A stretch of 64,000 nt of DNA from an uncultured Prevotellaceae bacterium (GTDB taxonomy: Bacteria > Bacteroidota > Bacteroidia > Bacteroidales > Bacteroidaceae), in the NCBI GenBank assembly GCA_902775475.1, contig CACYME010000020.1:35729-99728 (forward strand), in the 5' to 3' direction. Under the pieces are notes generated by a model. It searched no databases and had not been told where the DNA came from. It saw only the letters and a program-made list of their open reading frames with translations. Below are positions 1 to 64,000 of the stretch, one piece after another. The translations under genes and the position numbers were made by a program. Every line of letters begins with the position of its first letter. The first letter of the stretch is position 1.

Positions 1-2
1 AC

Positions 3-206
3 AATAATGGCGAGCGCTTCGAGACCTACATCATCCGTGGCGAGCGCGGCAGCGGTTGCATCTGCCTGAACGGTGCCGCTGCCCGCAAGGTGCAGGTGGG
101 CGATACCGTCATCATCATCTCCTATGCACTGATGGACTTCGAGGAGGCAAAGACATTCCGCCCGTCGGTGGTCTTCCCGCGCAACAACAAGTTGGTGGAA
201 GGCTGA
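3..206 (+). CDS. panD: Aspartate 1-decarboxylase, C-terminal part (cut by window edge)
   Basis: PanD makes beta-alanine from L-aspartate for pantothenate and CoA synthesis in the cytoplasm. Only the last 67 residues are present; the gene begins before the window. The visible part matches the conserved family C-terminus: an N-N-G-x-R-F-E-T-Y segment followed by G-S-G-x-I-C-L-N-G-A-A-A and a V-G-D-x-V-I-I-I-S-Y-A strand. The self-cleavage G-S site that generates the pyruvoyl group lies upstream and cannot be seen. The gene converges on the prs/thioredoxin-like pair and shares an inverted-repeat terminator with it. A type II pantothenate kinase, also a CoA-pathway gene, lies 54 kb away in the same window. 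Identification rests on motif recognition and is fairly secure. Confidence 0.85.
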
Positions 207-232
207 CCTCTGCCAGCGTTCTGCCCGTCCGT

Positions 233-299
233 AAGAATCCGTCCGCTTCGGATTTTTGTCCGCGAATTGCGGGCGAAAATCTGAGGCGGGCGGATTCTT
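233..299. terminator. Bidirectional hairpin terminator between convergent genes
   Basis: Positions 233-246 pair with 286-299 with one mismatch. The interior continues the pairing (about 248-262 with 268-282, with G-U pairs), giving one long hairpin with a loop near 263-267. The plus strand ends in a short T-rich tract (TTCTTTTGT). It lies between the convergent panD end and the end of the thioredoxin-like lipoprotein, so it can serve both. Confidence 0.65.
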
Positions 300-322
300 T
301 TGTACTAGCCTGTTTTTTGCGC

Positions 323-1429
323 TTAGGGCAGCTGCTGTGCGATGAACTTCTGTAGCTCTTCGCCACGCAAGCCTTTCTGCAGAATCTTTCCCTCGCTGTC
401 GACGATGAGCATGAAGGGGATGGAATTGACGCTGAAGGTTTTGGCGGGAGCGGCATTCCAGCCTTTCAGGTCGCTGATTTGCGGCCACTCCAGCTTCAGG
501 TCGGTGATGGCACGGTTCCAGTCGGCTGCACTCTCGTCGAGCGAGATGCCCACGATGCCCAGGCCTTTGGCGTGGAAGTCGGCGTAGAGCTTCTTCATGA
601 AAGGCATCTCCTTACGGCAGGGGCCGCACCACGAAGCCCAGAAGTCGAGAATCGTCACCTTGTTCTTCTTCACCTCGCTCATTACGCTCAGCGGTGTGCC
701 GTCGGGGGTGTCAAGGGTGAAGTCGGCAATCTTCTGTCCCACCGAAGTGGCTTCCTGTGCCTTCAATGTGTTCTTCAGGGCTTCCACCTGGGGGCGCTGG
801 CTGAAGCGGGTGGGCAGTCTGTCGATGAGGCTGCGCACCAGTTCGGTATTCTCTTCGGGGTCGATGTAGCTCACCAGCAGGTTGAAGCCCAGCTCGTTGC
901 CGATGTTCTTCTCGGCAGCCTCGTTGAAGCGCTTGTTGATTTCGCTCACCAGCTGGTTGTAGCGCTCCATGAGCGCCCACTGGTCGTAGCTCTTCGTGGT
1001 GTCGCTGTAGACGAGGCTCTCCAGTTCGTGAATCTTCTCGTAGAAGGGGTTCACCTCTTCGTTGAGCTTCTGGATGGCGTCGTTAGCTTCCGTGCCGGCC
1101 ACGGTGGCCGTGCCGGCCTCGCTGCCGAAGGTAATCTTGATGTCGCCAGGCTCGGTGAAGAAGCTCACGGCGTTCATGCCGTCGTTCTCTACTGCCAGCG
1201 TGCAGAGCAGCACGCTGTCGGCAGCTCCCTCGTAGCTGAATTTTCCGCCACTTACGGTGATGGTGTCGATGGGCATGCCGTCGTTGTTGATGAGCAGCAG
1301 ATGGGTGCCGTCGGCCAGTGCCTGGGCTGTGCCCTCGATGGTGAACGACGATTTTTGGGCTTCCTGCTTGCAGGAGGCTGCCAGCAGCACAAGCATGGAG
1401 GCAGCAAAGATTTTCAGTTTGTAAGTCAT
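323..1429 (-). CDS. Thioredoxin-like lipoprotein with DUF4369-type N-terminus (TlpA/ResA type)
   Basis: This 368-residue protein is a predicted periplasm-facing thiol-disulfide oxidoreductase. Residues 1-20 form a lipoprotein signal ending in L-A-A-S-C, so Cys20 should be lipidated. Residues about 28-125 look like the DUF4369 beta domain common in Bacteroidetes TlpA-like proteins, followed by a helical middle. From about residue 230 there is a thioredoxin fold with the redox motif W-C-G-P-C near residue 267, preceded by L-D-F-W-A-S, and a cis-proline region S-I-P-F. The start codon lies 3 bp downstream of the prs stop, so the two genes are probably cotranscribed. The natural substrate is unknown; family members reduce disulfides in exported proteins or in cytochrome c maturation. 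Subfamily assignment is less certain than the fold. Confidence 0.88.
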   Translation of the reverse strand: MTYKLKIFAASMLVLLAASCKQEAQKSSFTIEGTAQALADGTHLLLINNDGMPIDTITVSGGKFSYEGAADSVLLCTLAVENDGMNAVSFFTEPGDIKITFGSEAGTATVAGTEANDAIQKLNEEVNPFYEKIHELESLVYSDTTKSYDQWALMERYNQLVSEINKRFNEAAEKNIGNELGFNLLVSYIDPEENTELVRSLIDRLPTRFSQRPQVEALKNTLKAQEATSVGQKIADFTLDTPDGTPLSVMSEVKKNKVTILDFWASWCGPCRKEMPFMKKLYADFHAKGLGIVGISLDESAADWNRAITDLKLEWPQISDLKGWNAAPAKTFSVNSIPFMLIVDSEGKILQKGLRGEELQKFIAQQLP

Positions 1430-1432
1430 GTT

Positions 1433-2365
1433 TTATACTAAGTATTGGTCGCTGATGCTTTCGTTGTTGATGACGCGGCGGATGGTCTCGGCAAACATGT
1501 CGGCCACGCTGATTTGCTTCACCTTGGCGCAGCGCTGGGTGTAGGGGATGCTGTCGGTGAAGACGATCTCCTCGAGTGCCGACATCTGCACGCGGTCGCT
1601 GGCGGGTCCGCTCATCACGCAGTGGCTGGCGCAGGCACGCACGCTCTTGGCTCCCGAGGCCATCATCAGGTCGGCGGCCTTCGTGATGGTGCCGGCGGTG
1701 TCGACCATGTCGTCGATGATGACGACATTCTTACCCTCCACCTCGCCAATAATCTGCATGGTGGCCACCACGTTGGCGCGGGCACGCGTCTTGTTGCACA
1801 GCACGAGCGGGCAACCCAGATACTTGGCATAGGTGTTGGCGCGCTTCGAGCCGCCTACGTCGGGCGAGGCGATGACCATGTCTTCGAGCTTCAGGCTCTG
1901 CAGATAGGGCAGGATGACGCCCGAGGCATAGAGGTGGTCAACGGGAACGTCGAAGAAGCCCTGAATCTGGTCGGCATGCAGGTCCATGGTGATGACGCGG
2001 TTCACGCCGGCCACGCTCAGCAGGTCGGCCACGAGCTTGGCGCCGATGCTGACGCGGGGCTTGTCCTTGCGGTCCTGGCGTGCCCAGCCGAAATAAGGCA
2101 TCACGGCGTTGATGGTGCGTGCCGATGCGCGCTTGGCAGCGTCAATCATCAGCAGCAACTCCATCAGGTTGTCGCTGCTGGGGAAGGTGCTCTGCACCAG
2201 GAACACGTCGCGGCCGCGCACTGACTCTTCATAGCTGACGGCGAACTCTCCATCAGAGAACTTCGTCATCTGCATCTTGCCCAGCGGGCATCCCAGACTC
2301 TGGCAAATTCTTTCGGCCAAATACCTCGTGGCTGTGCCCGAGAAGACCATGTAGGAACTATCCAT
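1433..2365 (-). CDS. prs: Ribose-phosphate pyrophosphokinase
   Basis: PRPP synthetase transfers pyrophosphate from ATP to ribose 5-phosphate, supplying PRPP for nucleotide, histidine and tryptophan synthesis. The 310-residue length is normal for the family. Visible landmarks are the N-terminal F-S-G-T-A-T-R-Y-L-A-E strand, the ATP loop with F-x-x-D-N-L-M-E-L-L, the Y-F-G-W-A-R-Q-D-R-K flexible loop, the D-L-H-A-D-Q-I-Q-G-F-F metal and phosphate region, and the PRPP-binding loop V-I-I-D-D-M-V-D-T-A-G-T near residue 213. The chosen ATG gives a short leader before the conserved N-terminus; the internal Met6 is an alternative. It precedes the thioredoxin-like lipoprotein by 3 bp. The upstream gap contains T-rich tandem repeats rather than a clear promoter. 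Confidence 0.96.
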   Translation of the reverse strand: MDSSYMVFSGTATRYLAERICQSLGCPLGKMQMTKFSDGEFAVSYEESVRGRDVFLVQSTFPSSDNLMELLLMIDAAKRASARTINAVMPYFGWARQDRKDKPRVSIGAKLVADLLSVAGVNRVITMDLHADQIQGFFDVPVDHLYASGVILPYLQSLKLEDMVIASPDVGGSKRANTYAKYLGCPLVLCNKTRARANVVATMQIIGEVEGKNVVIIDDMVDTAGTITKAADLMMASGAKSVRACASHCVMSGPASDRVQMSALEEIVFTDSIPYTQRCAKVKQISVADMFAETIRRVINNESISDQYLV

Positions 2366-2369
2366 TATT

Positions 2370-2413
2370 GTTTAGTGTTTATGGTTTATTGTTGAGTGTT
2401 TATTGTTGAGTGA
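2370..2413. repeat. Short degenerate tandem repeat between prs and the ThiE-like gene
   Basis: The gap contains two near copies of GTTTATTGTTGAGTG and a related GTTTAGTGTTTATGG. The units resemble the heptameric TGTTGAG-type repeats found elsewhere in the window, here in an intergenic position. Confidence 0.6.
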
Positions 2414-2418
2414 CTATA

Positions 2419-3027
2419 TCACGAGACGGCCTTCTGGAGCTTCTTGAAATGGGCGATAAGCTCCTTGAAATCCTGCCCCTGGTGGATGTTGAAGCGGTTC
2501 CACAGGTCACCACACACCACAACGCCGCCAAAGCCCAGGTCGGCCAGCTGGCGGATGTTGTCGAGGTTCACGCCGCCGAGGGCATAGACGTGTCGGTCGA
2601 TGAGTCCCTGCTTCGAGGCTGCCTTTAGCTCTTCTGCTGTAAACGACTGACGGTCATTGGGGTTGCTCTGACTGTCGAAAATGGTTTTCAGGAAGACGTA
2701 GCTGGATTGTTTCTTTGCCTGCTTCAGCTGGTCGATGGCCGTACAGGTGCGGCTGACGTTGCCGCGGTAGCCATAGGGCAGCTCCGTGTCGGGCATCTCT
2801 AAATGGATGCCGCGCAAGCCGTATTCCTCGCGCAGGTAGAAATGATGGTGAACGGTGATTCGCCTGTAGTAGTCGTCGGGTAGAAGCGTCAGCAGGCGTT
2901 CTGAGTAGACAGGTTCTGACGCAGGCTTAAACAAGTGCATACTCTCCATTCCCTCCTCGAAGAGGGCGGTGAGGATGATATTTTCTTCCACGAAGAACGT
3001 GGCTTTGGTCATGATGATAAGTTTCAT
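2419..3027 (-). CDS. Thiamine phosphate synthase-like protein (ThiE/TenI fold)
   Basis: This 202-residue protein has the pattern of a ThiE/TenI TIM barrel. Early comes R-L-L-T-L-L-P-D-D-Y, then a strand leading to H-H-H-F-Y-L and G-L-R-G-I-H-L-E, a middle C-T-A-I-D-Q-L segment, and late V-Y-A-L-G-G-V-N-L-D-N-I with G-G-V-V-V-C-G-D-L-W. The late A-L-G-G-V motif is the phosphate-binding loop. The G-I-H-L-E strand replaces the G-V-H-L-G of true ThiE, and the A-R-x-x-G-A-D-Y core is not obvious, so this may be a TenI-like or divergent enzyme that does not make thiamine phosphate. No other thiamine gene is nearby. A TAACTTTG promoter element lies just upstream. Confidence 0.7.
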   Translation of the reverse strand: MKLIIMTKATFFVEENIILTALFEEGMESMHLFKPASEPVYSERLLTLLPDDYYRRITVHHHFYLREEYGLRGIHLEMPDTELPYGYRGNVSRTCTAIDQLKQAKKQSSYVFLKTIFDSQSNPNDRQSFTAEELKAASKQGLIDRHVYALGGVNLDNIRQLADLGFGGVVVCGDLWNRFNIHQGQDFKELIAHFKKLQKAVS

Positions 3028-3052
3028 CTCTGCTAAAGTGCCTTTTCGACTG

Positions 3053-3060
3053 CAAAGTTA
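3053..3060 (-). promoter_or_regulatory. Promoter -7 element of the ThiE-like gene
   Basis: The minus strand reads TAACTTTG, matching the Bacteroidetes TAnnTTTG consensus, about 25 nt before the start codon. No convincing -33 TTTG is present at the expected distance. Confidence 0.5.
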
Positions 3061-3346
3061 CAAAAGAGTTAGGAGTTAGGAGTAGCGAACAGCGAGTTTT
3101 TACTGTGCTGTTAATCTTTTTTAACTCCTATCTCCTTGTGCATAGCCCTTCCGATTGTTCAATTTTTCAAGCTGCTTGGTTGCCTCAAAGTTTTTGTAAG
3201 ACCACTTCCTCGCTGACAGGGGCATTTCTTTAAGTAATGATATTGCAATTGACCTGTTTGTGCGTAGCCCTGCCTGACTTTGGACTCGCACAGAGTAATG
3301 ATTTAATAGCATTAAATTGAAGTCAATATATAACCATTTGGTATGT

Positions 3347-3416
3347 TTGCCCCAGCGGGGCAAGATAGTGGTAGCCAGCCATACAGCTGCCCCGTTAGGG
3401 GCTGCGAAATGGCTGG
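3347..3416. repeat. Two adjacent GC-rich hairpins
   Basis: First hairpin: TTGCCCC (3347-3353) pairs with GGGGCAA (3357-3363) around a 3-nt loop. Second hairpin: CCAGCCAT (3375-3382) pairs with ATGGCTGG (3409-3416), and inside it GCCCC (3389-3393) pairs with GGGGC (3398-3402) around GTTA. There is no T-tract after either, so a simple terminator is unlikely. Confidence 0.7.
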
Positions 3417-3645
3417 TGTAGATGTTGCAAGCGTAAGCCTCTCTCTTAGAGAAAGATGTTCTCTGCGAGACACTGCGTCCTCTGCGTCTCTGCGCGGGAA
3501 CAAATGAGATTTGCTGCTCGACAAAGACCTCACGCTTCCCCACAGCAGCAGTGATGAGGGGAAAAAGGCGGCGACAAATGGGGACCAGGCCACACCGGAG
3601 CGGGAAAAAGGCCACGCCTTTTCCGTTGGCAGCGGACGGGGACGA

Positions 3646-3669
3646 TATTGGCAGCGGCCGCTGCCAATA
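3646..3669. repeat. Perfect 24-bp palindrome
   Basis: The segment equals its own reverse complement over all 24 positions, centred on GCGGCCGC. The 10-bp word TTGGCAGCGG also occurs once just before it (3627-3636). It lies about 50 bp past the 3' end of the AddAB fusion. It could be a cruciform, a protein-binding site or part of a small mobile repeat. Confidence 0.8.
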
Positions 3670-3719
3670 ATGGGGGAAGCTGCGCACAAATAGGTCAACT
3701 GCTATATCATTGCCTTTCC

Positions 3720-6700
3720 TTATTGTCCAAAGCACAGCTGGCGGTAGGGGCAGTTGACGCAACGCTGTTGGTCGGTGGTGGGCTCGAGCGGCGTGTCGGG
3801 GTCGAACATGCGCTCGATGGTTTCGCTCAGCAGCTGCATGAAGAGCGGAGCCAGCTCGCTGACATCGCTGATGGGCTGCTGCTTGCCCAGCTGCAGGATG
3901 GGGTCGTAGTCGTCGCCCTGAGCATGCTGGATGAAGAGCAGGGCTGGCGAGACGGGTGTCTGCGGATGTTCGCGGGCCACGATAATGGAGTAGAGCATCG
4001 TCTGCAGGTAGTAGTCGGAGTGGTTCTTCAGGCTCTCCTGGGCGAAGATGGCCTCCACGTCGGCCAGCGGCTTCAGGCGGTGGGCACCGGTCTTGTAGTC
4101 GATGACGCGGATGTGCTGCCGTCCGTCTCGGTCGGTAATCATGTCGAGGCGGTCGATGCGTCCGCCGATGGTTGCCTTCTGCGGGCCTTTGGCTCCACTG
4201 AGGGGCAGTTCCATGCTGACCAGCCCTTCGAGGTCGAGGATGGTGAAGGGTGCCAGCTGGCGGTCGATGGTGAGCAGCTGCCGCAGGTAGTGAATGATGA
4301 CCTGGCGGTTGATGAGCTGCAGGCCGTTCAGGCGTGGATGGAAGTTGGGGCGGTCGTCGCGTATCTGGAACAGTTCGGTGCGGAAGGCCTCGTCAACGGC
4401 GCGCTCTATGTCGGCTTTCGTCTTCAGCAGGTGGTCGATGTCGCGGGCCAGTATCTGGTGGCTCTGGTTCATCAGACGGGTGTAGATGATGCGCGAAGCC
4501 TCGTGGAAGATGTTGCCGAAGATGCGGTTGTCGATGGTGTCGTCGTCAGTCTCGTCGGGTTCGCGCAGCTTCTCCACATAGTAGTAGTGGAACTGTAGCG
4601 GACAGCGCAGATAGCGGTTGATGGCCGTCGGCGTGAGCAGCTCGGGCAGCTGGGCACGGTTCTCCACGGCCTGTGGCTGGCGCTTCTGGCTGTCCTGTCC
4701 GCCTTGCAGCGTGAGGTAGTTGATGCGATGGGGGCATTCCACCATCAGCTGTAGCAGGAAACGGCTCATCTCGCCCTTTTGTCCGTCGGCGGTGGAGTTG
4801 TTGTAGACGATGGTCACGTCGTCGGCACGCTGCAGCAGGCGGTGGAAGTAGTAGCTGTAGATGGCCACCTGGTGGTCGGGCGTGGTCAGGCCGTAGGCTT
4901 TGCGCAGGCTGTAGGGGATGAACGAGGTGTCGCTTGCGCCCCGTGGCATGTTGCCCTCGCTGGCCGAGAGGATGAGCAGGTGGCGGAAGTCGAGGTTGCG
5001 CGTCTCCAGCAGTCCCATCACCTGCAGGCCTTCGGCGGGCTCGCCGTGGAAGGGCACGGTGGTTGTCTGCATCAGCTGGTTGATGAGGCGTCCGAGCGTG
5101 ATGCTGTCGGTGATGAGGTCGCCACTCTCGGCCAGGTTCTGCAGACGGTTCAGCAGCATCCAGGCGCGGAAGATGCATTCCTGGAGCAGCACGTCCTCTT
5201 GAATGTTGAGCGTTGAGTGTTGAGCGTTGAGTGCTGAGTGCAGGGTGCTGAATGACGTGGCTACCAGCTGGAGCACGTCGCAGAGCCAGCTGAGCAGTTC
5301 TCCGTTCTGATGCTGAGGCGCAAATGGGCGGAAGAGCTGGGTTGTGAGCTCGTCAACTTGCAGCTGTTGTCGGGTGGGGAAGTAGTTCTTCTCCTCGCGC
5401 AGCTGCTTCAGCAAGGCAGATACCTGCGGCGAGGCACTCATCAGATAGGGATGGCGTAGCAGGGCGCTCACCTGTCGCAGGCGGAAGTGCTCGCGCTGGT
5501 GGTCGTAGCCATCGCGGCGCAGGGTGACAAGCTGGTTGACAAGCGATGCCACTGGCGAGAGCGAAAGGGGATAGCCGGTGGTGATGTTCACGTTGTCCAC
5601 ATTGTCGGGCAGACAGTGGGTGATGGCGGGCAGCAGACCCTCGTTGCACAGCACGACGGCGGTGCTGCTGGTGGCCTCGTGCCCCTTCAGCCACTGGGCG
5701 GCATAGCGGGCCTGGATGTTCTCTGTCGATGCCGAGACGATGCTGATGTGCTTTGGCTGGGCGAAGTTATTATAGATGTGCTCGTCGTCGATGTCCAGCT
5801 CGTTGGGGAAGTCGGCCTGGTACTGGCTAATGAAGTGGCCGGTCTCGTTGTCTTTCATGTAATAGCGGTCGAAGTCCCAGTAGAAGCGTGCCTTTCCCTC
5901 GCGGCGTAGCAGGGTGAAGAGGCGCTGCTCCACTTGCAGCAGCACGTTGAAGCCTACGAAGATGTAGTTGTCGTAGGCAAAGTTGATGCCAGGGGCTGTC
6001 ACCACTTCTTTATATAGCGAGCCCTCATAGGCCAGCCCCTGCTCCGCCAGACGCTGGTTGAAATCGTGGTAGATGGCTCCCATGCGGTTCCACAGGCGCA
6101 GGAAGCGTTGCTTCAGCTCGCTGTTGTGCTCGTCGCTGAAATTGCTGAAGAAGCGCCGCAGCACCTGCCGCTGCTCGTCGGTCAGGAAGCTGTCGTCGTC
6201 CATCTCGTGCAGGTCGCTGAGGTTGGCCAGCACGCGGTCGGCATCGGCCATCTGCTTGTCGAGGTCGTCGAAGTCGGCGAGCAACAGCTGCCCCCACCCG
6301 TAAAAGTGGTCGAGCGTCTCGTCGATGCCCGTCTGTGCGGTAAAACTCTTATGCAGGTCGCACACCAGCTTGATGGGGTCGGCCACCTGCCGCTCAGAGT
6401 GCTGACGGAACAGCTCGCTAATGGTGATGTAGGCAGGACTCCAGATGGGCCGCCCGGCCTTGCGTGCCAACAGCTCGTTGAGGAAGAGCGAGGCTCGCTT
6501 GTTGGGGAAGACGACCGCCACACGCGACAGGTCGTTGCCGTACTTGCTTAGAATATCATCAGCCACATAGGAAAGGAAACCCTCGTGACTGCCCATCATG
6601 GGCTCCTCCCCAACGGATGGAAGTTGGTAGCTAAGCCCCTCCCTTGGGGAAGGGTTGGGGTGGGCTGAGAGGTTGGTCAGGTCCGTAGGCTTTACCTCGA

Positions 6701-9700
6701 TAATCTTATTGCTATAGACCAGCCATAAGTAGCCCGTCACGTTCTGGTGTCCCATGTCGCTGAGCAGTTGCATGTAGTTGCGCACCTGCTTATGATATTC
6801 CTCGCGCTCACGTCCAAACTTGAAGTCGACGACGATGGTCTGCTTGCCGTCGGCCATCACGCGGTCTGGTCGGTGCTCTACCACGCGTCCCGACTTTGGG
6901 TCGATGCTCAGGATGGTACACTCGTTGAACAGCTGCCAGCGTCCGGGCTTGAACCATTCAGCCACACGAGGGCTCGACAGCCGTTTGCGCAGCAGGTCGA
7001 GCAGATGGGGGCGAGTCAGTTCGCCATCGTAGAGGATTCCCTCCTGCTCCAGTTGCTGAAGCACCGAGTCGACGTCATCGGTGGAGCGTATGGAGGAGAG
7101 GACGCTGTGCATGACGCTACCCAGCTGGATGTACTGCATCTGGAGGCTCTGCTCGTCCTCATCGGCGTCGGGCTTGGAGAACTCGATGCTTTTCTTGCTC
7201 TGCTTGAAGTTGACCTTCGTGTCGAAGGTCTCGATGCCCACCTTCACGGGTGTGCTTTCCTGCAGGAAGGGGTTTGAGGTTTGAGATTTGAGGCTTGAGG
7301 CTTGAGGTTTGGGATTGGCTGCTTGCGGCTTGTAGGTAAAGACGATGGGGGCGCTCTCGTCTTCCTGTCCAGTCAGGGAGGCTCCGTCGAGGCCTTCTGT
7401 AATCTCAGGGAGCACCTTCTCGATGAGTGCCGAGCGCGACAGGGCGGTGCTCTTCCGCTTTCCATAGACATAGAGGCGCTTCGAGGCACGGGTGAAGGCC
7501 ACGTAGAGCAGGTTCAGGTTGTCCACGATGTTCTGCTGATGCTCCTCCTTGTAGTTGCTGTCGTAGATGGTGCCCTTCATGCCCTTCTGGCTGAAGTCGA
7601 TGGGAGCCAGCGGCAAGCGGTTGAAGGGTGCTTCGCCAGGCGTGCACCACAGCACGTCGGGCATCTCTAATCGCCAGTCGCAGAAAGGTACGAGCACATG
7701 GTGGAACTCCAGTCCCTTCGACTTGTGGATGGAGATGATACGCAGGCCGTCGGTCTCCGGGCTTTGGATGGTCTTGGCGCCGATGCTTTCGTCCCATTCC
7801 CGCAGGAACCCGTCAATGTCAGAGCCGTTGTCGGCGGCGTAGGCGGTCACCTGGTCGAAGAAGGCGCAGAGATAGGCGCTCTGGTTGCCCATGCGGTCGA
7901 GCTGCAACAGGCTGTAGAGCTGTTCCGTCAGCTCATAGAGGGGCAGTTGCAGGAGTGCCAGGATGGCGTCCTCGGCAAAGAACTGCTCGGGTGTGGAAGA
8001 ATGTATCTCCTCGAGACTTGCCTTGGCTATTGCGTCGTCGGGATGGCTGAGGTGACGCAGTGCCGTGACGATGGCCATCACGGCCGACGAGGCATCTAAG
8101 CGGAAAGCCTCGTCGCTGACCACCTTCAGGTCGGGCAGTTGCTCGTTCAGATGCTTGGCAATGAGGGGGATGTAGCTGTTGGTACGCACCAGGATGGCGA
8201 TGTCAGAAGCCTTTGCCCCTTCGCTGAGCAGTTCTTCTATCTGTGTGGTCAGTGCCGTCAGCGTCTTGCTTTCATAGTCGGCAGCGGGAAACAGGGTAAC
8301 GCTCACCTGACCCTCGCAGGGCTTGCCGTCGGGCACCTTCTGCTTCACGTCGCCGTAGGCCGTCACCTCCTCCTGCTTGGCCGCTTCGATGAAGAAGGCG
8401 TTATTGAAATTGACGATGCTGGGTGCCGAGCGGCGGTTGGTGTCGAGCGTGTCTACATAGACCATCTGCTGTGCATTGGGAAACTCGTCCGTGATGCCAG
8501 CCAGCAGGCGCCAGTCGCCGCTACGCCAGCGGTAGATGCTCTGCTTCACGTCGCCCACGATGAGGTTCTCCGACCCCTTGTGACTCATGGTTTCCTGGAG
8601 CAGAATCTTGAAGTTCTGCCACTGTACGGTCGATGTGTCCTGGAACTCGTCGATCATGATGTGCTCCAGGTGGGTGCCAATCTTCTCGAAGATGAAGGGC
8701 GTGTCGCTGCCGTCGATGAGCTCGTGGAGCAGCTGCTGCGTGTCGCTGAGCAGGAAGCGGTTCTGCTCGTCGTTCAGCTGGCGCATCTTCTGCTCGATGT
8801 TGCCCAGCAGGCGCAGCTGCGACAGGTGGCGCAGCGTCAGGTCTGCACTCTTGTAGAGCTTCCATTGGCGTGGCTGCTCCTCGATGGCCTGGCTCAGCAG
8901 GCTACCCAGAGAGGTGCTGGCAAGGTGGTAGATGAGGTCGCGGCGCTGATGGTTTTTCTTGCACCATTTCTCGGGCTGGCCGTTGCAGTCGAGGGCGCGG
9001 CTGGTGAGCACCGACTCGTCGAACACGCCGTTGCGCAGCTTCACGAACAGGCTGGCTACGCCGGTGTTGCCGTAGCTCAGGTCGCTGATGTCGAGGCCCT
9101 CGTCCTCTAAGACGGCGAAGAAGGCGTTGCCGATGTCCTGCATGCGCTTCATGGCCTCACTGCGCATGCGGCGCAGCTCCTCCTGATAGTCGCTGAAGAA
9201 GTCCTTCTTCTGCATCAGTGCCGTCAGCTCCTGGCTGTGGGCCTTGTAGTAGTCGCGGAAGATGGTTCGCCCAAATTTCTTGATTTGCCCGATGACATTC
9301 CAGGAGCGGTCGTCGCTGATGTTGTCCATAATGTAGGTCATCAGCCATTGAAGCATCAGGTCGGTGGCCGAGAGCGAGTCGATGAGCTGGTCGACGGCGG
9401 CCTCCTCCATCTGCACGTCGTTCAGTCCTACGCGCAGGTTGGCCGTCAGGTTCAGCTCGCGGGCCAGGTTGCGCATGACGCTCTGGAAGAACGAGTCGAT
9501 GGTCTCCACGTGGAAGTAGCTGTAGTTGTGGAGCAGCAGGTGCAGCGCCTGCCCTGCCCGTTCGGCTATCTGCTGGGGCGAGAGCTCGCCCTTTAAGGCT
9601 TCGCTCACTTTCTCCTGATAGGACTTGGAATCGGGCAACTCTCGCCAGATGCCATAGAGCTGGCTCAGGATGCGCATCTTCATTTCCTCGGTGGCCTTGT

Positions 9701-9857
9701 TGGTGAAGGTGACGGCCAGTATCTGCCGATAGTTCAGCGGATTGCGAATCAGTAGTTTAATGTATTCTGTGGCCAGGGTAAACGTCTTTCCGCTGCCGGC
9801 ACTGGCTTTGTAGACGGTGAGGGGGATGGGGGTGGTCTTCTGGTTGATTGTATTCAT
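3720..9857 (-). CDS. Fused AddA-like helicase-nuclease and AddB-like nuclease (double-strand break end processing)
   Basis: This 2045-residue protein joins two polypeptides that are normally separate. Residues about 10-1060 form a UvrD/AddA-type subunit: Walker A A-S-A-G-S-G-K-T near residue 18, D-E-F-Q-D-T-S (Walker B), helicase motifs V-K-Q-S-I-Y-R-W-R and H-K-S-K-G-L-E-F, then a PD-(D/E)XK nuclease with V-V-D-F-K-F-G. After a linker at about 1070-1105 an AddB-like half follows: V-V-F-P-N-K-R-A-S-L-F-L-N, a helicase-like core, L-R-C-P-L-Q-F, a nuclease V-I-D-Y-K-T-G, and a C-terminal C-x2-C-x5-C that with the earlier Cys would hold a 4Fe-4S cluster. Both nuclease sites look intact. The role inferred from the family is resection of broken DNA ends for RecA. 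Start chosen at M-N-T-I-N; upstream residues are repeat-derived. It follows the DUF5686 gene by 62 bp. Confidence 0.9.
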   Translation of the reverse strand: MNTINQKTTPIPLTVYKASAGSGKTFTLATEYIKLLIRNPLNYRQILAVTFTNKATEEMKMRILSQLYGIWRELPDSKSYQEKVSEALKGELSPQQIAERAGQALHLLLHNYSYFHVETIDSFFQSVMRNLARELNLTANLRVGLNDVQMEEAAVDQLIDSLSATDLMLQWLMTYIMDNISDDRSWNVIGQIKKFGRTIFRDYYKAHSQELTALMQKKDFFSDYQEELRRMRSEAMKRMQDIGNAFFAVLEDEGLDISDLSYGNTGVASLFVKLRNGVFDESVLTSRALDCNGQPEKWCKKNHQRRDLIYHLASTSLGSLLSQAIEEQPRQWKLYKSADLTLRHLSQLRLLGNIEQKMRQLNDEQNRFLLSDTQQLLHELIDGSDTPFIFEKIGTHLEHIMIDEFQDTSTVQWQNFKILLQETMSHKGSENLIVGDVKQSIYRWRSGDWRLLAGITDEFPNAQQMVYVDTLDTNRRSAPSIVNFNNAFFIEAAKQEEVTAYGDVKQKVPDGKPCEGQVSVTLFPAADYESKTLTALTTQIEELLSEGAKASDIAILVRTNSYIPLIAKHLNEQLPDLKVVSDEAFRLDASSAVMAIVTALRHLSHPDDAIAKASLEEIHSSTPEQFFAEDAILALLQLPLYELTEQLYSLLQLDRMGNQSAYLCAFFDQVTAYAADNGSDIDGFLREWDESIGAKTIQSPETDGLRIISIHKSKGLEFHHVLVPFCDWRLEMPDVLWCTPGEAPFNRLPLAPIDFSQKGMKGTIYDSNYKEEHQQNIVDNLNLLYVAFTRASKRLYVYGKRKSTALSRSALIEKVLPEITEGLDGASLTGQEDESAPIVFTYKPQAANPKPQASSLKSQTSNPFLQESTPVKVGIETFDTKVNFKQSKKSIEFSKPDADEDEQSLQMQYIQLGSVMHSVLSSIRSTDDVDSVLQQLEQEGILYDGELTRPHLLDLLRKRLSSPRVAEWFKPGRWQLFNECTILSIDPKSGRVVEHRPDRVMADGKQTIVVDFKFGREREEYHKQVRNYMQLLSDMGHQNVTGYLWLVYSNKIIEVKPTDLTNLSAHPNPSPREGLSYQLPSVGEEPMMGSHEGFLSYVADDILSKYGNDLSRVAVVFPNKRASLFLNELLARKAGRPIWSPAYITISELFRQHSERQVADPIKLVCDLHKSFTAQTGIDETLDHFYGWGQLLLADFDDLDKQMADADRVLANLSDLHEMDDDSFLTDEQRQVLRRFFSNFSDEHNSELKQRFLRLWNRMGAIYHDFNQRLAEQGLAYEGSLYKEVVTAPGINFAYDNYIFVGFNVLLQVEQRLFTLLRREGKARFYWDFDRYYMKDNETGHFISQYQADFPNELDIDDEHIYNNFAQPKHISIVSASTENIQARYAAQWLKGHEATSSTAVVLCNEGLLPAITHCLPDNVDNVNITTGYPLSLSPVASLVNQLVTLRRDGYDHQREHFRLRQVSALLRHPYLMSASPQVSALLKQLREEKNYFPTRQQLQVDELTTQLFRPFAPQHQNGELLSWLCDVLQLVATSFSTLHSALNAQHSTLNIQEDVLLQECIFRAWMLLNRLQNLAESGDLITDSITLGRLINQLMQTTTVPFHGEPAEGLQVMGLLETRNLDFRHLLILSASEGNMPRGASDTSFIPYSLRKAYGLTTPDHQVAIYSYYFHRLLQRADDVTIVYNNSTADGQKGEMSRFLLQLMVECPHRINYLTLQGGQDSQKRQPQAVENRAQLPELLTPTAINRYLRCPLQFHYYYVEKLREPDETDDDTIDNRIFGNIFHEASRIIYTRLMNQSHQILARDIDHLLKTKADIERAVDEAFRTELFQIRDDRPNFHPRLNGLQLINRQVIIHYLRQLLTIDRQLAPFTILDLEGLVSMELPLSGAKGPQKATIGGRIDRLDMITDRDGRQHIRVIDYKTGAHRLKPLADVEAIFAQESLKNHSDYYLQTMLYSIIVAREHPQTPVSPALLFIQHAQGDDYDPILQLGKQQPISDVSELAPLFMQLLSETIERMFDPDTPLEPTTDQQRCVNCPYRQLCFGQ
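5204..5245. repeat. Heptameric tandem repeat inside the AddAB fusion coding sequence
   Basis: Five 7-bp units of the form YGYTGAG and a degenerate sixth run in tandem for 42 bp, an exact multiple of three. On the coding strand they read as Ser-Ala-Leu-Asn-Ala-Gln-His-Ser-Thr-Leu-Asn, in the AddB half. The same kind of repeat occurs between genes at 13204-13238. Confidence 0.8.
6590..6675. repeat. Intergenic-type palindromic repeat translated at the AddA-AddB junction
   Basis: The stretch contains CCCCTCCCTTGGGGAAGGG with local inverted symmetry and G/C-rich runs, unlike the surrounding coding DNA. It encodes the Pro/Ser/Gly-rich linker (H-P-N-P-S-P-R-E-G...) joining the two halves of the fusion. 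Confidence 0.65.
7273..7314. repeat. Heptameric tandem repeat inside the AddAB fusion coding sequence
   Basis: Six 7-bp units of the form YTTGAGG/TTTGAGA run for exactly 42 bp. On the coding strand they give a Lys/Pro/Gln/Ala/Ser-rich linker (A-N-P-K-P-Q-A-S-S-L-K-S-Q-T-S-N-P) within the AddA half, before the nuclease domain. Confidence 0.8.
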
Positions 9858-9876
9858 CGTTTTTGTTCTTGTCCTA

Positions 9877-9900
9877 TGAGAAATGGAAAATGAGAAATGG
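9877..9900. repeat. Repeat of TGAGAAATGG type before the AddAB fusion start
   Basis: Two near copies of ATGAGAAATGG in tandem lie in the 62-bp gap. They match the GAGAAAT-type repeats at both ends of the DUF5686 gene's leader region. Confidence 0.6.
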
Positions 9901-9919
9901 ATAGACACAAGGCATGGAG

Positions 9920-12049
9920 TTACCATCTTCTGAAAAGTTCGAAGGTGAATTTGGCGCCGCACTCCTGGAACTGGGTGCTCAGGAAGCTGGCGAAGGCTCC
10001 CACAGAGAAGTAGCGGCAGGTGAAGCCGTAGCCCAGCTCGCTATAGAGGCGTGTGTGGGCGATGGCAAGCGAGCTGAGGTAGACGCGCTCAGACTCCACG
10101 TAGCGCCCCACCAGGGGCACGAAACAGGCAGCGAGCAAGGGCGACTCGAACGAGATGTTTCCCCTCAGGTAGTAGTTGCTCTGGTTGTAGAGGCGTGAGC
10201 TCAGCAGCTGGAAATTGCCCGACCAGTCGTCGTCCCAGCCTTCGGGCAGGTTCTCGTCGCGGAAGTTCGAGTAGTCCATGAAGAAGTTCTTGTCGCGCTT
10301 GGTGTAGAAGCCTGCTCCCACGCGCATGTTCAGCGTCTGCAGCCGTTGCATGCGGTGCTTCAGCGAGGCATCCATTTCCCAGCGCTCGTAGGTCAGGTCG
10401 TTCTTCTTGTCCTTCAGTCCGCGCTCGTAGTCGATGGTCAGCAGGGGACCTTTTCGCCAGGGGCGCGTCTTCACCGAGAGCATGGGGGCCAGGCTGCGGT
10501 ATTTGTCGGGCATGCCCAGGGCTGCCATCTGGCGGTGGTTCACGGCCTTGCGCTGGTGGAACACCAGACCGGCCTCCACGGCCAGGCGGTTGTTCAGCGG
10601 CAGCACGTTGAGCACGCGCAGGTTCAGGTCGTCGAACTGGTCAAGCCACATCTCGTCGAATTCGGGCAAGTCGCCCTGCAGGCGTTTCAGCTCGTCGATG
10701 ACGGTGGAGTTGTAGATGCGGTTGCCGTTGGCCCATGCCACTTCGGCATAGGCATCGCGGTCGCGGTAGGAGTAGTCGAGGCGGATGGGCAGGTTGAAGT
10801 AGAAGCGGCGCTGCTTGAAGTTGTAGCCCAGGCGGGTATTCATGCCTATCGACATGTTGTCGGTCAGGTTCAGTTTGGCACCCAGCTTGATGCGGTAGCT
10901 CAAGCCCTTGCGGTGGCTGTAGCTGATGTATTGTGGGTTGAGGATGGGCGACAGTCTGACGAAGCCTGCCTCGGAGCTGGCGCGGAGGCTGCGGATGAGG
11001 CTCTCGCCCACCATGTCCCAGCCAATCTCCTTCCAGTAATTGTGCTTGCGCTTCTTGGGCTGTTGCTGCAGGGAGGTGTCAATGGCTATGGTGTCGGGCT
11101 GCTGACGTCTGGCGCGGATGGAGTCGCGGTAGTGGTAGATGGCCTGCTCGGCTGGTGAGAGGCTGTAGGGGCGCACGGAGTCTATCAGGTGGCGGTCGCC
11201 CTTGATGCTGACGGAGTCGGGCAGGGTGATGGGGCAGTCGAAGGCAGCCTCGAAGGCCGAGGAGATGTGGTTGCCCAGGAACTTGAAGTTCACCCGCGTC
11301 TGGCACAGCTTGGGCAGTAGGGCCCGTACGCCGTCGTCGCCCTGCATGGTCATGGTCTTGAAGTGCAGCATGTCGAATTCGCCGTTCATCTCGGCGTCGA
11401 TGATGCGCCCACTGGCGGCGTCGATGGTGGCCACGCCGCTCACCAGCTGGGTGTTGCTCACATAGCGTGGACGGAAGTAGATGCGTGCCCGGTGGCTGTC
11501 GATGCGGCTGCTGGAGTAGCGGTAGAAGACGCGGTTGGGCCGGAAGAAGGGCGAGAGGATGTGGTCGCCGTAGAGCGTCTCGCTGTAGAGGCGTGGCGTG
11601 ACGAACTCGAGCAGCGTAGGCATGGTGCGCCGGTTGTGGGGGATGGTGGTATAGTACACCTGCCGCAGGTTGTCGTAGTCGCCGTTCTCCTTAAAGGTGA
11701 GCTTGCTGTACTGCTCGCTGACGAACGAGCGCTGCCCCCTGGCGATGGCATACATCGACGGGACGACCCAGAGCGTGAAGTTGCGGCGGTGGGTCTGGTA
11801 GAGGTGCTTCACGTAGACGTTCGACTGCATGCCGCTGATGTTGTTGTCCTGCTGCTGGGCGTAGCTGAACATGTGGCTGAGCAGCGTGTCGGTCGTCTCC
11901 GTCTGTGCCGCTGAGGGCAGGAAGGAAAGGGAGAGAAGGCACAAAAGAAATGAGAAATGAGGGATGAGAAATGAGAAATGGTCACCTTTGCCCCGGACTT
12001 GGTGCCCGTGGCAACGCTGGCCTGAACCTATCAATTTCTCATTTCTCAT
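9920..12049 (-). CDS. DUF5686 family outer-membrane protein
   Basis: The 709-residue product matches the DUF5686 family of Bacteroidetes. It has an N-terminal hydrophobic signal ending S-A-A-Q near residue 49 and a conserved segment (Y-Y-T-T-I-P, then L-E-F-V-T-P-R-L-Y-S-E-T-L-Y-G-D and S-P-F-F-R-P-N-R-V-F-Y-R-Y). The C-terminal half alternates aromatic and polar residues like a beta barrel and ends in R-R-W. Function is unknown; an outer-membrane location is inferred. The start is uncertain: the only ATG lies 14 bp after the upstream gene's stop, but residues 1-35 are largely encoded by GAGAAAT-type repeats and a spacer. A TTG start just before L-C-L-L would give a very short signal. It lies between the nucleotidyltransferase-like gene and the AddAB fusion, same strand. 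Confidence 0.8.
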   Translation of the reverse strand: MRNEKLIGSGQRCHGHQVRGKGDHFSFLIPHFSFLLCLLSLSFLPSAAQTETTDTLLSHMFSYAQQQDNNISGMQSNVYVKHLYQTHRRNFTLWVVPSMYAIARGQRSFVSEQYSKLTFKENGDYDNLRQVYYTTIPHNRRTMPTLLEFVTPRLYSETLYGDHILSPFFRPNRVFYRYSSSRIDSHRARIYFRPRYVSNTQLVSGVATIDAASGRIIDAEMNGEFDMLHFKTMTMQGDDGVRALLPKLCQTRVNFKFLGNHISSAFEAAFDCPITLPDSVSIKGDRHLIDSVRPYSLSPAEQAIYHYRDSIRARRQQPDTIAIDTSLQQQPKKRKHNYWKEIGWDMVGESLIRSLRASSEAGFVRLSPILNPQYISYSHRKGLSYRIKLGAKLNLTDNMSIGMNTRLGYNFKQRRFYFNLPIRLDYSYRDRDAYAEVAWANGNRIYNSTVIDELKRLQGDLPEFDEMWLDQFDDLNLRVLNVLPLNNRLAVEAGLVFHQRKAVNHRQMAALGMPDKYRSLAPMLSVKTRPWRKGPLLTIDYERGLKDKKNDLTYERWEMDASLKHRMQRLQTLNMRVGAGFYTKRDKNFFMDYSNFRDENLPEGWDDDWSGNFQLLSSRLYNQSNYYLRGNISFESPLLAACFVPLVGRYVESERVYLSSLAIAHTRLYSELGYGFTCRYFSVGAFASFLSTQFQECGAKFTFELFRRW

Positions 12050-12063
12050 TTCTCACTCCTCAT
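11946..12063. repeat. Inverted pair of GAGAAAT heptamer arrays
   Basis: AAATGAGAAATGAGGGATG-type units at 11946-11980 and TTTCTCATTTCTCATTTCTC-type units at 12033-12063 face each other in opposite orientation around a 52-bp spacer. The left array is translated as H-F-S-F-L-I-P-H-F-S-F-L in the predicted signal peptide of the DUF5686 protein. Confidence 0.75.
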
Positions 12064-13080
12064 TTATTCTTCTACGTTTTCCAGCGAATGCGTGATGTTG
12101 GCCACCATGCTTGAGAGGCTTTCACCCGGACTGAAGCGGATGTAGCGGCTGGGCGACTGCACGTGCAGCAGTTCGTTGGCCAGCCGGTCAGACTCGTCGT
12201 CGGCGGGCTGCATGAAGGGCACCTCGTCGGCCGTGAAGCCGAGCAGACTGGTGAGCACCGTGCCAGCCAGCTGAGCCATGCGAGTGAAGTGCAGGCGCTC
12301 CATCCACGTCTGCAGCTTCACGAAGTCCACGCGGTCGCCCTGCTGGCGCAGCTGCTGCCCCAGGTCGATGAGTTGCCACAGGGGCAGTCCCTCGCGGAGC
12401 GTCGTCTTGAAGATGCCGAGCAGGCTGATGAGCATGGTCAGCGTGGGTGCCACGGTCTCTATGCGCTGGTGGGCTATGTTGACGTGGCTCGTTCCGCCCT
12501 CCAGCCATTCCTTCTCCATGATGCCGTGCAGCGTCATGTTGTTCAGCTTGTTGCTCAGCGTCATCATGCGGTGGCAATGCTCCACGCCGATGCTCTGCCA
12601 GCGGTAGTGTAGCGTGTGCTTATTAGGGCTGTCGGCGTCGGTGCCGTTGGCCCTGGCCCAGTCGTCGGCCTTCCGGCCCTGTGTGGCGAAGGGGAAGAAG
12701 ATGTTCACCATGCCCGTGCGGCGATGGCTGGGGGTGGGGTAGAGGCAGCTGCTGGTCCACGGCTCCAGCAGGATGGGGCGCAGCTGCTGCTCGCCGAGCA
12801 GTGCCAGCAGGGCGGCCACGTCGGCGCTGGCCTGCTGGTAGCGTCGTTCGGCCTTCCGGGTGTCCTGTTCCCATTGCTGCTGCTGTTCGTCGGTCAGCCT
12901 CATGAAGAACTGGCCGCGGCAGGCCACGATGCCGTCGTGGAGCAGGGGCACCAGGCCGAGGCGCTGGGCGTGGAGCAGCACCTGCTGCCATTTCCAGGCC
13001 GACATGGGTTCTATCTGCTCTTCCTGTCCGTAGGCTCCGGCTCGCAGCAGTCGGAAGAAGTTTCGTTCGATGATGGGCAT
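12064..13080 (-). CDS. Nucleotidyltransferase-like protein, probably catalytically degenerate
   Basis: This 338-residue protein resembles the uncharacterised nucleotidyltransferase family often called NTP_transf_5. Helical N- and C-terminal parts flank a central segment near residues 100-130. There the family usually shows K-G-x-x-L-x-x-x-Y-P-x-P-x-x-R-x-x-x-D-I-D. Here the corresponding text is P-W-T-S-S-C-L-Y-P-T-P-S-H-R-R followed by G-M-V-N-I, so the acidic pair that binds metal is missing. Activity is therefore doubtful. In other Bacteroidetes such genes are found near polysaccharide or serine-kinase loci, which are absent here. It is the first of three same-strand genes (14 bp to DUF5686). 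The family assignment comes from pattern memory and is moderate. The 5' side is bordered by a long heptamer array. Confidence 0.6.
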   Translation of the reverse strand: MPIIERNFFRLLRAGAYGQEEQIEPMSAWKWQQVLLHAQRLGLVPLLHDGIVACRGQFFMRLTDEQQQQWEQDTRKAERRYQQASADVAALLALLGEQQLRPILLEPWTSSCLYPTPSHRRTGMVNIFFPFATQGRKADDWARANGTDADSPNKHTLHYRWQSIGVEHCHRMMTLSNKLNNMTLHGIMEKEWLEGGTSHVNIAHQRIETVAPTLTMLISLLGIFKTTLREGLPLWQLIDLGQQLRQQGDRVDFVKLQTWMERLHFTRMAQLAGTVLTSLLGFTADEVPFMQPADDESDRLANELLHVQSPSRYIRFSPGESLSSMVANITHSLENVEE

Positions 13081-13188
13081 GAGTGAGGAGTGATGAGTGA
13101 TAAGTGATGAGTGATAAGTGATGAGTGATGAGTGATAAGTGATGAGTGATGAGTGATAAGTGATAAGTGATGAGTGATGAGTGATGAG
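13081..13188. repeat. Heptameric AGTGATR tandem array
   Basis: About fourteen 7-bp units alternate between AGTGATG and AGTGATA over roughly 105 bp, directly upstream of the nucleotidyltransferase-like start codon. The longest array of this kind in the window; a shorter one with the same unit is at 55010-55044. Confidence 0.9.
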
Positions 13189-13203
13189 GCTCGGAGGTAA
13201 AGT

Positions 13204-13238
13204 CTCTCAACTCTTAACTCTTAACTCTCAACACTCAA
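13204..13238. repeat. Heptameric CTCTTAA-type array overlapping the antiporter stop codon
   Basis: Five 7-bp units (CTCTCAA, CTCTTAA twice, CTCTCAA, CACTCAA) cover 35 bp. The stop codon of the NhaC-type gene (13235-13237 on the minus strand) lies inside the last unit. Confidence 0.8.
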
Positions 13239-14515
13239 TTCCCTGAGTAGCGCCGTGGATAGCGCAGCAGGATGGCCAGCAGGGCGGCGATGCCGATGGC
13301 AACCGGATAGCACAGCGCCGGGAGTATCTCGATGGGGTTGATGGCTGCCAGCCCGGCTGCCATGAGCACCTGAGCGCCGTAGGGGATGAGGCCCTGGACG
13401 GTGCACGAGAAGGTGTCGAGCAGCGAGGCGCACTTGCGGGGGTCGAGGCCGTACTTCTCGCCTATCTGGTGGGCAATGCCGCCCACGGTGATGATGCTCA
13501 CCGTGTTGTTGGCCGTGCAGAGGTTGACGATGCTCACCAGCGCGGCTATCGACAGCTCGGCACCGCGCTTGCCGCTGATGTGGCGCGTCAGCAGGCGGAT
13601 GATGCAGTCGATGCCGCCGCCAGCCTTGATGGTCTCCAGCAGCCCTCCGGCCAGCATGGTGATGACGATGAGCTCGCCCATGCCCACGATGCCGTCGCCC
13701 ATCGACTGCATCCAGGCGAAGGCGTCGGCAAAGCCGCCCGTGAGCAGGCCGATGGCGCCCGTCAGCACGATGCCGAGGGTGAGCACGGCCATGACGTTCA
13801 GGCCGAAGATGGCCGTCACGAGCACCACCAGATAGGGCAGCACCTTCACCGGCTCCACGGCGGGCAGCTGGCTGGGCGAGCTGATGCCCTGGCCCATGAA
13901 GAGGTAGAGCACGAGCACGACGACGGCGGCAGGCACGACGATGAACGAGTTCACGCGGAACTTGTCGCTCAGCTTGCAGCCCTGCGTCTGCGTGGCAATG
14001 ATGGTGGTGTCGCTGATGAACGAGAGGTTGTCGCCGAAGAACGAGCCGCCCACCACCGCCGCCACGAGCACCGCCACCGAGGCACCCGTCTGGGCGGCCA
14101 CGCCGGCAGCGATGGGTGTCAGGGCGACGATGGTCCCCACGCTGGTGCCGATGCTGAGCGAGATGAAGCAGGCGGCCAGGAACAGGCCCGCAAGCATCAT
14201 CTGCCCCGGCAGCAGCGACAGCGCCAGGTTCACCGTGGCGTCGATCGACCCCATCATCTTCGCCGAGTGGGCGAAGGCGCCTGCCAGCACGAAAATCCAG
14301 ATCATGAGCATCATCTGCGGCGTGCCGGCACCGCGGCTGAACACGTCGATGCGATGCCGCAGCGGCCCCTTGCCGATGGCCACGGCATAGACCGACGCCG
14401 CCAGGAAGGCCACCGTGATGGGCACCTTGTAGAAGTCGCCGCACACTATGCTCGTCAGCAGGTACAACGTCACGAACACCAGCAGCGGCGACAGCGAAAA
14501 CAGACCGTTCTTCAT
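13235..14515 (-). CDS. NhaC-type Na+/H+ antiporter family transporter
   Basis: This 426-residue inner-membrane protein has about eleven hydrophobic segments. Family landmarks are G-S-I-D near residue 90, the S-I-G-T-S-x-G-T helix, G-G-S-F-F-G-D-N-L-S-F-I-S-D-T-T-I, and near the end I-V-N-L-C-T-A-N-N-T with a C-T-V-Q-G-L-I-P-Y-G-A-Q segment, all typical of the NhaC superfamily. Transport of Na+ against H+ is the family role, but relatives carry organic acids or amino acids, so the substrate is open. It starts 26 bp after uxaA, so an association with altronate/hexuronate use is possible. Start chosen at M-K-N-G-L-F, which begins the first membrane segment; an earlier in-frame extension overlaps uxaA and reads as its shadow. 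Confidence 0.88.
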   Translation of the reverse strand: MKNGLFSLSPLLVFVTLYLLTSIVCGDFYKVPITVAFLAASVYAVAIGKGPLRHRIDVFSRGAGTPQMMLMIWIFVLAGAFAHSAKMMGSIDATVNLALSLLPGQMMLAGLFLAACFISLSIGTSVGTIVALTPIAAGVAAQTGASVAVLVAAVVGGSFFGDNLSFISDTTIIATQTQGCKLSDKFRVNSFIVVPAAVVVLVLYLFMGQGISSPSQLPAVEPVKVLPYLVVLVTAIFGLNVMAVLTLGIVLTGAIGLLTGGFADAFAWMQSMGDGIVGMGELIVITMLAGGLLETIKAGGGIDCIIRLLTRHISGKRGAELSIAALVSIVNLCTANNTVSIITVGGIAHQIGEKYGLDPRKCASLLDTFSCTVQGLIPYGAQVLMAAGLAAINPIEILPALCYPVAIGIAALLAILLRYPRRYSGN

Positions 14516-14541
14516 TCGTTGTTTGTTAGCTCCGTGTCCAA

Positions 14542-16038
14542 TCACAGGGTGACCCCGTTCTTGAAGATGGCTATTTCGCGGTAGTCGTTCTCCTCGTTGC
14601 GGGCCAGTTCGCCGCTGGCCACGCTGAGCACCTTGTCGATGAACTCGGGCAGCAGTTCCTCCATCGTGCGGCCCTCGATGAGCTGACCCGCCGAGAAGTC
14701 CACCCACTGCGGCTTGCGCTGTGCCAGCACCGGGTTCGTGGCAATCTTCATCGTGGGCACGAAGGTGCCGAAGGGCGTGCCGCGGCCCGTGGTGAAGAGC
14801 ACCAGATGGCAGCCGCAGGCAGCCAGCGCCGTGGCCGCCACCAGGTCGTTGCCCGGGGCCGAGAGCAGGTTCAGGCCGCGAGCCTCCAGGCGGTCGCCAT
14901 ACTCCATCACGCCGCTCACCGGGGCCCTGCCGCACTTCTGCGTGCAGCCCAGCGCCTTGTCCTCCAGCGTCGAGATGCCCCCCGCCTTGTTGCCCGGCGA
15001 GGGGTTCTCGCCCACCGGCTCGCCGTGGCTGAGGAAATACTCCTTGAAGCTGTTAATCATCGACACCGTCTTCCGGAAGAGCTCAGGCGTCTCGCAGCGG
15101 TTCATCAGGATCGTCTCGGCGCCGAACATCTCGGGCACCTCGGTGAGCACGCTCGTGCCCCCCTGGGCCACCAGCCAGTCGCTCAGCTCGCCCACCAGCG
15201 GGTTGGCCGTGATGCCGCTGAAGCCGTCGCTGCCGCCGCACTTCAGGCCCACCCTCAGCTCGCTCACCGGCACCTCCTCGCGTCGGTCCTCGCGGGCCCT
15301 GGCATAGAGCTTGCGCAGCACCTCCATGCCCGCCTCCACCTCGTCGCCGTCGACGCGCTGCGTCACCAGCAGGCTGATGCGCTCGCGGTCATAGTCGCCC
15401 AGCAGCTCCATGAAGTTGTCGGGCTGGTTGTTCTCGCAGCCCAGGGCCAGCACCAGCACGGCGCCAGCGTTCGGGTGGAGCACAATGTCGCGCAGCACCT
15501 TGCGCGTGTTCTCGTGGTCGCCCGAGAGCTGCGAGCAGCCGTAGTTGTGGTGCCAGCAGCAGATGCCGTCGATGCCCTCGCAGCCCGTTTCCTGCCGCAG
15601 CTGGCGAGCCAGCCGCTCGCCGATGCCGTTCACGCAGCCCACCGTGGGCACTATCCACAACTCGTTGCGAACGCCAACCAGTCCGCTCCGGCGGCGGTAG
15701 CCCCTGAACGTGCGCCCCTCGCGGGCTATCGGCAGCCGCTCGCCCACTGGCTCGTAGGTGTACTCCAGCGTGCCCTTCAGGTTCGTCTGCAGGTTCGTCT
15801 CGTTCACCCAGTCGCCAGCCCTCATCGCATGGCGGGCATGGCCGATGGGGTAGCCATATTTAATGATGTCCTCGCCCGCCGCCACGTCTCTGATGAGCAC
15901 CTTGTGACCCGCTGGCGTGTCCTGGTTCACCACGATGTCGCGCCCGTCGAGGCTGATCACGTCGCCCCTACGCTTCGGCTGAAGGCAAACCACCACCGTG
16001 TCGGCCCCGTTGATTCTGATGAAAGTTGATTGTTCCAT
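14542..16038 (-). CDS. uxaA: Altronate dehydratase
   Basis: UxaA dehydrates D-altronate to 2-keto-3-deoxygluconate in galacturonate breakdown. The 498-residue protein has an N-terminal SAF-like domain (about 1-95, with A-G-H-K-V and I-x-K-Y-G-Y-P-I-G). The large catalytic part follows, with R-R-S-G-L-V-G-V-R-N, W-H-H-N-Y-G-C-S-Q-L, L-G-C-E-N-N-Q, L-K-C-G-G-S-D-G-F-S-G-I-T-A-N-P and F-T-T-G-R-G-T-P-F-G motifs; His and Cys in these suit metal binding. Length is usual. The start M-E-Q-S-T-F is preferred because the upstream in-frame stretch is Phe/Lys-rich noncoding DNA that contains the promoter. The NhaC-type gene follows by 26 bp; uxaC lies 1.7 kb upstream on the same strand, but no altronate oxidoreductase (uxaB) is in the window. 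Confidence 0.93.
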   Translation of the reverse strand: MEQSTFIRINGADTVVVCLQPKRRGDVISLDGRDIVVNQDTPAGHKVLIRDVAAGEDIIKYGYPIGHARHAMRAGDWVNETNLQTNLKGTLEYTYEPVGERLPIAREGRTFRGYRRRSGLVGVRNELWIVPTVGCVNGIGERLARQLRQETGCEGIDGICCWHHNYGCSQLSGDHENTRKVLRDIVLHPNAGAVLVLALGCENNQPDNFMELLGDYDRERISLLVTQRVDGDEVEAGMEVLRKLYARAREDRREEVPVSELRVGLKCGGSDGFSGITANPLVGELSDWLVAQGGTSVLTEVPEMFGAETILMNRCETPELFRKTVSMINSFKEYFLSHGEPVGENPSPGNKAGGISTLEDKALGCTQKCGRAPVSGVMEYGDRLEARGLNLLSAPGNDLVAATALAACGCHLVLFTTGRGTPFGTFVPTMKIATNPVLAQRKPQWVDFSAGQLIEGRTMEELLPEFIDKVLSVASGELARNEENDYREIAIFKNGVTL

Positions 16039-16083
16039 GATTCTCTTTTTGTCTGTTTTTTTATATAGTTGTTTATTAACATG

Positions 16084-16091
16084 CAAAGTTA
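16084..16091 (-). promoter_or_regulatory. Promoter -7 element of uxaA
   Basis: The minus strand reads TAACTTTG, a Bacteroidetes -7 match, about 46 nt before the uxaA start codon. A clear -33 element is not visible. Confidence 0.5.
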
Positions 16092-16140
16092 CGAAAAAAT
16101 CGGCGAATAGGCGAAAGAAAAAGGGTGAGAATTGGGGACT

Positions 16141-16163
16141 ATAGGAGTTAAAAGGAGTTAAAG
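16141..16163. repeat. GGAGTTAAA nonamer repeat
   Basis: Two or three copies of a 9-bp GGAGTTAAA-like unit lie upstream of uxaA. The same unit is found at 23039-23077 upstream of trpB2. Confidence 0.65.
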
Positions 16164-16226
16164 GAGCGGGCTTAGCAGCACGTCGGCCAGGTCGAATATG
16201 TACTGGGCCTGCGTATTGGCAGATCC

Positions 16227-16583
16227 ATCTTTTTTTTTGAACAATCTTGACAAAATAGCCATTTTTGGCCTCCATATTTTGAAAATTCTTCACGAAAAAA
16301 CTTTTGGGCGAAAAAAAGCCTGTTTTTTTGAAGGTTTGCTAAATGGTTGATTGTCAGCCTGTTGGTTTGATTTTTGCAAAATAAGGCGTTCGTTGAGAAA
16401 AAAAGTCAACGCCTTTTGAAAATTTGGCGTTGACTTTTGAAAATTTGGCGTGCTTACAGAAACGCGAAAAGTAGCAAAATTTGAGCAAAAAACGTGTCGA
16501 GGGGTCAAAACGGCCATTTTTCGCTCCAGAATGCTTTGTCGCCGTGAAGCAAATTTTCTGTGAAAAATTTTGACATTTTCTCT
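16227..16583 (-). repeat. Dispersed hairpin-bearing element, copy A
   Basis: Read on the minus strand this copy matches copy C (44390-44820) over most of its length: a GACATTT-like head, AAATGGCCGTTTT, GTAAGCACGCC, the hairpin AAAAGTCAACGCC / GGCGTTGACTTTT, TCAACGAA, TGACAATCA, GCCTGTTTTTT-like text and a TTGTTCAAAAA tail. The hairpin occupies 16401-16438 with the loop at 16414-16425. It fills the gap between uxaA and the small gene at 16614. No transposase is present. Confidence 0.85.
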
Positions 16584-16613
16584 GCGGTTCGTTGATTATA
16601 AGTGGAACAACAA

Positions 16614-16874
16614 TTAGAAGTCTTCGTTCCCTTTCCATGCAACATACAGGATGGTGTTCTTGTCGTCCTTAAAGGCTGTAATGTAGTTGTCGTCAGAAAC
16701 CACCCAGTTGAGAACCGTACCATCAACGAGTGTACATTTCGAAATCTCCCATTTTACACTGATGGTCTTTACGGCGTTCGCATCATAATACCATCCAGAA
16801 TAGCCTGGCAGAGTAGAAAGGCCGGTCATGCCATAGAGGTCAAACTCTAAATGCATGAAGAATGGCGTGGCCAT
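16614..16874 (-). CDS. Small hypothetical protein or gene remnant, 86 residues
   Basis: I do not recognise this protein. It has no signal peptide or membrane segment and is rich in aromatic and acidic residues (Y-S-G-W-Y-Y-D-A-N-A-V, then W-E-I-S-K-C, D-D-N-Y-I-T-A-F-K-D-D-K). Its composition looks like real coding sequence, perhaps an edge of an extracellular beta domain. Without a signal and starting abruptly, it may be the C-terminal remnant of a larger gene. The start ATG overlaps the foot of the structured RNA described at 16881-17112, so it could be read from the same promoter. A later start at Met7 or Met16 is possible. Confidence 0.4.
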   Translation of the reverse strand: MATPFFMHLEFDLYGMTGLSTLPGYSGWYYDANAVKTISVKWEISKCTLVDGTVLNWVVSDDNYITAFKDDKNTILYVAWKGNEDF

Positions 16875-16880
16875 CCTTAT

Positions 16881-17112
16881 GCACTTACCTGAGGGGCGAG
16901 CGTAGGAAATGGAACCCCTTCAACGATATAAGAATGCTCCACGCCACATGGGGCGTGTGCATAGCTACATTCGTTGAAGGAAAACCACTTCTGCGGTCAT
17001 TCCCCTTTGCTTCTTAAATCGAACTATTCCAGAATTAGTTTCCTACGCTACTTCGGTAAGTGCGAAATAATCAGCTATTGCATCTTCGGTTCGGGATGTC
17101 TCCCCCGATACC
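16881..17112 (-). ncRNA. Structured non-coding RNA, possibly 6S-like
   Basis: On the minus strand a perfect Bacteroidetes promoter is followed by a stretch with no open frame and strong nested pairing. GGTAAGTGC (17055-17063) pairs with GCACTTACC (16881-16889); 17039-17049 pairs with 16899-16909 (11 bp); 16971-16980 pairs with 16917-16926 (10 bp), capped by an ATGC/GCAT and CACGCC/GGCGTG hairpin. A large one-sided internal loop lies at 16981-17038, and a small 5' hairpin (TCGGG/CCCGA) lies near 17090. A long rod with an internal bubble resembles 6S RNA, but the bubble is asymmetric and I could not match known sequence motifs. tmRNA, RNase P and SRP signatures are absent. It may also be a long structured leader of the small gene below it. 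Confidence 0.5.
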
Positions 17113-17117
17113 AGCTA

Positions 17118-17148
17118 CAAAGGTAAGTATATATTATGAACTAACAAA
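17118..17148 (-). promoter_or_regulatory. Consensus Bacteroidetes promoter for the structured RNA
   Basis: On the minus strand TTTG (17145-17148) is followed by exactly 19 nt and then TACCTTTG (17118-17125), the full TTTG-N19-TAnnTTTG consensus. Transcription should begin near 17111. Confidence 0.85.
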
Positions 17149-17262
17149 AAAAAGAAGAAAATATTTAACATAAATTATTTTGGGAGGAACGTTTCTGAAA
17201 CGTTGCACAGGTGTGTTACGCGGGACTCGTTAGACATTGTTCATGCCGTGCATACACAAAAA

Positions 17263-17373
17263 AAGGGGCTGTGTCAAAACGAAATAATGGCCCGATATAT
17301 TTCGTACATCGCCCTTGTACCATTCGTACATCGGCCATGTACGAAACTTCCTGTTTTGACACAGCAGCCCCTT
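17263..17373. mobile_element. Palindromic MITE-like element (GGGGCTGTGTCAAAA ends)
   Basis: AAGGGGCTGTGTCAAAAC (17263-17280) faces its inverted copy at 17353-17373, which carries one 3-nt insertion. The interior has further inverted repeats (TTTCGTACAT with ATGTACGAAA; ATGGCC-CGAT with ATCGGCCAT), so about 110 bp fold into one hairpin. The terminal sequence resembles ends of IS1182-type elements. No transposase is inside. It could also act as a terminator. Confidence 0.6.
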
Positions 17374-17396
17374 GTGTTGGGTATTCCCCCGTTGCC

Positions 17397-17548
17397 TTAG
17401 AATGCGGCACTCACTCCGATGGAGAATGCGCTTTTCTTCATAAAGTCCTGCTGCTCCTTCTGCACAGCCCATCGGTACTTGTAAGTGGCTCTGAGTGCAA
17501 AATAGCTGTACTCGAGGGTGATGCCGCTGCCCAGCTGACCCGTGACGC
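17397..17548 (-). pseudogene. C-terminal remnant of an outer-membrane beta-barrel protein
   Basis: The minus strand encodes about 49 residues ending in a stop: a stretch with L-E-Y-S-Y-F-A-L-R-A-T-Y-K-Y-R-W, then S-A-F-S-I-G-V-S-A-A-F. Alternating aromatic and polar residues and a terminal Phe are typical of the last strands of a beta barrel. There is no start codon and the frame breaks at a C-run near 17548-17554, so only a 3' end survives. The parent protein cannot be named. Confidence 0.55.
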
Positions 17549-17556
17549 CCCCCCTG

Positions 17557-17652
17557 GGTTACACCTCGATGTCCATGCGCCTGCGCAACGGCGAGGCTCG
17601 GCTCTCGAACGAGAAGACCAAGTATCTCGAAGACACCGCCGCAGGGGGATAA
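17557..17652 (+). pseudogene. Short 3' gene remnant on the plus strand
   Basis: From 17557 the plus strand reads G-Y-T-S-M-S-M-R-L-R-N-G-E-A-R-L-S-N and continues to a stop at 17650-17652. It has normal coding-like composition but no start, and it begins at the same C-run where the beta-barrel remnant ends. I do not recognise the parent. The two truncated ends, tail to tail at one breakpoint, suggest a deletion or rearrangement scar. Confidence 0.35.
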
Positions 17653-17672
17653 CCTCGTCTTGAGAGGAAAGG

Positions 17673-17702
17673 AGGGCAGGCTTCAAACCGAAGCCTGCCC
17701 TT
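17673..17702. terminator. Hairpin terminator after uxaC
   Basis: AGGGCAGGCTTC (17673-17684) pairs with GAAGCCTGCCCT (17690-17701) around a 5-nt loop. On the plus strand a short TTCTT follows; on the minus strand CCTTTCC. It sits 24 bp past the uxaC stop and can serve either direction. Confidence 0.65.
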
Positions 17703-17725
17703 CTTGCGGATGTTCTTTCCGGGGC

Positions 17726-19135
17726 TCAGTAGAACTTGAAGTATCGTCGTGCGTTGTTGTAGGAGATGTCTTCGACCATGCGTCCGAGCAGCTCGCGGTC
17801 GTCGGGCAGCAGTCCGCGCTCCACGTCGTTGCCCAGCAGGTTGCAGAGGATGCGGCGGAAGTACTCATGGCGCGGATAGCTGAGGAAGGAGCGGCTGTCG
17901 GTGAGCATGCCGACGAAGCGGCTGAGTAGGCCGAGGACGGAGAGGGCGTTCATCTGCCTGACCATGCCGTCCATCTGGTCGTTGAACCACCATCCGGAGC
18001 CGAACTGAATCTTTCCGGGCTCAGAGCCGTCCTGGAAGTTGCCGAGCATGGTGGCGATGACCTCGTTGGCGCAGGGGTTGAGGGTGTAGATGATGGTGCG
18101 GGTGAGCTTGCCCTTCATGTTGAGCTTGTTGAGGAAGGTTGACATGGCGCGTGCGGTGCTGAACTCGCCGATGGAGTCGAAGCCGGTGTCGGGTCCGAGC
18201 TGCTCGTACATGCGGGTGTTGTTGTCGCGGATGGCCCCGTAGTGGAACTGCTGCGTCCAGCCGGCGTCGGCGTCCATCTCGGCCATGAGGGTGAGGAAGC
18301 AGTTCTTATACTGGCGCACTTCGTGGGCAGGCAGCTGCTGGCCCCGCATGGCTTTCTCGAAGATGGTCTCTATCTGCGAGTCGGTGTACTCCTCGTCGTA
18401 GAACTCTTCGATGCCGTGGTCGCTGAGCTTGCATCCGCTGGCGGCGAAGAAGTCGTGGCGCTTCTTCAGGGCGTCGACCATGTCGGCAAAGCGGCCGATG
18501 GTGACGCCGCTGACCTGCTCGAGCTTCCTGACGTAGTCGGCAAAGCCGGGCTTCTCGATGTTCATGGCCTTGTCGGGGCGCCAGGCGGGAATCATGATGG
18601 GGTCGTCGGCGGCCTTGTGGGCGGCGTACTCGATGTGGCTGTGCAGGTCGTCGACGGGGTCGTCGGTGGTGCACACGCACTCCACGTGGTAGTGCTTCAT
18701 GAGGCCGCGAGCGGAGAACTGGGGGAGCCTGAGCTTCTCGTTGCACTCGTCGAAGATTTCGCGTGCGGTCTTCGGCGAGAGGAGCTTCTCGATGCCGAAG
18801 GCGGTCTTCAGCTCCAGGTGGGTCCAGTGGTAGAGGGGGTTGCGGAGGGTGTAGGGCACGGTCTCGGCCCACTTCTCGAACTTCTCCCAGTCGGTGGTGT
18901 CCTTGCCGGTGCAGTAGCGCTCGTCGACGCCGTTGGTGCGCATGGCGCGCCACTTGTAGTGGTCGCCGCCGAGCCATAGCTCGGTGATGCTCTTGAAGCG
19001 GTGGTCGTTGGCCACCATCTCGGGGTTGAGGTGGCAGTGGTAGTCGATGATGGGCATCTTGGCCGCATGGTTGTGGTACAGGTCCTGGGCGACCTCGGTC
19101 TCCAGCACGAAGTTCTTGTCGTTGAATGCTTTCAT
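17726..19135 (-). CDS. uxaC: Glucuronate isomerase
   Basis: UxaC interconverts D-glucuronate with D-fructuronate and D-galacturonate with D-tagaturonate, the first step of hexuronate breakdown. The 469-residue length is standard. Markers of this amidohydrolase-fold enzyme are I-D-Y-H-C-H-L-N-P near residue 30, L-W-L-G-G-D-H-Y-K-W-R-A-M-R, W-x-x-T-V-P-Y-T-L-R-N-P-L-Y-H-W-T-H-L-E, V-C-T-T-D-D-P-x-D-D-L, and near the end F-G-S-G-W-W-F-N-D-Q with D-S-R-S-F-L-S-Y-x-R-H-E-Y-F-R-R. It lies 43 bp downstream of the metalloprotease gene, so it may be at the end of a trpB2-metalloprotease-uxaC transcript. It is separated from uxaA by the RNA and remnant region. Confidence 0.96.
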   Translation of the reverse strand: MKAFNDKNFVLETEVAQDLYHNHAAKMPIIDYHCHLNPEMVANDHRFKSITELWLGGDHYKWRAMRTNGVDERYCTGKDTTDWEKFEKWAETVPYTLRNPLYHWTHLELKTAFGIEKLLSPKTAREIFDECNEKLRLPQFSARGLMKHYHVECVCTTDDPVDDLHSHIEYAAHKAADDPIMIPAWRPDKAMNIEKPGFADYVRKLEQVSGVTIGRFADMVDALKKRHDFFAASGCKLSDHGIEEFYDEEYTDSQIETIFEKAMRGQQLPAHEVRQYKNCFLTLMAEMDADAGWTQQFHYGAIRDNNTRMYEQLGPDTGFDSIGEFSTARAMSTFLNKLNMKGKLTRTIIYTLNPCANEVIATMLGNFQDGSEPGKIQFGSGWWFNDQMDGMVRQMNALSVLGLLSRFVGMLTDSRSFLSYPRHEYFRRILCNLLGNDVERGLLPDDRELLGRMVEDISYNNARRYFKFY

Positions 19136-19178
19136 GTTTTTTAGTTTTTAAGTTATGAGGCTTTCGTTTTTTTTATGC

Positions 19179-21626
19179 TTAGGGCTTTGTTCGCTTCTCG
19201 CGGATGAGCCTGACTTGCCGTAGCAACTCGTCGTAGTGGAGGGTGCTGATGCTGCCAGCCTCGCCGCGCTGGCTCTGGCAGAAGAGCTCGATCTGGTCGA
19301 GCTGGCGGAGCACGTAGAGCAGGGCGTCGCGGCTGTCGATGAGCGAGGCGAAGGAGGCATTGGCTGCGGGGTTGAGCAGGCGGTCGAGCTGCAGCAGGCA
19401 GGCCCTCTGCAGGTGGCGGCGCTCCTGCTGCTGCCACTGGCTTCCGCTGGCGGGCTTCCACACCTGGGCGAAGAGGTCGTCGAGGTATTCACTGACGGGG
19501 TAGTGGCCCTGGTCGCTGAGCGAGTTGAGGGTGGAGGCGCTGAGGAGCTGGTTGATGAGAGCCTCCTGCATGGCGTTCTGCGTGCTCGTGGGGTTGACGC
19601 CCACCTTGTTGATGATGTTCTCGGGGTAGAGCCATTCGGGGGCGGTGAAGACGTTGCGCCCCAGATAGTCGAGGGCTTCCTGTTGGCGCTCCTTCGGGGT
19701 GAAGGCGAGGGGCTCGAGGCCAGGCATGTTGTTGTCCTCGCGTCCGGCGATGTTGCGGAGCACGTGGCCCCGGTAGCGGTTGAACTGGTCGGTGACGGCG
19801 CGGTACATCTCGCGCAGGTCGTCGTACTGGTCGTTGTCCTCATGCGTCCACTGGGGCAGGCTCTCCATGACGCGGCGTAGGTTCTTCAGGCCGTATTCCG
19901 ATGCCTTCACCGAGTTGTCGCCCAGGTCCTCGGTCTGCGAACGGGGGTCGTTGCCGTAGCCCTCGCCGCCGAACCAGAGGCGGCTGTTGCCGCGCAGGGC
20001 CTTGGTGGTCTCGGCCATGAGCTTCTCCTTCTCCTCGTATTCGTCCTTGAACTCAGGGCGCCACTGGTAGCCCCACTTGATGGCCCACTTGTCGTAGTCG
20101 TTGATGCGGGGGAAGAGGCCCTTGGGCGAGATGTGGTCCTCGGGCTGGGCCACGTAGTTGAAGCGGGCGTAGTCCATGATGGAGGCGGTGTGGCCGTGCT
20201 GCTCCACCCACTGCTTGTCGCGCAGCTTCTCCACGGGCGTGGCCGACGAGGCTCCCATGTTGTGGCGCAGGCCGAGGGTGTGGCCCACCTCGTGGGAGGA
20301 GACGAAGCGGATGAGCTCGCCCATGAGCTTGTCGTCGAACTTCATCGTCTGCGCCCGCTTGTCCAGCGGTCCGCATTGCACCATGTACCACTTCGTGAGC
20401 AGGTTCATCACGTTGTGATACCAGCAGACGTGGGCCTCGATGATTTCGCCCGAGCGTGGGTCAACGATGTGGGGGCCGTAGGCGTTCTCGGTCTCTGAGG
20501 GCAGATAGCGGATGGCGGAGTAGCGGGCATCCTCGAGGCTGATGCTGCCGTCCTGGGGCAGCTCCTTGGCCACGATGGCGTTTTTGAAGCCGGCGGCCTC
20601 GAAGGCCACGTTCCAGTCGTTGACGCCCTGGATGAGGTAGGGCACCCACTGCCTGGGCGTGGCGGGGTCGATGTAGTAGACAATCTGCTTCACGGGCTCG
20701 GTGAGCTCGCCGCGCAGGTATTTCTTCTTGTCCTTGGGCTCCAGGCGGTAGCGGGCCACGATGGACTCGTGCTCGGTCTTGTGCTGGTCGTCGCTGAAGC
20801 GCACGAAGTTGTCGACGAAGTAGCCCACGCGCTTGTCCCAGAGGCGCTTGCGCATCGGCTCCTCGGGCAGCAGCACGATGCTGGTGTTGAAGCCCATGGT
20901 CATGGCCCCCGTCTGTGCGGCGGGTGCGGAGCCTTGCTGGGCGCCATAGGTGCGGGTGGCCACCACCTCGATGTTGGTGGGGAACACCTTCATGGTGTCC
21001 ACGAACGAGCGGTCGGCCTGCAGGCCCCCAATCTTCATGGAGGTCTTCGCGTTGCCCGAAAGGGAGGTCAGCTGGTTGTCGCCCTTGAAGAGCCCTGTCA
21101 CCTCGACGAGGCTGCTGTTCTTCTCCTTGTCGCGCCCGATGATCTTGAAGGCCATGACCATCGGGTCGACGGTAGACTGGAGGAGCGTGCGGGTAATCTG
21201 GTCGCCGGGGTCGCTCAGATGGCTCTGGACATACTGGCGCAGGAGGAGCTGGGTGGTGTCGCGCCGCTCGAAGTAGACGGCTCCCTCGCTCACCTCCTCA
21301 CCGGCAAACTTGCCCAGGCCCTGGGGAACGGCGGTGAAGCGCGTCACGCAGAGCAGCATACGCCCCAGTAGCTCGTCGGGCACCTCGAAGTAGTATTTGT
21401 CCTCGATGTGGCGAACGGTGAACAGGCCCTCGGTGGTGACGCCGCCCTTCTTCAGCAGCTTCTCGTACTCTGTCTCTTTCTTCTCGGGCTTCTTCTCGCC
21501 GGTCTTCACAGAGTCGGCCTGGGCGGCCTTCACGCTGTCGGCGGGAATGCTGTCGGAGGGGGTGGGCGTCTGTGCCTGCACGCCAAGCGTCATCAGGCAG
21601 CCCAGTAGTAAAGAGGTCTTTTTCAT
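19179..21626 (-). CDS. Secreted zinc-dependent metalloprotease (DUF5117/DUF5118 family)
   Basis: The 815-residue product begins with a signal peptide (about 1-18, L-G-V-Q-A-Q) and a charged linker. DUF5118- and DUF5117-like regions follow, including K-Y-Y-F-E-V-P-D-E-L-L-G-R and V-G-Y-F-V-D-N-F-V-R-F. The zinc-binding H-E-V-G-H-T-L-G-L-R-H-N is near residue 442, with N-M-G-A-S-S next and Y-A-R-F-N-Y-V-A-Q-P-E-D downstream. The C-terminal region is helical. These proteins are common in Bacteroidetes; the motif supports periplasmic or surface proteolysis, but substrates are not established. The start overlaps the trpB2 stop (ATGA), indicating translational coupling. No active-site residue is missing. 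Confidence 0.9.
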   Translation of the reverse strand: MKKTSLLLGCLMTLGVQAQTPTPSDSIPADSVKAAQADSVKTGEKKPEKKETEYEKLLKKGGVTTEGLFTVRHIEDKYYFEVPDELLGRMLLCVTRFTAVPQGLGKFAGEEVSEGAVYFERRDTTQLLLRQYVQSHLSDPGDQITRTLLQSTVDPMVMAFKIIGRDKEKNSSLVEVTGLFKGDNQLTSLSGNAKTSMKIGGLQADRSFVDTMKVFPTNIEVVATRTYGAQQGSAPAAQTGAMTMGFNTSIVLLPEEPMRKRLWDKRVGYFVDNFVRFSDDQHKTEHESIVARYRLEPKDKKKYLRGELTEPVKQIVYYIDPATPRQWVPYLIQGVNDWNVAFEAAGFKNAIVAKELPQDGSISLEDARYSAIRYLPSETENAYGPHIVDPRSGEIIEAHVCWYHNVMNLLTKWYMVQCGPLDKRAQTMKFDDKLMGELIRFVSSHEVGHTLGLRHNMGASSATPVEKLRDKQWVEQHGHTASIMDYARFNYVAQPEDHISPKGLFPRINDYDKWAIKWGYQWRPEFKDEYEEKEKLMAETTKALRGNSRLWFGGEGYGNDPRSQTEDLGDNSVKASEYGLKNLRRVMESLPQWTHEDNDQYDDLREMYRAVTDQFNRYRGHVLRNIAGREDNNMPGLEPLAFTPKERQQEALDYLGRNVFTAPEWLYPENIINKVGVNPTSTQNAMQEALINQLLSASTLNSLSDQGHYPVSEYLDDLFAQVWKPASGSQWQQQERRHLQRACLLQLDRLLNPAANASFASLIDSRDALLYVLRQLDQIELFCQSQRGEAGSISTLHYDELLRQVRLIREKRTKP

Positions 21627-22987
21627 AGAATCTGCTGAAGCTCGCTGACGTTCTTCTCAATCATCTCGTCGCTGACGGAGTAGTTCTGCAGGTCGCCGTT
21701 GATGTACTGGTCGTAGCTGGGCATGTCGATGAGCCCGTGGCCGGAGAGGTTGAAGAGGATGACCTTCTCCTCGCCCGTTTCCTTGCACTTCAGCGCCTCG
21801 CGGATGGTGGCGGCAATGGCGTGGCAGCTCTCTGGGGCAGGGATGATGCCCTCGGTGCGCGAGAAGAGCATGCCGGCATCGAACGACTCCAGCTGGGGAA
21901 TGTCTACGCCGTGCATCATGCCGTCCTTGATGAGCTGGCTGACAATCATGCCTGCTCCGTGGTAGCGCAGGCCTCCGGCGTGGATGTTCGACGGCTTGAA
22001 CTGGTGGCCCAGGGTGAACATGGGCAGCAGGGGGGTGTAGCCCGCCTCGTCGCCGAAGTCGTACTGGAACTTACCGCGCGTCAGCTTCGGGCAGCTCTCC
22101 GGCTCGGCGGCTATGAACTCGGTGGTCTTGCCGTCCTTGATGTTGTGGCGCATGAAGGGGAAGGCGATGCCGCCGAAGTTGGAGCCTCCGCCGAAGCAGG
22201 CAATCACCATGTCGGGGTATTCGCCCGCCATCGCCATCTGCTTCTCGGCCTCCAGGCCGATGATGCTCTGGTGCAGGGCCACGTGGTTGAGCACCGAGCC
22301 CAGGGTGTACTTACAGTTGGGCGTCGTCCTGGCCAGCTCCACGGCCTCGCTGATGGCCGTTCCTAAGGAGCCAGAGTGGGTGGGGTCGATGGTGAGGATG
22401 TCCTTGCCGGCACGTGTAGACATCGAGGGAGAGCCCGTCACGGCGGCGCCGAAGGTGCGCATGGCAATGGAGCGGTAGGGCTTCTGCTGCATGGTAATCT
22501 TCACCTGGTAGACGGCGCAGTCGAGGCCGTAGAGCTTGGCGGCATAGCTCAGCGCCATGCCCCACTGGCCTGCTCCCGTCTCGGTGGTCACGTTGGTGGT
22601 GCCCTCCTGCTTGGCGTAGTAGCACTGGGGCAGGGCCGAGTTAATCTTGTGCGAGCCCAGCGGGTTCGTAGACTCGTTCTTGAAATAGATGTGCGCCGGT
22701 GTGCCCAGGGCCTCCTCCAGCGCATAGGCACGGACGAGGGGGGTGGACCGGTAGAACTTGTACTTCTCAAGCACCTCCTCGGGGATGTCAATCCACGCAT
22801 GCTCGGTGTCGAGCTCCTGCACGCAGCACTCACGGGGGAAGATGTGTGCCAGGTCGTCAACGCCCAGCGGCTCGTGGGTGGCGGGATGGATGGGAGGCAG
22901 CGGCTTGTTGGGCATGTCGGCCTGAATGTTGTACCACTGCGTAGGAATCTCACTCTCCTGAAGGATAAATTTCTTTTGTCTGCTCAT
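21623..22987 (-). CDS. TrpB2-type tryptophan synthase beta-like enzyme
   Basis: This 454-residue PLP enzyme belongs to the TrpB2 branch of tryptophan synthase beta subunits, which often act without TrpA. Evidence includes R-S-T-P-L-V-R-A, the PLP lysine in N-P-L-G-S-H-K-I-N-S-A near residue 112, T-E-T-G-A-G-Q-W-G, G-S-L-G-T-A-I-S-E-A, V-I-A-C-F-G-G-G-S-N-F-G-G (phosphate loop) and E-S-C-H-A-I near the end. Length exceeds TrpB1 (about 400), as expected for TrpB2. It probably makes Trp from indole and serine; a physiological indole-scavenging role is inferred. Start M-S-R-Q-K-K fits the promoter 34 nt upstream. The stop overlaps the metalloprotease start. No other trp genes are in the window. 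Confidence 0.9.
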   Translation of the reverse strand: MSRQKKFILQESEIPTQWYNIQADMPNKPLPPIHPATHEPLGVDDLAHIFPRECCVQELDTEHAWIDIPEEVLEKYKFYRSTPLVRAYALEEALGTPAHIYFKNESTNPLGSHKINSALPQCYYAKQEGTTNVTTETGAGQWGMALSYAAKLYGLDCAVYQVKITMQQKPYRSIAMRTFGAAVTGSPSMSTRAGKDILTIDPTHSGSLGTAISEAVELARTTPNCKYTLGSVLNHVALHQSIIGLEAEKQMAMAGEYPDMVIACFGGGSNFGGIAFPFMRHNIKDGKTTEFIAAEPESCPKLTRGKFQYDFGDEAGYTPLLPMFTLGHQFKPSNIHAGGLRYHGAGMIVSQLIKDGMMHGVDIPQLESFDAGMLFSRTEGIIPAPESCHAIAATIREALKCKETGEEKVILFNLSGHGLIDMPSYDQYINGDLQNYSVSDEMIEKNVSELQQIL

Positions 22988-23020
22988 ACTTTTAGTTCTT
23001 GGGTTTAAGTAATTGCGGCA

Positions 23021-23028
23021 CAAAGGTA
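23021..23028 (-). promoter_or_regulatory. Promoter -7 element of trpB2
   Basis: The minus strand reads TACCTTTG, a Bacteroidetes -7 match, 34 nt before the trpB2 start codon. Confidence 0.6.
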
Positions 23029-23038
23029 CAACATTTAT

Positions 23039-23077
23039 GGGAGTTAAAGGAGTTAAAGAAGTTAAAAGGAGTTAAAG
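23039..23077. repeat. GGAGTTAAA nonamer array between divergent genes
   Basis: Four copies of a 9-10 bp GGAGTTAAA-type unit lie between the divergent trpB2 and symporter genes, overlapping the expected promoter region of trpB2. Confidence 0.8.
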
Positions 23078-23125
23078 GTTGGCAGATTTGCCCGCCCTCA
23101 ACTCCTTCAACCTGCCTAAAAGCAG

Positions 23126-23133
23126 TACCTTTG
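23126..23133 (+). promoter_or_regulatory. Promoter -7 element very close to the symporter start
   Basis: TACCTTTG ends 5 nt before the ATG at 23139. Transcription would begin about at the start codon, so the mRNA may be leaderless or begin translation at the next Met (23151). Confidence 0.5.
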
Positions 23134-23138
23134 CACCC

Positions 23139-24602
23139 ATGATTGTTTTGATGACCCTTTTCGCCTATTTCGGCGTGCTGTTCACCATGAGCCGTCTGAC
23201 CAGCCGCCATGCTACCAACGACACCTTCTTCAGAGCCGAGCGCCGCTCGCCGTGGCGCATGGTGGCCTTCGGCATGATTGGCGCGTCGGTCTCGGGGGTC
23301 ACCTTCGTCAGCGTGCCGGGCATGGTGCTCACCAGCGGCATGACCTACCTGCAGCTCTGCCTTGGCTTCATCCTGGGCTATCTGGCCGTTGCCTTTGTCC
23401 TGCTCCCCGTCTACTACCGGCTGAACCTCACGTCCATCTATGCCTATCTGGGGCAGCGCCTGGGGGCGAGGAGCTATCTCAGTGGCGCCGCCTTCTTCCT
23501 GCTTTCGAAGATGATGGGCACGGCGGTGAAGTTCTACGTGGCTTGCCTCGTCCTCCAGCAGTTCGTCATGCAGCCTCTGGGCTTGCCCTTCCCCCTCACC
23601 GTCGTCATGCTGGTGCTCATCGTGTGGCTCTATACGCGTCGTGGGGGTGTGCGCACGCTGGTGTTCACCGACGTCGTGCAGACGCTCTGCCTCTTCATTA
23701 CCCTCGTACTTATTATATATATAGTGATGCAATGCCTTGGTTTCTCGTTCAGCCAGGCCATCAGTGCCATAGCAGCCGACGAGCGTAGCCACGTCTTTGA
23801 GTTCGACGACTGGGGCAGCCCCCAGCACTTCTGGAAGCAGCTGCTTAGCGGGGCCTTCATCGTGGTGGTGATGACGGGCCTCGACCAGGACATGATGCAG
23901 AAGAACCTCACCTGCCGCACCCTTCGCGAGGCCCAGAAGAACATGTGCAGCTATGGGGTCTGCTTCCTGCCCGCCAACCTGCTCTTCCTCTGCCTCGGGG
24001 TGCTCCTGGCCCAGCTCTTCCAGCGTCAGGGCGTGCCCCTGCCTGCTCACGGCGACCAGCTGCTCCCCCTTTTCGTTCAGCAGGGTGGGGGGCACTCTCC
24101 GCTCTCCTCACTCCTCACGCCGCTCTTCTCCCTCGGCATTGTGGCGGCCTCGTTCTCCAGTGCCGATTCGGCCCTCACCGCCCTTACCACCAGCTACTGC
24201 TACGACCTGCGTCACCGTCCTGACGACGAGGGGTTGCGCCGTCGGACCCATCTGGCCATGTGCATGCTGCTGGCAGGAGCCATCCTTCTTATCCATGCCG
24301 TCAACTCCACGTCGCTCATCGATGCCATCTACACCATCGTCTCCTACACCTATGGCCCCCTGCTTGGTCTTTTCGCCTTCGGCCTGTTCACCAACTGTCA
24401 GGTAAACGACCGCCTCGTGCCGCTGATTTGTGTGGCCTCGCCGCTGCTCACCTTTGCCGTCAGCTTTTCCGCCCAGCATCTGCTGGGCTATCGGTTCGGC
24501 TACGAGCTGCTCATGCTCAACGGGCTGTTCACCTTTTCCGGGCTATGGATGACCAGGGCAAGGACGGCTCACCTCAAAAATAGTGTTCAAAATTACCACT
24601 AA
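23139..24602 (+). CDS. Sodium:solute symporter family protein
   Basis: This 487-residue inner-membrane protein has about thirteen hydrophobic segments and the layout of the SSS family (PutP/SGLT type). Family features include R-S-P-W-R-M-V-A-F-G-M-I-G-A-S-V-S-G-V-T-F near residue 37, Y-R-L-N-L-T-S-I-Y-A-Y-L-G-Q-R-L-G, T-R-R-G-G-V-R-T-L-V-F-T-D, D-Q-D-M-M-Q-K-N-L, and A-S-F-S-S-A-D-S-A-L-T-A-L-T-T-S for Na+ binding. The substrate cannot be told from sequence. Start chosen at M-I-V-L-M-T because it begins the first membrane helix; an in-frame upstream Met at 23079 would place residues on top of the promoter. It is divergent from trpB2, and a spacer with dispersed repeat copy B follows it. Confidence 0.88.
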   Translation: MIVLMTLFAYFGVLFTMSRLTSRHATNDTFFRAERRSPWRMVAFGMIGASVSGVTFVSVPGMVLTSGMTYLQLCLGFILGYLAVAFVLLPVYYRLNLTSIYAYLGQRLGARSYLSGAAFFLLSKMMGTAVKFYVACLVLQQFVMQPLGLPFPLTVVMLVLIVWLYTRRGGVRTLVFTDVVQTLCLFITLVLIIYIVMQCLGFSFSQAISAIAADERSHVFEFDDWGSPQHFWKQLLSGAFIVVVMTGLDQDMMQKNLTCRTLREAQKNMCSYGVCFLPANLLFLCLGVLLAQLFQRQGVPLPAHGDQLLPLFVQQGGGHSPLSSLLTPLFSLGIVAASFSSADSALTALTTSYCYDLRHRPDDEGLRRRTHLAMCMLLAGAILLIHAVNSTSLIDAIYTIVSYTYGPLLGLFAFGLFTNCQVNDRLVPLICVASPLLTFAVSFSAQHLLGYRFGYELLMLNGLFTFSGLWMTRARTAHLKNSVQNYH

Positions 24603-24714
24603 AAAAGGGTTCGTCCTGAGGAGTGATTCTGGCTCGAATAACGGACTTTTTCGACCATTCGAAAGCGAATTCGCCGCTCTGGTGATGGTTAACGTAGGTT
24701 AATTTTTGCGCACC
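24603..24714. other. Noncoding spacer before dispersed repeat copy B
   Basis: No gene is seen. The stretch is AT-rich with GAATAACGGAC and TTCGACCATTCGAA words; TTCGACCATTCGAA (from about 24649) is a partial inverted repeat. Confidence 0.4.
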
Positions 24715-24975
24715 TATACCCATTTTGTGCAAATTTTTAGCGATTTTTTGCCATTATTTTGCCTCGAATCCTGCTTCTGTAAGCACGCCAAATTTTCAAA
24801 AGTCAACGCCTTTTGAAAATTTGGCGTTGACTTTTTTCAGCCTCCCGTTGCCTTTTTCTCATCAAAATAGGTATAAACGTCTATATTCCAGCCATTTAGC
24901 AAAATCTCTCAAAATTCGCTTATTTTCAGCCAAAATTTTTCTCGCGCAGAATTTTCAAAAATTTTGAGGGGTCGA
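24715..24975 (+). repeat. Dispersed hairpin-bearing element, copy B (diverged, loop inverted)
   Basis: The core GTAAGCACGCCAAATTTTCA followed by AAAGTCAACGCC and GGCGTTGACTTTT matches copies A and C in order and orientation (as C). However, the 12-nt loop (24811-24822) reads TTTTGAAAATTT instead of AAATTTTCAAAA, which is its exact reverse complement. Flanks are only loosely similar to A and C (CAATTTT/CATTATTTTGCCTCG before, CATTTAGCAAAATCTC and GCCAAAATTTTTCTCG after). Confidence 0.8.
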
Positions 24976-25075
24976 GTGTTCATTTTCGGAACAAAATTAA
25001 CAGAAATTTAGAGACGATTATGTTGCCCTTCCCCGCATGTTTTTCAATCGACAAATGCAGATTTAGGTTCGCTTT

Positions 25076-25107
25076 TTTGGTTTGTTCGCATAAAACCATT
25101 ACCTTTG
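25076..25107 (+). promoter_or_regulatory. Promoter of the DUF5715 gene
   Basis: TTTG (25076-25079), 20 nt, then TACCTTTG (25100-25107) fits the Bacteroidetes promoter. The expected start near 25114 leaves a leader of about 70 nt. Confidence 0.75.
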
Positions 25108-25183
25108 CAGTCACAAGTAGAGACGCCACAATGTGACATCTCTACGCAAACGCATAATAACTATAGTTATTTAGAAGCTGCAA

Positions 25184-25990
25184 ATGGCTACAAGACGACT
25201 TAAACACGGCTATATAGAGACCTTCGGCATTGTGGTGATGCTGCTGGCGTTGGTGCGCTGTGCCTTCCCCGGCATTGCAACGGTGGAGGGGGTGGAGACG
25301 GAAGCTACGGTGGCGGAAACGAAGGAAAAAACGAGTGAGGAAACGGCTCGCAGAAGTGCTACAGTGGATAGCTTCCAAACTCCTGAACCTCAGCGTGCTA
25401 ATACTACTACGTTGTATGTCAACGATGGAGGAAAACCACACCCCATTCGTAGCGTACCCAGCTACGCCGATTGTTTCCCCGATAGCAACCACGTGCAGCT
25501 GAAGGCTGCCAAGCACTGGGGCGTCCCTCCGGTGAAGAACCGCTCTGACGCTGAGGCTCGCAAGAGTGAGGTGGTGTACATGGGACTTTCGCCCTATTAT
25601 GCCCTGGCTCACCTGGATGCGAGCATCCCGTATCTGGTGCCTCGTGCTGCCATCTTGCTCGAGGACATCGGACGCAGTTTTCTTGACAGCCTGCAGGTGA
25701 AGGGGCTGCCGCTTCATCGCGTGGTGGTGAGCAGTGTGCTTCGTAGTGAGGACGATGTGGCCCGCCTGCGTCGTTCGAACAAGAATGCCACAGAGCAGTC
25801 GTGTCACCTCTATGGCACTACGTTCGACATCAACTACAACGTCTACGAACCTGTTGACACCCGAAGGAGTGTGCCCGATGACAAGCTGAAGTTCGTGCTC
25901 AGCGAGGTGTTGCGCGACATGCGCAGCCAGGGGCGATGCTACATCAAGTACGAGGTGAAGCAGCCCTGCTTCCACATCACTGTGAGATAA
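25184..25990 (+). CDS. DUF5715 family protein (peptidase M15-like)
   Basis: This 268-residue protein has an N-terminal membrane anchor or uncleaved signal (about residues 12-32). A low-complexity Thr/Glu linker to about 85 and a globular C-terminal domain follow. The domain contains R-V-V-V-S-S-V-L-R-S-E-D-D-V and S-C-H-L-Y-G-T-T-F-D-I-N-Y-N, which resembles the S-x-H-x-x-G-x-A-x-D zinc motif of D-Ala-D-Ala carboxypeptidases of the M15 type, and ends with C-Y-I-K-Y-E-V-K-Q-P-C-F-H-I-T. This suggests a peptidoglycan-related role in the periplasm, but activity is not proven for the family. It stands alone with its own promoter; ftsY follows after 160 bp. Confidence 0.8.
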   Translation: MATRRLKHGYIETFGIVVMLLALVRCAFPGIATVEGVETEATVAETKEKTSEETARRSATVDSFQTPEPQRANTTTLYVNDGGKPHPIRSVPSYADCFPDSNHVQLKAAKHWGVPPVKNRSDAEARKSEVVYMGLSPYYALAHLDASIPYLVPRAAILLEDIGRSFLDSLQVKGLPLHRVVVSSVLRSEDDVARLRRSNKNATEQSCHLYGTTFDINYNVYEPVDTRRSVPDDKLKFVLSEVLRDMRSQGRCYIKYEVKQPCFHITVR

Positions 25991-26110
25991 GTGATGGGCG
26001 AAACGTGAAAAGCAGGGCTTGAAACGTGAAAAGTGAGGAGCGAAAAGTGAAAAAAACACAAGGAAGCACAATTTATTTCGCTTCACTTATCGCTTGTCAC
26101 TTCTTTTTTG

Positions 26111-26118
26111 TACCTTTG
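26111..26118 (+). promoter_or_regulatory. Promoter -7 element of the ftsY operon
   Basis: TACCTTTG lies 33 nt before the ftsY ATG. The -33 region is not consensus. Confidence 0.6.
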
Positions 26119-26150
26119 CACTTTGTTAATACGTATTGATAGATTTTGTT

Positions 26151-27104
26151 ATGGGATTGTTTGGATTTTTCAGCAAGAAGAAGAAGGAAACGCTCGACAA
26201 AGGCTTAGAGAAGACGAAGACCAGCGTGTTTGACAAGCTGGCACGAGCCGTGGCGGGCAAATCGAAGGTTGACGACGATGTGCTCGACAATCTGGAGGAG
26301 GTGCTTATCACCAGCGATGTAGGCGTGGACACCACGTTGAAAATCATCGAGCGCATTGAGCAGCGCGTGGCCCGCGACAAATATGTGTCTACGAGTGAGT
26401 TGAACGGTATTCTGCGCGATGAAATCGCCTCGTTGCTGGCAGAGAACAACACTGCCGACAACAGCAACTGGGACCTGCCCACCGACCACCGTCCCTATGT
26501 CATTCTCGTGGTGGGCGTGAACGGCGTTGGCAAGACGACCACGATAGGCAAGCTGGCCTGGCAGTTCAAGCAGGCTGGCAAGAAAGTCTATCTGGGTGCC
26601 GCCGACACCTTCCGGGCAGCTGCCGTGGAGCAGATTAGCATCTGGGGCGAGCGCGTGGGCGTGCCCGTGGTGAAGCAGCAGATGGGAAGCGACCCTGCCA
26701 GCGTGGCCTTCGATACGCTGCAAAGTGCCAAGGCCAACGGCGCCGACGTGGTGCTCATCGATACTGCCGGACGTCTGCACAACAAGGTGGGACTGATGAA
26801 TGAGCTGAAGAAAATCAAGGACGTGATGAAGAAAGTGCTGCCCGAGGCACCCGACGAGGTGATGCTGGTGCTCGACGGCTCGACCGGGCAGAATGCCTTC
26901 GAGCAGGCACGCCAGTTTGCCGCCGTGACGCAGATATCAAGCCTTGCCATCACCAAGCTCGACGGAACGGCCAAGGGGGGAGTCGTCATCGGCATCAGCG
27001 ACCAGCTGAAGGTACCCGTGAAATACATCGGACTGGGCGAGGGCATGGAGGACCTGCAGCTCTTCGACCGCCGAGAGTTTGTCAATTCATTATTCGAGGC
27101 TTGA
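26151..27104 (+). CDS. ftsY: Signal recognition particle receptor FtsY
   Basis: FtsY is the membrane-associated GTPase that docks ribosome-SRP complexes at the Sec translocon. The 317-residue form lacks the long acidic A domain of enterobacteria, as usual in this phylum. The N domain (about 1-100) is followed by the G domain: G-V-N-G-V-G-K-T-T near 121 (P-loop), D-T-F-R-A-A-A-V-E-Q (insertion box), D-T-A-G-R near 203, T-K-L-D-G-T-A-K-G-G near 267, and the closing G-L-G-E-G-M-E-D-L-Q-L-F. Start M-G-L-F-G-F-F matches family N-termini; an in-frame Met five codons upstream is less likely. It heads a long plus-strand gene train with very short spacers that runs to queA. Confidence 0.96.
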   Translation: MGLFGFFSKKKKETLDKGLEKTKTSVFDKLARAVAGKSKVDDDVLDNLEEVLITSDVGVDTTLKIIERIEQRVARDKYVSTSELNGILRDEIASLLAENNTADNSNWDLPTDHRPYVILVVGVNGVGKTTTIGKLAWQFKQAGKKVYLGAADTFRAAAVEQISIWGERVGVPVVKQQMGSDPASVAFDTLQSAKANGADVVLIDTAGRLHNKVGLMNELKKIKDVMKKVLPEAPDEVMLVLDGSTGQNAFEQARQFAAVTQISSLAITKLDGTAKGGVVIGISDQLKVPVKYIGLGEGMEDLQLFDRREFVNSLFEA

Positions 27105-27108
27105 GATT

Positions 27109-28419
27109 TTGAAAACCATAGACTTCATTTCCCTGGGATGCTCGAAGAATCTGGTCGATTCCGAGATGCTGATGGGCCTTTTCAAGGCACATGGATACCA
27201 TGTGACCCACGACAGCGACAACCCGAAGGGGCAGATTGCCGTGGTGAACACCTGTGGCTTTATTGCCGATGCCAAGGAAGAGAGCATCAACACCATCCTG
27301 GAACTGGTGCAGGCAAAGGAAGAAGGAAGACTCGAACGCCTCTACGTAATGGGGTGTCTGTCAGAACGCTATCTGGCTGACCTTGAAGCTGAGATTCCCG
27401 AGGTAGATGGTTGGTATGGGAAGTTCAACTACCGTCAGCTGCTCAATGACCTGGGAGAAGCACCGAAAGCGAAAGGGGAAGACTATTGCAGGCAATTGAC
27501 CACCCCCTCGCACTATGCCTACCTGAAAATCAGCGAGGGGTGCGACCGCCACTGTGCCTATTGTGCCATACCGCTCATCACGGGTCGTCACCAGAGTCGG
27601 CCCATGGAGGAAATCCTCGACGAGTTGCGCTGGCTCGTTGGCCGGGGGGTGAAGGAGATTCAGGTCATTGCACAGGAACTGACCTACTATGGAGAGGACC
27701 TCTACGGTGAGCAGCGCATTGCTCAGCTGGTGGAGCAGATGGCCCGGATAGAGGGCGTGGAGTGGATTCGCCTGCATTATGCCTATCCCACACATTTCCC
27801 CTGGGAGCTGTGCCGCGTGATGCGCGAGAACGACAATGTTTGTAACTACCTTGACGTGGCCCTTCAGCACATCAGCGATTCCGTGCTGAAGCGCATGCAA
27901 AGGCACATCACCAAGCAGGAAACCATCGACTTCATAGAACGTCTGAGGCGCGAGGTGCCCGGTATCCACCTGCGTACAACGCTCATGGTGGGATTCCCAG
28001 GTGAGACTGAGGCCGACTTCAACGAGCTACTCGACTTCACACGGTGGGCACGCTTCGAGCGAATGGGGGCCTTTGCCTATAGCGAGGAAGACGGCACCTA
28101 TGCCGCCAACCACTATCCTGATGATGTGCCGGAGGAAGTGAAGAAACGGCGCCTCGCCAAGCTGATGAGAGTGCAACAGAACATCAGCGCCGAGATAGAA
28201 GAGGCCAAGGTGGGGCAGACACTCAAAGTCATCATAGACCGCCAGGAGGGCGATTACTTCGTTGGCAGGACAGAGTATTGCTCACCAGAAGTAGACCCCG
28301 AGGTGCTCATCAGGGCAGACCATCTGAAGGAAGGCTCGTTCTACCAAGTGAAGATAACGGGGGCCGAGGAATTTGACCTCTATGGAGAAATTAATGACAC
28401 ACTGAAAGATGAACAATAA
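27109..28419 (+). CDS. rimO: Ribosomal protein S12 methylthiotransferase RimO
   Basis: RimO is a radical-SAM enzyme that adds a methylthio group to an Asp of ribosomal protein S12. The 436-residue protein has the UPF0004 domain (S-L-G-C-S-K-N-L-V-D-S-E and V-V-N-T-C-G-F-I), the radical-SAM C-x3-C-x2-C in G-C-D-R-H-C-A-Y-C-A-I-P near 144, and a C-terminal TRAM domain. A TTG start at 27109 gives K-T-I-D-F-I-S-L-G-C, the normal N-terminus, and lies 4 bp after the ftsY stop. The only upstream ATG (27079) is inside ftsY and would add ten unusual residues, so TTG is preferred though not proven. The end overlaps the following HU gene by 11 bp. Confidence 0.95.
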   Translation: MKTIDFISLGCSKNLVDSEMLMGLFKAHGYHVTHDSDNPKGQIAVVNTCGFIADAKEESINTILELVQAKEEGRLERLYVMGCLSERYLADLEAEIPEVDGWYGKFNYRQLLNDLGEAPKAKGEDYCRQLTTPSHYAYLKISEGCDRHCAYCAIPLITGRHQSRPMEEILDELRWLVGRGVKEIQVIAQELTYYGEDLYGEQRIAQLVEQMARIEGVEWIRLHYAYPTHFPWELCRVMRENDNVCNYLDVALQHISDSVLKRMQRHITKQETIDFIERLRREVPGIHLRTTLMVGFPGETEADFNELLDFTRWARFERMGAFAYSEEDGTYAANHYPDDVPEEVKKRRLAKLMRVQQNISAEIEEAKVGQTLKVIIDRQEGDYFVGRTEYCSPEVDPEVLIRADHLKEGSFYQVKITGAEEFDLYGEINDTLKDEQ

Positions 28420-28702
28420 GGAGTTTATAGCCGAGTTGGCGCGTGCTACCAACATGAAGGCCCAGGACGCACAGAAGCTGGTGAACGCCATGCTCGACGC
28501 TATGGGCGACCAGTTCATGGAAGGCAACGCCGTGCAGCTGGCAAACCTGGGTGCCTTTGAGGTGAAGAAGAAGATGGAACGAGTCATCGTCAACCCCACC
28601 ACAGGACAGCGCATGCTCGTACCACCCAAGCTGACGCTCGCCTTTAAGCCCAATAATACGCTGAGAGACAAGATCAAGAAAGGAGGTACGGGCAATGGGT
28701 AA
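28409..28702 (+). CDS. HU family DNA-binding protein
   Basis: This 97-residue protein has the HU/IHF fold: an N-terminal two-helix segment (K-E-F-I-A-E-L-A-R-A, K-A-Q-D-A-Q-K-L-V-N-A-M), V-Q-L-A-N-L-G-A-F-E-V-K, and a beta arm with N-P-T-T-G-Q-R-M-L-V-P-P-K-L-T-L-A-F-K-P. It binds and bends DNA non-specifically or with mild preference. It overlaps rimO by 11 bp and the next HU-like gene by 8 bp, so the two HU-domain proteins are translationally coupled. They may form a heterodimer, a common arrangement in this family, but this is inference. Confidence 0.9.
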   Translation: MNNKEFIAELARATNMKAQDAQKLVNAMLDAMGDQFMEGNAVQLANLGAFEVKKKMERVIVNPTTGQRMLVPPKLTLAFKPNNTLRDKIKKGGTGNG

Positions 28703-29936
28703 AATCTACCAGGGTGAACTGGCTGCTCTGCTCGTGGAGAAATGCGAGTTGGAGCAGAAGAAGGCCCAGCACTTTGTCACCGCCTTCGTGAAGGCCATTC
28801 AGCTGGGACTTGAGGCTGACCGGATGGTGAAAATCAGAGGCTTCGGCACTTTCAAGGTCGTTGACGTGGGCTCCCGCGAGAGCATCAACGTGAATACTGG
28901 CGAACGGGTTGTCATCGAAGGCCACTCGAAGCTCACTTTCCTGCCCGACAACGCCATGAAGGATCTCGTGAACCGTCCCTTCTCACAGTTTGATACAGTG
29001 ATACTTAATGATGGCGTAGACTTCAGCGACTTGGATTCGGCAGAAGTGGAAGAGGAACAGGTTCTTCCTTCAGAAGAAGAGGTCGTTCTGTCACCAGAGG
29101 AAGACTTGGCTTCGCCCTCGGACGAAGAGCCTGTATCGTCGTCAGAAGAAGAGCTGGGGCCGACCTCGGAAGAAGAGGCTGCTCCTTCCTTGGAGGAAGA
29201 GAACCCTTCAGAGCTGCTTGATAAAATGGAGGCAATTCCAACAGATTCCTCCGATGAAAGCGAGGATATTAATATTCCTGTTTCTGTAGAAGAGGTCGTT
29301 TCTGTTAAGCCTTCGGCAACACTTACAGAACCTACAACACCTACAACACCTACAGAACCTACATCTTCTACGGAATCATCTGCTATTCCTGAAGCCCCCC
29401 TGCCATCGCCTGAGCGTAACTGGCGTAAATATCTTTTGGTATCAGTCATTGCTCTTGCTCTGGGCTTTGGTGGAGGCTATCTGGTGGGCAGACAGTCGTT
29501 GGCTGTTCCTGTCGCTCAGGAGGAGAAAGCGCCTATCCCCAAGCAAGAGACTACTGCTCAGCAGGCAGTTGTAGTAGCTGATGCTCCCTTGGTACAGGAA
29601 GAACCAGTCGAAACTCCATCTGCTCAGCCTTCACAGGATGCGCCAACCAGTGAAGAGCCCATATGGGAGAAATATAACAATATGGACCGTCGCACCCATG
29701 ACGGCTTCTACTATATTATGGGCCTTGACCGGGTGGAGAAAGCCCGACAGGGCGATACACCAGGACGTATTGCCAAGCGCGTCTTCGGCGCTTCGGAAAT
29801 GGCCTGCTACATAGAGGTGTTCAATGGCTTCGACGGTCAGACCATACTTGAGGAGGGCACAGAGGTGAGAATACCCAAGGTGGAACCGAAGAAAACCGTA
29901 AGAAAAAGACTACAACAACAACAAAATAATCAATAA
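28695..29936 (+). CDS. HU-domain protein with acidic linker, transmembrane helix and LysM-like domain
   Basis: This 413-residue protein has four parts. Residues 1-90 are an HU-like DNA-binding domain (I-R-G-F-G-T-F-K-V, then N-V-N-T-G-E-R-V-V-I). Residues about 100-240 are an acidic, Ser/Glu- and Thr/Pro-rich linker with short tandem repeats. Residues about 245-265 form one membrane helix (Y-L-L-V-S-V-I-A-L-A-L-G-F-G-G-G-Y-L-V-G). The C-terminal part, outside the cytoplasm, contains a LysM-like stretch (G-D-T-P-G-R-I-A-K-R-V-F-G, then Y-I-E-V-F-N-G-F and G-T-E-V-R-I-P-K-V) that could bind peptidoglycan. Topology and the link of nucleoid DNA to the envelope are inferred. It overlaps the HU gene upstream, and MoxR follows 6 bp later. 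Confidence 0.85.
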   Translation: MGKIYQGELAALLVEKCELEQKKAQHFVTAFVKAIQLGLEADRMVKIRGFGTFKVVDVGSRESINVNTGERVVIEGHSKLTFLPDNAMKDLVNRPFSQFDTVILNDGVDFSDLDSAEVEEEQVLPSEEEVVLSPEEDLASPSDEEPVSSSEEELGPTSEEEAAPSLEEENPSELLDKMEAIPTDSSDESEDINIPVSVEEVVSVKPSATLTEPTTPTTPTEPTSSTESSAIPEAPLPSPERNWRKYLLVSVIALALGFGGGYLVGRQSLAVPVAQEEKAPIPKQETTAQQAVVVADAPLVQEEPVETPSAQPSQDAPTSEEPIWEKYNNMDRRTHDGFYYIMGLDRVEKARQGDTPGRIAKRVFGASEMACYIEVFNGFDGQTILEEGTEVRIPKVEPKKTVRKRLQQQQNNQ

Positions 29937-29942
29937 CAAATC

Positions 29943-30941
29943 ATGGCAGAGAATATTGATATTCGTGAACTCAACATCAGGATTGAGCAGCAAAGCTCGT
30001 TCATCACTAACCTTACCACCGGCATGGACCGGGTCATTGTCGGCCAAAAACATCTGGTCGACTCGCTCCTCATCGGATTGCTCAGCGACGGAAATATCCT
30101 TCTGGAAGGCGTGCCGGGACTGGCTAAGACACTGGCCATCAATACGCTGGCAAAACTCATCGACGCCAGCTTCAGTCGCATACAGTTCACTCCCGATCTG
30201 CTGCCTGCCGACGTGACGGGCACGATGATTTATTCGCAGAAGGACGAGAAGTTCCTGGTGAAGAAAGGCCCCATCTTTGCCAACTTCGTGCTGGCCGACG
30301 AAATCAACCGTGCTCCGGCAAAGGTGCAGAGCGCACTGCTTGAGGCCATGCAGGAGAAACAGGTGACCATAGGCAGCCAGACCTTCGACCTGCCAAGCCC
30401 CTTCATGGTGATGGCCACGCAGAACCCTATTGAGCAGGAAGGCACCTATCCGCTTCCCGAAGCTCAGGTGGACCGCTTCATGCTGAAGGTCGTCATCGAC
30501 TATCCTACGCTGGAGGAAGAGAAGAAAATCATCCGTGAGAATATTGCTGGCGAGGGACTGCCACAGGTGAAGCCCGTGACTACTATCGACGAGATCCTCC
30601 GGGCCCGCAAGGTGGTGAACGAGGTCTACATTGACGAGAAGATAGAGCAGTACGTGGCTGATATTGTCTTCGCCACACGCTATCCCGAGCGCTATGGTCT
30701 GAAAGACCTGAAGGAGATGATTGCATTCGGTGGCTCACCACGTGCCAGCATCAATCTGGCCAAGGCGGCCAGGGCATTTGCCTTCATCAAGCGCCGTGGC
30801 TATGTGGTGCCTGAAGATGTGCGTGCCGTGGCTCATGATGTGCTGCGCCATCGAATCGGATTGACCTACGAAGCCGAGGCCAGTAGCGTCACCAGCGAGG
30901 AAATAGTCTCGAAGATTATCAATAAGGTTGAAGTGCCCTGA
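29943..30941 (+). CDS. MoxR family AAA+ ATPase
   Basis: This 332-residue MoxR-type chaperone ATPase carries Walker A G-V-P-G-L-A-K-T near residue 56, A-D-E-I-N-R-A-P (Walker B) near 117, Q-N-P-I-E-Q-E-G-T-Y-P-L-P-E-A-Q-V-D-R-F (sensor 1 and arginine finger region), and the C-terminal A-A-R-A-F-A and G-Y-V-V-P-E-D-V lid helices. MoxR proteins act with DUF58 and von Willebrand A proteins, as found next door, probably to insert or activate metal or envelope proteins. It is the first enzyme of the Bat (Bacteroides aerotolerance) cluster. The DUF58 gene starts 45 bp later, after a TCTAGA nonamer array. Confidence 0.93.
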   Translation: MAENIDIRELNIRIEQQSSFITNLTTGMDRVIVGQKHLVDSLLIGLLSDGNILLEGVPGLAKTLAINTLAKLIDASFSRIQFTPDLLPADVTGTMIYSQKDEKFLVKKGPIFANFVLADEINRAPAKVQSALLEAMQEKQVTIGSQTFDLPSPFMVMATQNPIEQEGTYPLPEAQVDRFMLKVVIDYPTLEEEKKIIRENIAGEGLPQVKPVTTIDEILRARKVVNEVYIDEKIEQYVADIVFATRYPERYGLKDLKEMIAFGGSPRASINLAKAARAFAFIKRRGYVVPEDVRAVAHDVLRHRIGLTYEAEASSVTSEEIVSKIINKVEVP

Positions 30942-30944
30942 TCG

Positions 30945-30980
30945 GCTCTAGAGAATCTAGAACGTCTAGAAAATCTAGAT
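30945..30980. repeat. Nonameric TCTAGAAAA-type repeat
   Basis: Four 9-bp units of the form NNTCTAGAN (36 bp) separate moxR and the DUF58 gene. A matching four-unit array is at 46595-46630 after hsdM. Confidence 0.85.
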
Positions 30981-30986
30981 ATAGGA

Positions 30987-31862
30987 ATGGAAACAAGCGA
31001 GATCATAAAGAAAGTCAGGAAGATTGAGATTAAGACCCGTGGCTTGAGCTCAAACATCTTTGCAGGCCAGTATCACACCGCCTTCAAGGGGCGTGGTATG
31101 GCTTTTTCAGAGGTGCGCGAGTATCAGTACGGCGATGATGTGCGCGATATTGACTGGAATGTTACAGCCCGCTTTAACCGCCCATACGTGAAGGTGTTTG
31201 AGGAGGAGCGCGAGCTCACCGTGATGTTGCTCATCGATGTCAGCGGCTCGCTGGACTTCGGCACACGCCAGCAGATGAAGCGCGACATGGCCGTGGAGAT
31301 AGCTGCCACACTGGCATTCTCGGCCATCGAGAATAACGATAAGATTGGCGTGGTGTTCTTCTCGGACAAGATAGAGAAATACATTCCGCCAAAGAAGGGC
31401 CGCAAGCACATATTATATATAATACGTGAGATGCTCGACTTTCATCCAGAGAGCCTTCGTACAGACGTAGCCGCTGCACTGGAGTTCCTGACCAGCGTCT
31501 CTAAGCGTCGCTGTACAGCGTTTGTGCTCAGTGACTTTTATGTGCAACAGAACTTCATGCAGCAGCTCAACATAGCTAACAGGAAGCATGACGTCTGTGC
31601 CATTCAGGTCTATGACAGAAGGGCGATGGAGTTGCCTAAGATAGGTTTGATGAAAGTGGTTGATGCCGAAACGGGATATGAGCAGTATGTTGACACTTCG
31701 AGCCGGATGGTTCGGGAAACCTACCGCCGCTACTGGAATGAACGGCAGCGCGACCTGAAGGAGGTATTCGCCAAAAGCGGTGTGGACAATATCAGTATTG
31801 CCACTGACGATGATTATGTAAAACAGTTGCTCCTGCTGTTCAACAGAAGGAACCGGTCATAA
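30987..31862 (+). CDS. DUF58 domain-containing protein of the Bat cluster
   Basis: This 291-residue protein is the DUF58 partner of MoxR. It has the family-defining G-R-G-M-A-F-S-E-V-R-E-Y-Q-Y-G-D-D-V-R-D-I-D-W-N segment near residue 35, then a von Willebrand A-like part with the metal-site motif L-L-I-D-V-S-G-S-L-D-F-G near 79. No signal or membrane segment is seen, so it is probably cytoplasmic or membrane-associated. In this cluster it likely cooperates with MoxR and the BatA/BatB proteins in stress tolerance or envelope assembly. The next gene begins 14 bp after it. Confidence 0.92.
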   Translation: METSEIIKKVRKIEIKTRGLSSNIFAGQYHTAFKGRGMAFSEVREYQYGDDVRDIDWNVTARFNRPYVKVFEEERELTVMLLIDVSGSLDFGTRQQMKRDMAVEIAATLAFSAIENNDKIGVVFFSDKIEKYIPPKKGRKHILYIIREMLDFHPESLRTDVAAALEFLTSVSKRRCTAFVLSDFYVQQNFMQQLNIANRKHDVCAIQVYDRRAMELPKIGLMKVVDAETGYEQYVDTSSRMVRETYRRYWNERQRDLKEVFAKSGVDNISIATDDDYVKQLLLLFNRRNRS

Positions 31863-31875
31863 ATGTAGTGAAGAA

Positions 31876-32973
31876 ATGAAAAGAACTGTTTGTAGCAGAT
31901 GGATGATGGTGTTCCTCGTGGCGTCACTCGTTGGTGCTGCGTCCTGGAGCCACCTGTCTGCACAGAGCGTGGAGTCGAAAATAAGTTCGATGGAAATGCT
32001 CGTAGGCGAACAGGTGGCCATCACCGTGACGGCACATGCCAAGGACACGGCACGCGTTGACTTTCCCCGAAGCCTGCTCGTTCCCAACGGGATAGAAGTG
32101 CTGGAGGCCGTAGAGGAAACGCCAGTCAGCGAGGGTAACGGCATGATGCGGCATCAAGTGAACTATATTCTCACATCGTTCACTGACACCGTCTATCCGC
32201 TACCTCCCATTCCTGTCAGAATCAGCGGAAAGGAGTATCCCACCCGTCAGCTTGCCCTTCAGGTATATACTGTTGACGTGGACACCACTAACTACGAAAA
32301 GTATTATGGGCCGAAGGATGTGCAGGAACTGCCAATGAGCTGGAAGGATGACGAGTGGGGCAAGGCGCTTGGGCTTAGTTTCCTGGCTGTCATCCTGCTG
32401 TTAGTGTGCATCTGGCTAATAGTTCGCCTGAAGAGTAATAAGCCCATCATTGCCCACATTAGAATCATCAAGCGTGTTCCCCCTCATCAGAAAGCCATGA
32501 AGGCTATTGATGAAATCAAGGCCGAGCACATGGTGATGGCAGAAAACCCGAAGGAATATTACACCAAGTTGACGGACACACTGCGCCAGTATATCAACGA
32601 GCGTTATGGCTTTAATGCTATGGAGATGACCAGCAGTGAGATTATTGAGCGACTGACGAATACAGATGACCCGAAATCGCTCGACGAGTTGCGCCAGTTG
32701 TTTACTACTGCCGATCTGGTGAAGTTTGCCAAGTACTCTACGCTTATTAATGAGAATGATGCGAACCTGGTGAGTGCCATCGACTTCATCAACCAGACGA
32801 AGCAGGAGAATGTGCCAACGGAAGAGATAGTGAAACCAGAACTGACCGAAGAACAAGTGCAGTCGCGGAAGATGCGCAAGGTGCTCATTGTCCTCATTGC
32901 CTTGTTGGCTGTTTCTGTAGTGGCGCTCTTTTCCTATATTGCCTGGTTTATGTACGACCTACTTTTTTATTAG
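31876..32973 (+). CDS. Bat-cluster membrane protein, BatD-like partner
   Basis: This 365-residue protein has a signal peptide (about 1-31, with H-L-S-A-Q) and an N-terminal beta-rich region resembling one BatD repeat (M-L-V-G-E-Q-V-A-I-T-V). A membrane helix follows near 158-177 (L-S-F-L-A-V-I-L-L-L-V-C-I-W), then a cytoplasmic helical region and a final hydrophobic helix at the C-terminus. A protein of this type stands between DUF58 and BatA in Bacteroidetes Bat loci; function is not known. The end is 3 bp before batA. The short Y-Y-T-K-L-T-D-T-L-R-Q-Y-I helical segment near 220 recalls a similar stretch in BatD (E-F-Y-D-E-T-L-R-A-L-W), so the two may share ancestry. Confidence 0.75.
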   Translation: MKRTVCSRWMMVFLVASLVGAASWSHLSAQSVESKISSMEMLVGEQVAITVTAHAKDTARVDFPRSLLVPNGIEVLEAVEETPVSEGNGMMRHQVNYILTSFTDTVYPLPPIPVRISGKEYPTRQLALQVYTVDVDTTNYEKYYGPKDVQELPMSWKDDEWGKALGLSFLAVILLLVCIWLIVRLKSNKPIIAHIRIIKRVPPHQKAMKAIDEIKAEHMVMAENPKEYYTKLTDTLRQYINERYGFNAMEMTSSEIIERLTNTDDPKSLDELRQLFTTADLVKFAKYSTLINENDANLVSAIDFINQTKQENVPTEEIVKPELTEEQVQSRKMRKVLIVLIALLAVSVVALFSYIAWFMYDLLFY

Positions 32974-32976
32974 GAT

Positions 32977-33978
32977 ATGGATATAGTATTTGCAAATAAA
33001 GAGTATCTGTTCCTGCTGCTGCTCATCATACCCTATCTGTTATGGTATGTGATGTTCCGTAAGAAGACAGAACCTACTATACGGATGGCCGACACTCATG
33101 CCCTTCAGCGTGCGCAGCGAACGTGGCGTGTGAGGCTTATGCCCATTCAGGCCGTTCTGCGTGTGATTGCCTTCTCGCTGTTGGTTGTAGCTATGGCCCG
33201 TCCACAAACTCATAATTCATGGGAAGAGGAGACCATTGAAGGCATTGACATCATGCTGGCAATGGACGTCTCGTCGTCTATGCTGTCGGATGACATACGG
33301 CCAAATCGCATTGAGGCTGCCAAGAAAGTGGCTGCTGAGTTCATCTCGGATAGAACTAATGACAATATTGGTCTAACCATTTTTGCGGGAGAGGCATTTA
33401 CGCAGTGTCCAATGACTATTGACCACTCATCGCTGCTGGCGCTGTTGCAGAACTCCAGCCAGTACGTTGGAAGCGGAGCAATCATCGACATGACAGCCAT
33501 AGGCATGGGTCTGACTAATGCGGTGAGCCGTCTCAAGGATTCAAAGGCCAAGAGCCGAGTAATCATCCTGCTCACCGATGGCAGCAACAACTATGGTGAG
33601 ATATCGCCGCTAACAGCCGCCGACATGGCTCGTGGACTTGGCATCCGCGTTTATACTATTGGCGTGGGAATAGATGGCTCTTCTATGCGTCCTGTGACCG
33701 TTGGCGGAACCACCCAGCAGTTGCTTCTGCCTAACGACCTCGACGAGGAGACGCTCTCAAAGATTGCCAAGGCCACGAATGGCCGCTACTACAGGGCTAC
33801 CAATGCCGAGGAGCTGCGTCAGATTTATAGTGACATTGACAAACTGGAGAAATCAAAACTCGACGTGCAGCGTTACAGCAAGGTGTACGACGTCTACCAG
33901 TACTTCGTCCTGGGCGCCATTATCGCTCTGCTGCTCGAAATCCTGCTCAGAATAACCGTGTTTAGGAGGATACCGTAA
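32977..33978 (+). CDS. batA: von Willebrand factor A domain protein BatA
   Basis: BatA is a 333-residue membrane-anchored VWA protein. Two hydrophobic segments at the start (about 7-25 and 55-70) are followed by a VWA domain with the MIDAS motif A-M-D-V-S-S-S-M near residue 93, the conserved T-I-F-A-G-E-A-F region, and L-L-T-D-G-S-N-N. A final membrane helix is close to the C-terminus (Y-F-V-L-G-A-I-I-A-L-L-L-E). The metal site looks intact, so ligand binding is possible. Bat proteins were named for aerotolerance in Bacteroides fragilis; the exact mechanism is unsettled. The stop overlaps the batB start. Confidence 0.92.
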   Translation: MDIVFANKEYLFLLLLIIPYLLWYVMFRKKTEPTIRMADTHALQRAQRTWRVRLMPIQAVLRVIAFSLLVVAMARPQTHNSWEEETIEGIDIMLAMDVSSSMLSDDIRPNRIEAAKKVAAEFISDRTNDNIGLTIFAGEAFTQCPMTIDHSSLLALLQNSSQYVGSGAIIDMTAIGMGLTNAVSRLKDSKAKSRVIILLTDGSNNYGEISPLTAADMARGLGIRVYTIGVGIDGSSMRPVTVGGTTQQLLLPNDLDEETLSKIAKATNGRYYRATNAEELRQIYSDIDKLEKSKLDVQRYSKVYDVYQYFVLGAIIALLLEILLRITVFRRIP

Positions 33979-35009
33979 TGTTCAGATTTGAAGACCCGAA
34001 ATATCTCTATCTGCTTGTGGTGGTGGCTGTGCTGGCCATTATCCGCTATCTCACTTATAGAAACCAGAAGAAGCGGCTACGAAAGTTTGGCGACCCACAG
34101 CTGGTCCGACAGCTTATGCCGCTTGTCTCCCGCTGGCGCCCTGGGGTGAAGTTCTGGCTGCTGGAAGGTGTGCTGGCATTGCTCATCGTGATGCTGGCTC
34201 GTCCTCAGTTTGGTAAGAGCATCAGCCAGAAACAGAAGGCTGGAATTGAAGCAGTCATCGCCATTGACGTCAGTAACTCGATGCTTGCTGTTGATAGGGC
34301 AAGCGATGGAGAACTCAGCCGAATGGAACGCGCAAAGATGATTGTCAGCAAACTCATCGACAAGTTCTCAAACGACAAAATCGGGTTGGTGGTTTTTGCT
34401 GGTGACGCATTCATTCAGCTGCCCATAACAAGCGACTTCGTTTCAGCCAAGATGTTCCTCAATAGCATTGCACCCTCCATGATTCGCAATCAGGGCACCG
34501 ATATTGCAGCAGCTATACGTACCTCAAGCATGTGTTTTACTCAGCGTGAACATGTGGGAAAGGCCATCATTGTCATTACCGATGGTGAGGACCACGAGGG
34601 TGAGGCCGTTGAGGCTGCTAAACAGGCCCATGATGAAGAGGGACGCAACGTCTACGTACTGGGCATCGGATCGCCGAAGGGAGCGCTGGTGCCTGATCCC
34701 AATGGCCGTGGCTATATGATTGACAACATGGGACAGCAGGTGATGTCGTGCCTGAACGAACAGATGTGCAGCGAGGTGGCTCAAGCTGGTGGCGGTGCCT
34801 ATATCCATGTGGAAAACAATGCCACGGCACAGAAGCAGTTGGAAGAAGCACTTGACAAGCTGGAAAAGGCAGAGTCGAGGGTGTATAGCGACTTTGACGA
34901 ACAATTTCAGGCTGTGGGCATTATCGCTCTCCTGCTGCTCATCCTCGAAGTTTGTATTTTAGACCGCCAGAACCCGACGCTGAGAAAACTAAAACTTTTC
35001 AAACGATGA
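33978..35009 (+). CDS. batB: von Willebrand factor A domain protein BatB
   Basis: BatB is the second VWA protein of the cluster, 343 residues. It has two N-terminal hydrophobic helices, the MIDAS motif A-I-D-V-S-N-S-M near residue 96, F-A-G-D-A-F-I-Q-L-P, and V-I-T-D-G-E-D-H-E, then a C-terminal helix (I-I-A-L-L-L-L-I-L-E-V). It resembles BatA in layout but differs in the metal-site flanks. Its start overlaps the batA stop by one base and its end overlaps the batC start (ATGA), so batA, batB and batC are likely translated as a coupled set. Confidence 0.92.
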   Translation: MFRFEDPKYLYLLVVVAVLAIIRYLTYRNQKKRLRKFGDPQLVRQLMPLVSRWRPGVKFWLLEGVLALLIVMLARPQFGKSISQKQKAGIEAVIAIDVSNSMLAVDRASDGELSRMERAKMIVSKLIDKFSNDKIGLVVFAGDAFIQLPITSDFVSAKMFLNSIAPSMIRNQGTDIAAAIRTSSMCFTQREHVGKAIIVITDGEDHEGEAVEAAKQAHDEEGRNVYVLGIGSPKGALVPDPNGRGYMIDNMGQQVMSCLNEQMCSEVAQAGGGAYIHVENNATAQKQLEEALDKLEKAESRVYSDFDEQFQAVGIIALLLLILEVCILDRQNPTLRKLKLFKR

Positions 35010-35767
35010 AACTAAAGATTATCATAACTTGTCTGCTCTTTTTTGGATGTCTTTCTGTTGTGCAGGCCCAAAGCGTGAAGGATGTGCGCCGCTACGTCAA
35101 GCGGGGCAACCGTATGATACACATGGGACAGCGCGACAAGGCATTCGAACAATACAAGAAAGCCCATCAAGCCGATAGTATTAATACGCTGGTGAACTAC
35201 AACCTGGCTACTTCGATGTTTCCCAACGAGTGGAAACTGATGAAGCCCGACACCATCCGTGATAAGGAGATGATGCAGTATTTCATGCAGGCAGGTAATG
35301 AACGCTCTGAAGACAATCCTGCACGCCGTTCACTGGCCTATCATAATCTTGGTGTTATGCATCAGGTGAGGGCTAATCAGAGTGGTGACGACCAGCAGAA
35401 ATACCAGCAGCTCCAGCAGGCTATAGAGGCCTACAAGCAGGCCCTGCGCAATAATCCTCACGATGATGAGGCTCGCTATAACCTTGTGCTGTGTCAGCGA
35501 CAGTTGCCGAAGGGAGGTGGCCAAGGGCAGCAAGACCAGAATGGCGACCAGCAGCAGGAGGACAAGAAAGACGAACAACAGCAACAACAACAGCAACAAC
35601 AAGACCAGCAGCAACAGCCCCAGCAGGAGCAGCAACAACAGCAGAACCAGGAATGGATAGAGCAGATGCTCAATGCTGCTGAACAACACGAGAAACAAGT
35701 GCGTCGCCGTCTGGACGAGAAGCAGCAATACCAGCAAAAACGCCGTACAAACGAGAAAAACTGGTAA
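35006..35767 (+). CDS. batC: TPR protein BatC with glutamine-rich tail
   Basis: BatC is a 253-residue periplasmic TPR protein. It starts with a signal peptide (about 1-22, V-V-Q-A-Q). TPR-like helices follow at about 24-170, including A-F-E-Q-Y-K-K-A-H-Q-A-D-S and A-I-E-A-Y-K-Q-A-L-R-N-N-P-H-D-D-E-A-R-Y-N. The last 80 residues are low complexity, dominated by Gln with Asp, Glu and Pro, encoded by tandem CAR codons at about 35545-35660. Start chosen at the ATGA overlap with batB; an upstream Met inside batB would delay the signal peptide. The Q-rich tail is typical of the family but varies in length. Confidence 0.9.
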   Translation: MKLKIIITCLLFFGCLSVVQAQSVKDVRRYVKRGNRMIHMGQRDKAFEQYKKAHQADSINTLVNYNLATSMFPNEWKLMKPDTIRDKEMMQYFMQAGNERSEDNPARRSLAYHNLGVMHQVRANQSGDDQQKYQQLQQAIEAYKQALRNNPHDDEARYNLVLCQRQLPKGGGQGQQDQNGDQQQEDKKDEQQQQQQQQQDQQQQPQQEQQQQQNQEWIEQMLNAAEQHEKQVRRRLDEKQQYQQKRRTNEKNW

Positions 35768-35791
35768 GAAACGGAAGAAAATAGTAATAAG

Positions 35792-38338
35792 ATGAACCGC
35801 AAGCTTTACATAGTGTGGATGTGCCTCATGGCTACGATGGCCACGATGGCGCAGAACTATACGCTGAAGGGTGAAGTGGAACCTGTTGTGCATGTAGGCG
35901 AAAACTTCAAGCTACGCTACGTGCTTAATACCACTGACGGCAGTAACTTTACCCTTGGCACTATTCCTGATGCCTTCGATGTGCTTATCGGCCCTAATCA
36001 ATCGACCAGTATCAGTACGGTCATTGTGAATGGTAACACGAAAACTACTCGCACGCTTACACTGACCTATGTGCTCACTGCCAATAAGACGGGCAAGTTC
36101 ACTATTCCTCCAGCCAGTGTGAAGGTTTCAGGACAAACGCTGAAGTCAGACCCCTTAACAGTGCAGGTCATAGCTGGTAATGGACAGAACAACAGCACTT
36201 CGCATTCAGCGATGCCGACAGGAAATGCAAACGAGTTCTTCGTCATGGCTGTGGCAAGCAAAAAGCATGTGAAGGAGTACGAGCCTTTCCTGCTTACCTA
36301 TAAAGTATGTTGGCATCCCGACCTGCCTGTCATTAATCTTGACCCCATCAGCTTGGAGCTGCAAGGGGTCTATATGCAACCTTACAATGACACTCAGCAA
36401 AAGAGCAAGAAAGTGGAGACCATTAATGGTCGCGTGCTTGTGACCGTCGACTGGCAGCAGTACGTCGTCTATCCGCAGAAAGCTGGTCATCTGCAGATTC
36501 CCAGCATGAAGCTGACTGGCTATGTGCGTCAGGACTTGCCCTACGATCCCTTCGATCCCTTCTCGGCAGGCTATCGTGAAGTGCCGCGTCAGCTTTCCAC
36601 ACCTGCTGTTGACATACAAGTTGACGAACTCAGTGATAAGCCTGCAGATTTTTCAGGCGGGGTGGGGCGCTTCACCATTTCTGCCCAGTTGGAAAATGAC
36701 CAAGTAAAAGAGAACACACCTATCAATATTGCCGTCAAAGTTAGTGGTAGGGGTAACTTGAATATGCTGAAAGAGCCCTCTATCATTTTCCCACGTGGCT
36801 TTGATACCTACGATACCAAGCAGACAGAAGATTTCCAGCTCACTGCCGAAGGACTCAATGGTAGTATCAGCTATGAGTACGTAGCCGTACCCCAGCGGAA
36901 GGGCCGTTTTGTCATTCCGCCAGCAAAGCTTACCTATTATGATACAGACAGTCATAGTTACAAGACAGTGCAGACCGACTCCTTCCGCCTGGAAGTGCTT
37001 AAAGGGGATGGAAGTAGCGGTGCCATTCGTGACTATTCTGGGCAGACCGACCAAGGCCTGACTGATATCCATGCCATCAAGACAGGTGTAGAGAAGCCCT
37101 CGCAGGGACACCACTTCTTCGCATCAGGTCTCTACTTCGTCTTCATCGGTCTTTTGCTAATAGCGTTTGTCGTTGTCTTCGTATGGTTACGTCAGCGTGT
37201 CAACGGTCAAGCTGATGTGGTAAAGACTCGTGGAAAACGCGCCAACAAAGTTGCTGTGCGCAAATTACGTAAGGCAGCCAAGCTGATGCGTGAGAATAAG
37301 CCTGGTGAGTTCTATGACGAAACGCTTCGTGCCCTCTGGGGCTATGTGGGCGATAAGCTGAATATTCCCGTTAGCCAGCTCTCACGTGAGAACATCAGTC
37401 AGCGCCTTCTGGAGCGTGGCGTCGATGAGCAGACCACGAGCCGTTTCATTGAGGCAATCGACGAATGCGAGTTCGTGCGCTATGCACCAGGTGATCCACA
37501 GGGAAATATGAACAAAGTCTATGAAAAGTCAATAACAGCTATTGAACAGATTGAAAATGTGAAGCATCGCGTGAAAAAGAGTAGTCGTAGTTTTTCCTTC
37601 CTGCTTTTGGCGTTCATCCTTTGTGCTTTTTCTTTTGACAACGTAACAGCACAGACCAAGATACAGGCTGATGAGCTGTACAGTCAGGAAGAATACGAAC
37701 AGGCCATCGAGATTTATGAAAAGCTTGCTGCGCGTGGTGGCAGTGCCGAGGTTTATTATAACATGGGCAATGCCTACTATCGTCTTGACAGCATCGCCCG
37801 GGCCATCCTCTGCTACGAGCGTGCTTTGCGACTGCAGCCCAGTGACGATGACACTCGTTTCAACCTGCAACTGGCTCGAGCAAAGACGACAGACAAAATA
37901 ATGCCTGAACGCGAGATGTTCTTCGTCACGTGGTATTATTCGTTGGTTGGTCTTTTCAGTGTCGATACATGGGCATATATAGCCCTGTTGACTTTGGCTG
38001 TTTCCTTAGCTCTGCTGTTGGCCTACTTCTTTGCAGAAGATGAACGTGTACGCCGTCTGTCGTTCTTCATGTCACTCTTCTTGCTGGCCATCTGTTTGCT
38101 GGGCCATCTGTTTGCATGGCAGCAGAAGAAGCAACTTTCCGACCATCGTTCAGCTGTGGTGATGTATGAAAGTGTTCCCGTGAAGAACATTCCTTCCCCC
38201 AATGGCAATGACGAATTCACCATTCATGCAGGAACTAAAGTGAATATTACAGACGATACGATGGCTGACTGGAAACAGATTGCATTGCCCGACGGCCGTG
38301 TAGGCTGGGTAAGTCCTTCTGCTATTGAGAAAATCTAA
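35792..38338 (+). CDS. batD: BatD fused to BatE (oxygen tolerance protein with TPR and SH3 parts)
   Basis: This 848-residue protein joins two Bat proteins. It begins with a signal peptide (about 1-20) and two beta-sandwich BatD repeats, with V-G-E-N-F-K-L-R-Y-V and D-L-P-Y-D-P-F-D-P-F, the latter a family signature. A membrane helix near 448-470 and a cytoplasmic helical part (E-F-Y-D-E-T-L-R-A-L-W) follow. A new hydrophobic segment near 602-620 (F-L-L-L-A-F-I-L-C-A-F) introduces a second half with TPRs (A-I-E-I-Y-E-K-L, Y-Y-N-M-G-N-A-Y-Y-R-L), two more membrane helices and a C-terminal SH3-like domain ending G-R-V-G-W-V. That half corresponds to BatE, often separate in Bacteroides. The PAP2 gene follows by 12 bp. 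Confidence 0.88.
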   Translation: MNRKLYIVWMCLMATMATMAQNYTLKGEVEPVVHVGENFKLRYVLNTTDGSNFTLGTIPDAFDVLIGPNQSTSISTVIVNGNTKTTRTLTLTYVLTANKTGKFTIPPASVKVSGQTLKSDPLTVQVIAGNGQNNSTSHSAMPTGNANEFFVMAVASKKHVKEYEPFLLTYKVCWHPDLPVINLDPISLELQGVYMQPYNDTQQKSKKVETINGRVLVTVDWQQYVVYPQKAGHLQIPSMKLTGYVRQDLPYDPFDPFSAGYREVPRQLSTPAVDIQVDELSDKPADFSGGVGRFTISAQLENDQVKENTPINIAVKVSGRGNLNMLKEPSIIFPRGFDTYDTKQTEDFQLTAEGLNGSISYEYVAVPQRKGRFVIPPAKLTYYDTDSHSYKTVQTDSFRLEVLKGDGSSGAIRDYSGQTDQGLTDIHAIKTGVEKPSQGHHFFASGLYFVFIGLLLIAFVVVFVWLRQRVNGQADVVKTRGKRANKVAVRKLRKAAKLMRENKPGEFYDETLRALWGYVGDKLNIPVSQLSRENISQRLLERGVDEQTTSRFIEAIDECEFVRYAPGDPQGNMNKVYEKSITAIEQIENVKHRVKKSSRSFSFLLLAFILCAFSFDNVTAQTKIQADELYSQEEYEQAIEIYEKLAARGGSAEVYYNMGNAYYRLDSIARAILCYERALRLQPSDDDTRFNLQLARAKTTDKIMPEREMFFVTWYYSLVGLFSVDTWAYIALLTLAVSLALLLAYFFAEDERVRRLSFFMSLFLLAICLLGHLFAWQQKKQLSDHRSAVVMYESVPVKNIPSPNGNDEFTIHAGTKVNITDDTMADWKQIALPDGRVGWVSPSAIEKI

Positions 38339-38350
38339 GCATGTAAGCGT

Positions 38351-39043
38351 ATGGACCTGACAGGATTGGATAAACAATGGCTTCTGGCCCTGAATGGCAG
38401 CGACTCGGCATTTCTCGATTCGCTCGTCAAAACCCTCACCACGGCTACGACTTGGATTCCCCTTTATATAGCCCTCATTTATATTGTTATCAAGAATAGC
38501 GACAATATGAAACGGGTGCTGCTCATTGTGGGCTGTGCTGTGCTTTGCGTCATTCTTGCCGGCAGCATTGACGACCTCATCGTCAAGCCTCTCGTTGGAC
38601 GCTGGCGTCCCACACGTGACCCAGAGATAGGAATAGGTGTTGACATTGTGAATGGCTACCGTGGAGGACGCTTTGGCTTCTTCTCCGCTCATGCGTCTAA
38701 CACGTTCAGTATCGCCATTTTCCTCACCCTCGTCATCCGTAGCCGTCTGCTCGGTATAGCTCTTGTGCTATGGTCACTGCTCAATTGTTGGACACGCGTC
38801 TACTTGGGCGTACACTATCCCGGTGACATCCTTGTCGGGCTCCTTTGGGGAGGCTTTGTCGGAACGTTGGTGTGGTATCTCTACACACAAATTGAGAAGC
38901 AGAACGAGCATCCGGCAAACTTCATATCTTCGCAATACACGAAGACGGGCTATCAGCACGAGCACATCCATGTGGCCGTCAGTGTTCTCGCCTTCACCCT
39001 TGTCTACGCTATCATCAAGGCGTGCTTCTCCCTATACATATAG
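38351..39043 (+). CDS. PAP2 family phosphatase
   Basis: This 230-residue membrane phosphatase has the three PAP2 motifs. They are K-P-L-V-G-R-W-R-P-T-R near residue 78, F-S-A-H-A-S-N (a variant of P-S-G-H, with Ala instead of Gly) near 113, and R-V-Y-L-G-V-H-Y-P-G-D-I near 150. About five membrane helices are seen. Such enzymes remove phosphate from phosphatidic acid, undecaprenyl pyrophosphate or similar lipids; the substrate is not determined. It starts 12 bp after batD-batE and ends 6 bp before queA. The last 40 residues are a charged, His-rich loop and one final helix. Confidence 0.88.
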   Translation: MDLTGLDKQWLLALNGSDSAFLDSLVKTLTTATTWIPLYIALIYIVIKNSDNMKRVLLIVGCAVLCVILAGSIDDLIVKPLVGRWRPTRDPEIGIGVDIVNGYRGGRFGFFSAHASNTFSIAIFLTLVIRSRLLGIALVLWSLLNCWTRVYLGVHYPGDILVGLLWGGFVGTLVWYLYTQIEKQNEHPANFISSQYTKTGYQHEHIHVAVSVLAFTLVYAIIKACFSLYI

Positions 39044-39049
39044 TTATTT

Positions 39050-40285
39050 ATGGATACAAAGCAAATTAGCATCAGCGACTATAATTATGAGCTCCCCGAT
39101 GAGCGCATTGCCACATTTCCCGTTACCCCCCGTGACCAGTCTCGGCTGTTAGTCTATGACAAAGGCCAGATTTCTGACGACCGTTTTCGTCATCTGGCCA
39201 GTCATCTGCCACAGGGGACACTGATGGTGTTCAATAACACGAAAGTCATACAGGCGCGAATGCTTTTCCACAAGACAACAGGGGCGCTCATCGAAGTGTT
39301 TCTCCTGGAGCCCCATTTCCCCGCAGACTATGAGCAGATGTTCCTCACTCGGGGGCATTGCACGTGGCTTTGCATGGTGGGCAACCTGAAAAAGTGGAAG
39401 GAGGGTACGTTGGAACGACAGCTGACGATAGATGGACGGTTGCTTTCTCTCAAGGCCACACGCCGAGGCGAACAGGGAACCAGCCATATCATCGACTTCG
39501 AATGGGATATTCCCGTCTCCTTTGCAGAAATACTCGATGCCGCAGGCGAACTGCCTATACCGCCCTATCTGAACCGCGAGACGCAGCAGAGCGATCTCAC
39601 GACCTATCAGACCGTCTATTCCAAAATTAAAGGCAGTGTTGCAGCTCCTACGGCAGGCCTCCATTTCACCCCGGAAGTGCTGGCGGACATTGACGCGAGG
39701 GGCATCGACCGCGAGGAATTGACGCTCCATGTTGGTGCAGGTACTTTCAAACCTGTGAAGAGTGAGCACATGGGAGGTCATGAGATGCACACTGAGCACA
39801 TCTGCGTCACCCGACAGACTTTGCAAAAACTGCTTGACCACCAGTGCCGTGCCACGGCAGTGGGGACAACGAGTGTGCGTACGTTGGAGAGCCTCTATTA
39901 CATGGGATTGAAGATAATGGCCAGTCCGCAGCTACAGGAGCACCAGCTTCACGTCGACCAGTGGGAACCCTACGACTTGCCTGCCAGCACGATGAATCCT
40001 TCGCGCCAGGATGTAGCCGCTGCCCTTGCCGCCCTCGTTGCCTGGCTCGACAAGTCTGGATTGCAGGCCCTTCACGCCTCTACGCAAATCATCATTGCTC
40101 CGGGCTATGAGTTCAAGATTGTAGAGCGACTTGTCACCAATTTCCATCAGCCTCAGTCTACGTTGCTGCTCCTGGTAAGCGCTTTCACTCGAGGGCACTG
40201 GCGAGAGATTTACGACCATGCCCTCAGCCATGACTACCGCTTCCTCAGCTATGGCGATAGCTCACTGCTTGTACCTATGCCATAA
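39050..40285 (+). CDS. queA: tRNA preQ1 ribosyltransferase-isomerase QueA
   Basis: QueA transfers and isomerises the ribosyl part of S-adenosylmethionine onto preQ1 in tRNA to form epoxyqueuosine. The 411-residue product is longer than E. coli QueA (about 356), as is usual in Bacteroidetes. Landmarks are Y-N-Y-E-L-P-D-E-R-I-A (N-terminal family signature), V-F-N-N-T-K-V-I-Q-A-R, G-E-L-P-I-P-P-Y, the Y-Q-T-V-Y segment and G-S-V-A-A-P-T-A-G-L-H-F-T, then L-H-V-G-A-G-T-F-K-P-V. Near the end comes N-F-H-Q-P-Q-S-T-L-L-L-L-V-S-A-F. It is the last gene of the ftsY-to-queA train; the following gene has its own promoter element. Confidence 0.95.
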   Translation: MDTKQISISDYNYELPDERIATFPVTPRDQSRLLVYDKGQISDDRFRHLASHLPQGTLMVFNNTKVIQARMLFHKTTGALIEVFLLEPHFPADYEQMFLTRGHCTWLCMVGNLKKWKEGTLERQLTIDGRLLSLKATRRGEQGTSHIIDFEWDIPVSFAEILDAAGELPIPPYLNRETQQSDLTTYQTVYSKIKGSVAAPTAGLHFTPEVLADIDARGIDREELTLHVGAGTFKPVKSEHMGGHEMHTEHICVTRQTLQKLLDHQCRATAVGTTSVRTLESLYYMGLKIMASPQLQEHQLHVDQWEPYDLPASTMNPSRQDVAAALAALVAWLDKSGLQALHASTQIIIAPGYEFKIVERLVTNFHQPQSTLLLLVSAFTRGHWREIYDHALSHDYRFLSYGDSSLLVPMP

Positions 40286-40296
40286 TCCATGTTTTG

Positions 40297-40304
40297 TAAC
40301 TTTG
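40297..40304 (+). promoter_or_regulatory. Promoter -7 element for the kinase-RapZ fusion gene
   Basis: TAACTTTG lies 11 nt before the start codon at 40316, giving a leader of only a few nucleotides. It supports that start rather than the in-frame ATG at 40289. Confidence 0.5.
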
Positions 40305-40315
40305 CCATTCAAGAT

Positions 40316-41746
40316 ATGCAGGAACTCATAAAACTATATCGTCAATGGAGTGGGGCAGACCCCGTTCAGACAGAGAAACTACCCGGTGCTGGCAGCAATC
40401 GTGCCTATTACCGTATGCAGGGCACCGATGGTCGTACTGTCATCGGTTGTGTGGGTACAAGCGTTGAAGAAAACAATGCCTTCGTAGCTATAGCCAGACA
40501 TTTTCGACAACAGCAGCTCCCTGTTCCTACGATACTGGCTGTCAGCGCAGATGGCTTGCGCTATCTGCAAACCGACCTTGGCTCTTTGTCTTTGTTCGAT
40601 GCCATACGTCGTGGGCGCGAGGCTGGCGGACGTTACGATGAGGAGGAAAAGGCACTGCTTCGGCAGACCATTGAACAGTTACCGCGCCTGCAGTTCGAGG
40701 GTGCCCGTGGTTTCGACTTCTCGGTGTGCTATCCCCAGCCCCAGTTCGACGAGACGGGGGTGATGTTCGATTTGAACTATTTCAAGTATTGCTATCTGAA
40801 GGCTACCGGTATTGACTTTCATGAGCTGCGCCTTGAAGAGGACTTCCGTCGCCTGGCCCATGACCTGACGGAGCAACCGTCTGACTGTGCTTTTCTCTAT
40901 CGTGATTTCCAGGCCCGCAATGTGATGATAGTGGCCCCCTCCAACCTCCTGACCCCCTTCTTCATCGATTTCCAGGGTGGGCGCCGAGGTCCGTTCTACT
41001 ATGACTTGGCTTCGTTCCTATGGCAGGCGTCAGCGCGATATCCTGCTGAGCTTCGCCGTGAACTGCTTGACGTTTATTATGCTCAGGCACAGCGCTATGC
41101 TCCCATGCCACCTCGTGAAGAGTTCGATGCCCGCCTGCGCCTGTTTGTGCTCTTCCGCCTTCTGCAAGTGCTGGGCGCTTATGGCTTCCGTGGCTATTTT
41201 GAGCGTAAGCAGCACTTCCTGCAGTCCATTCCCCCTGCTTTGCAGAGCCTGCGAGAGTTGATTGGCGATGGCAGCGAATTCCCCTATCCGCACCTGATGG
41301 ATGTCTTATTGCGACTGACGAAGCCTCGCTTCGTGGTGCGCATCTTCAGCTTCTCTTATAAGAAGGGCATTCCGCAGGATGAGAGCGGAAATGGTGGAGG
41401 CTACGTGTTCGACTGCCGCGGTACGCACAACCCAGGACGCTATGAGCAGTACAAACGGCTTACAGGGTTAGACCAGCCCGTGGTGAAATTCCTTGAGGAT
41501 GACGGCGAGATACTCGCTTTCCTCGATTCCATTTACAAGCTCGCCGATGCTCATGTGCAACGCTATATCGACCGTGGCTTCACGTCGCTCATGTTTGCCT
41601 TTGGCTGTACAGGCGGTCAGCATCGCAGTGTCTATTCTGCCCAGCATCTGGCAGAGCATCTTCACAACCGTTTTCCGAGTGTAGAGGTGCGCGTCTGCCA
41701 TCGTGAGCAGGGCATTTCTCAAGTCTTTGAACCAAATAGAACTTAA
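40316..41746 (+). CDS. AmgK-like sugar kinase fused to a RapZ C-terminal domain
   Basis: This 476-residue protein has two parts. Residues about 1-325 are an aminoglycoside-phosphotransferase-fold kinase. G-A-G-S-N-R-A-Y-Y-R-M is the ATP loop, L-Y-R-D-F-Q-A-R-N-V-M the catalytic loop, and F-I-D-F-Q-G-G-R-R-G-P-F-Y-Y-D-L-A-S the metal segment, all as in AmgK (anomeric MurNAc/GlcNAc kinase). Residues about 340-476 match the RapZ C-terminal domain: F-S-F-S-Y-K-K-G-I-P, F-D-C-R-G-T-H-N-P-G-R and F-G-C-T-G-G-Q-H-R-S-V-Y. In E. coli RapZ that domain senses glucosamine-6-phosphate. The next gene is MurU-like, so peptidoglycan sugar recycling is the likely pathway. Fusion of sensor and kinase is inference about function but the domains are clear. 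Confidence 0.85.
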   Translation: MQELIKLYRQWSGADPVQTEKLPGAGSNRAYYRMQGTDGRTVIGCVGTSVEENNAFVAIARHFRQQQLPVPTILAVSADGLRYLQTDLGSLSLFDAIRRGREAGGRYDEEEKALLRQTIEQLPRLQFEGARGFDFSVCYPQPQFDETGVMFDLNYFKYCYLKATGIDFHELRLEEDFRRLAHDLTEQPSDCAFLYRDFQARNVMIVAPSNLLTPFFIDFQGGRRGPFYYDLASFLWQASARYPAELRRELLDVYYAQAQRYAPMPPREEFDARLRLFVLFRLLQVLGAYGFRGYFERKQHFLQSIPPALQSLRELIGDGSEFPYPHLMDVLLRLTKPRFVVRIFSFSYKKGIPQDESGNGGGYVFDCRGTHNPGRYEQYKRLTGLDQPVVKFLEDDGEILAFLDSIYKLADAHVQRYIDRGFTSLMFAFGCTGGQHRSVYSAQHLAEHLHNRFPSVEVRVCHREQGISQVFEPNRT

Positions 41747-41751
41747 CGACC

Positions 41752-42516
41752 ATGAAGCAGGCCATGATTTTTGCAGCGGGATTGGGAACCCGTCTCCGTC
41801 CACTCACTGACACGATGCCGAAGGCTCTGGTTTCCGTGGGCGGTCAACCGCTCATCGACATTGTCATCGGGCGCCTTCAGGCCTATGGCTATTCCCGATT
41901 CGTTGTCAATGTTCACCACTTTGCACAACAGATTATCGACTATGTGGCTTCTCGCCCCTATGCTCCGCTGGTGCAGTTCAGTGATGAGCGTCAGCAGCTG
42001 CTCGAGACGGGTGGGGGATTGAAACACGCCGCTTCCCTTTTCCTTGATGACGAACCGATCCTGATACACAATGTCGACATCCTTGACAACGTTGACTACA
42101 ACTGGTTCCGCCGCCAGCATCTGCCCCAGGAAGATGCGGTGCTGCTGGTGAGCCGGCGCACCACGAAGCGCTATCTGCTTTTCGATAATGCGATGCGCCT
42201 GATGGGGTGGAAGAACGTAGAGACGGGCGAGGTGAAAAGCCCCTATGAATACGTGAGGCGTACGGGCCTCTCTCAGCATGGCGAGCCGCTCAATATGTTC
42301 GCCTTCTCTGGCATCCACTCTTTCTCGCCACGCCTTTTCCCGCTTATGGACCGTTTCCCCGAGCGTTTCCCTATCATCGACTTCTACCTCAGCATCTGCC
42401 ATCGTTCCCACATCGTGGGATGTCTAAAGGACGACTTGCGGCTGATGGACGTGGGCAAAATCAGCACACTGCAAGAGGCCGACGCCTTTATCAATACGCT
42501 ATCAACTTCAATATAA
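41752..42516 (+). CDS. MurU-like sugar-1-phosphate nucleotidyltransferase
   Basis: This 254-residue protein is a sugar nucleotidyltransferase: A-M-I-F-A-A-G-L-G-T-R-L-R-P-L-T-D-T-M-P-K-A-L at the N-terminus (nucleotide-binding loop), H-H-F-A-Q-Q-I, L-E-T-G-G-G-L-K-H-A-A, and H-N-V-D-I-L-D-N-V (metal Asp). Its size and its place 6 bp after the AmgK-like kinase match MurU, which makes UDP-MurNAc from MurNAc-1-phosphate and UTP in the anabolic recycling route. Because the family includes mannose- and glucose-1-phosphate enzymes, the precise substrate rests on the neighbour. The following gap has AATTCGTCT nonamers before guaA. Confidence 0.85.
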   Translation: MKQAMIFAAGLGTRLRPLTDTMPKALVSVGGQPLIDIVIGRLQAYGYSRFVVNVHHFAQQIIDYVASRPYAPLVQFSDERQQLLETGGGLKHAASLFLDDEPILIHNVDILDNVDYNWFRRQHLPQEDAVLLVSRRTTKRYLLFDNAMRLMGWKNVETGEVKSPYEYVRRTGLSQHGEPLNMFAFSGIHSFSPRLFPLMDRFPERFPIIDFYLSICHRSHIVGCLKDDLRLMDVGKISTLQEADAFINTLSTSI

Positions 42517-42603
42517 TAAGTAAATGTTTATATCAACAACGAATTTAACGAATGACACGAATTGCTGCGTGTTACGATTCGTACAATTCGTAAAAAAACA
42601 TGC

Positions 42604-42637
42604 AATTCGTCTAATTCGTCTAATTCGTCTAAATTCG
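42604..42637. repeat. AATTCGTCT nonameric repeat upstream of guaA
   Basis: Three exact 9-bp units and a partial fourth follow two looser ATTCGT words at about 42577-42591. They lie 67-100 bp upstream of the guaA start, where they could overlap its promoter. Confidence 0.85.
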
Positions 42638-42703
42638 TTGTTTAGAAAAAAGTTGTTTGTATAAGCCAAATACGATTAGTTATTTATTAAAAACATAATA
42701 GAA

Positions 42704-44374
42704 ATGCAACAGAAGATCATCATCCTCGATTTTGGTTCGCAGACCACACAGCTCATTGGCCGCCGGGTGCGCGAATTAGACACCTTCTGCGAGATTCTGC
42801 CCTACAACAAGTTCCCCAAGGACGACCCCAGCGTCATCGGCGTAATCTTGTCGGGCTCTCCTTTCTCCGTGCATGATCCCGATGCCTTCAAGGTTGACCT
42901 CTCGCAATTCGTGGGGCGAATACCTGTGCTTGGCATTTGCTATGGCGCCCAGTTCATCTCGCATTCGATGGGTGGCAGGGTAGAGAAGGCTGATTCGCGC
43001 GAGTATGGCCGTGCCAATCTACAGTCCGTCGATACTGCCAATCCGCTCTTTCGCGGCTTTGACCAGCACTCGCAGGTGTGGATGAGCCATGGCGACACGA
43101 TCACTGCCATTCCCGAAGGATTCAAGGTCATTGCCTCGACCAAGGACGTGAAGAATGCGGCTTTCTACTGCCCTGCAGAGAAAATCGTAAATGGTAAATC
43201 GTCAAATAGTAAATCCGTCTGGGCTGTTCAGTTCCACCCCGAAGTGTTCCACAGCCTTCAGGGCACGCTGCTCCTGAAGAATTTCGTGGTCGACATTTGT
43301 GGTTCGCGCCAGGAGTGGTCAGCGGCATCGTTCGTCGACACCACTGTGGCAGAGCTGAAAGAACAGCTGGGTAGCGACCGCGTCATTCTCGGACTCTCGG
43401 GCGGCGTTGATTCCTCTGTAGCTGCCGTGCTCCTGAACCGTGCCATCGGCAACCGGCTGACTTGCATTTTTGTTGACCATGGCATGCTGCGGAAGAACGA
43501 GTTCCAGCAGGTGATGGAGGACTATCAGGGATTGGGGCTCAACGTCATTGGTGTTGATGCCAGCAAGAAGTTCTTCGCCGACCTGGCAGGAGTGACAGAG
43601 CCGGAGCAGAAACGCAAAATCATCGGTCGTGATTTTATAGAGGTGTTCAATGAAGAAGCCAAACGACTAATAGAAGCCCCCTCGGGGGCCGTAGGGGGGG
43701 GCTATCGTTGGCTGGCTCAGGGCACCATCTACCCCGATCGCATTGAGAGCCTGAACATTACGGGTAAAGTCATCAAAAGCCACCATAACGTGGGTGGACT
43801 GCCCAAGGAGATGAATTTGCAACTGTGCGAGCCGTTGAAGTGGCTGTTCAAGGACGAGGTGCGACGCGTGGGCCGGCAGCTGGGCATGCCCGAACACCTC
43901 ATCACCCGTCATCCCTTCCCAGGTCCAGGACTTGCAGTACGCATCCTTGGCGACATCACTCCCGAGAAAGTCCGTGTGCTGCAGGAAGCTGACGATATTT
44001 ATATTAGAGGTCTGCGCGAGTACAAGGTGAAACTCTCTGGTGAAGAGGCTCGCAAGGTCCTGGCTGCCGGCATACCCGCTGACATGAAGGACGGCACCAT
44101 CGAGGTCTCGCTTTATGACCAGATATGGCAGGCAGGAGCCATCCTGCTTTCCACCGTCCGCTCGGTAGGTGTGATGGGCGACGAACGTACCTACGAGAAC
44201 CCTGTGGCACTGCGTGCCGTCACCAGTAGCGATGCCATGACGGCCGACTGGGCTCACCTGCCTTACGACTTCCTGGCCAAGGTCTCCAACGAAATTATCA
44301 ATAAGGTGCGTGGTGTCAACCGCGTCTGCTACGACATCTCCTCAAAGCCACCTGCAACGATAGAGTGGGAGTAA
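42704..44374 (+). CDS. guaA: GMP synthase (glutamine-hydrolysing)
   Basis: GuaA converts XMP to GMP using glutamine. At 556 residues it is longer than the usual 510-530. The glutaminase half has G-I-C-Y-G-A-Q with the nucleophile Cys near 79 and Q-F-H-P-E-V near 178. The synthase half has L-S-G-G-V-D-S-S-V near 231 and the C-terminal dimer region [11 protein letters not shown], ending [15 protein letters not shown]. Two extra stretches explain the length: about residues 160-172 (Lys/Ser/Asn-rich, from GTAAATN repeats) and about 323-334 (A-P-S-G-A-V-G-G-G, from a G/C repeat). Both lie outside the motifs, so activity is probably kept. The gene stands alone; dispersed repeat copy C begins just after it. 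Confidence 0.95.
43187..43214. repeat. GTAAATN heptamers translated inside guaA
   Basis: Four 7-bp units (GTAAATG, GTAAATC, GTCAAAT, AGTAAAT) lie in frame inside guaA just before the Q-F-H-P-E motif and encode a Gly/Lys/Ser/Asn-rich insert absent from typical GMP synthases. Confidence 0.75.
43673..43704. repeat. G/C-rich palindromic repeat translated inside guaA
   Basis: GCCCCCTCGGGGGC is a near-perfect palindrome followed by a run of eight G. It is in frame and encodes A-P-S-G-A-V-G-G-G, an insert not seen in typical GMP synthases. Confidence 0.7.
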
Positions 44375-44389
44375 AAAAAAGGGCTAATT

Positions 44390-44820
44390 TGACATCTCAA
44401 ATGTCAAAATCTTTCACAAAAAAATTGCTTCACGGCGGCGAAGCATTCTGGAGTGAAAAATGGCCGTTTTCGAGCCTTGGGGAGGTGTCGCCCGATGAAA
44501 AATCGGGCCGCAAAAGACGAAGATTTGCACACTTTCCCCACTTTTGTGCACGTTTTTTGCTCCAATTTTGCCCCTTTTCGTGTTTTTGTAAGCACGCCAA
44601 ATTTTCAAAAGTCAACGCCAAATTTTCAAAAGGCGTTGACTTTTTTTTCTCAACGAAGCCCCTTTTATGCCAAAATCAAATCAACCAACTGACAATCAGC
44701 GATTTAGTAAACCCTCAAAAAACAGGCGTTTTTTCGTCCAAAAGTTGTTTTCGTGGAGAATTCTCGAAATATGGAGGCCTAAAATGGCCATTTTGTCAAA
44801 ATTGTTCAAAAAAAATGAGA
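44390..44820 (+). repeat. Dispersed hairpin-bearing element, copy C
   Basis: This copy is the inverted orientation of copy A. Shared landmarks in order are TCAAATGTCAAAA, TTGCTTCACGGCG, GCATTCTGGAG, AAAATGGCCGTTTT, GTAAGCACGCC, the hairpin AAAAGTCAACGCC (44607-44619) / GGCGTTGACTTTT (44632-44644), TCAACGAAG, CAACTGACAATCAGC, CAGGCGTTTTTTCG, ATGGAGGCC, TTGTTCAAAAAAAA. A segment of about 80 bp near 44475-44545 is absent from copy A. Open frames across it differ between copies and are not conserved. It fills the gap between guaA and the restriction operon. Confidence 0.85.
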
Positions 44821-44934
44821 GGTGTGTCTACTCACTTTACTGATTGGATTTTTCGGCGCTATAACACTATGCCGACAATTTCCAAAAAACATTAAATGTG
44901 AACGAGTTTTTGAACTTTTTTCGAGGGAAATCAT
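44821..44934. other. Noncoding gap before the restriction operon promoter
   Basis: No gene or repeat is recognised between the end of dispersed copy C and the promoter at 44935. It is AT-rich. Confidence 0.4.
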
Positions 44935-44942
44935 TATATTTG
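44935..44942 (+). promoter_or_regulatory. Probable promoter of the type I restriction operon
   Basis: TATATTTG matches TAnnTTTG. A TTTG at 44909-44912 is 22 nt upstream, slightly long. The predicted start near 44950 lies about 19 nt before the broken regulator's ATG. Confidence 0.55.
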
Positions 44943-44968
44943 CGTTCAAAACCAATAAAACAGATCGA

Positions 44969-45114
44969 ATGAAGGATTTGAACCGTATGACCTCTACACA
45001 CTGGAGCAGATAGCAATGCTGCTGGAAGTGGACGTGAAGGACCTGCTAAACTCGACACGCAACGACATCATGTATATACCAGTGCCGAAACAACAAATAC
45101 AAGAACAACAATGA
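44969..45114 (+). pseudogene. XRE-type regulator with an internal deletion that removes the HTH
   Basis: The segment starts with ATG and M-K-D-L-N-R, which matches the N-terminus of a common Bacteroidetes HTH regulator (M-K-D-L-N-R-I-K...). It then jumps, out of frame, to Y-D-L-Y-T-L-E-Q-I-A-M-L-L-E-V-D-V-K-D-L-L-N-S, the C-terminal part of the same family, and ends Q-I-Q-E-Q-Q at a stop overlapping the hsdM ATG (ATGA). About 35 codons including the DNA-recognition helices would be missing. As it stands the ATG frame stops after 14 codons. Full-length versions precede hsdM in related loci, so this is a broken operon regulator; the deletion size is estimated from memory of the family. Confidence 0.65.
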
Positions 45115-46595
45115 TTACAGGCGAGATAAAAGCGAAGATAGACCTGATATGGGAAGACTTCTGGACGGGAGGCATCACCAACAGCATCAGTGTGCTGGAG
45201 CAGATGACCTACCTCTTCTTCATGAAACTGCTTGACGACGGTCAGCAAAAGGCAGAGAGCAATGCGAACCTCTTGGGCGCTTTCCCACCTGGCGAGTCGT
45301 GGCACAACCCTGAGACCGACCAGAACGTGCCGTATGAACGGCTGCGCTGGCATGTGTTCCGCCACGATGACGGGGCGACGATGTTTCAGAACATCCGCAT
45401 GAACGTCTTTCCGTTCATCAAGAACCTCAACGCCGGGCGCGAGTCGGCCTACAGTCGTTTCATGGAGAATGCCACGTTCCTCATTCCCAACGCCCGAACA
45501 CTGCTGAAGGTTGTCGAGGGTGTTGACGGTCTCGACATGAACAACCGCGACACCATGGGCGATGCCTATGAGTATGTACTCGGAAAGATGGCAGCATCGG
45601 GCACCAACGGCCAGTTTCGCACACCTCGCCACATTATCGCCATGATGGTGGAACTGATGAAACCTACCATCAAGGACACCATCTGCGACCCGGCTATGGG
45701 CAGTGCGGGCTTCATCGTGGAGAGTGCGAAGTATGTCAAGGCGCATTATGCCGACGAGCTGATGAAGCGCGAGAACCAGGAACACTACCGTAACCGCATG
45801 TTCCATGGCTTTGACACCGACCAGACCATGCTGCGCATCGGTGCCATGAACCTGATGCTGCACAGCGTGGACAATCCCGACATAGAATATAAGGACTCGC
45901 TGTCAACCGACAATACCGACAGCGACCGTTATACGCTCTGCTTAGCCAATCCGCCATTTGCCGGAAGCATCGACAAGGAGGTCATTGCCAAGTCGCTGAC
46001 GGCCATAGCCTCGACAAAGAAGACGGAACTGCTCTTCGTGGCACTCTTCACCCGCATGCTGGAGCTGGGCGGACGCTGCGCCTCCATCGTTCCCGACGGT
46101 GTGCTGTTCGGCACGTCAGCAGGGCACAAGGCCATCCGCCGTGAGCTTGTTGACCACCAGCGGCTGCAGGCCGTCATCTCCATGCCCAGCGGCGTGTTCA
46201 AGCCCTACGCAGGTGTGAGCACCGCCATCCTCATCTTCACCAAGACCAATAGCGGTGGCACTGACCGTGTGTGGTTCTACGACATGCGGGCCGACGGCTT
46301 TTCGCTTGACGACAAGCGAAACCCCGTCAGCGAGAACGACATCCCCGACATCATCCACCGCTACGAGCACTTGGATGAGGAAGAGATGCGGAGCCGCAAG
46401 GAGCAGAGCTTCTTCGTTCCTGCCGACGAGATACGCCAGAACGACTACGACCTCTCCATCAATAAATATAAAGAGGTGGAGCGTGAGCGTGTAGACTACG
46501 AGCCGGTCAAGGATATTCTCGCTAGATTGAAGAATACAGAGGAACAGATATGCTCAAACCTTAATACACTAAAGAGTTTGTTGCAATCAAGCTAA
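45111..46595 (+). CDS. hsdM: Type I restriction-modification DNA methyltransferase subunit HsdM
   Basis: HsdM methylates adenine in the site specified by HsdS. The 494-residue protein has the HsdM N-terminal helical domain (E-D-F-W-T-G-G-I-T-N, F-F-M-K-L-L-D), then the SAM-binding D-P-A-M-G-S-A-G-F near residue 193 and the catalytic N-P-P-F near 279. C-terminal residues A-V-I-S-M-P-S-G-V-F-K-P-Y-A-G-V-S-T-A-I-L-I-F match the family. All motifs are intact. Its start overlaps the stop of the broken XRE regulator. A four-unit TCTAGA nonamer array and the four-helix-bundle gene follow. Confidence 0.95.
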   Translation: MITGEIKAKIDLIWEDFWTGGITNSISVLEQMTYLFFMKLLDDGQQKAESNANLLGAFPPGESWHNPETDQNVPYERLRWHVFRHDDGATMFQNIRMNVFPFIKNLNAGRESAYSRFMENATFLIPNARTLLKVVEGVDGLDMNNRDTMGDAYEYVLGKMAASGTNGQFRTPRHIIAMMVELMKPTIKDTICDPAMGSAGFIVESAKYVKAHYADELMKRENQEHYRNRMFHGFDTDQTMLRIGAMNLMLHSVDNPDIEYKDSLSTDNTDSDRYTLCLANPPFAGSIDKEVIAKSLTAIASTKKTELLFVALFTRMLELGGRCASIVPDGVLFGTSAGHKAIRRELVDHQRLQAVISMPSGVFKPYAGVSTAILIFTKTNSGGTDRVWFYDMRADGFSLDDKRNPVSENDIPDIIHRYEHLDEEEMRSRKEQSFFVPADEIRQNDYDLSINKYKEVERERVDYEPVKDILARLKNTEEQICSNLNTLKSLLQSS

Positions 46596-46630
46596 ATTCT
46601 AGAAAATCTAGAAAATCTAGAAAAACTAGA
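46595..46630. repeat. Nonameric TCTAGAAAA-type repeat after hsdM
   Basis: Four 9-bp units of the form AANTCTAGA (last one AAAACTAGA) immediately follow the hsdM stop. The same array type separates moxR and DUF58 at 30945-30980. Confidence 0.85.
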
Positions 46631-46659
46631 AAGCCTACCCCCCAAAAAACAGAAAAAAA

Positions 46660-47331
46660 ATGGAGCAAGAAGCAAAAAAAATAGAAACCGTCCTCCGCAA
46701 GCAAACCAACTGGAAGCAACTCTGGTTCTACCAGAAGACCGTGGTGCTCTACCAACTCACCTACGTCTTTACCCGCCGCTTTCTCCCAGCCTACGGCGAC
46801 CGCACCATTGACCAGATGGTACAGGCGGCGCGCTCCGGCAAACAGAACATCGTGGAAGGCTCTGCTGATGGCGTGACATCCATGGAGCTGGAACTGAAAC
46901 TGCTCAATGTGGCTCGTTCCAGCATTCAGGAACTTCTGGAGGACTATGAGGACTATCTGCCATCGCATAAACTGACAAAATGGACGCAAGGGCACCCGCG
47001 CTTCGATACCATGCTCAAATACTGCCGCTCACATAATTTCGTAGCCGACTATGAACGGTTCTTCAACAAATGGACTGACGAGGAGGCTGCTAACACAGCC
47101 ATCACGCTCTGCCGAATGGTGGACAAGATGATGATGAGTTATCAGAAAAAGAAAGAAGCGGAGTTTATTACTGAGGGCGGTATCCGCGAGCGCATGACCG
47201 CCGCACGACTGAACTACAGAACCAACCAACGGGAGGCTATTGACGCCCTACAGCGTCAGGTGCAACAACTCATTACCGAAAACAATCTGCTAAAAGCGGA
47301 AATCAGCAGAATCAAGGAGGAAAACAAATGA
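46660..47331 (+). CDS. Four-helix-bundle protein embedded in the restriction operon
   Basis: This 223-residue protein has a four-helix-bundle (S23/23S intervening-sequence type) domain over about residues 20-160. The signature is a helix with T-Y-V-F-T-R-R-F-L, then D-Q-M-V-Q-A-A-R-S-G-K-Q-N-I-V-E-G-S and an L-L-N-V-A-R-S-S-I-Q-E-L-L-E-D-Y-E-D-Y-L helix. The last 50 residues form a coiled coil (A-L-Q-R-Q-V-Q-Q-L-I-T-E-N-N-L-L-K-A-E-I). The same fold is used by Avd of diversity-generating retroelements. It sits between hsdM and hsdS, and its stop overlaps the hsdS start (ATGA), so it is coupled to hsdS. A role in the restriction complex is inference; no enzyme motif is present. Confidence 0.8.
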   Translation: MEQEAKKIETVLRKQTNWKQLWFYQKTVVLYQLTYVFTRRFLPAYGDRTIDQMVQAARSGKQNIVEGSADGVTSMELELKLLNVARSSIQELLEDYEDYLPSHKLTKWTQGHPRFDTMLKYCRSHNFVADYERFFNKWTDEEAANTAITLCRMVDKMMMSYQKKKEAEFITEGGIRERMTAARLNYRTNQREAIDALQRQVQQLITENNLLKAEISRIKEENK

Positions 47332-48506
47332 GAGAGGGATGGACATATAAGACATTTGGAGATGTCGGCTCGTTCCTTCGTGGTAAGAGCATACAAAAGG
47401 CAGACTTTGTGGAGAAAGGTTTGCCATGCATACATTATGGACAGATTCACACAAAGTTTGGTGTATCTGTTGATAAACATCTTACTGAAATACCTTCGGA
47501 CATCTATGAGAAATCTATCATTGCTTCTCCTGGTGACGTTATTATTGCAATTACGAGTGAAGACCTGGAAGGTTCCTGTAAGTCAACTGCATGGCTTGGC
47601 GACTATGACGTTGCTGTGAGTGCTCATGCAGCTGTGTATAAGCATAATCTCAATCCCAAATACATTGTCTATTACTTACGTTCAAACAGTTTTTATGTAG
47701 AGAAGGAGAAATATGCCCGTGGATTCAAAGTGATGGAGATTAAGCCTACAGATATTGCACGGATTCTTATACCCATTCCACCCATAAGCATCCAGCAATC
47801 TATCGTTGCGGAACTTGACAAGATAAACGAGTTGATTGGGCTGAAGAAGTCGCAGTTGAATGACCTCGACAGCCTGGCGCAGAGTATATTCTATGACATG
47901 TTCGGTGACCCTGTGGAGAATGAAAAGGGATGGGAGGTGAAGAAGATGGAGGATATATGTACTAATATTGTTGATTGTCCTCATTCGACACCGAGAAAAT
48001 CAGATTCTGTCACAGATTATCCCTGCATTAGAACCTCTGAACTAAAAGGAGGCGCTATAAGTTGGGACACGATGCAATATTTAGAGAAAGAAGAATACGA
48101 AATAAGAATAGCGAGACTAAAGCCAGAGGCTGGTGACATTGTATTTGGTAGAGAAGGAACTATCGGTGATGCGGTCATCCTGCCAAAAGGCTACAACTTT
48201 TGTTTGGGACAAAGAACGATGTTGTTACGTGCCAACACGGAAATCATCTCGAACATTTTCTTGCATAGGGTTATTTTGTCAGAGTGGATAAAGCAACAGA
48301 TTGAGTATGTAAATGTGAGTAGTACTGTGGCTCACGTTAACATTAAAGATTTCAAACAGTTTCCTGTTCCCCTTCCCCCTCTCCCCCTCCAGCAAACCTT
48401 CGCCACTCGCATCACCGCCATTGAGCAGCAGAAGCAGCGGATAAGTGCATCGATAAAAGACCTTGAAACCCTGCTGTCATCGCGGATGCAGTATTGGTTT
48501 GACTAA
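47328..48506 (+). CDS. hsdS: Type I restriction-modification specificity subunit HsdS
   Basis: HsdS reads the bipartite DNA target and holds HsdM and HsdR together. The 392-residue protein has two target-recognition domains: TRD1 about 1-150, opening W-T-Y-K-T-F-G-D-V-G, and TRD2 about 195-345, opening W-E-V-K-K-M-E-D-I-C. Each is followed by a helical spacer with the usual P-I-P-P-I-S-I-Q-Q-S-I-V and P-L-P-P-L-P-L-Q-Q-T-F motifs and a coiled-coil. Two intact TRDs of similar size predict a normal bipartite site. Base composition is more AT-rich than hsdM and hsdR, as commonly found in specificity genes. No second hsdS or inverted copy for shuffling is seen. It follows the four-helix-bundle gene with ATGA overlap. 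Confidence 0.94.
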   Translation: MREGWTYKTFGDVGSFLRGKSIQKADFVEKGLPCIHYGQIHTKFGVSVDKHLTEIPSDIYEKSIIASPGDVIIAITSEDLEGSCKSTAWLGDYDVAVSAHAAVYKHNLNPKYIVYYLRSNSFYVEKEKYARGFKVMEIKPTDIARILIPIPPISIQQSIVAELDKINELIGLKKSQLNDLDSLAQSIFYDMFGDPVENEKGWEVKKMEDICTNIVDCPHSTPRKSDSVTDYPCIRTSELKGGAISWDTMQYLEKEEYEIRIARLKPEAGDIVFGREGTIGDAVILPKGYNFCLGQRTMLLRANTEIISNIFLHRVILSEWIKQQIEYVNVSSTVAHVNIKDFKQFPVPLPPLPLQQTFATRITAIEQQKQRISASIKDLETLLSSRMQYWFD

Positions 48507-48523
48507 AAACATAAAACGACGAT

Positions 48524-51500
48524 ATGGGAAACTTTGATTTCATCAAGCAGATACCATTGACTGAGGAGCTGCAGGAATACTGCAAGCAGGCCGAAAGGAC
48601 GCAGAAGATGTCGCCCAAGTTGAGCGTGCTGAATTGTCGCTTGGCCTTGGAGTGGACGATGCTTCAGGTGTTTGCCATGAAGCACATCAATGCCGATGGG
48701 CTGTCATTGTCGCAGATGGTGGACCACGATGAGTTCCGTATGTTCATCGGTGCCGACCCTATCTTCTGGCGCAACATACGCTATGTGCGGACGATGGGCA
48801 ACCGTGGTGCACACATAGAGCTGACACCCGACAAGCGCATCACCGAGCAACAGGCCATGTACACGCTGATAGACCTGCACTACGTGCTGGGCTACATCTT
48901 CCAGTCGCTGCGCTTGGTGAACCGTATCAAGCCCTTCGACCGTGAGATAGTGGGCAAGCGTGAGCGCATCACCGTGGTGCAGCCCGTGCGCCAGCCGGAA
49001 CCCAATCCGGCCTTTGTGCAACAGGTGCCTGCAGACAATGTGGCTGTGCCGAGAGAGCGTGTCACGATGCCAGAGAGCCCGCTGACGGAGGCAGAGACAC
49101 GTCACCAGTTCATCGACATGCTGCTGACAGAAGCAGGATGGGAGGTGCAGCAGGAGAAGGGCGTGCTGAAACCCAGCAGTGCCTGCATAGAGGTGGAGGT
49201 GCAGGGGATGCCCGACGGCAAGAAAGGCTATGTGGACTATGTGCTGTTCGATGCCGCCCTGAAACCCGTTGCACTGATAGAGGCTAAGCGTACCGCCGTC
49301 AGCATTGAGGCCGGACGGCAGCAGGCAAAGCTCTATGCCGACTGCCTGGAGCGCCGTTATGGCGTGCGACCTGTCATCTACCTGAGCAATGGCTATAACA
49401 CGGAGGTCATCGACGGGCTGGGCTATCCCTCACGTCAGCTTTATGGCTTCCACTCGGAGGAGGACTTGCAGGTGCTGCACCTGCGCCGTCGTGAGCGTGG
49501 CACCAACAGCGACCTGAGTGTGCGCGACGAGATTACCAACCGCGAATACCAGAAACGCGCCATCCGTGCCGTCTGCGACCATCTGGCACGGATGCACCGC
49601 TCGTCGCTCATCATCATGGCAACGGGCACGGGCAAGACCCGTGTGGCCGTGTCGCTGACTGATGTGCTGATGCGCAACCGCTGGGTGAAGAACGTGCTGT
49701 TCCTGGCCGACCGCACCTCATTGGTAAAACAGGCAAAAGTGAAGGGCTTTGCTAAGTACCTCAGCGATGCCACCTTCTGCGAGTTGAACGACATGGGAGC
49801 CGTCGGCGATGCCGAGAAGCGCAAGCAGGCCCTGGAGGCCCGCGTGGTGCTGAGTACCTACCAGACGATGATTAACTACGTGGAGGCTGATGACAAGCTC
49901 TTCTCCATCGGACACTTCGACCTCATCATCATCGACGAGGCACACCGCTCGGTGTTCGGCAAGTATGGAGCCATCTTCGACTACTTCGACTCGTTCCTGA
50001 TTGGCCTGACGGCCACGCCGCGCGACGAAGTGGCCCGCTCGACGTTCAACCTGTTGCAGATGGATCCAGAACAGACTTTTGCATACGAATACGAGGAAGC
50101 CATCAGCGACGGCTACCTGGTTCCCTATCACGGCTTTGTGCGCAAGAGCCAGGTGATGGAGCAGGGTTTCCGTGTGGCCACGATGGCTGTCGAAGACCGA
50201 GAGCAGCTGCAGCCCGTGTTCGACTACGAGAAGACAAAGTACGACCTTGACCCGTCGGAGGACTACGAACGTGACATCGAGGGCAGCGAGATATTCAGCT
50301 ACATCTTTAATATAGACACCATCGACAAGATGCTGCAGGACTTGATGGAGCATGGTCTGCGGGTGCAGAGCGGCAACGTCATCGGCAAGAGTATCATCTT
50401 CTGCTATAACCACCAGCATGCCGAGCTGGTGGTAGAACGGTTCAAAGTGCTCTATCCTGAGTTAGGTGATGATTTCTGCGCTCTCATAGACAACTACGTG
50501 AACTATGCCCAAACGCTCATAGACAATTTTGAGAAGCGCGACGAAATGCCACAGGTGGCCGTGTCGGTATATATGCTCGACACGGGTATCGACGTGCCCG
50601 ACATCCTGAACCTCGTGTTCTTCAAGCCCGTGGTCAGCAGCATCCGCTTCAAGCAGATGATTGGCCGCGGCACCCGGCTCTCGGAAAACATCTTCGGCTA
50701 CGGACAAAACAAGACTGAGTTCTACATCTTCGACTGGTGTAACAACTTTGAATACTTCAAGCAGAACCCCAGCGGCACAGAGGCCGCCGTGGCACAGTCA
50801 CTGGCCGAACGGCTCTTCTGCATCCGCACGGACATTGCCTTTGCCCTGCAAGCGGCTGAACGCCAGGAGAACGAAGAAGAGAAGGCACTGCATGACGAGT
50901 TGAAGCAACGGTTGATGGCGCAGGTAGCCGAAATCAAGGACACGATGATTAGCACCCGCCGCGTGTGGCCGACGGTGACGAAGTTCCGCGATGCTAACAG
51001 CTGGATGAGCCTGTCGGCCCTTGACGTACAGGAACTGAAGGACATTATTTCGCCGCTCATCGTCAGAAAACTGACGGACGAGAGTGCCGAGAAGTTCGAC
51101 CTGATGATGCTGAACATAGAACTGGGCAAGTTGTGCGAAGAGGTAGACACCATTCTTCCCGAGAACCGTGTGTTTATGATTTGCAAGAAGTTGGAGGAGA
51201 AAGCCACCGTTCCAGTCATAGCCCAGCACCTGCAAACCATCCGCGACGTTCAGAAGCGTGGATTCTTTGAAGATGCTTCGTTACGACTGTTGGAGGACAC
51301 CCGCAAGGAACTGCGTGAACTGGTGAAGCACCTGGAAAGCGTGCAGTCGAAGAAATTCACCTTGAACATAGAGGACATCGTTACCGATGGTGGCCAGACA
51401 GAGACCGTCAGCCTGAGTGGCAACACCTATCGCCAACGCGTCATTGACTACATCAGTGAGCATCGCAACGATGAGTTGTTCTGCAAGATCTTCCGACTGG

Positions 51501-51877
51501 AACAGCTTACGCCGGATGACATCAGCCAACTGGAGCATGTCATGTGGGAAGAGCTGGGCACCCGTGAGGACTATAACCGTTACACGCAGTCGGATTCGAT
51601 GAACGTGGCGATGTTCATCCGCTCGGTCATCAAGGTTGACCGTCAGGTAGCCTTGGAGAAGTTCACTCATTTCCTGAACGGATCCACGCTGAACGCCCGC
51701 CAGATGGAGTATCTGAAGAGTATCATCGCCTACGTCTGCGAGAACGGTGACATCGAGCCGCAGACGCTGATGAGTGTGTCGCCCTTCAATGACATCAACA
51801 TCATCGACCTCTTCGACGACAAGGCCGTCCACGTCGGAAAATACGTGAATATGTTACATTCATTGATAACAGCTTAA
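48524..51877 (+). CDS. hsdR: Type I restriction endonuclease subunit HsdR with DUF4145-like N-terminus
   Basis: HsdR is the motor and nuclease. The 1117-residue protein starts with a helical DUF4145-like domain (about 1-130, R-L-A-L-E-W-T-M-L-Q and M-G-N-R-G-A-H). The HsdR nuclease domain follows (about 190-300) with V-D-Y-V-L-F-D and A-L-I-E-A-K-R, the D...E-x-K active site. Next comes an SF2 translocase with M-A-T-G-T-G-K-T-R near 365, I-I-D-E-A-H-R near 470, G-L-T-A-T-P, and Q-M-I-G-R-G-T-R (motif VI) near 712. A long C-terminal helical part ends in the domain that docks on the HsdM/S complex. All catalytic residues are present. It follows hsdS by 17 bp. Confidence 0.94.
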   Translation: MGNFDFIKQIPLTEELQEYCKQAERTQKMSPKLSVLNCRLALEWTMLQVFAMKHINADGLSLSQMVDHDEFRMFIGADPIFWRNIRYVRTMGNRGAHIELTPDKRITEQQAMYTLIDLHYVLGYIFQSLRLVNRIKPFDREIVGKRERITVVQPVRQPEPNPAFVQQVPADNVAVPRERVTMPESPLTEAETRHQFIDMLLTEAGWEVQQEKGVLKPSSACIEVEVQGMPDGKKGYVDYVLFDAALKPVALIEAKRTAVSIEAGRQQAKLYADCLERRYGVRPVIYLSNGYNTEVIDGLGYPSRQLYGFHSEEDLQVLHLRRRERGTNSDLSVRDEITNREYQKRAIRAVCDHLARMHRSSLIIMATGTGKTRVAVSLTDVLMRNRWVKNVLFLADRTSLVKQAKVKGFAKYLSDATFCELNDMGAVGDAEKRKQALEARVVLSTYQTMINYVEADDKLFSIGHFDLIIIDEAHRSVFGKYGAIFDYFDSFLIGLTATPRDEVARSTFNLLQMDPEQTFAYEYEEAISDGYLVPYHGFVRKSQVMEQGFRVATMAVEDREQLQPVFDYEKTKYDLDPSEDYERDIEGSEIFSYIFNIDTIDKMLQDLMEHGLRVQSGNVIGKSIIFCYNHQHAELVVERFKVLYPELGDDFCALIDNYVNYAQTLIDNFEKRDEMPQVAVSVYMLDTGIDVPDILNLVFFKPVVSSIRFKQMIGRGTRLSENIFGYGQNKTEFYIFDWCNNFEYFKQNPSGTEAAVAQSLAERLFCIRTDIAFALQAAERQENEEEKALHDELKQRLMAQVAEIKDTMISTRRVWPTVTKFRDANSWMSLSALDVQELKDIISPLIVRKLTDESAEKFDLMMLNIELGKLCEEVDTILPENRVFMICKKLEEKATVPVIAQHLQTIRDVQKRGFFEDASLRLLEDTRKELRELVKHLESVQSKKFTLNIEDIVTDGGQTETVSLSGNTYRQRVIDYISEHRNDELFCKIFRLEQLTPDDISQLEHVMWEELGTREDYNRYTQSDSMNVAMFIRSVIKVDRQVALEKFTHFLNGSTLNARQMEYLKSIIAYVCENGDIEPQTLMSVSPFNDINIIDLFDDKAVHVGKYVNMLHSLITA

Positions 51878-51913
51878 TAATAGTTTGTTGGTTACAAGAA
51901 AAAAGAAAGTAAT

Positions 51914-52867
51914 TTGGAGCTAATTTTCATTATTGTTATAATCCTCATCTTCATAGTGGCCTTCGGTTCATCAAAAACGAAAGATGAAAAAAAGGAAAGA
52001 AATGAGAGAGTGGCAGAACTCTTAACGCGCGAATACAAAAAGAAAGAGGAGGAACTGACAGCAAAACGTGATGCCATATTAGAGAAGACGGAAACCATGA
52101 AAAAGGCTGAGAACGATGCCTTCCAGCCTATTGCCGACAGCGACATGCTGATAACGAAGGGCACCTTTGAAGAAATGTGCCAACTGCTGAAGAACACATG
52201 CAACATGGTGATGGACGCTTGCAGGGAAAGCGAATTCCAGAAATATGTGTTGGGCATCAAGGAGGGTAATGACAATATAGATACCAGTCAGGAGATGTTC
52301 GCCAGTCTGAAGTTTTTCATTATGAAAGATGTACTGCGAAACTATGGACGTCTCGGTCATAGATACTATTCCAGTGGCGGTGGCGGAAAGAAAATATGCA
52401 CAATCAATTATGAAACCCCTGAAGGGCAGCTGCTGTTCGGCATCGTAATGCAAATGATGAGGCTCGACGATAACAAACAATACCCATGGGAGGAGTGCAA
52501 GACCGACATAAAATCGCGTTATCAATACACTTGCGAGATAAGAACCATCGCTACAAAAGCACTGAATGAATACGCCAACGCCAATGTCAAAGCAACGGCC
52601 AGCAACGGATTGGATGATTTTGCATTCTGCTTCATCTTTCATAATTACCGTAAGGAGTACGAAACCGCTTATAGAAAGAAGATGCTCCGCATGGCTACTG
52701 TTATTGCCAATGCTGACGGAAAGGTGAGCAGCGTGGAAAACGAATGGCTTGACAGCATCATGAATCCTTACGGGAGTGATGACTCGTCGGATGCAAAAAA
52801 GGAAATAGAGAATCAGTTCCAACATCGGTTTCATGTCGGCATCAGGCAGGGACTGGCTGTGCCGTAA
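51914..52867 (+). CDS. Membrane-anchored protein with C-terminal TerB-like segment
   Basis: This 317-residue protein probably starts at TTG (stop codons in frame close behind exclude earlier starts). Residues 1-18 form one membrane anchor (I-F-I-I-V-I-I-L-I-F-I-V-A-F), followed by a Lys/Glu-rich coiled coil to about 65. The middle is helical with no recognised motif. Near 255-275 it reads M-L-R-M-A-T-V-I-A-N-A-D-G-K-V-S-S-V-E-N-E-W, similar to TerB domains (A-x-A-D-G-x-x-x-x-x-E). The rest is unlike known proteins. It is 36 bp after hsdR on the same strand, so it may belong to the restriction operon. TerB proteins recur in stress and phage-defence loci; a defence role here is inferred. Confidence 0.7.
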   Translation: MELIFIIVIILIFIVAFGSSKTKDEKKERNERVAELLTREYKKKEEELTAKRDAILEKTETMKKAENDAFQPIADSDMLITKGTFEEMCQLLKNTCNMVMDACRESEFQKYVLGIKEGNDNIDTSQEMFASLKFFIMKDVLRNYGRLGHRYYSSGGGGKKICTINYETPEGQLLFGIVMQMMRLDDNKQYPWEECKTDIKSRYQYTCEIRTIATKALNEYANANVKATASNGLDDFAFCFIFHNYRKEYETAYRKKMLRMATVIANADGKVSSVENEWLDSIMNPYGSDDSSDAKKEIENQFQHRFHVGIRQGLAVP

Positions 52868-52919
52868 GAAACATCTTGAATTACTGGTCTGTGCATTTGG
52901 TGGTTTGCAAAAAAAATCC

Positions 52920-52927
52920 TATCTTTG
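52920..52927 (+). promoter_or_regulatory. Promoter -7 element of the carboxypeptidase-like regulatory domain gene
   Basis: TATCTTTG lies 31 nt before the ATG; a TTTG is found 21 nt further upstream (52895-52898). This separates the gene from the restriction operon. Confidence 0.6.
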
Positions 52928-52958
52928 TGGGCGCATAATGAACTAAACGGGGAAGGAT

Positions 52959-54185
52959 ATGATGGGAAAGAGAGTTATATTGGTCTTTCTGATGGCTGTG
53001 GTGACCTTGAGCGTCTATGGTCAGAAGGTGACTGTGAGTGGCCTGGTGACGAGCCTGGGTGACGGGCGGAGCATCAGTGGCGCAAGCGTCGCTGCGGAGG
53101 GCTGCGGCGTGATGGTGGTGACAAACGGCGATGGATTCTTCACGCTGAAGACCGACAGTTTGCCAAGGGCGGTTGTGGTGTCGCATCTGGGCTATGAGTC
53201 ACGACGGGTGGAGCTGGGCAATAGCCTTGACGGACCGCTGAAGATTAGCCTGAAGCCAACGGCCATTCTGCTGAGCGAGGTATTGGTGGTGGCCAATGAC
53301 CCGCGCGAACTGGTGATGGCTGCCATTAGGAAGATTCCAAAGAACTATAGTCTGCAGCCAGAACTGCATCGTTGCTTCTACCGCGAGACGGCCATGAAGC
53401 GCCAGCACTACATCTGCGTGGCCGAAGGGGTGGTTGACATGTATAAGACGGCCTACGGTCATGGCACGGGGCGCGACCGCGTGGCTATTCGCAAAGGCCG
53501 ACGCCTGCTAAGCCCACGACAGACCGATACGCTGAGTGTAAAGGTGATGGGCGGACCTGTTGGGCCCGTGCAGCTGGATATGGTGAAGAACCTCGAACTG
53601 CTGTTCAACACTGATGAGCTGGACCTTTATGAACTGAAGATGGAACTGCCCGAAATGATTGCTGACCGCCAGCAATACGTGGTCAGCATGGCGCCGAGGG
53701 CTACGGTGGAGTGGCCACTCTATTTCGGAAAACTATATATCGACCGGGAAACCCTGGCCTTCTCGCGCATTGACTTGTCACTGGATATGAGCGACCGCGA
53801 AAAAGCCACCCGCATGATGCTGGTGAAGAAACCGGCGGGAGTGCGCTTCCGGCCAAAGGAGCTGTCGCTGCTGATTGACTATCGCCTGGGCGACGACGAC
53901 CTGTCACGAATCAGCTATGTGCGCACCACTTTCCGCTTTAACTGCGACTGGCGCCGACGGCTGTTTGCCACGTCGTTCACTGCCGTCTGCGAGATGGTGG
54001 TCACGAACACTCAGGGCGGCCCCGACGTACAGCCTATTCGTGGTCGTGAGTCGTTTGACCAGCGCGATGCCTTCTTCGATCAGGTGGCTTTTTTCCGCGA
54101 CCCGGCTTTCTGGCAAGATTATAATATCATAGAGCCGACAGAGTCGCTCGACCGTGCGATTGAGCGCATCGTCAAGAAATACTGA
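52959..54185 (+). CDS. Secreted protein with carboxypeptidase-like regulatory (CarboxypepD_reg) domain
   Basis: This 408-residue protein begins with a signal peptide (about 1-22, L-S-V-Y-G-Q). Residues about 25-105 form a CarboxypepD_reg-like beta domain with V-S-G-L-V-T-S, I-S-G-A-S-V, T-N-G-D-G-F-F-T-L and V-V-S-H-L-G-Y-E-S. The remainder resembles the uncharacterised C-terminal region of such Bacteroidetes proteins (R-C-F-Y-R-E-T-A-M-K, later F-S-R-I-D-L-S-L and D-Y-R-L). It lacks a TonB-dependent barrel. Likely periplasmic or surface; function unknown. It converges on coaW with only 3 bp between stop codons and has its own promoter. Confidence 0.75.
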   Translation: MMGKRVILVFLMAVVTLSVYGQKVTVSGLVTSLGDGRSISGASVAAEGCGVMVVTNGDGFFTLKTDSLPRAVVVSHLGYESRRVELGNSLDGPLKISLKPTAILLSEVLVVANDPRELVMAAIRKIPKNYSLQPELHRCFYRETAMKRQHYICVAEGVVDMYKTAYGHGTGRDRVAIRKGRRLLSPRQTDTLSVKVMGGPVGPVQLDMVKNLELLFNTDELDLYELKMELPEMIADRQQYVVSMAPRATVEWPLYFGKLYIDRETLAFSRIDLSLDMSDREKATRMMLVKKPAGVRFRPKELSLLIDYRLGDDDLSRISYVRTTFRFNCDWRRRLFATSFTAVCEMVVTNTQGGPDVQPIRGRESFDQRDAFFDQVAFFRDPAFWQDYNIIEPTESLDRAIERIVKKY

Positions 54186-54188
54186 TGG

Positions 54189-55004
54189 TCAGTGGTATGC
54201 CAATGCAGCACCAATAGCCGTACAGTACTCAGAGTACTTGGGGATATGGAAGCGCACGCCGTAGAGCTTTTCTAAGGCGGGGAATATCTCCTTGCATTGC
54301 GGTAGCAGCGAGAGGTTGCCGATGAGCACCATGTCGCGGCAGTCGGTGCCCTGTGCTGCGAGAACGGCGGCAGAGCCTATCGACTGCAGTACCATGGAGA
54401 TGATGCCGCAGGCGATGTCCTCCTTCGACGCATCGTTGTGGGCCCGGGCAAAGATGCTGGCCGTGGCCTCCATCGGCAGACCGGGCAGCGGCTGAGCTGA
54501 GATGTCGCCGATGAGCAGGTTGATGTTCTTGATGTCGCCCTGCATGGCCAGTGCCGACACCTGCTTGATGTCGCTGGTGTTCAGCATGATGCGTGACAAG
54601 CCCTGAAGTGTTCCTCCACCGATGCCAATGCCTCCGATGTGGTAGATGTCATTGCCGTTGCACATGACGAAGCTCGTTCCTGTGCCCATCGAGACCACGA
54701 TGACGTGGTCGAGCTTCGACTCGTAGCGAGCCCCCAGTGCGTCGGCCATGAACTCGTCGCAGCGGCTGGTCTGCACGCCGTAGACATCATTCTTCACGTA
54801 TGCGGCGCCTACGCCTGTCAGCATCACGTGCTCCACGTCGCTGAGCTGGATGTTGTTGTCGTGAAGATACTTGCCGAAAGCCCCGTAGAGCGAGGTGATG
54901 GGGTCGGCGGCGGTGATGCGAATGGGGGCTGTGGGCTTGCCGTCGCGCAGACCCACGATTTTCGTAGTTGATATACCTACGTCAATTCCAATAATGATTC
55001 CCAT
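54189..55004 (-). CDS. coaW: Type II pantothenate kinase
   Basis: CoaW phosphorylates pantothenate in the first step of CoA synthesis and, unlike CoaA, is not feedback-inhibited by CoA in staphylococci. The 271-residue protein has the actin-fold N-terminus I-G-I-D-V-G-I-S-T-T-K, the V-M-L-T-G-V-G-A loop, V-S-M-G-T-G-T-S-F-V, G-I-G-I-G-G-G-T and a final Y-S-E-Y-C-T-A-I-G-A-A-L-A, all typical of type II kinases. Length is normal. It lies 38 bp downstream of serB on the same strand, across a heptamer array. panD at the window's other end belongs to the same pathway. Confidence 0.9.
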   Translation of the reverse strand: MGIIIGIDVGISTTKIVGLRDGKPTAPIRITAADPITSLYGAFGKYLHDNNIQLSDVEHVMLTGVGAAYVKNDVYGVQTSRCDEFMADALGARYESKLDHVIVVSMGTGTSFVMCNGNDIYHIGGIGIGGGTLQGLSRIMLNTSDIKQVSALAMQGDIKNINLLIGDISAQPLPGLPMEATASIFARAHNDASKEDIACGIISMVLQSIGSAAVLAAQGTDCRDMVLIGNLSLLPQCKEIFPALEKLYGVRFHIPKYSEYCTAIGAALAYH

Positions 55005-55009
55005 AGAGG

Positions 55010-55044
55010 AGTGATAAGTGATGAGTGATAAGTGAGGAGTGATT
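55010..55044. repeat. AGTGATR heptameric array
   Basis: Five 7-bp units (AGTGATA, AGTGATG, AGTGATA, AGTGAGG, AGTGATT) occupy the gap between serB and coaW. Same unit as the long array at 13081-13188. Confidence 0.85.
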
Positions 55045-56284
55045 ATAGTTTACCTTGGTCACCCAGATAAGAGTCCTTGAATCCGAGGAAGTAGAGCACG
55101 CCGTCCAGGCCGAGGCTTGAGATGCTCTGCTTCGCGTTGGCCACGACGCGGGGCTTGGCGTGGAAGGCGATGCCGAGGCCTGCCTCACTAATCATGGGCA
55201 AGTCGTTGGCACCGTCGCCGACGGCAATGGTCTGTGCAAGGTTCACCTTCTCCACCTGCGCGATGAGCTTTAGCAGTTCGGCCTTGCGATGTCCATCCAC
55301 GATTTCTCCCACATAGTGTCCAGTGAGCTTGCCGTCCTCGTCGACCTCCAGCTCGTTGGCATAGACATAGTCGATGCCATAGCGGCGCTGCAGGTATTCG
55401 CCGAAATAGGTGAATCCACCGCTCAGAATGGCAATCTTGTAGCCACAACGCTTCAGGATGGTCATCAGGCGGTCGGTGCCCTCGGTGATGGGCAGGTGCT
55501 CGGCAATGTCCTGCATGACGCTGACGTCGAGCCCCTTCAGCAGACTGACACGGCGGGTGAAGCTCTCCTTGAAGTCGATTTCCCCGCGCATGGCACTTTC
55601 CGTGATGGCGCGTACCTCGGCTCCCACGCCGGCACGCTCGGCCAGCTCATCAATACACTCGGTCTGAATGAGTGTGGAGTCCATATCAAAGCAGATGAGG
55701 CGGCGCATACGACGGAACATGTCGTCTTTCTGGAAGGAGAAGTCGATTTCCATCTCAGACGAGAGCTTCAGGAACTGGCGCTGCATTTCCTGACGGTCTG
55801 CAGGCTCGCCACGTAGTGAGAATTCAATGCAGGCACGTACGTGCTTGGCGGGGTTCTTGATACTTTTGCGACCCGTCATGCGGCGTATGGCATCGATGTT
55901 CAGACCCTGATCGGCAATGACGCGCGTAGCTGCCTCTATCTGGCGAGCGTCCAGTTCACGTCCCATCACCATCAGTATGTAGCGATTCTTTCCCTGATGG
56001 CCCACCCAGTCTTCGTACTCGTCGTCACCAATGGGCGAAAAGCCGATGTTCACGCCCAGTTCAGTGGCCTTGAACAGCAGTTCTTTCATGACCTGTCCGC
56101 TGTTTGGCTCGTCCATGCGGATGAGGATGCCCAGCGATAGGGTGGAGTGGATGTCGGCCTGGCCGATGTCGAGAATCTGCACACCGTATTGGGCGAGGAT
56201 GCCCATCACGGATGCCGTCAGTCCAGGACGGTCTTGTCCGGTGATGCGCACGAGTATCTGTTCCTTGCGTGTGTTGTCTGCCAT
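55043..56284 (-). CDS. serB: Phosphoserine phosphatase with two N-terminal ACT domains
   Basis: SerB removes phosphate from phosphoserine to finish serine synthesis. The 413-residue form has two ACT-like regulatory domains (about 1-90 and 95-190), absent from short versions, then a HAD phosphatase with F-D-M-D-S-T near residue 205 (nucleophile Asp), I-L-S-G-G-F-T-Y-F near 300, and V-G-D-G-A-N-D-L-P-M near 350. A-K-P is found close after. All four HAD motifs are intact. The ACT domains imply binding of a small ligand, perhaps serine. trmD lies 27 bp upstream on the same strand. Confidence 0.95.
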   Translation of the reverse strand: MADNTRKEQILVRITGQDRPGLTASVMGILAQYGVQILDIGQADIHSTLSLGILIRMDEPNSGQVMKELLFKATELGVNIGFSPIGDDEYEDWVGHQGKNRYILMVMGRELDARQIEAATRVIADQGLNIDAIRRMTGRKSIKNPAKHVRACIEFSLRGEPADRQEMQRQFLKLSSEMEIDFSFQKDDMFRRMRRLICFDMDSTLIQTECIDELAERAGVGAEVRAITESAMRGEIDFKESFTRRVSLLKGLDVSVMQDIAEHLPITEGTDRLMTILKRCGYKIAILSGGFTYFGEYLQRRYGIDYVYANELEVDEDGKLTGHYVGEIVDGHRKAELLKLIAQVEKVNLAQTIAVGDGANDLPMISEAGLGIAFHAKPRVVANAKQSISSLGLDGVLYFLGFKDSYLGDQGKL

Positions 56285-56311
56285 TTTCAGTATAGTTTGA
56301 TGGTTGGTTTC

Positions 56312-56986
56312 CTATTTCAGCAGGTCAGGGCGCAGACGGCGGGTTCGTTCGAGCGCCTGCTCCAGTTCCCAGTTGCGTATTTTTGCCTCGTTGCCACTGA
56401 GCAGAATCTCTGGTACCTTCCAGCCCTTGTAGTCGGCAGGGCGGGTGTAGATAGGCGCTGCCAGCAGGTCGTCCTGGAAGCAGTCGGAGAGTGCACTCTG
56501 TTCGTCGCCGATGACGCCGGGCACCACGCGCACGATGGCATCGGCCATGATGGCTGCGGCCAGCTCGCCGCCAGTGAGCACATAGTCGCCGATGGAAATC
56601 TCGCGGGTGATGAGGTGGTCGCGAATGCGCTGGTCGATTCCCTTGTAGTGGCCACAGAGAATAATGATGTTGCCCAACAGCGACAGCTCATTGGCCACGT
56701 GCTGGTTGAACTGTTCGCCGTCAGGCGATGTGAAGATGACCTCGTCATAGTCGCGCTCTGCCTTCAGCGCTGTGATGCAGCGGTCAATAGGCTCGCACTG
56801 CATCACCATGCCGGCCGAACCGCCGTAGGGGTAGTCATCAACGCGACGCCACTTGTCGAGCGTGTAGTCGCGCAGGTTGTGCAGGCGTATTTCTGCCAGT
56901 CCTTTCTTCTCAGCACGTGCCAGGATGCTTTCGTGCACGAAGCCCTCAATCATTTCGGGCAGGACGGTGATAATGTCAATTCTCAT
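56312..56986 (-). CDS. trmD: tRNA (guanine-N1)-methyltransferase TrmD
   Basis: TrmD methylates G37 of several tRNAs. The 224-residue length is standard. The knotted SAM site is visible as [11 protein letters not shown] near residue 110 and [13 protein letters not shown] near 130. The conserved N-terminus is [12 protein letters not shown], which fixes the start; an in-frame extension upstream runs into the terminator region. A C-terminal helical domain ends R-R-L-R-P-D-L. It is 27 bp upstream of serB and is preceded by the rpoD terminator. Confidence 0.96.
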
Positions 56987-57001
56987 GTTTATTGTATAAA
57001 A

Positions 57002-57073
57002 AACAACTTGAACAACCGAGGACAACAAGCCTCTGGGGCTGATGTTGGGTGTTGTCCTTGGTTGTTCAAGTTG
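57002..57073 (-). terminator. Long-stem rho-independent terminator of rpoD
   Basis: 57002-57025 and 57050-57073 are inverted copies with one mismatch (24-bp stem, 24-nt loop). On the minus strand, downstream of the rpoD stop, the stem is followed by TTTTTTAT. This is a strong terminator and separates rpoD from trmD. Confidence 0.85.
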
Positions 57074-57106
57074 TCTATGGGTAATCGCTTGTATTGGTAA
57101 TGAGAA

Positions 57107-57979
57107 CTATCCCAGATATTTCATCAGGATTTTGGCGTTGCCCGAGTCGCGCAGCTTGGCGATGCTTTTCTCGCGTATTTGGCGCACACGCTCACGGGTG
57201 AGGCCCAGCTGGTCGCCAATCTCTTCGAGACCCTTCTCGTGGCACCCGATACCAAAGCACTCGCGGATGATGGTAATCTCTCGCTCCTTTAGCACCTTGG
57301 TGAGCACGGCGTTCAGCTCCTGAGCCATCGACTCATGGTCTACCAGACGGTCGGTGCGGCTGTCCTCACCGCTGGGCATCACGTCGAGCATGCAGTTGTC
57401 TTCTCCGTCCTGGAAGGGGGCGTCGATGCTGACGTGGTGACCGTCGGCCATCATCGACTGGCCGATTTTCTCCTCGTCCATGTCGGTGGCCTCGGCCAGC
57501 TCGCTCACCGATGGATGGCGCTGGTTCTCTTGTTCAAACTTATTAATCTCGTGGCTGATTTTATTCAGTGAGCCAACTTGGTTCAGAGGTAGACGCACGA
57601 TGCGGCTCTGCTCGGCGATGGCCTGCAGAATGCTTTGGCGAATCCACCACACGGCGTAGGAAATGAACTTGAAGCCGCGAGTCTCGTCGAATTTCTGCGC
57701 TGCCTTGATGAGGCCGATGTTTCCCTCGTCAATGAGGTCGGTCAGCGTCAGCCCCTGGTGCTGATACTGCTTAGCTACAGACACGACGAAACGCAGGTTT
57801 GCTGTCACCAGTTTGTCCTTTGCGCGCTCCCCCTCGGGACCTCCCTTACGAATCTTCTGGGCCAGCTCAATCTCCTCATCAATACTGATAAGGGGAGCAC
57901 GGCCTATTTCAACAAGGTACTTGTCGAGTGCTTCGCTCGAACGATTGGTGATACTCTTCTGAATTTTAAGCTGTCTCAT
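57107..57979 (-). CDS. rpoD: Primary sigma factor RpoD/SigA (Bacteroidetes type)
   Basis: The 290-residue sigma-70 factor lacks the long region 1.1 and non-conserved region of E. coli RpoD, as is typical for this phylum. Visible regions are 1.2 (Y-L-V-E-I-G-R-A-P-L-I), 2 (L-I-D-E-G-N-I-G-L-I-K-A-A, F-I-S-Y-A-V-W-W-I-R-Q-S-I-L near residue 105), 3 (I-V-R-L-P-L-N-Q), and 4 (E-R-E-I-T-I-I-R-E-C-F-G-I, then L-T-R-E-R-V-R-Q-I-R-E-K-A with Ser for Ala). It would recognise the TTTG/TAnnTTTG promoters seen throughout the window. It has its own promoter and a strong terminator. Confidence 0.95.
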   Translation of the reverse strand: MRQLKIQKSITNRSSEALDKYLVEIGRAPLISIDEEIELAQKIRKGGPEGERAKDKLVTANLRFVVSVAKQYQHQGLTLTDLIDEGNIGLIKAAQKFDETRGFKFISYAVWWIRQSILQAIAEQSRIVRLPLNQVGSLNKISHEINKFEQENQRHPSVSELAEATDMDEEKIGQSMMADGHHVSIDAPFQDGEDNCMLDVMPSGEDSRTDRLVDHESMAQELNAVLTKVLKEREITIIRECFGIGCHEKGLEEIGDQLGLTRERVRQIREKSIAKLRDSGNAKILMKYLG

Positions 57980-58057
57980 CCTTTCTTCTCCTTAATAAAC
58001 TTCTCTTAACTTCCTGAATTTTAGACTTATACGTACAATGTCCTATAAAATGCGGTG

Positions 58058-58065
58058 CAAAGTTA
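58058..58065 (-). promoter_or_regulatory. Promoter -7 element of rpoD
   Basis: The minus strand reads TAACTTTG, about 79 nt before the rpoD start codon. A consensus -33 element is not clear. Confidence 0.5.
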
Positions 58066-58130
58066 CAAAAAAATATGCAATGCTATACATTTTTATGCAA
58101 CTTTTTTGTGTTAAATAATCAAAAACAGCC

Positions 58131-59495
58131 TTACAGGTGGATGCTGTGTGTCATGCACCTGGGTAGTTCTTCTTCATAGTGGGTTACCATGATGAGCGTC
58201 TTGTCAGTTTGCTGGCAGAAGGCTTCGATGATGCGTTTCACCAGTTGCTGGCGCTGTAGGTCGAGGCCGTGCATGGGCTCGTCGAGGATGAGCAGGTCGG
58301 GATTCTTCACAAATGCACGACAGACGAGGACGAGACGCTGCTCGCCGCTGGAGAGCTGCATGAAAGAGCGGCTGGCCAGCTGGCCGATGCCGAAGCGGTC
58401 CATCCAACACTGGCACTGCTGGCGCTCCTGGGCAGTGGGGCGGGCATAGAGGCCCACGGTGTCTTTCAGTCCGCTGGCTACTATATGTAGTGCGGGTAGG
58501 TTGCGTAGATAAGAGCGGTGCATCTCTGGCGAGACGTAGCCGATGCGGCGCTTGATGTCCCAGATGCTTTCGCCGCTGCCAAGCTTTTTGCCAAAGAGAG
58601 CAATGTCGCAGGCATAGGATTGCGGGTTGTCGGCACAGATGAGTGATAGTAGGGTAGACTTCCCGCTGCCGTTTCGGCCTGAGAGTGCCCAGCGCTCCCC
58701 CCTGCGCACCGTCCATGTGAGGGGGCCGAGGATGCGCCGGTGGCCGTAGCTGACGCTAACGTCGTGCATCTCAATGATGGTCTCGCCATCGGTTTCGTTG
58801 CCGTTTTGCTCCGTTGAATGAGACGTAATTGTTTTCTCCTTTTGGGTTGGTTGCGACTCAGTCGCAACAGACGGTGAAACTGGCAGCAGGGGGAGACCGT
58901 CGGGCTGGGGGGAGAGCGTGTGGCTACTATCGCGGAATGTTGCTTCTGGCGTGGTCCAGATAATCTCATCGGTGAAGTCGGGAATCTCGCTGGGGCGCGC
59001 TACGATGAGATAGAGCGTCATGCCCTCCTGCCTGAGTCGCAGCAGCTGATGGGTAAGCATCGTCCTGGCTTCGGCGTCGAGCCCGATGAAGGGATTGTCG
59101 AGGATAAGCGTCTTCGGCTGGGCCATGAGTGTCTTTACTAGGTGCATCTTGCGCAGCTCACCGCTACTGAGCGAGATGACATATTTGTCGAGCAGCGGCT
59201 CCATACCCATCAGCCTGTAGAGGTGGGCCTGAAGCTGGCGACGCTCAGTTGTATCGCTGCCAGAGAGGTTGAACGAGCGCTCCAGCGCAGCAGCCACGGT
59301 GGGCGTCTCGGAGTCGATGTCATGCTGGTTCCAGCGCTGCTGCAGATAGTAGCTGCGGTCGGTAGCTGTGCCATAGGTGTCGCAGAATGCTACGTAGCGC
59401 ACGCTGTCGCTTTTCATGTCACGGCGCATGCGCTCAGCCAGCAGCGTCTTGCCACTGGCGTTCAGCCCGGCAATAGTTATCACTTTGGCTTCCAT
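58131..59495 (-). CDS. Tandem ABC ATPase (ModF-like)
   Basis: This 454-residue cytoplasmic protein has two ABC nucleotide-binding domains and no membrane segment. Domain 1 (about 1-185): Walker A G-L-N-A-S-G-K-T near 9, signature L-S-S-G-E-L near 107, Walker B L-I-L-D-N-P where the usual catalytic Glu is Asn. Domain 2 (about 240-454): G-R-N-G-S-G-K-S near 274, L-S-S-G-E-Q near 380, Walker B L-L-I-L-D-E-P. The layout resembles ModF/PhrA of E. coli. Domain 1 therefore may bind ATP without hydrolysing it. A partner permease is not nearby. Its start overlaps the ruvC stop by 16 bp, so it is cotranscribed with ruvC; the reason is unclear. Confidence 0.85.
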
Positions 59496-60070
59496 ACCTT
59501 TGACTGATTTTTATTCACGAAATCCTTCCAGCCCTTATAGTGCGGTGCATCGCTATCTGGGCGGCCCATTTGCAAATAGTGGCAATAGGCAGCCGCCAGG
59601 GCGTCGGTGGCATCCATGAAGCGCCCCATCTCCTCCTGTGGAATCTTCAGCAGGCGCTGCAGCATGCCGGCAACCTGCTCTTTCGAAGCACCACCATTGC
59701 CTGTCAGGGCCATCTTTATTTTCATGGGGGCATACTCGTGGATGGGCACCCCTCGTTCGATAGCGGCTGCGATGGCCACCCCCTGAGCCCGCCCCAGCTT
59801 CAGCATAGACTGCACGTTCTTGCCGAAGAAGGGGGCTTCGATGGCCATCTCATCGGGCAGGTACGACTTGATGATACCCGTCACCCGCTCGAAGATGTGT
59901 CCCAGCTTCAAGTAGCCATCCTCAAACTTGCGGAGGTCGATGATGCCCATCGTCACCATCTGTGTCTGCTGACCCATGCTGCGCGTTCCTGGCAGACCGC
60001 TGTCAACGCGAAGCACGCCGTAGCCCATGATATTGGTTCCAGGGTCGATGCCCAAAATGATTTTCTCCAT
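59480..60070 (-). CDS. ruvC: Crossover junction endodeoxyribonuclease RuvC
   Basis: RuvC cuts Holliday junctions during recombination. The 196-residue protein shows I-L-G-I-D-P-G-T at the N-terminus (first catalytic Asp), A-I-E-A-P-F-F (Glu near residue 70), G-R-A-Q-G-V, and the late [12 protein letters not shown] motif with two Asp. Start M-E-K-I-I-L is set by the promoter 11 nt upstream; an in-frame upstream extension would span it. The 3' end overlaps the ABC ATPase gene. With the AddAB fusion it supplies recombination functions. Confidence 0.95.
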
Positions 60071-60080
60071 AATTTGCCTG

Positions 60081-60088
60081 CAAAGGTA
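60081..60088 (-). promoter_or_regulatory. Promoter -7 element of ruvC, very short leader
   Basis: The minus strand reads TACCTTTG with its end 10 nt before the ruvC start codon, so the mRNA leader would be only a few nucleotides. Confidence 0.6.
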
Positions 60089-60279
60089 AGCATTTTTCCG
60101 CAGCTTTGGAAATATCTGTTCCAATAATTTGTTTCCCATGACTCGCATTTATTTGCGTTTATTTGCCACAGAATTACTAAAAATTGCTCACGAGCTGTTT
60201 ATTTAGACGATTTTTAGGCGATAATCTAAAGAAAAACGAGTAATTTTGTAGCCAAAATGGATTATACATCTAATGTAAT

Positions 60280-60852
60280 ATGATTATTATGAAGAGTTTT
60301 GGATCGAAACCGTGGATTCTTCCACAACCCGTGCTGATTATTGGCACTTACGACAAAGAAGGCAGGCCCAACGCCATGAATGCTGCCTGGGGTGGCCAGT
60401 GGGACATGCATGAGATTATTATCTCGCTAAGTTCCCATCAGACTACTGACAACCTTGCCGCGAATCAGGAGTTCACAGTCACTTTTGCAACTGCAGAGAC
60501 GTTGGTGGCAGCTGACTATGTAGGTATTGTTAGTGGACGAAACACACCAGACAAAATGCAGAAGACCGGCTGGACTATAGAGAAGGCTCCCAACGTGAAT
60601 GCCCCTGTGTTCCGCGATTTCCCGATGACGCTTGAATGTCGGGTAAAGCAAAAGATTGATGAGTCTGAGACAGGCTATTACCTCATCGGTGAAATTGTTA
60701 ACATCCTCTGCAACGAGCAGTATCTGGGCGAGGATGGTAATCCCGATGTAGAAGCAATGGCCCTGATTACCTACGACCCCGTTCATCACACCTATATCCG
60801 ACTGGGACAGACGGCAGGAAAGGCATTCTCTGATGGCAAGCAGTTGAAATGA
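60280..60852 (+). CDS. Flavin reductase family protein
   Basis: This 190-residue protein has the FMN-binding split-barrel pattern of the flavin reductase-like family. It includes P-V-L-I-I-G-T-Y-D, R-P-N-A-M-N-A-A-W-G-G, I-I-S-L-S-S-H-Q-T-T-D-N and N-Q-E-F-T-V-T-F-A, and the later F-P-M-T-L-E-C-R. Family members reduce flavin with NAD(P)H or simply bind FMN; the electron partner is unknown. The end overlaps the ZIP transporter gene start (ATGA). The first ATG at 60280 and the second at 60289 are both possible starts. It is preceded by an AT-rich leader. Confidence 0.85.
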   Translation: MIIMKSFGSKPWILPQPVLIIGTYDKEGRPNAMNAAWGGQWDMHEIIISLSSHQTTDNLAANQEFTVTFATAETLVAADYVGIVSGRNTPDKMQKTGWTIEKAPNVNAPVFRDFPMTLECRVKQKIDESETGYYLIGEIVNILCNEQYLGEDGNPDVEAMALITYDPVHHTYIRLGQTAGKAFSDGKQLK

Positions 60853-61628
60853 CAACGATTGCTATAGGGCTGCTGATTCCGCTGCTGGGCACCATGCTCG
60901 GCTCCGCCTTTGTCTTCCTGATGAAGGATGAGATGTCGGTGCGGCTGCAGAAGTCATTGCTGGGCTTTGCCTCGGGCGTGATGGTGGCAGCTTCGGTATG
61001 GTCGCTGCTCATTCCGGCTATGGAAATGGAGGCAGGGAAAGGAGCCTGGTCTGTGTTCCCTGCCGCCTTTGGATTCCTGTTGGGAATGGGTTTCCTGCTA
61101 CTGATAGACGGGCTGACCCCACATTTGCATATCGGCACGGATCAACCAGAGGGCATACGCTCCCATCTGTCAAAGACGGCCATGCTTGCCTTGGCAGTCA
61201 CCATCCACAATCTGCCTGAGGGGATGGCCGTCGGAGTGGTTTTTGCCGGGGCTGAGAGTGATACGGCTCAAATATCGTTGGCCAGTGCCGTTGCCGTCTC
61301 GTTGGGCATTGCCATTCAGAATGTTCCGGAAGGAGCCATCATCTCTATGCCGATGCGTGCTGCAGGGAATAGCCGCTGGCGGTCGTTCTTGATAGGTTCA
61401 TTGAGTGGAGCCGTCGAGCCTGTAGGCGCCGTTGCCGTTCTGTTGCTGGCCTCGCTGCTCTTGCCGGTCCTACCTTATATGCTGGCCTTTGCCGCAGGAG
61501 CCATGTTCTATGTCGTGGTGGAGGAACTCATACCCGAAGCCTCCAATGGCCAGCACTCGAATCTAAGTACCATAGGCTTTGCGATTGGGTTTGTCTTGAT
61601 GATGGTACTTGATGTCGTCATGGGATAG
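60849..61628 (+). CDS. ZIP family metal transporter
   Basis: This 259-residue inner-membrane protein matches the ZIP family, which carries zinc or related divalent metals into the cytoplasm. It has about eight hydrophobic helices. The metal-site helices read H-N-L-P-E-G-M-A-V-G near residue 120 and Q-N-V-P-E-G-A-I near 157, with the conserved His/Glu pairs; V-V-E-E-L-I-P-E-A is near the end. A His-rich cytoplasmic loop, common in ZIPs, is short here. It is translationally coupled to the flavin reductase gene. Confidence 0.9.
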   Translation: MTTIAIGLLIPLLGTMLGSAFVFLMKDEMSVRLQKSLLGFASGVMVAASVWSLLIPAMEMEAGKGAWSVFPAAFGFLLGMGFLLLIDGLTPHLHIGTDQPEGIRSHLSKTAMLALAVTIHNLPEGMAVGVVFAGAESDTAQISLASAVAVSLGIAIQNVPEGAIISMPMRAAGNSRWRSFLIGSLSGAVEPVGAVAVLLLASLLLPVLPYMLAFAAGAMFYVVVEELIPEASNGQHSNLSTIGFAIGFVLMMVLDVVMG

Positions 61629-61803
61629 TCATTCCTTGTTCTGGCAGAGGCTATCCTTGACTTTTGGTGTTGGTTAAGTCTGCAAGGGCGAAGACGCCTC
61701 TCTTTGAGATGTGCCGTTGGGAATTGACGACGTGGCGGAAAGCAATTTCAACTATTTTTATTGGAATTTGATGCGTTTTTACGAGAAATTGAAAAATTTC
61801 GAG

Positions 61804-61811
61804 TAAATTTG
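61804..61811 (+). promoter_or_regulatory. Promoter -7 element of the YgbA_NO gene
   Basis: TAAATTTG lies 14 nt before the GTG start at 61826 and matches TAnnTTTG. No clear -33 element is present. Confidence 0.5.
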
Positions 61812-61825
61812 CAGTCGTTAAAGAC

Positions 61826-62356
61826 GTGAGCAGAATAGAACGAGAGAAACAGACCGTCCGAAAAATGATTGGGCTCTATTGCCGCCATCATCTGAGACAT
61901 GACATGATGCCAGAGGATTATAGACTTCTGGCCGATTATGCCTGTCAGCGTCTTGACCATTGCCCGTTTGGGGAAAAGAAGAAAACATGTAGGAAATGTC
62001 TGGTTCATTGTTATGCTCCCAAAGAACGGCAGCAGATACGTGAGGTGATGAGATGGGCTGGCCCAAGAATGATATGGTATGCCCCAAAAGAGGCCATTGT
62101 TCATGTCTGGCATCAGCTGAAATCATGGTTGCAGTCCCTCTCTTTCAGGACTGGAGTCATCGTCCTGCTATGTTGCATCCCCTTCTATATTCTGTCCTTT
62201 GCTCAAATGCTACTCCCAATAAGCACAGCTGCAAAGGGCGTGCTATGGACAGTCCTCTTTGGACTGGCTAAAACCTGTCAGTATGGAGGCCTTACGATTC
62301 TGGGCGTTGAAGGGTATCAGCGCCTGAAGAGCTGGATTAAACGAAAGAAAGGATGA
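61826..62356 (+). CDS. Nitrous-oxide-stimulated promoter (YgbA_NO) family protein with membrane helix
   Basis: This 176-residue protein starts at GTG. Its first 105 residues match the YgbA_NO family: E-R-E-K-Q-T-V-R-K-M-I-G-L-Y-C-R-H-H, L-A-D-Y-A, H-C-P-F-G and C-R-K-C-L-V-H-C-Y, then Y-A-P-K-E-R-Q-Q-I-R-E-V-M-R-W-A-G-P-R-M. The Cys cluster suggests metal or Fe-S binding, and relatives respond to nitric oxide. A C-terminal extension has two hydrophobic helices (V-I-V-L-L-C-C-I-P-F-Y-I-L and one nearby), not typical of the short E. coli protein. A zinc-ribbon protein gene follows 3 bp after it. Confidence 0.82.
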   Translation: MSRIEREKQTVRKMIGLYCRHHLRHDMMPEDYRLLADYACQRLDHCPFGEKKKTCRKCLVHCYAPKERQQIREVMRWAGPRMIWYAPKEAIVHVWHQLKSWLQSLSFRTGVIVLLCCIPFYILSFAQMLLPISTAAKGVLWTVLFGLAKTCQYGGLTILGVEGYQRLKSWIKRKKG

Positions 62357-62359
62357 GCG

Positions 62360-62641
62360 ATGGCCTGGAAACGGAAATGCCGATGCACAACGTGTGGATA
62401 TGAAGCCGAAGTGTATGAAGGACGAGGGTTGTTCCGACAGCAGATAACTGCCATGTCATGCCCCGACTGCAAGTCCATCCAGAATATTGTCGTGGGTGGT
62501 ATCATTGCTGATGTGGCACCTTCCTATAGAAGCGAGGTGGGCCGTCTGTGCCTACAATGTGGCAGCGATCATATCCGGATATGGGATATGCGAACCTGTC
62601 CTAAGTGCCAGGGAGAAATGGAGAGAACAGGAGAACAGTAA
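62360..62641 (+). CDS. Small zinc-ribbon protein, C-terminus possibly set by an IS66 insertion
   Basis: This 93-residue protein has three Cys pairs suited to zinc ribbons: C-R-C-T-T-C-G-Y at the N-terminus, C-P-D-C-K-S, and L-C-L-Q-C-G with C-P-K-C-Q-G near the end. I do not recognise a specific function; such proteins often regulate or stabilise other proteins. It follows the YgbA_NO gene by 3 bp and is probably in the same transcript. The stop codon TAA lies at 62639-62641, exactly where the IS66-type left end (GTAAGC) would begin at 62638, so the native C-terminus may have been cut by the insertion. Confidence 0.65.
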   Translation: MAWKRKCRCTTCGYEAEVYEGRGLFRQQITAMSCPDCKSIQNIVVGGIIADVAPSYRSEVGRLCLQCGSDHIRIWDMRTCPKCQGEMERTGEQ

Positions 62642-62683
62642 GCATCCTTAGAAGTACACGTTGTAACAGTTTTAGATTGTTAG

Positions 62684-62691
62684 TACCTTTG
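62684..62691 (+). promoter_or_regulatory. Promoter -7 element of the IS66 element
   Basis: TACCTTTG is preceded by TTGT 19 nt upstream (62661-62664), fitting the Bacteroidetes consensus, inside the left end of the element. Confidence 0.55.
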
Positions 62692-62747
62692 CCCCGCAAT
62701 AGTGCAACAACTACAACTGTTATAGTGTTATGACCAAAGAATAATTC

Positions 62748-63056
62748 TTGACCTTGCAACAGAAGTTGCATGAGAGCGGCAAGCCGCTGATGAGTTACCT
62801 GCATGATGCGTGCATCAATTACTCGACCTACACCTACTGGCGCAGGAAACTGGAGCAAGACTCCATCCCTCAGCCGGAGATGGCACCGATCAGTTTGCGC
62901 CAGTCCACACCGGATACGGTATTTACCGGTGCCGTTCCCTCCGGTGCCACCCTTCTGTTTCCCAACGGTCTGCGGGCCCACTTCTGCTGCGGCACCGAGG
63001 AATTGCTCCGTGATTTGTTGAACAAGAGCCTTGTGAGCCATGTTCTGCCTGAATGA
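62748..63056 (+). CDS. IS66 accessory protein TnpA-like
   Basis: This 102-residue protein resembles the small first protein of IS66 elements: an N-terminal helix-turn-helix-like stretch with Y-W-R-R-K-L followed by a divergent linker and G-A-T-L-L-F-P-N-G. The only in-frame start seen is TTG at 62748 (T-L-Q-Q-K-L-H), since an ATG upstream is followed immediately by a stop in its own frame. The stop codon overlaps the tnpB start region. Its exact role in transposition is not established. Confidence 0.75.
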   Translation: MTLQQKLHESGKPLMSYLHDACINYSTYTYWRRKLEQDSIPQPEMAPISLRQSTPDTVFTGAVPSGATLLFPNGLRAHFCCGTEELLRDLLNKSLVSHVLPE

Positions 63057-63408
63057 CACGATGCGCTACTACCTGTGCCCCGGTAGGACAGACATGCGCA
63101 AGGGCATCAGCTCGCTGTGCGGAGTTGTACATGGGAAGATGAAGAGTGACGTGCGCAACGGCGACGTATTCATCTTCATCGGCTCCGGCCGCCGTCTGAT
63201 GAAGCTGCTCCATGCCGAGGACGGGGGCATGGTGATGTATGTGAAGCGTCTGGAGGCCGGGCGCTTCAAACTGCCGGAGTATGACGAGAGCACACGGAGC
63301 TACCCGATGGAGTGGCGCGACCTGGTAGTGATGGTGGAGGGCATACAGGAGTCTCCCGAGCTGCGCCTGAGACGGCTTCGGGCACAGCGCAGGGAGTATG
63401 TTGTGTAG
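63040..63408 (+). CDS. tnpB: IS66 Orf2 family protein TnpB
   Basis: This 122-residue protein matches the IS66 Orf2 family: Y-L-C-P-G-R-T-D-M-R-K-G-I-S-S-L-C-G-V-V, D-V-F-I-F-I-G-S-G-R-R, M-K-L-L-H-A-E-D-G-G and R-L-E-A-G-R-F. It is required for transposition in related elements but has no known catalytic motif. It overlaps the TnpA-like gene by 17 bp. The start at 63040 gives a few extra residues before the usual M-R-Y-Y; the internal Met8 (63061) is also possible. Confidence 0.9.
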   Translation: MFCLNDTMRYYLCPGRTDMRKGISSLCGVVHGKMKSDVRNGDVFIFIGSGRRLMKLLHAEDGGMVMYVKRLEAGRFKLPEYDESTRSYPMEWRDLVVMVEGIQESPELRLRRLRAQRREYVV

Positions 63409-63463
63409 GCAACAATAAGTTATACATATATTACTGATTGTTAGTAATTTATAGCACAAAACA

Positions 63464-63495
63464 TTTGGCAGTCTCAGAATTTTTCCGTACCTTTG
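63464..63495 (+). promoter_or_regulatory. Promoter in front of IS66 tnpC
   Basis: TTTG (63464-63467), 20 nt, then TACCTTTG (63488-63495) is a good Bacteroidetes promoter within the element, 26 nt before the tnpC start. Confidence 0.75.
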
Positions 63496-63520
63496 TACCA
63501 TAATTAAGACGGTACGGACA

Positions 63521-63918
63521 ATGACAGAAAACAAGATGCTCAGACAGGCGATAGGGGGCCAGCAGGCCACTATCGCCTCATTGTCCGAAGCCCACAAAAA
63601 GGAGGTGGATGCCCTCAATGCCCGCATCAAGGAGCTGACGGCCCAGGTCGCATGGCTGAACCGCCAGCTCTACGGACGCAAGTCTGAGAAACTTCCCGTC
63701 TACGACCCCAACTATCCCGACCTCTTTGCCGACCAGTTCGGTGACCTGCTCAGGGCAGCGGAGGAGAAGCGCGACGAGGCCGTGGAGCAGCTTCCGAAGG
63801 AGGAGAAGCAGGCTCCGAAGCAGAAGCGGCAGGTGCGCCGCAAGCTGGAAGACCTTCCCGTGCTGGAGACGGTACGCCTTGGAAAAGCCGAGCGCGTTTG
63901 ACCCCGAGGGCAAAGCGA
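63521..63918 (+). pseudogene. tnpC: IS66 transposase TnpC, truncated and frameshifted
   Basis: Only about 120 residues of the usual roughly 500-residue transposase are present: an N-terminal leucine-zipper-like coiled coil (A-L-N-A-R-I-K-E-L-T-A-Q-V-A-W-L-N-R-Q-L-Y-G-R-K-S-E-K-L) and the following acidic linker (L-P-V-L-E-T-V). At about 63880 the frame shifts: in the current frame it ends G-K-A-E-R-V-stop at 63901, while dropping one T restores L-E-K-P-S-A-F-D-P-E-G-K-A-M, which reads like the conserved continuation. About 18 bp later the sequence changes to an IS21-like end. Both lesions disable the catalytic DDE part. Confidence 0.8.
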
Positions 63919-64000
63919 TGTTGACCCCCGAAAACTTTTTTATTTTGACCCCTCTGAAGTCCTGACTGGCGGGGTCATTTTTATTTTACCCTGTTTACTT
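63919..64000. mobile_element. End of an IS21-like element (cut by window edge)
   Basis: From 63919 the sequence reads TGTTGACCCCC, then AAAACTTTTTTATTTTGACC, with a later GGGGTCA near 63972. Terminal TGTTGACCCC with a subterminal TTTTGACCCC is typical of IS21-family ends. No transposase is visible in the 82 bp available, so identification is by the end only. Confidence 0.55.

Follow-up and report, generated by a model that had tools for sequence, protein, structure and literature searches.

An AmgK-like kinase fused to a RapZ C-terminal domain beside a MurU-like gene in Bacteroidota, with a candidate phosphatase step in MurNAc salvage

A single gene in the window, the 64,000-nucleotide stretch of DNA analysed here, joins an AmgK-like kinase to the C-terminal domain of RapZ (RapZ-C), and a gene for a MurU-like nucleotidyltransferase follows directly. 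Kinase, RapZ-C, and MurU are a set of three functions that has been fused repeatedly, and the fusion is a widespread arrangement in the phylum that is not peculiar to the genome of the window. We propose tentatively, with a little less than even confidence, that RapZ-C would perform the MurNAc-6-phosphate (MurNAc-6P) phosphatase step in a salvage route of the AmgK/MurU type, the job that MupP does elsewhere. This reading is favored because RapZ-C tracks AnmK across genomes, because all 12 sampled genomes with AnmK and no MurQ have the set, and because the Cys-X5-Arg-Ser loop of the domain is intact.

The fusion gene and its MurU-like neighbor

The longest open frame of the fusion gene occupies 40289..41746 on the forward strand and encodes 485 aa. 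The true start is probably 40316, where the first-pass annotation had placed it, giving 476 aa, because two relatives (L043, beginning MEELKKLYKE, and L052, beginning MDSLIKLYSK) start at the Met equivalent to that of MQELIKLYRQ. Residue numbers below refer to the longer frame. Pfam assigns residues 31-264 (40379..41080, forward strand) to the APH family with an E value of 1.2e-11 and residues 349-473 (41333..41707, forward strand) to PapZ_C with an E value of 4.1e-32, the latter match running over profile positions 2-119 of 121. Thus, an AmgK-like kinase and a full RapZ-C do lie in one frame, as had been read from the letters, and both motifs quoted at that time (FDCRGTHNP and GCTGGQHRS) are present in the protein. 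The architecture is beyond chance, since a RapZ-C frame of fusion length recurs in 27 of 296 genomes from across the phylum. The best named relative of the RapZ-C domain belongs to Prevotella sp. UBA4330 and is 83% identical, in a search that may omit the same or very near genomes.

The kinase domain is of the APH fold, and its nearest named family is AmgK. Against the two AmgK equivalog models, NF045759 and NF045698, the fusion protein scores 54 bits (cut-off 550) and 32.7 bits (cut-off 500), reaching neither cut-off. These two models are nonetheless the sole NCBIfam families matched by all 24 kinases of an alignment (A3) made up of 20 of the 27 fusions and four of the seven separate kinases, chosen to limit near-duplicates and all from the same family as the window kinase, and the earlier designation of the domain as AmgK-like is borne out to this extent. 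The APH catalytic residues are in place. In an alignment of 26 of the 27 fusions (A2, in which the window sequence replaces its own copy, L001, and L022 was left out), R205, D206, and N211 of the catalytic loop RDFQARN (40901..40921, forward strand) are invariant, as is D227 (codon 40967-40969, forward strand), and D206, N211, and D227 align with HRDFHAQN and VIDFQ of 3csv, the best structure match for the kinase. D227 corresponds to the second metal-site Asp of such kinases. The most likely reaction of the domain, by analogy with AmgK, is phosphorylation of MurNAc at C1.

The MurU-like gene (41752..42516, forward strand, 254 aa) adjoins the fusion as the first-pass annotation had it, but the gap after the stop codon is 5 bases and not the 6 reported. 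Among the 25 NCBIfam models listed for its product, the two best are both MurU models, with scores of 122.4 and 106.4 bits that fall under the equivalog cut-offs of 370 and 250. A profile built from relatives of the protein finds as its best solved structures 4y7t, a nucleotidyl transferase that we take to be P. putida MurU, and 8hhd, a nucleotidyl transferase/MurU that is labeled MurU in the structure table together with companion entries. The product most likely converts MurNAc-1-phosphate to UDP-MurNAc. We infer the substrates of both the kinase and the MurU-like protein, because the assignments come from distant homology and gene partnership. Relative to the AmgK-MurU salvage of MurNAc and GlcNAc in Pseudomonas and Caulobacter, the window locus is alike in having an AmgK-matched kinase and an adjoining MurU-like partner; it differs in that its proteins score far under the equivalog cut-offs, in that the kinase is fused to RapZ-C, and in that a MupP-like HAD gene is absent from the set.

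The genome of the window, which falls close to Prevotellaceae, is a 3.73 Mb assembly in 69 contigs and is 99% complete. A check for other RapZ proteins, suggested at the outset, returned a single RapZ-C, and the RapZ N-terminal ATP-binding domain (PF03668) is absent from the fusion protein and from the whole genome. RapZ-C is therefore used here outside full-length RapZ, in agreement with the original idea.

Three other loci in the window are worth recording. A QueA of 411 aa (39050-40285) exceeds the 346-position NCBIfam model by about 65 positions and matches it in two stretches, the best being 7-284; the extra length and the split match probably reflect an insertion. QueA is not a neighbor of the fusion in the loci of 80 relatives, the top-ranked ones among at least 589. 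The region 45111-48506 carries type I restriction-modification HsdM and HsdS with, between them, a gene for 223 aa weakly like 23S_rRNA_IVP at a score below the cut-off, and 35792-38338 encodes an 848-aa BatD-type protein whose one frame runs into TPR and SH3_3 domains.

Spread across the phylum

A Pfam search of 296 genomes, sampled evenly over the phylum, located RapZ-C in 36, as 27 fusions of 478-524 aa and nine separate genes of 134-155 aa. All 36 genomes have both the kinase and MurU. The search for MurU covered 80 of the 296 genomes, namely all 36 with RapZ-C and 44 without it that were hand-picked for family spread; the search for the kinase covered the same 80 first and was then repeated across all 296, finding it in 100. 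Of the nine separate RapZ-C genes, seven come immediately after a separate kinase gene and are followed by MurU (within 93 bases). In 21 of the 27 fusions MurU follows on the same strand at a distance of up to 450 bases, and in the other six it is elsewhere. Two genomes (G180, locus L038, and G271, locus L039) have a lone RapZ-C gene with kinase and MurU elsewhere in the genome; AnmK is present and strong MurQ absent in both, and their kinase and MurU scores are the lowest of the RapZ-C-bearing set.

Named genomes encode a relative in at least 589 places. Because the best 80 of these were found through the patterns GCTGGQHR or GGG[FY][VT]FDC, some of the motif conservation that they show follows from the selection itself, and the fair count is that of the 36 aligned RapZ-C rows described below. 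Among these best 80 of at least 589 loci, 73 have a frame of at least 465 aa around the motif, 79 have a kinase match, and 63 have MurU in the locus, adjoining in 56 (no more than 700 bases downstream or in frame). Two of them are single-frame triple fusions in the order kinase-RapZ-C-MurU, of 783 aa (match span L043:3398-5641) and 773 aa (L052:3918-6191); both come from Bacteroidaceae MAGs, one of yak rumen and the other of water buffalo colon.

A Tannerella sp. MAG (L098) encodes the same kinase-RapZ-C fusion. Tannerella forsythia is a member of the Bacteroidota said in print to use AmgK/MurU, with no mention found of RapZ-C on its AmgK. A T. forsythia mutant without MurK is reported still to make UDP-MurNAc-pentapeptide (PMC5790795), so this organism has another MurNAc route. 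That MurK paper was the only one found in the open literature for the combination of MurNAc-6P, phosphatase, and Bacteroidetes. Among the papers listed by searches of the open literature, with few subscription papers covered, none links RapZ to AmgK/MurU and none treats RapZ together with Prevotella. The arrangement was thus not found described, and it is a variant of AmgK-MurU salvage with a RapZ-C part.

RapZ-C in the AnmK and MurQ pattern

MurQ removes MurNAc-6P by a catabolic route. In the published descriptions AnmK yields MurNAc-6P, and the anabolic route for MurNAc needs a phosphatase ahead of AmgK (Borisova 2017, PMC5371407). In a cross-table of the 296 genomes, all 25 that have both the kinase and AnmK also have RapZ-C, whereas of the 75 with the kinase and no AnmK, 11 have RapZ-C and 64 lack it. 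Across the 100 kinase-bearing genomes the association of RapZ-C with AnmK has a Fisher p of 2.5e-15, a value that is overstated because 63 of the 64 genomes with the kinase and neither RapZ-C nor AnmK belong to one family. MurQ, counted as present at a best E below 1e-20, is absent from 85 of 296 genomes; it exceeds the curated cut-off in 204, and seven more that lie in between were counted as having it. Twelve genomes from six families have AnmK and no MurQ, and all 12 have RapZ-C and the kinase. Conversely, all 182 genomes with AnmK and without the kinase/RapZ-C set have a MurQ match. In this AnmK/MurQ pattern RapZ-C is the component that fills the phosphatase gap.

MupP itself was sought in four genomes, that of the window (G000) and three of the 12 with AnmK and no MurQ (G012, G017, and G005), by collecting HAD_2 proteins with E up to 1e-6. 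The MupP model NF009696 was the best model for none of the 25 proteins obtained, and its best score in the four genomes was 68.9 against a cut-off of 359. Of these proteins, L140 was without an NCBIfam match at 1e-10, and L135 is a 78-aa frame.

Against a phosphatase role, 11 of the 36 RapZ-C genomes have no AnmK, and the window genome, in which AnmK was not found and MurQ did not exceed the cut-off (best E 2e-9), is among them. A search for PF01869 sugar kinases in 29 of the 296 genomes covered all 11 of these, 12 of the 64 with the kinase and neither RapZ-C nor AnmK, and six of the 25 with both RapZ-C and AnmK. A PF01869 kinase occurs in nine of the 11 AnmK-lacking RapZ-C genomes versus none of the 12, so another source of a 6-phosphosugar is possible there.

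A separate group comprises one family (f17, 63 genomes) and the genome G009, which have the kinase without RapZ-C, AnmK, or strong MurQ, an AmgK-MurU pair with no visible 6-phosphate source. In the two of these genomes that were tested, G009 and G010, MurU adjoins the kinase.

The pocket of RapZ-C

The loop CTGGQHRS (C440, R446, and S447; 41606..41629, forward strand) corresponds to the anion pocket loop C247-S254 of E. coli RapZ. In the alignment of all 36 RapZ-C rows from the Pfam search (A1), GCTGG[QR]HRS is found in every row. Twenty-five columns are invariant, nine of them within the loop (G92-V101), and the further invariant columns D28, R30, N34, P35, and G36 adjoin the position of E. 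coli H190. The fusion retains the E. coli pocket residues C247, T248, G249, H252, and R253. According to the E. coli work, H252 and R253 hold sulfate or malonate in the loop together with backbone contacts from T248 and G249, and C247 is near. Khan and Gorke (2020, PMC7199280) point out that the pocket shows homology with the cysteine-dependent tyrosine phosphatase loop, and they propose that RapZ may hydrolyze GlcN6P. Islam (2022, PMC9841335) reports that C247A and even C247S abolish RapZ function and comments that the C247 thiol may be catalytic. The likeness to a phosphatase loop is therefore already in print, and the genomic context in MurNAc salvage is the new part.

A confident structure model places the loop between a strand and a helix, the setting that RapZ-C shares with tyrosine and dual-specificity Cys-X5-Arg phosphatases. 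RapZ-C differs from these enzymes in that no sequence similarity is found outside the loop and in that its fold match to phosphatases, a point against a phosphatase role, is weak and not distinctive. Pseudomonas MupP would share with RapZ-C the proposed reaction and the position in the pathway. MupP is a HAD phosphatase, whereas neither Pfam nor NCBIfam gives a HAD match in the fusion protein, and RapZ-C is at most an analogue of MupP for that reason.

On our favored reading, the locus would carry out the final part of MurNAc salvage, ending in UDP-MurNAc. RapZ-C would be a cysteine phosphatase that takes the 6-phosphate off MurNAc-6P, or off a related 6-phospho amino sugar, and it would thereby supply MurNAc to its fused kinase, as a non-homologous stand-in for MupP. 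The kinase would then convert MurNAc to MurNAc-1-phosphate and the MurU-like product would form UDP-MurNAc. We infer both substrates, the phosphatase activity, and channeling between the domains.

A regulatory role, as inferred in the first-pass annotation, is the foremost alternative and seems to us possible if somewhat doubtful. RapZ-C would bind GlcN6P or another amino-sugar phosphate and switch the AmgK-like kinase, and salvage would answer the de novo supply of amino sugar. The C-terminal domain of E. coli RapZ alone is reported to bind GlcN6P with a KD of 10 nM by SPR, at a putative site called highly conserved among homologues, and the retention of the pocket loop in every aligned row fits sensing as well, since E. 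coli RapZ, itself a sensor, has the same Cys-X5-Arg-Ser loop. GlmS, the source of GlcN6P, is encoded in the window genome, and the presence of RapZ-C there without AnmK is left unexplained by a phosphatase. However, the pocket residue H190, described as required for activity in E. coli, is Gly in all 36 rows (NPH to NPG), and a sensor has no reason to follow AnmK as RapZ-C does among kinase-bearing genomes. A phosphatase explains more of the gene pattern than a sensor does, and slow hydrolysis and sensing can coexist in one domain.

It is improbable that RapZ-C is a dimerization or scaffold module, neither catalytic nor sensing, that assembles kinase and MurU for channeling. The E. coli domain is reported to dimerize on its own, and the triple fusions place RapZ-C between the two partners, but a bare scaffold needs none of the invariant columns that cluster in the loop and near the H190 position. 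It is very improbable that the domain has kept the RNA binding and message control of its E. coli counterpart. The E. coli domain is described as binding GlmY and GlmZ and the fusion retains the K170 equivalent (SYKKGIP), but the basic tail K270, K281, R282, and K283, which Khan (2020) describes as confined to Enterobacteriaceae, has no counterpart at the C terminus of the window protein as judged by eye, the RapZ N-terminal domain is missing from the genome, and Rfam gives no match, to GlmY/GlmZ or otherwise, within the window.

Implications

Compared with E. coli RapZ, an RNase adapter, the fusion protein shares the C-terminal domain and differs in that a kinase replaces the N-terminal ATP-binding domain, in the loss of the basic tail, in the change of H190 to Gly, and in a Gly-rich insert of GNGGG type ahead of FDCR. 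RapZ-like proteins are described in diverse bacteria with a role outside Enterobacteriaceae that the literature treats as unsettled, and whether the domain hydrolyzes its ligand is a question raised by RapZ workers. A RapZ-C tied to a MurNAc-type kinase offers a clean test, as its neighbors name the likely substrate. If RapZ-C is a sensor here, it would be acting on a protein and not on RNA. Should it be a phosphatase, many Bacteroidota of the gut, the mouth, and the environment could have a complete route of MurNAc salvage with no MupP, and RapZ as a regulator in E. coli would gain an enzymatic ancestor. We entertain, as a possibility short of probable, that RapZ-C is fundamentally a cysteine phosphatase acting on amino-sugar-6-phosphates, that it may serve the Bacteroidota as the MurNAc-6P phosphatase of the three-part set, and that E. 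coli RapZ, which senses GlcN6P and handles RNA, may be a use derived from this enzyme.
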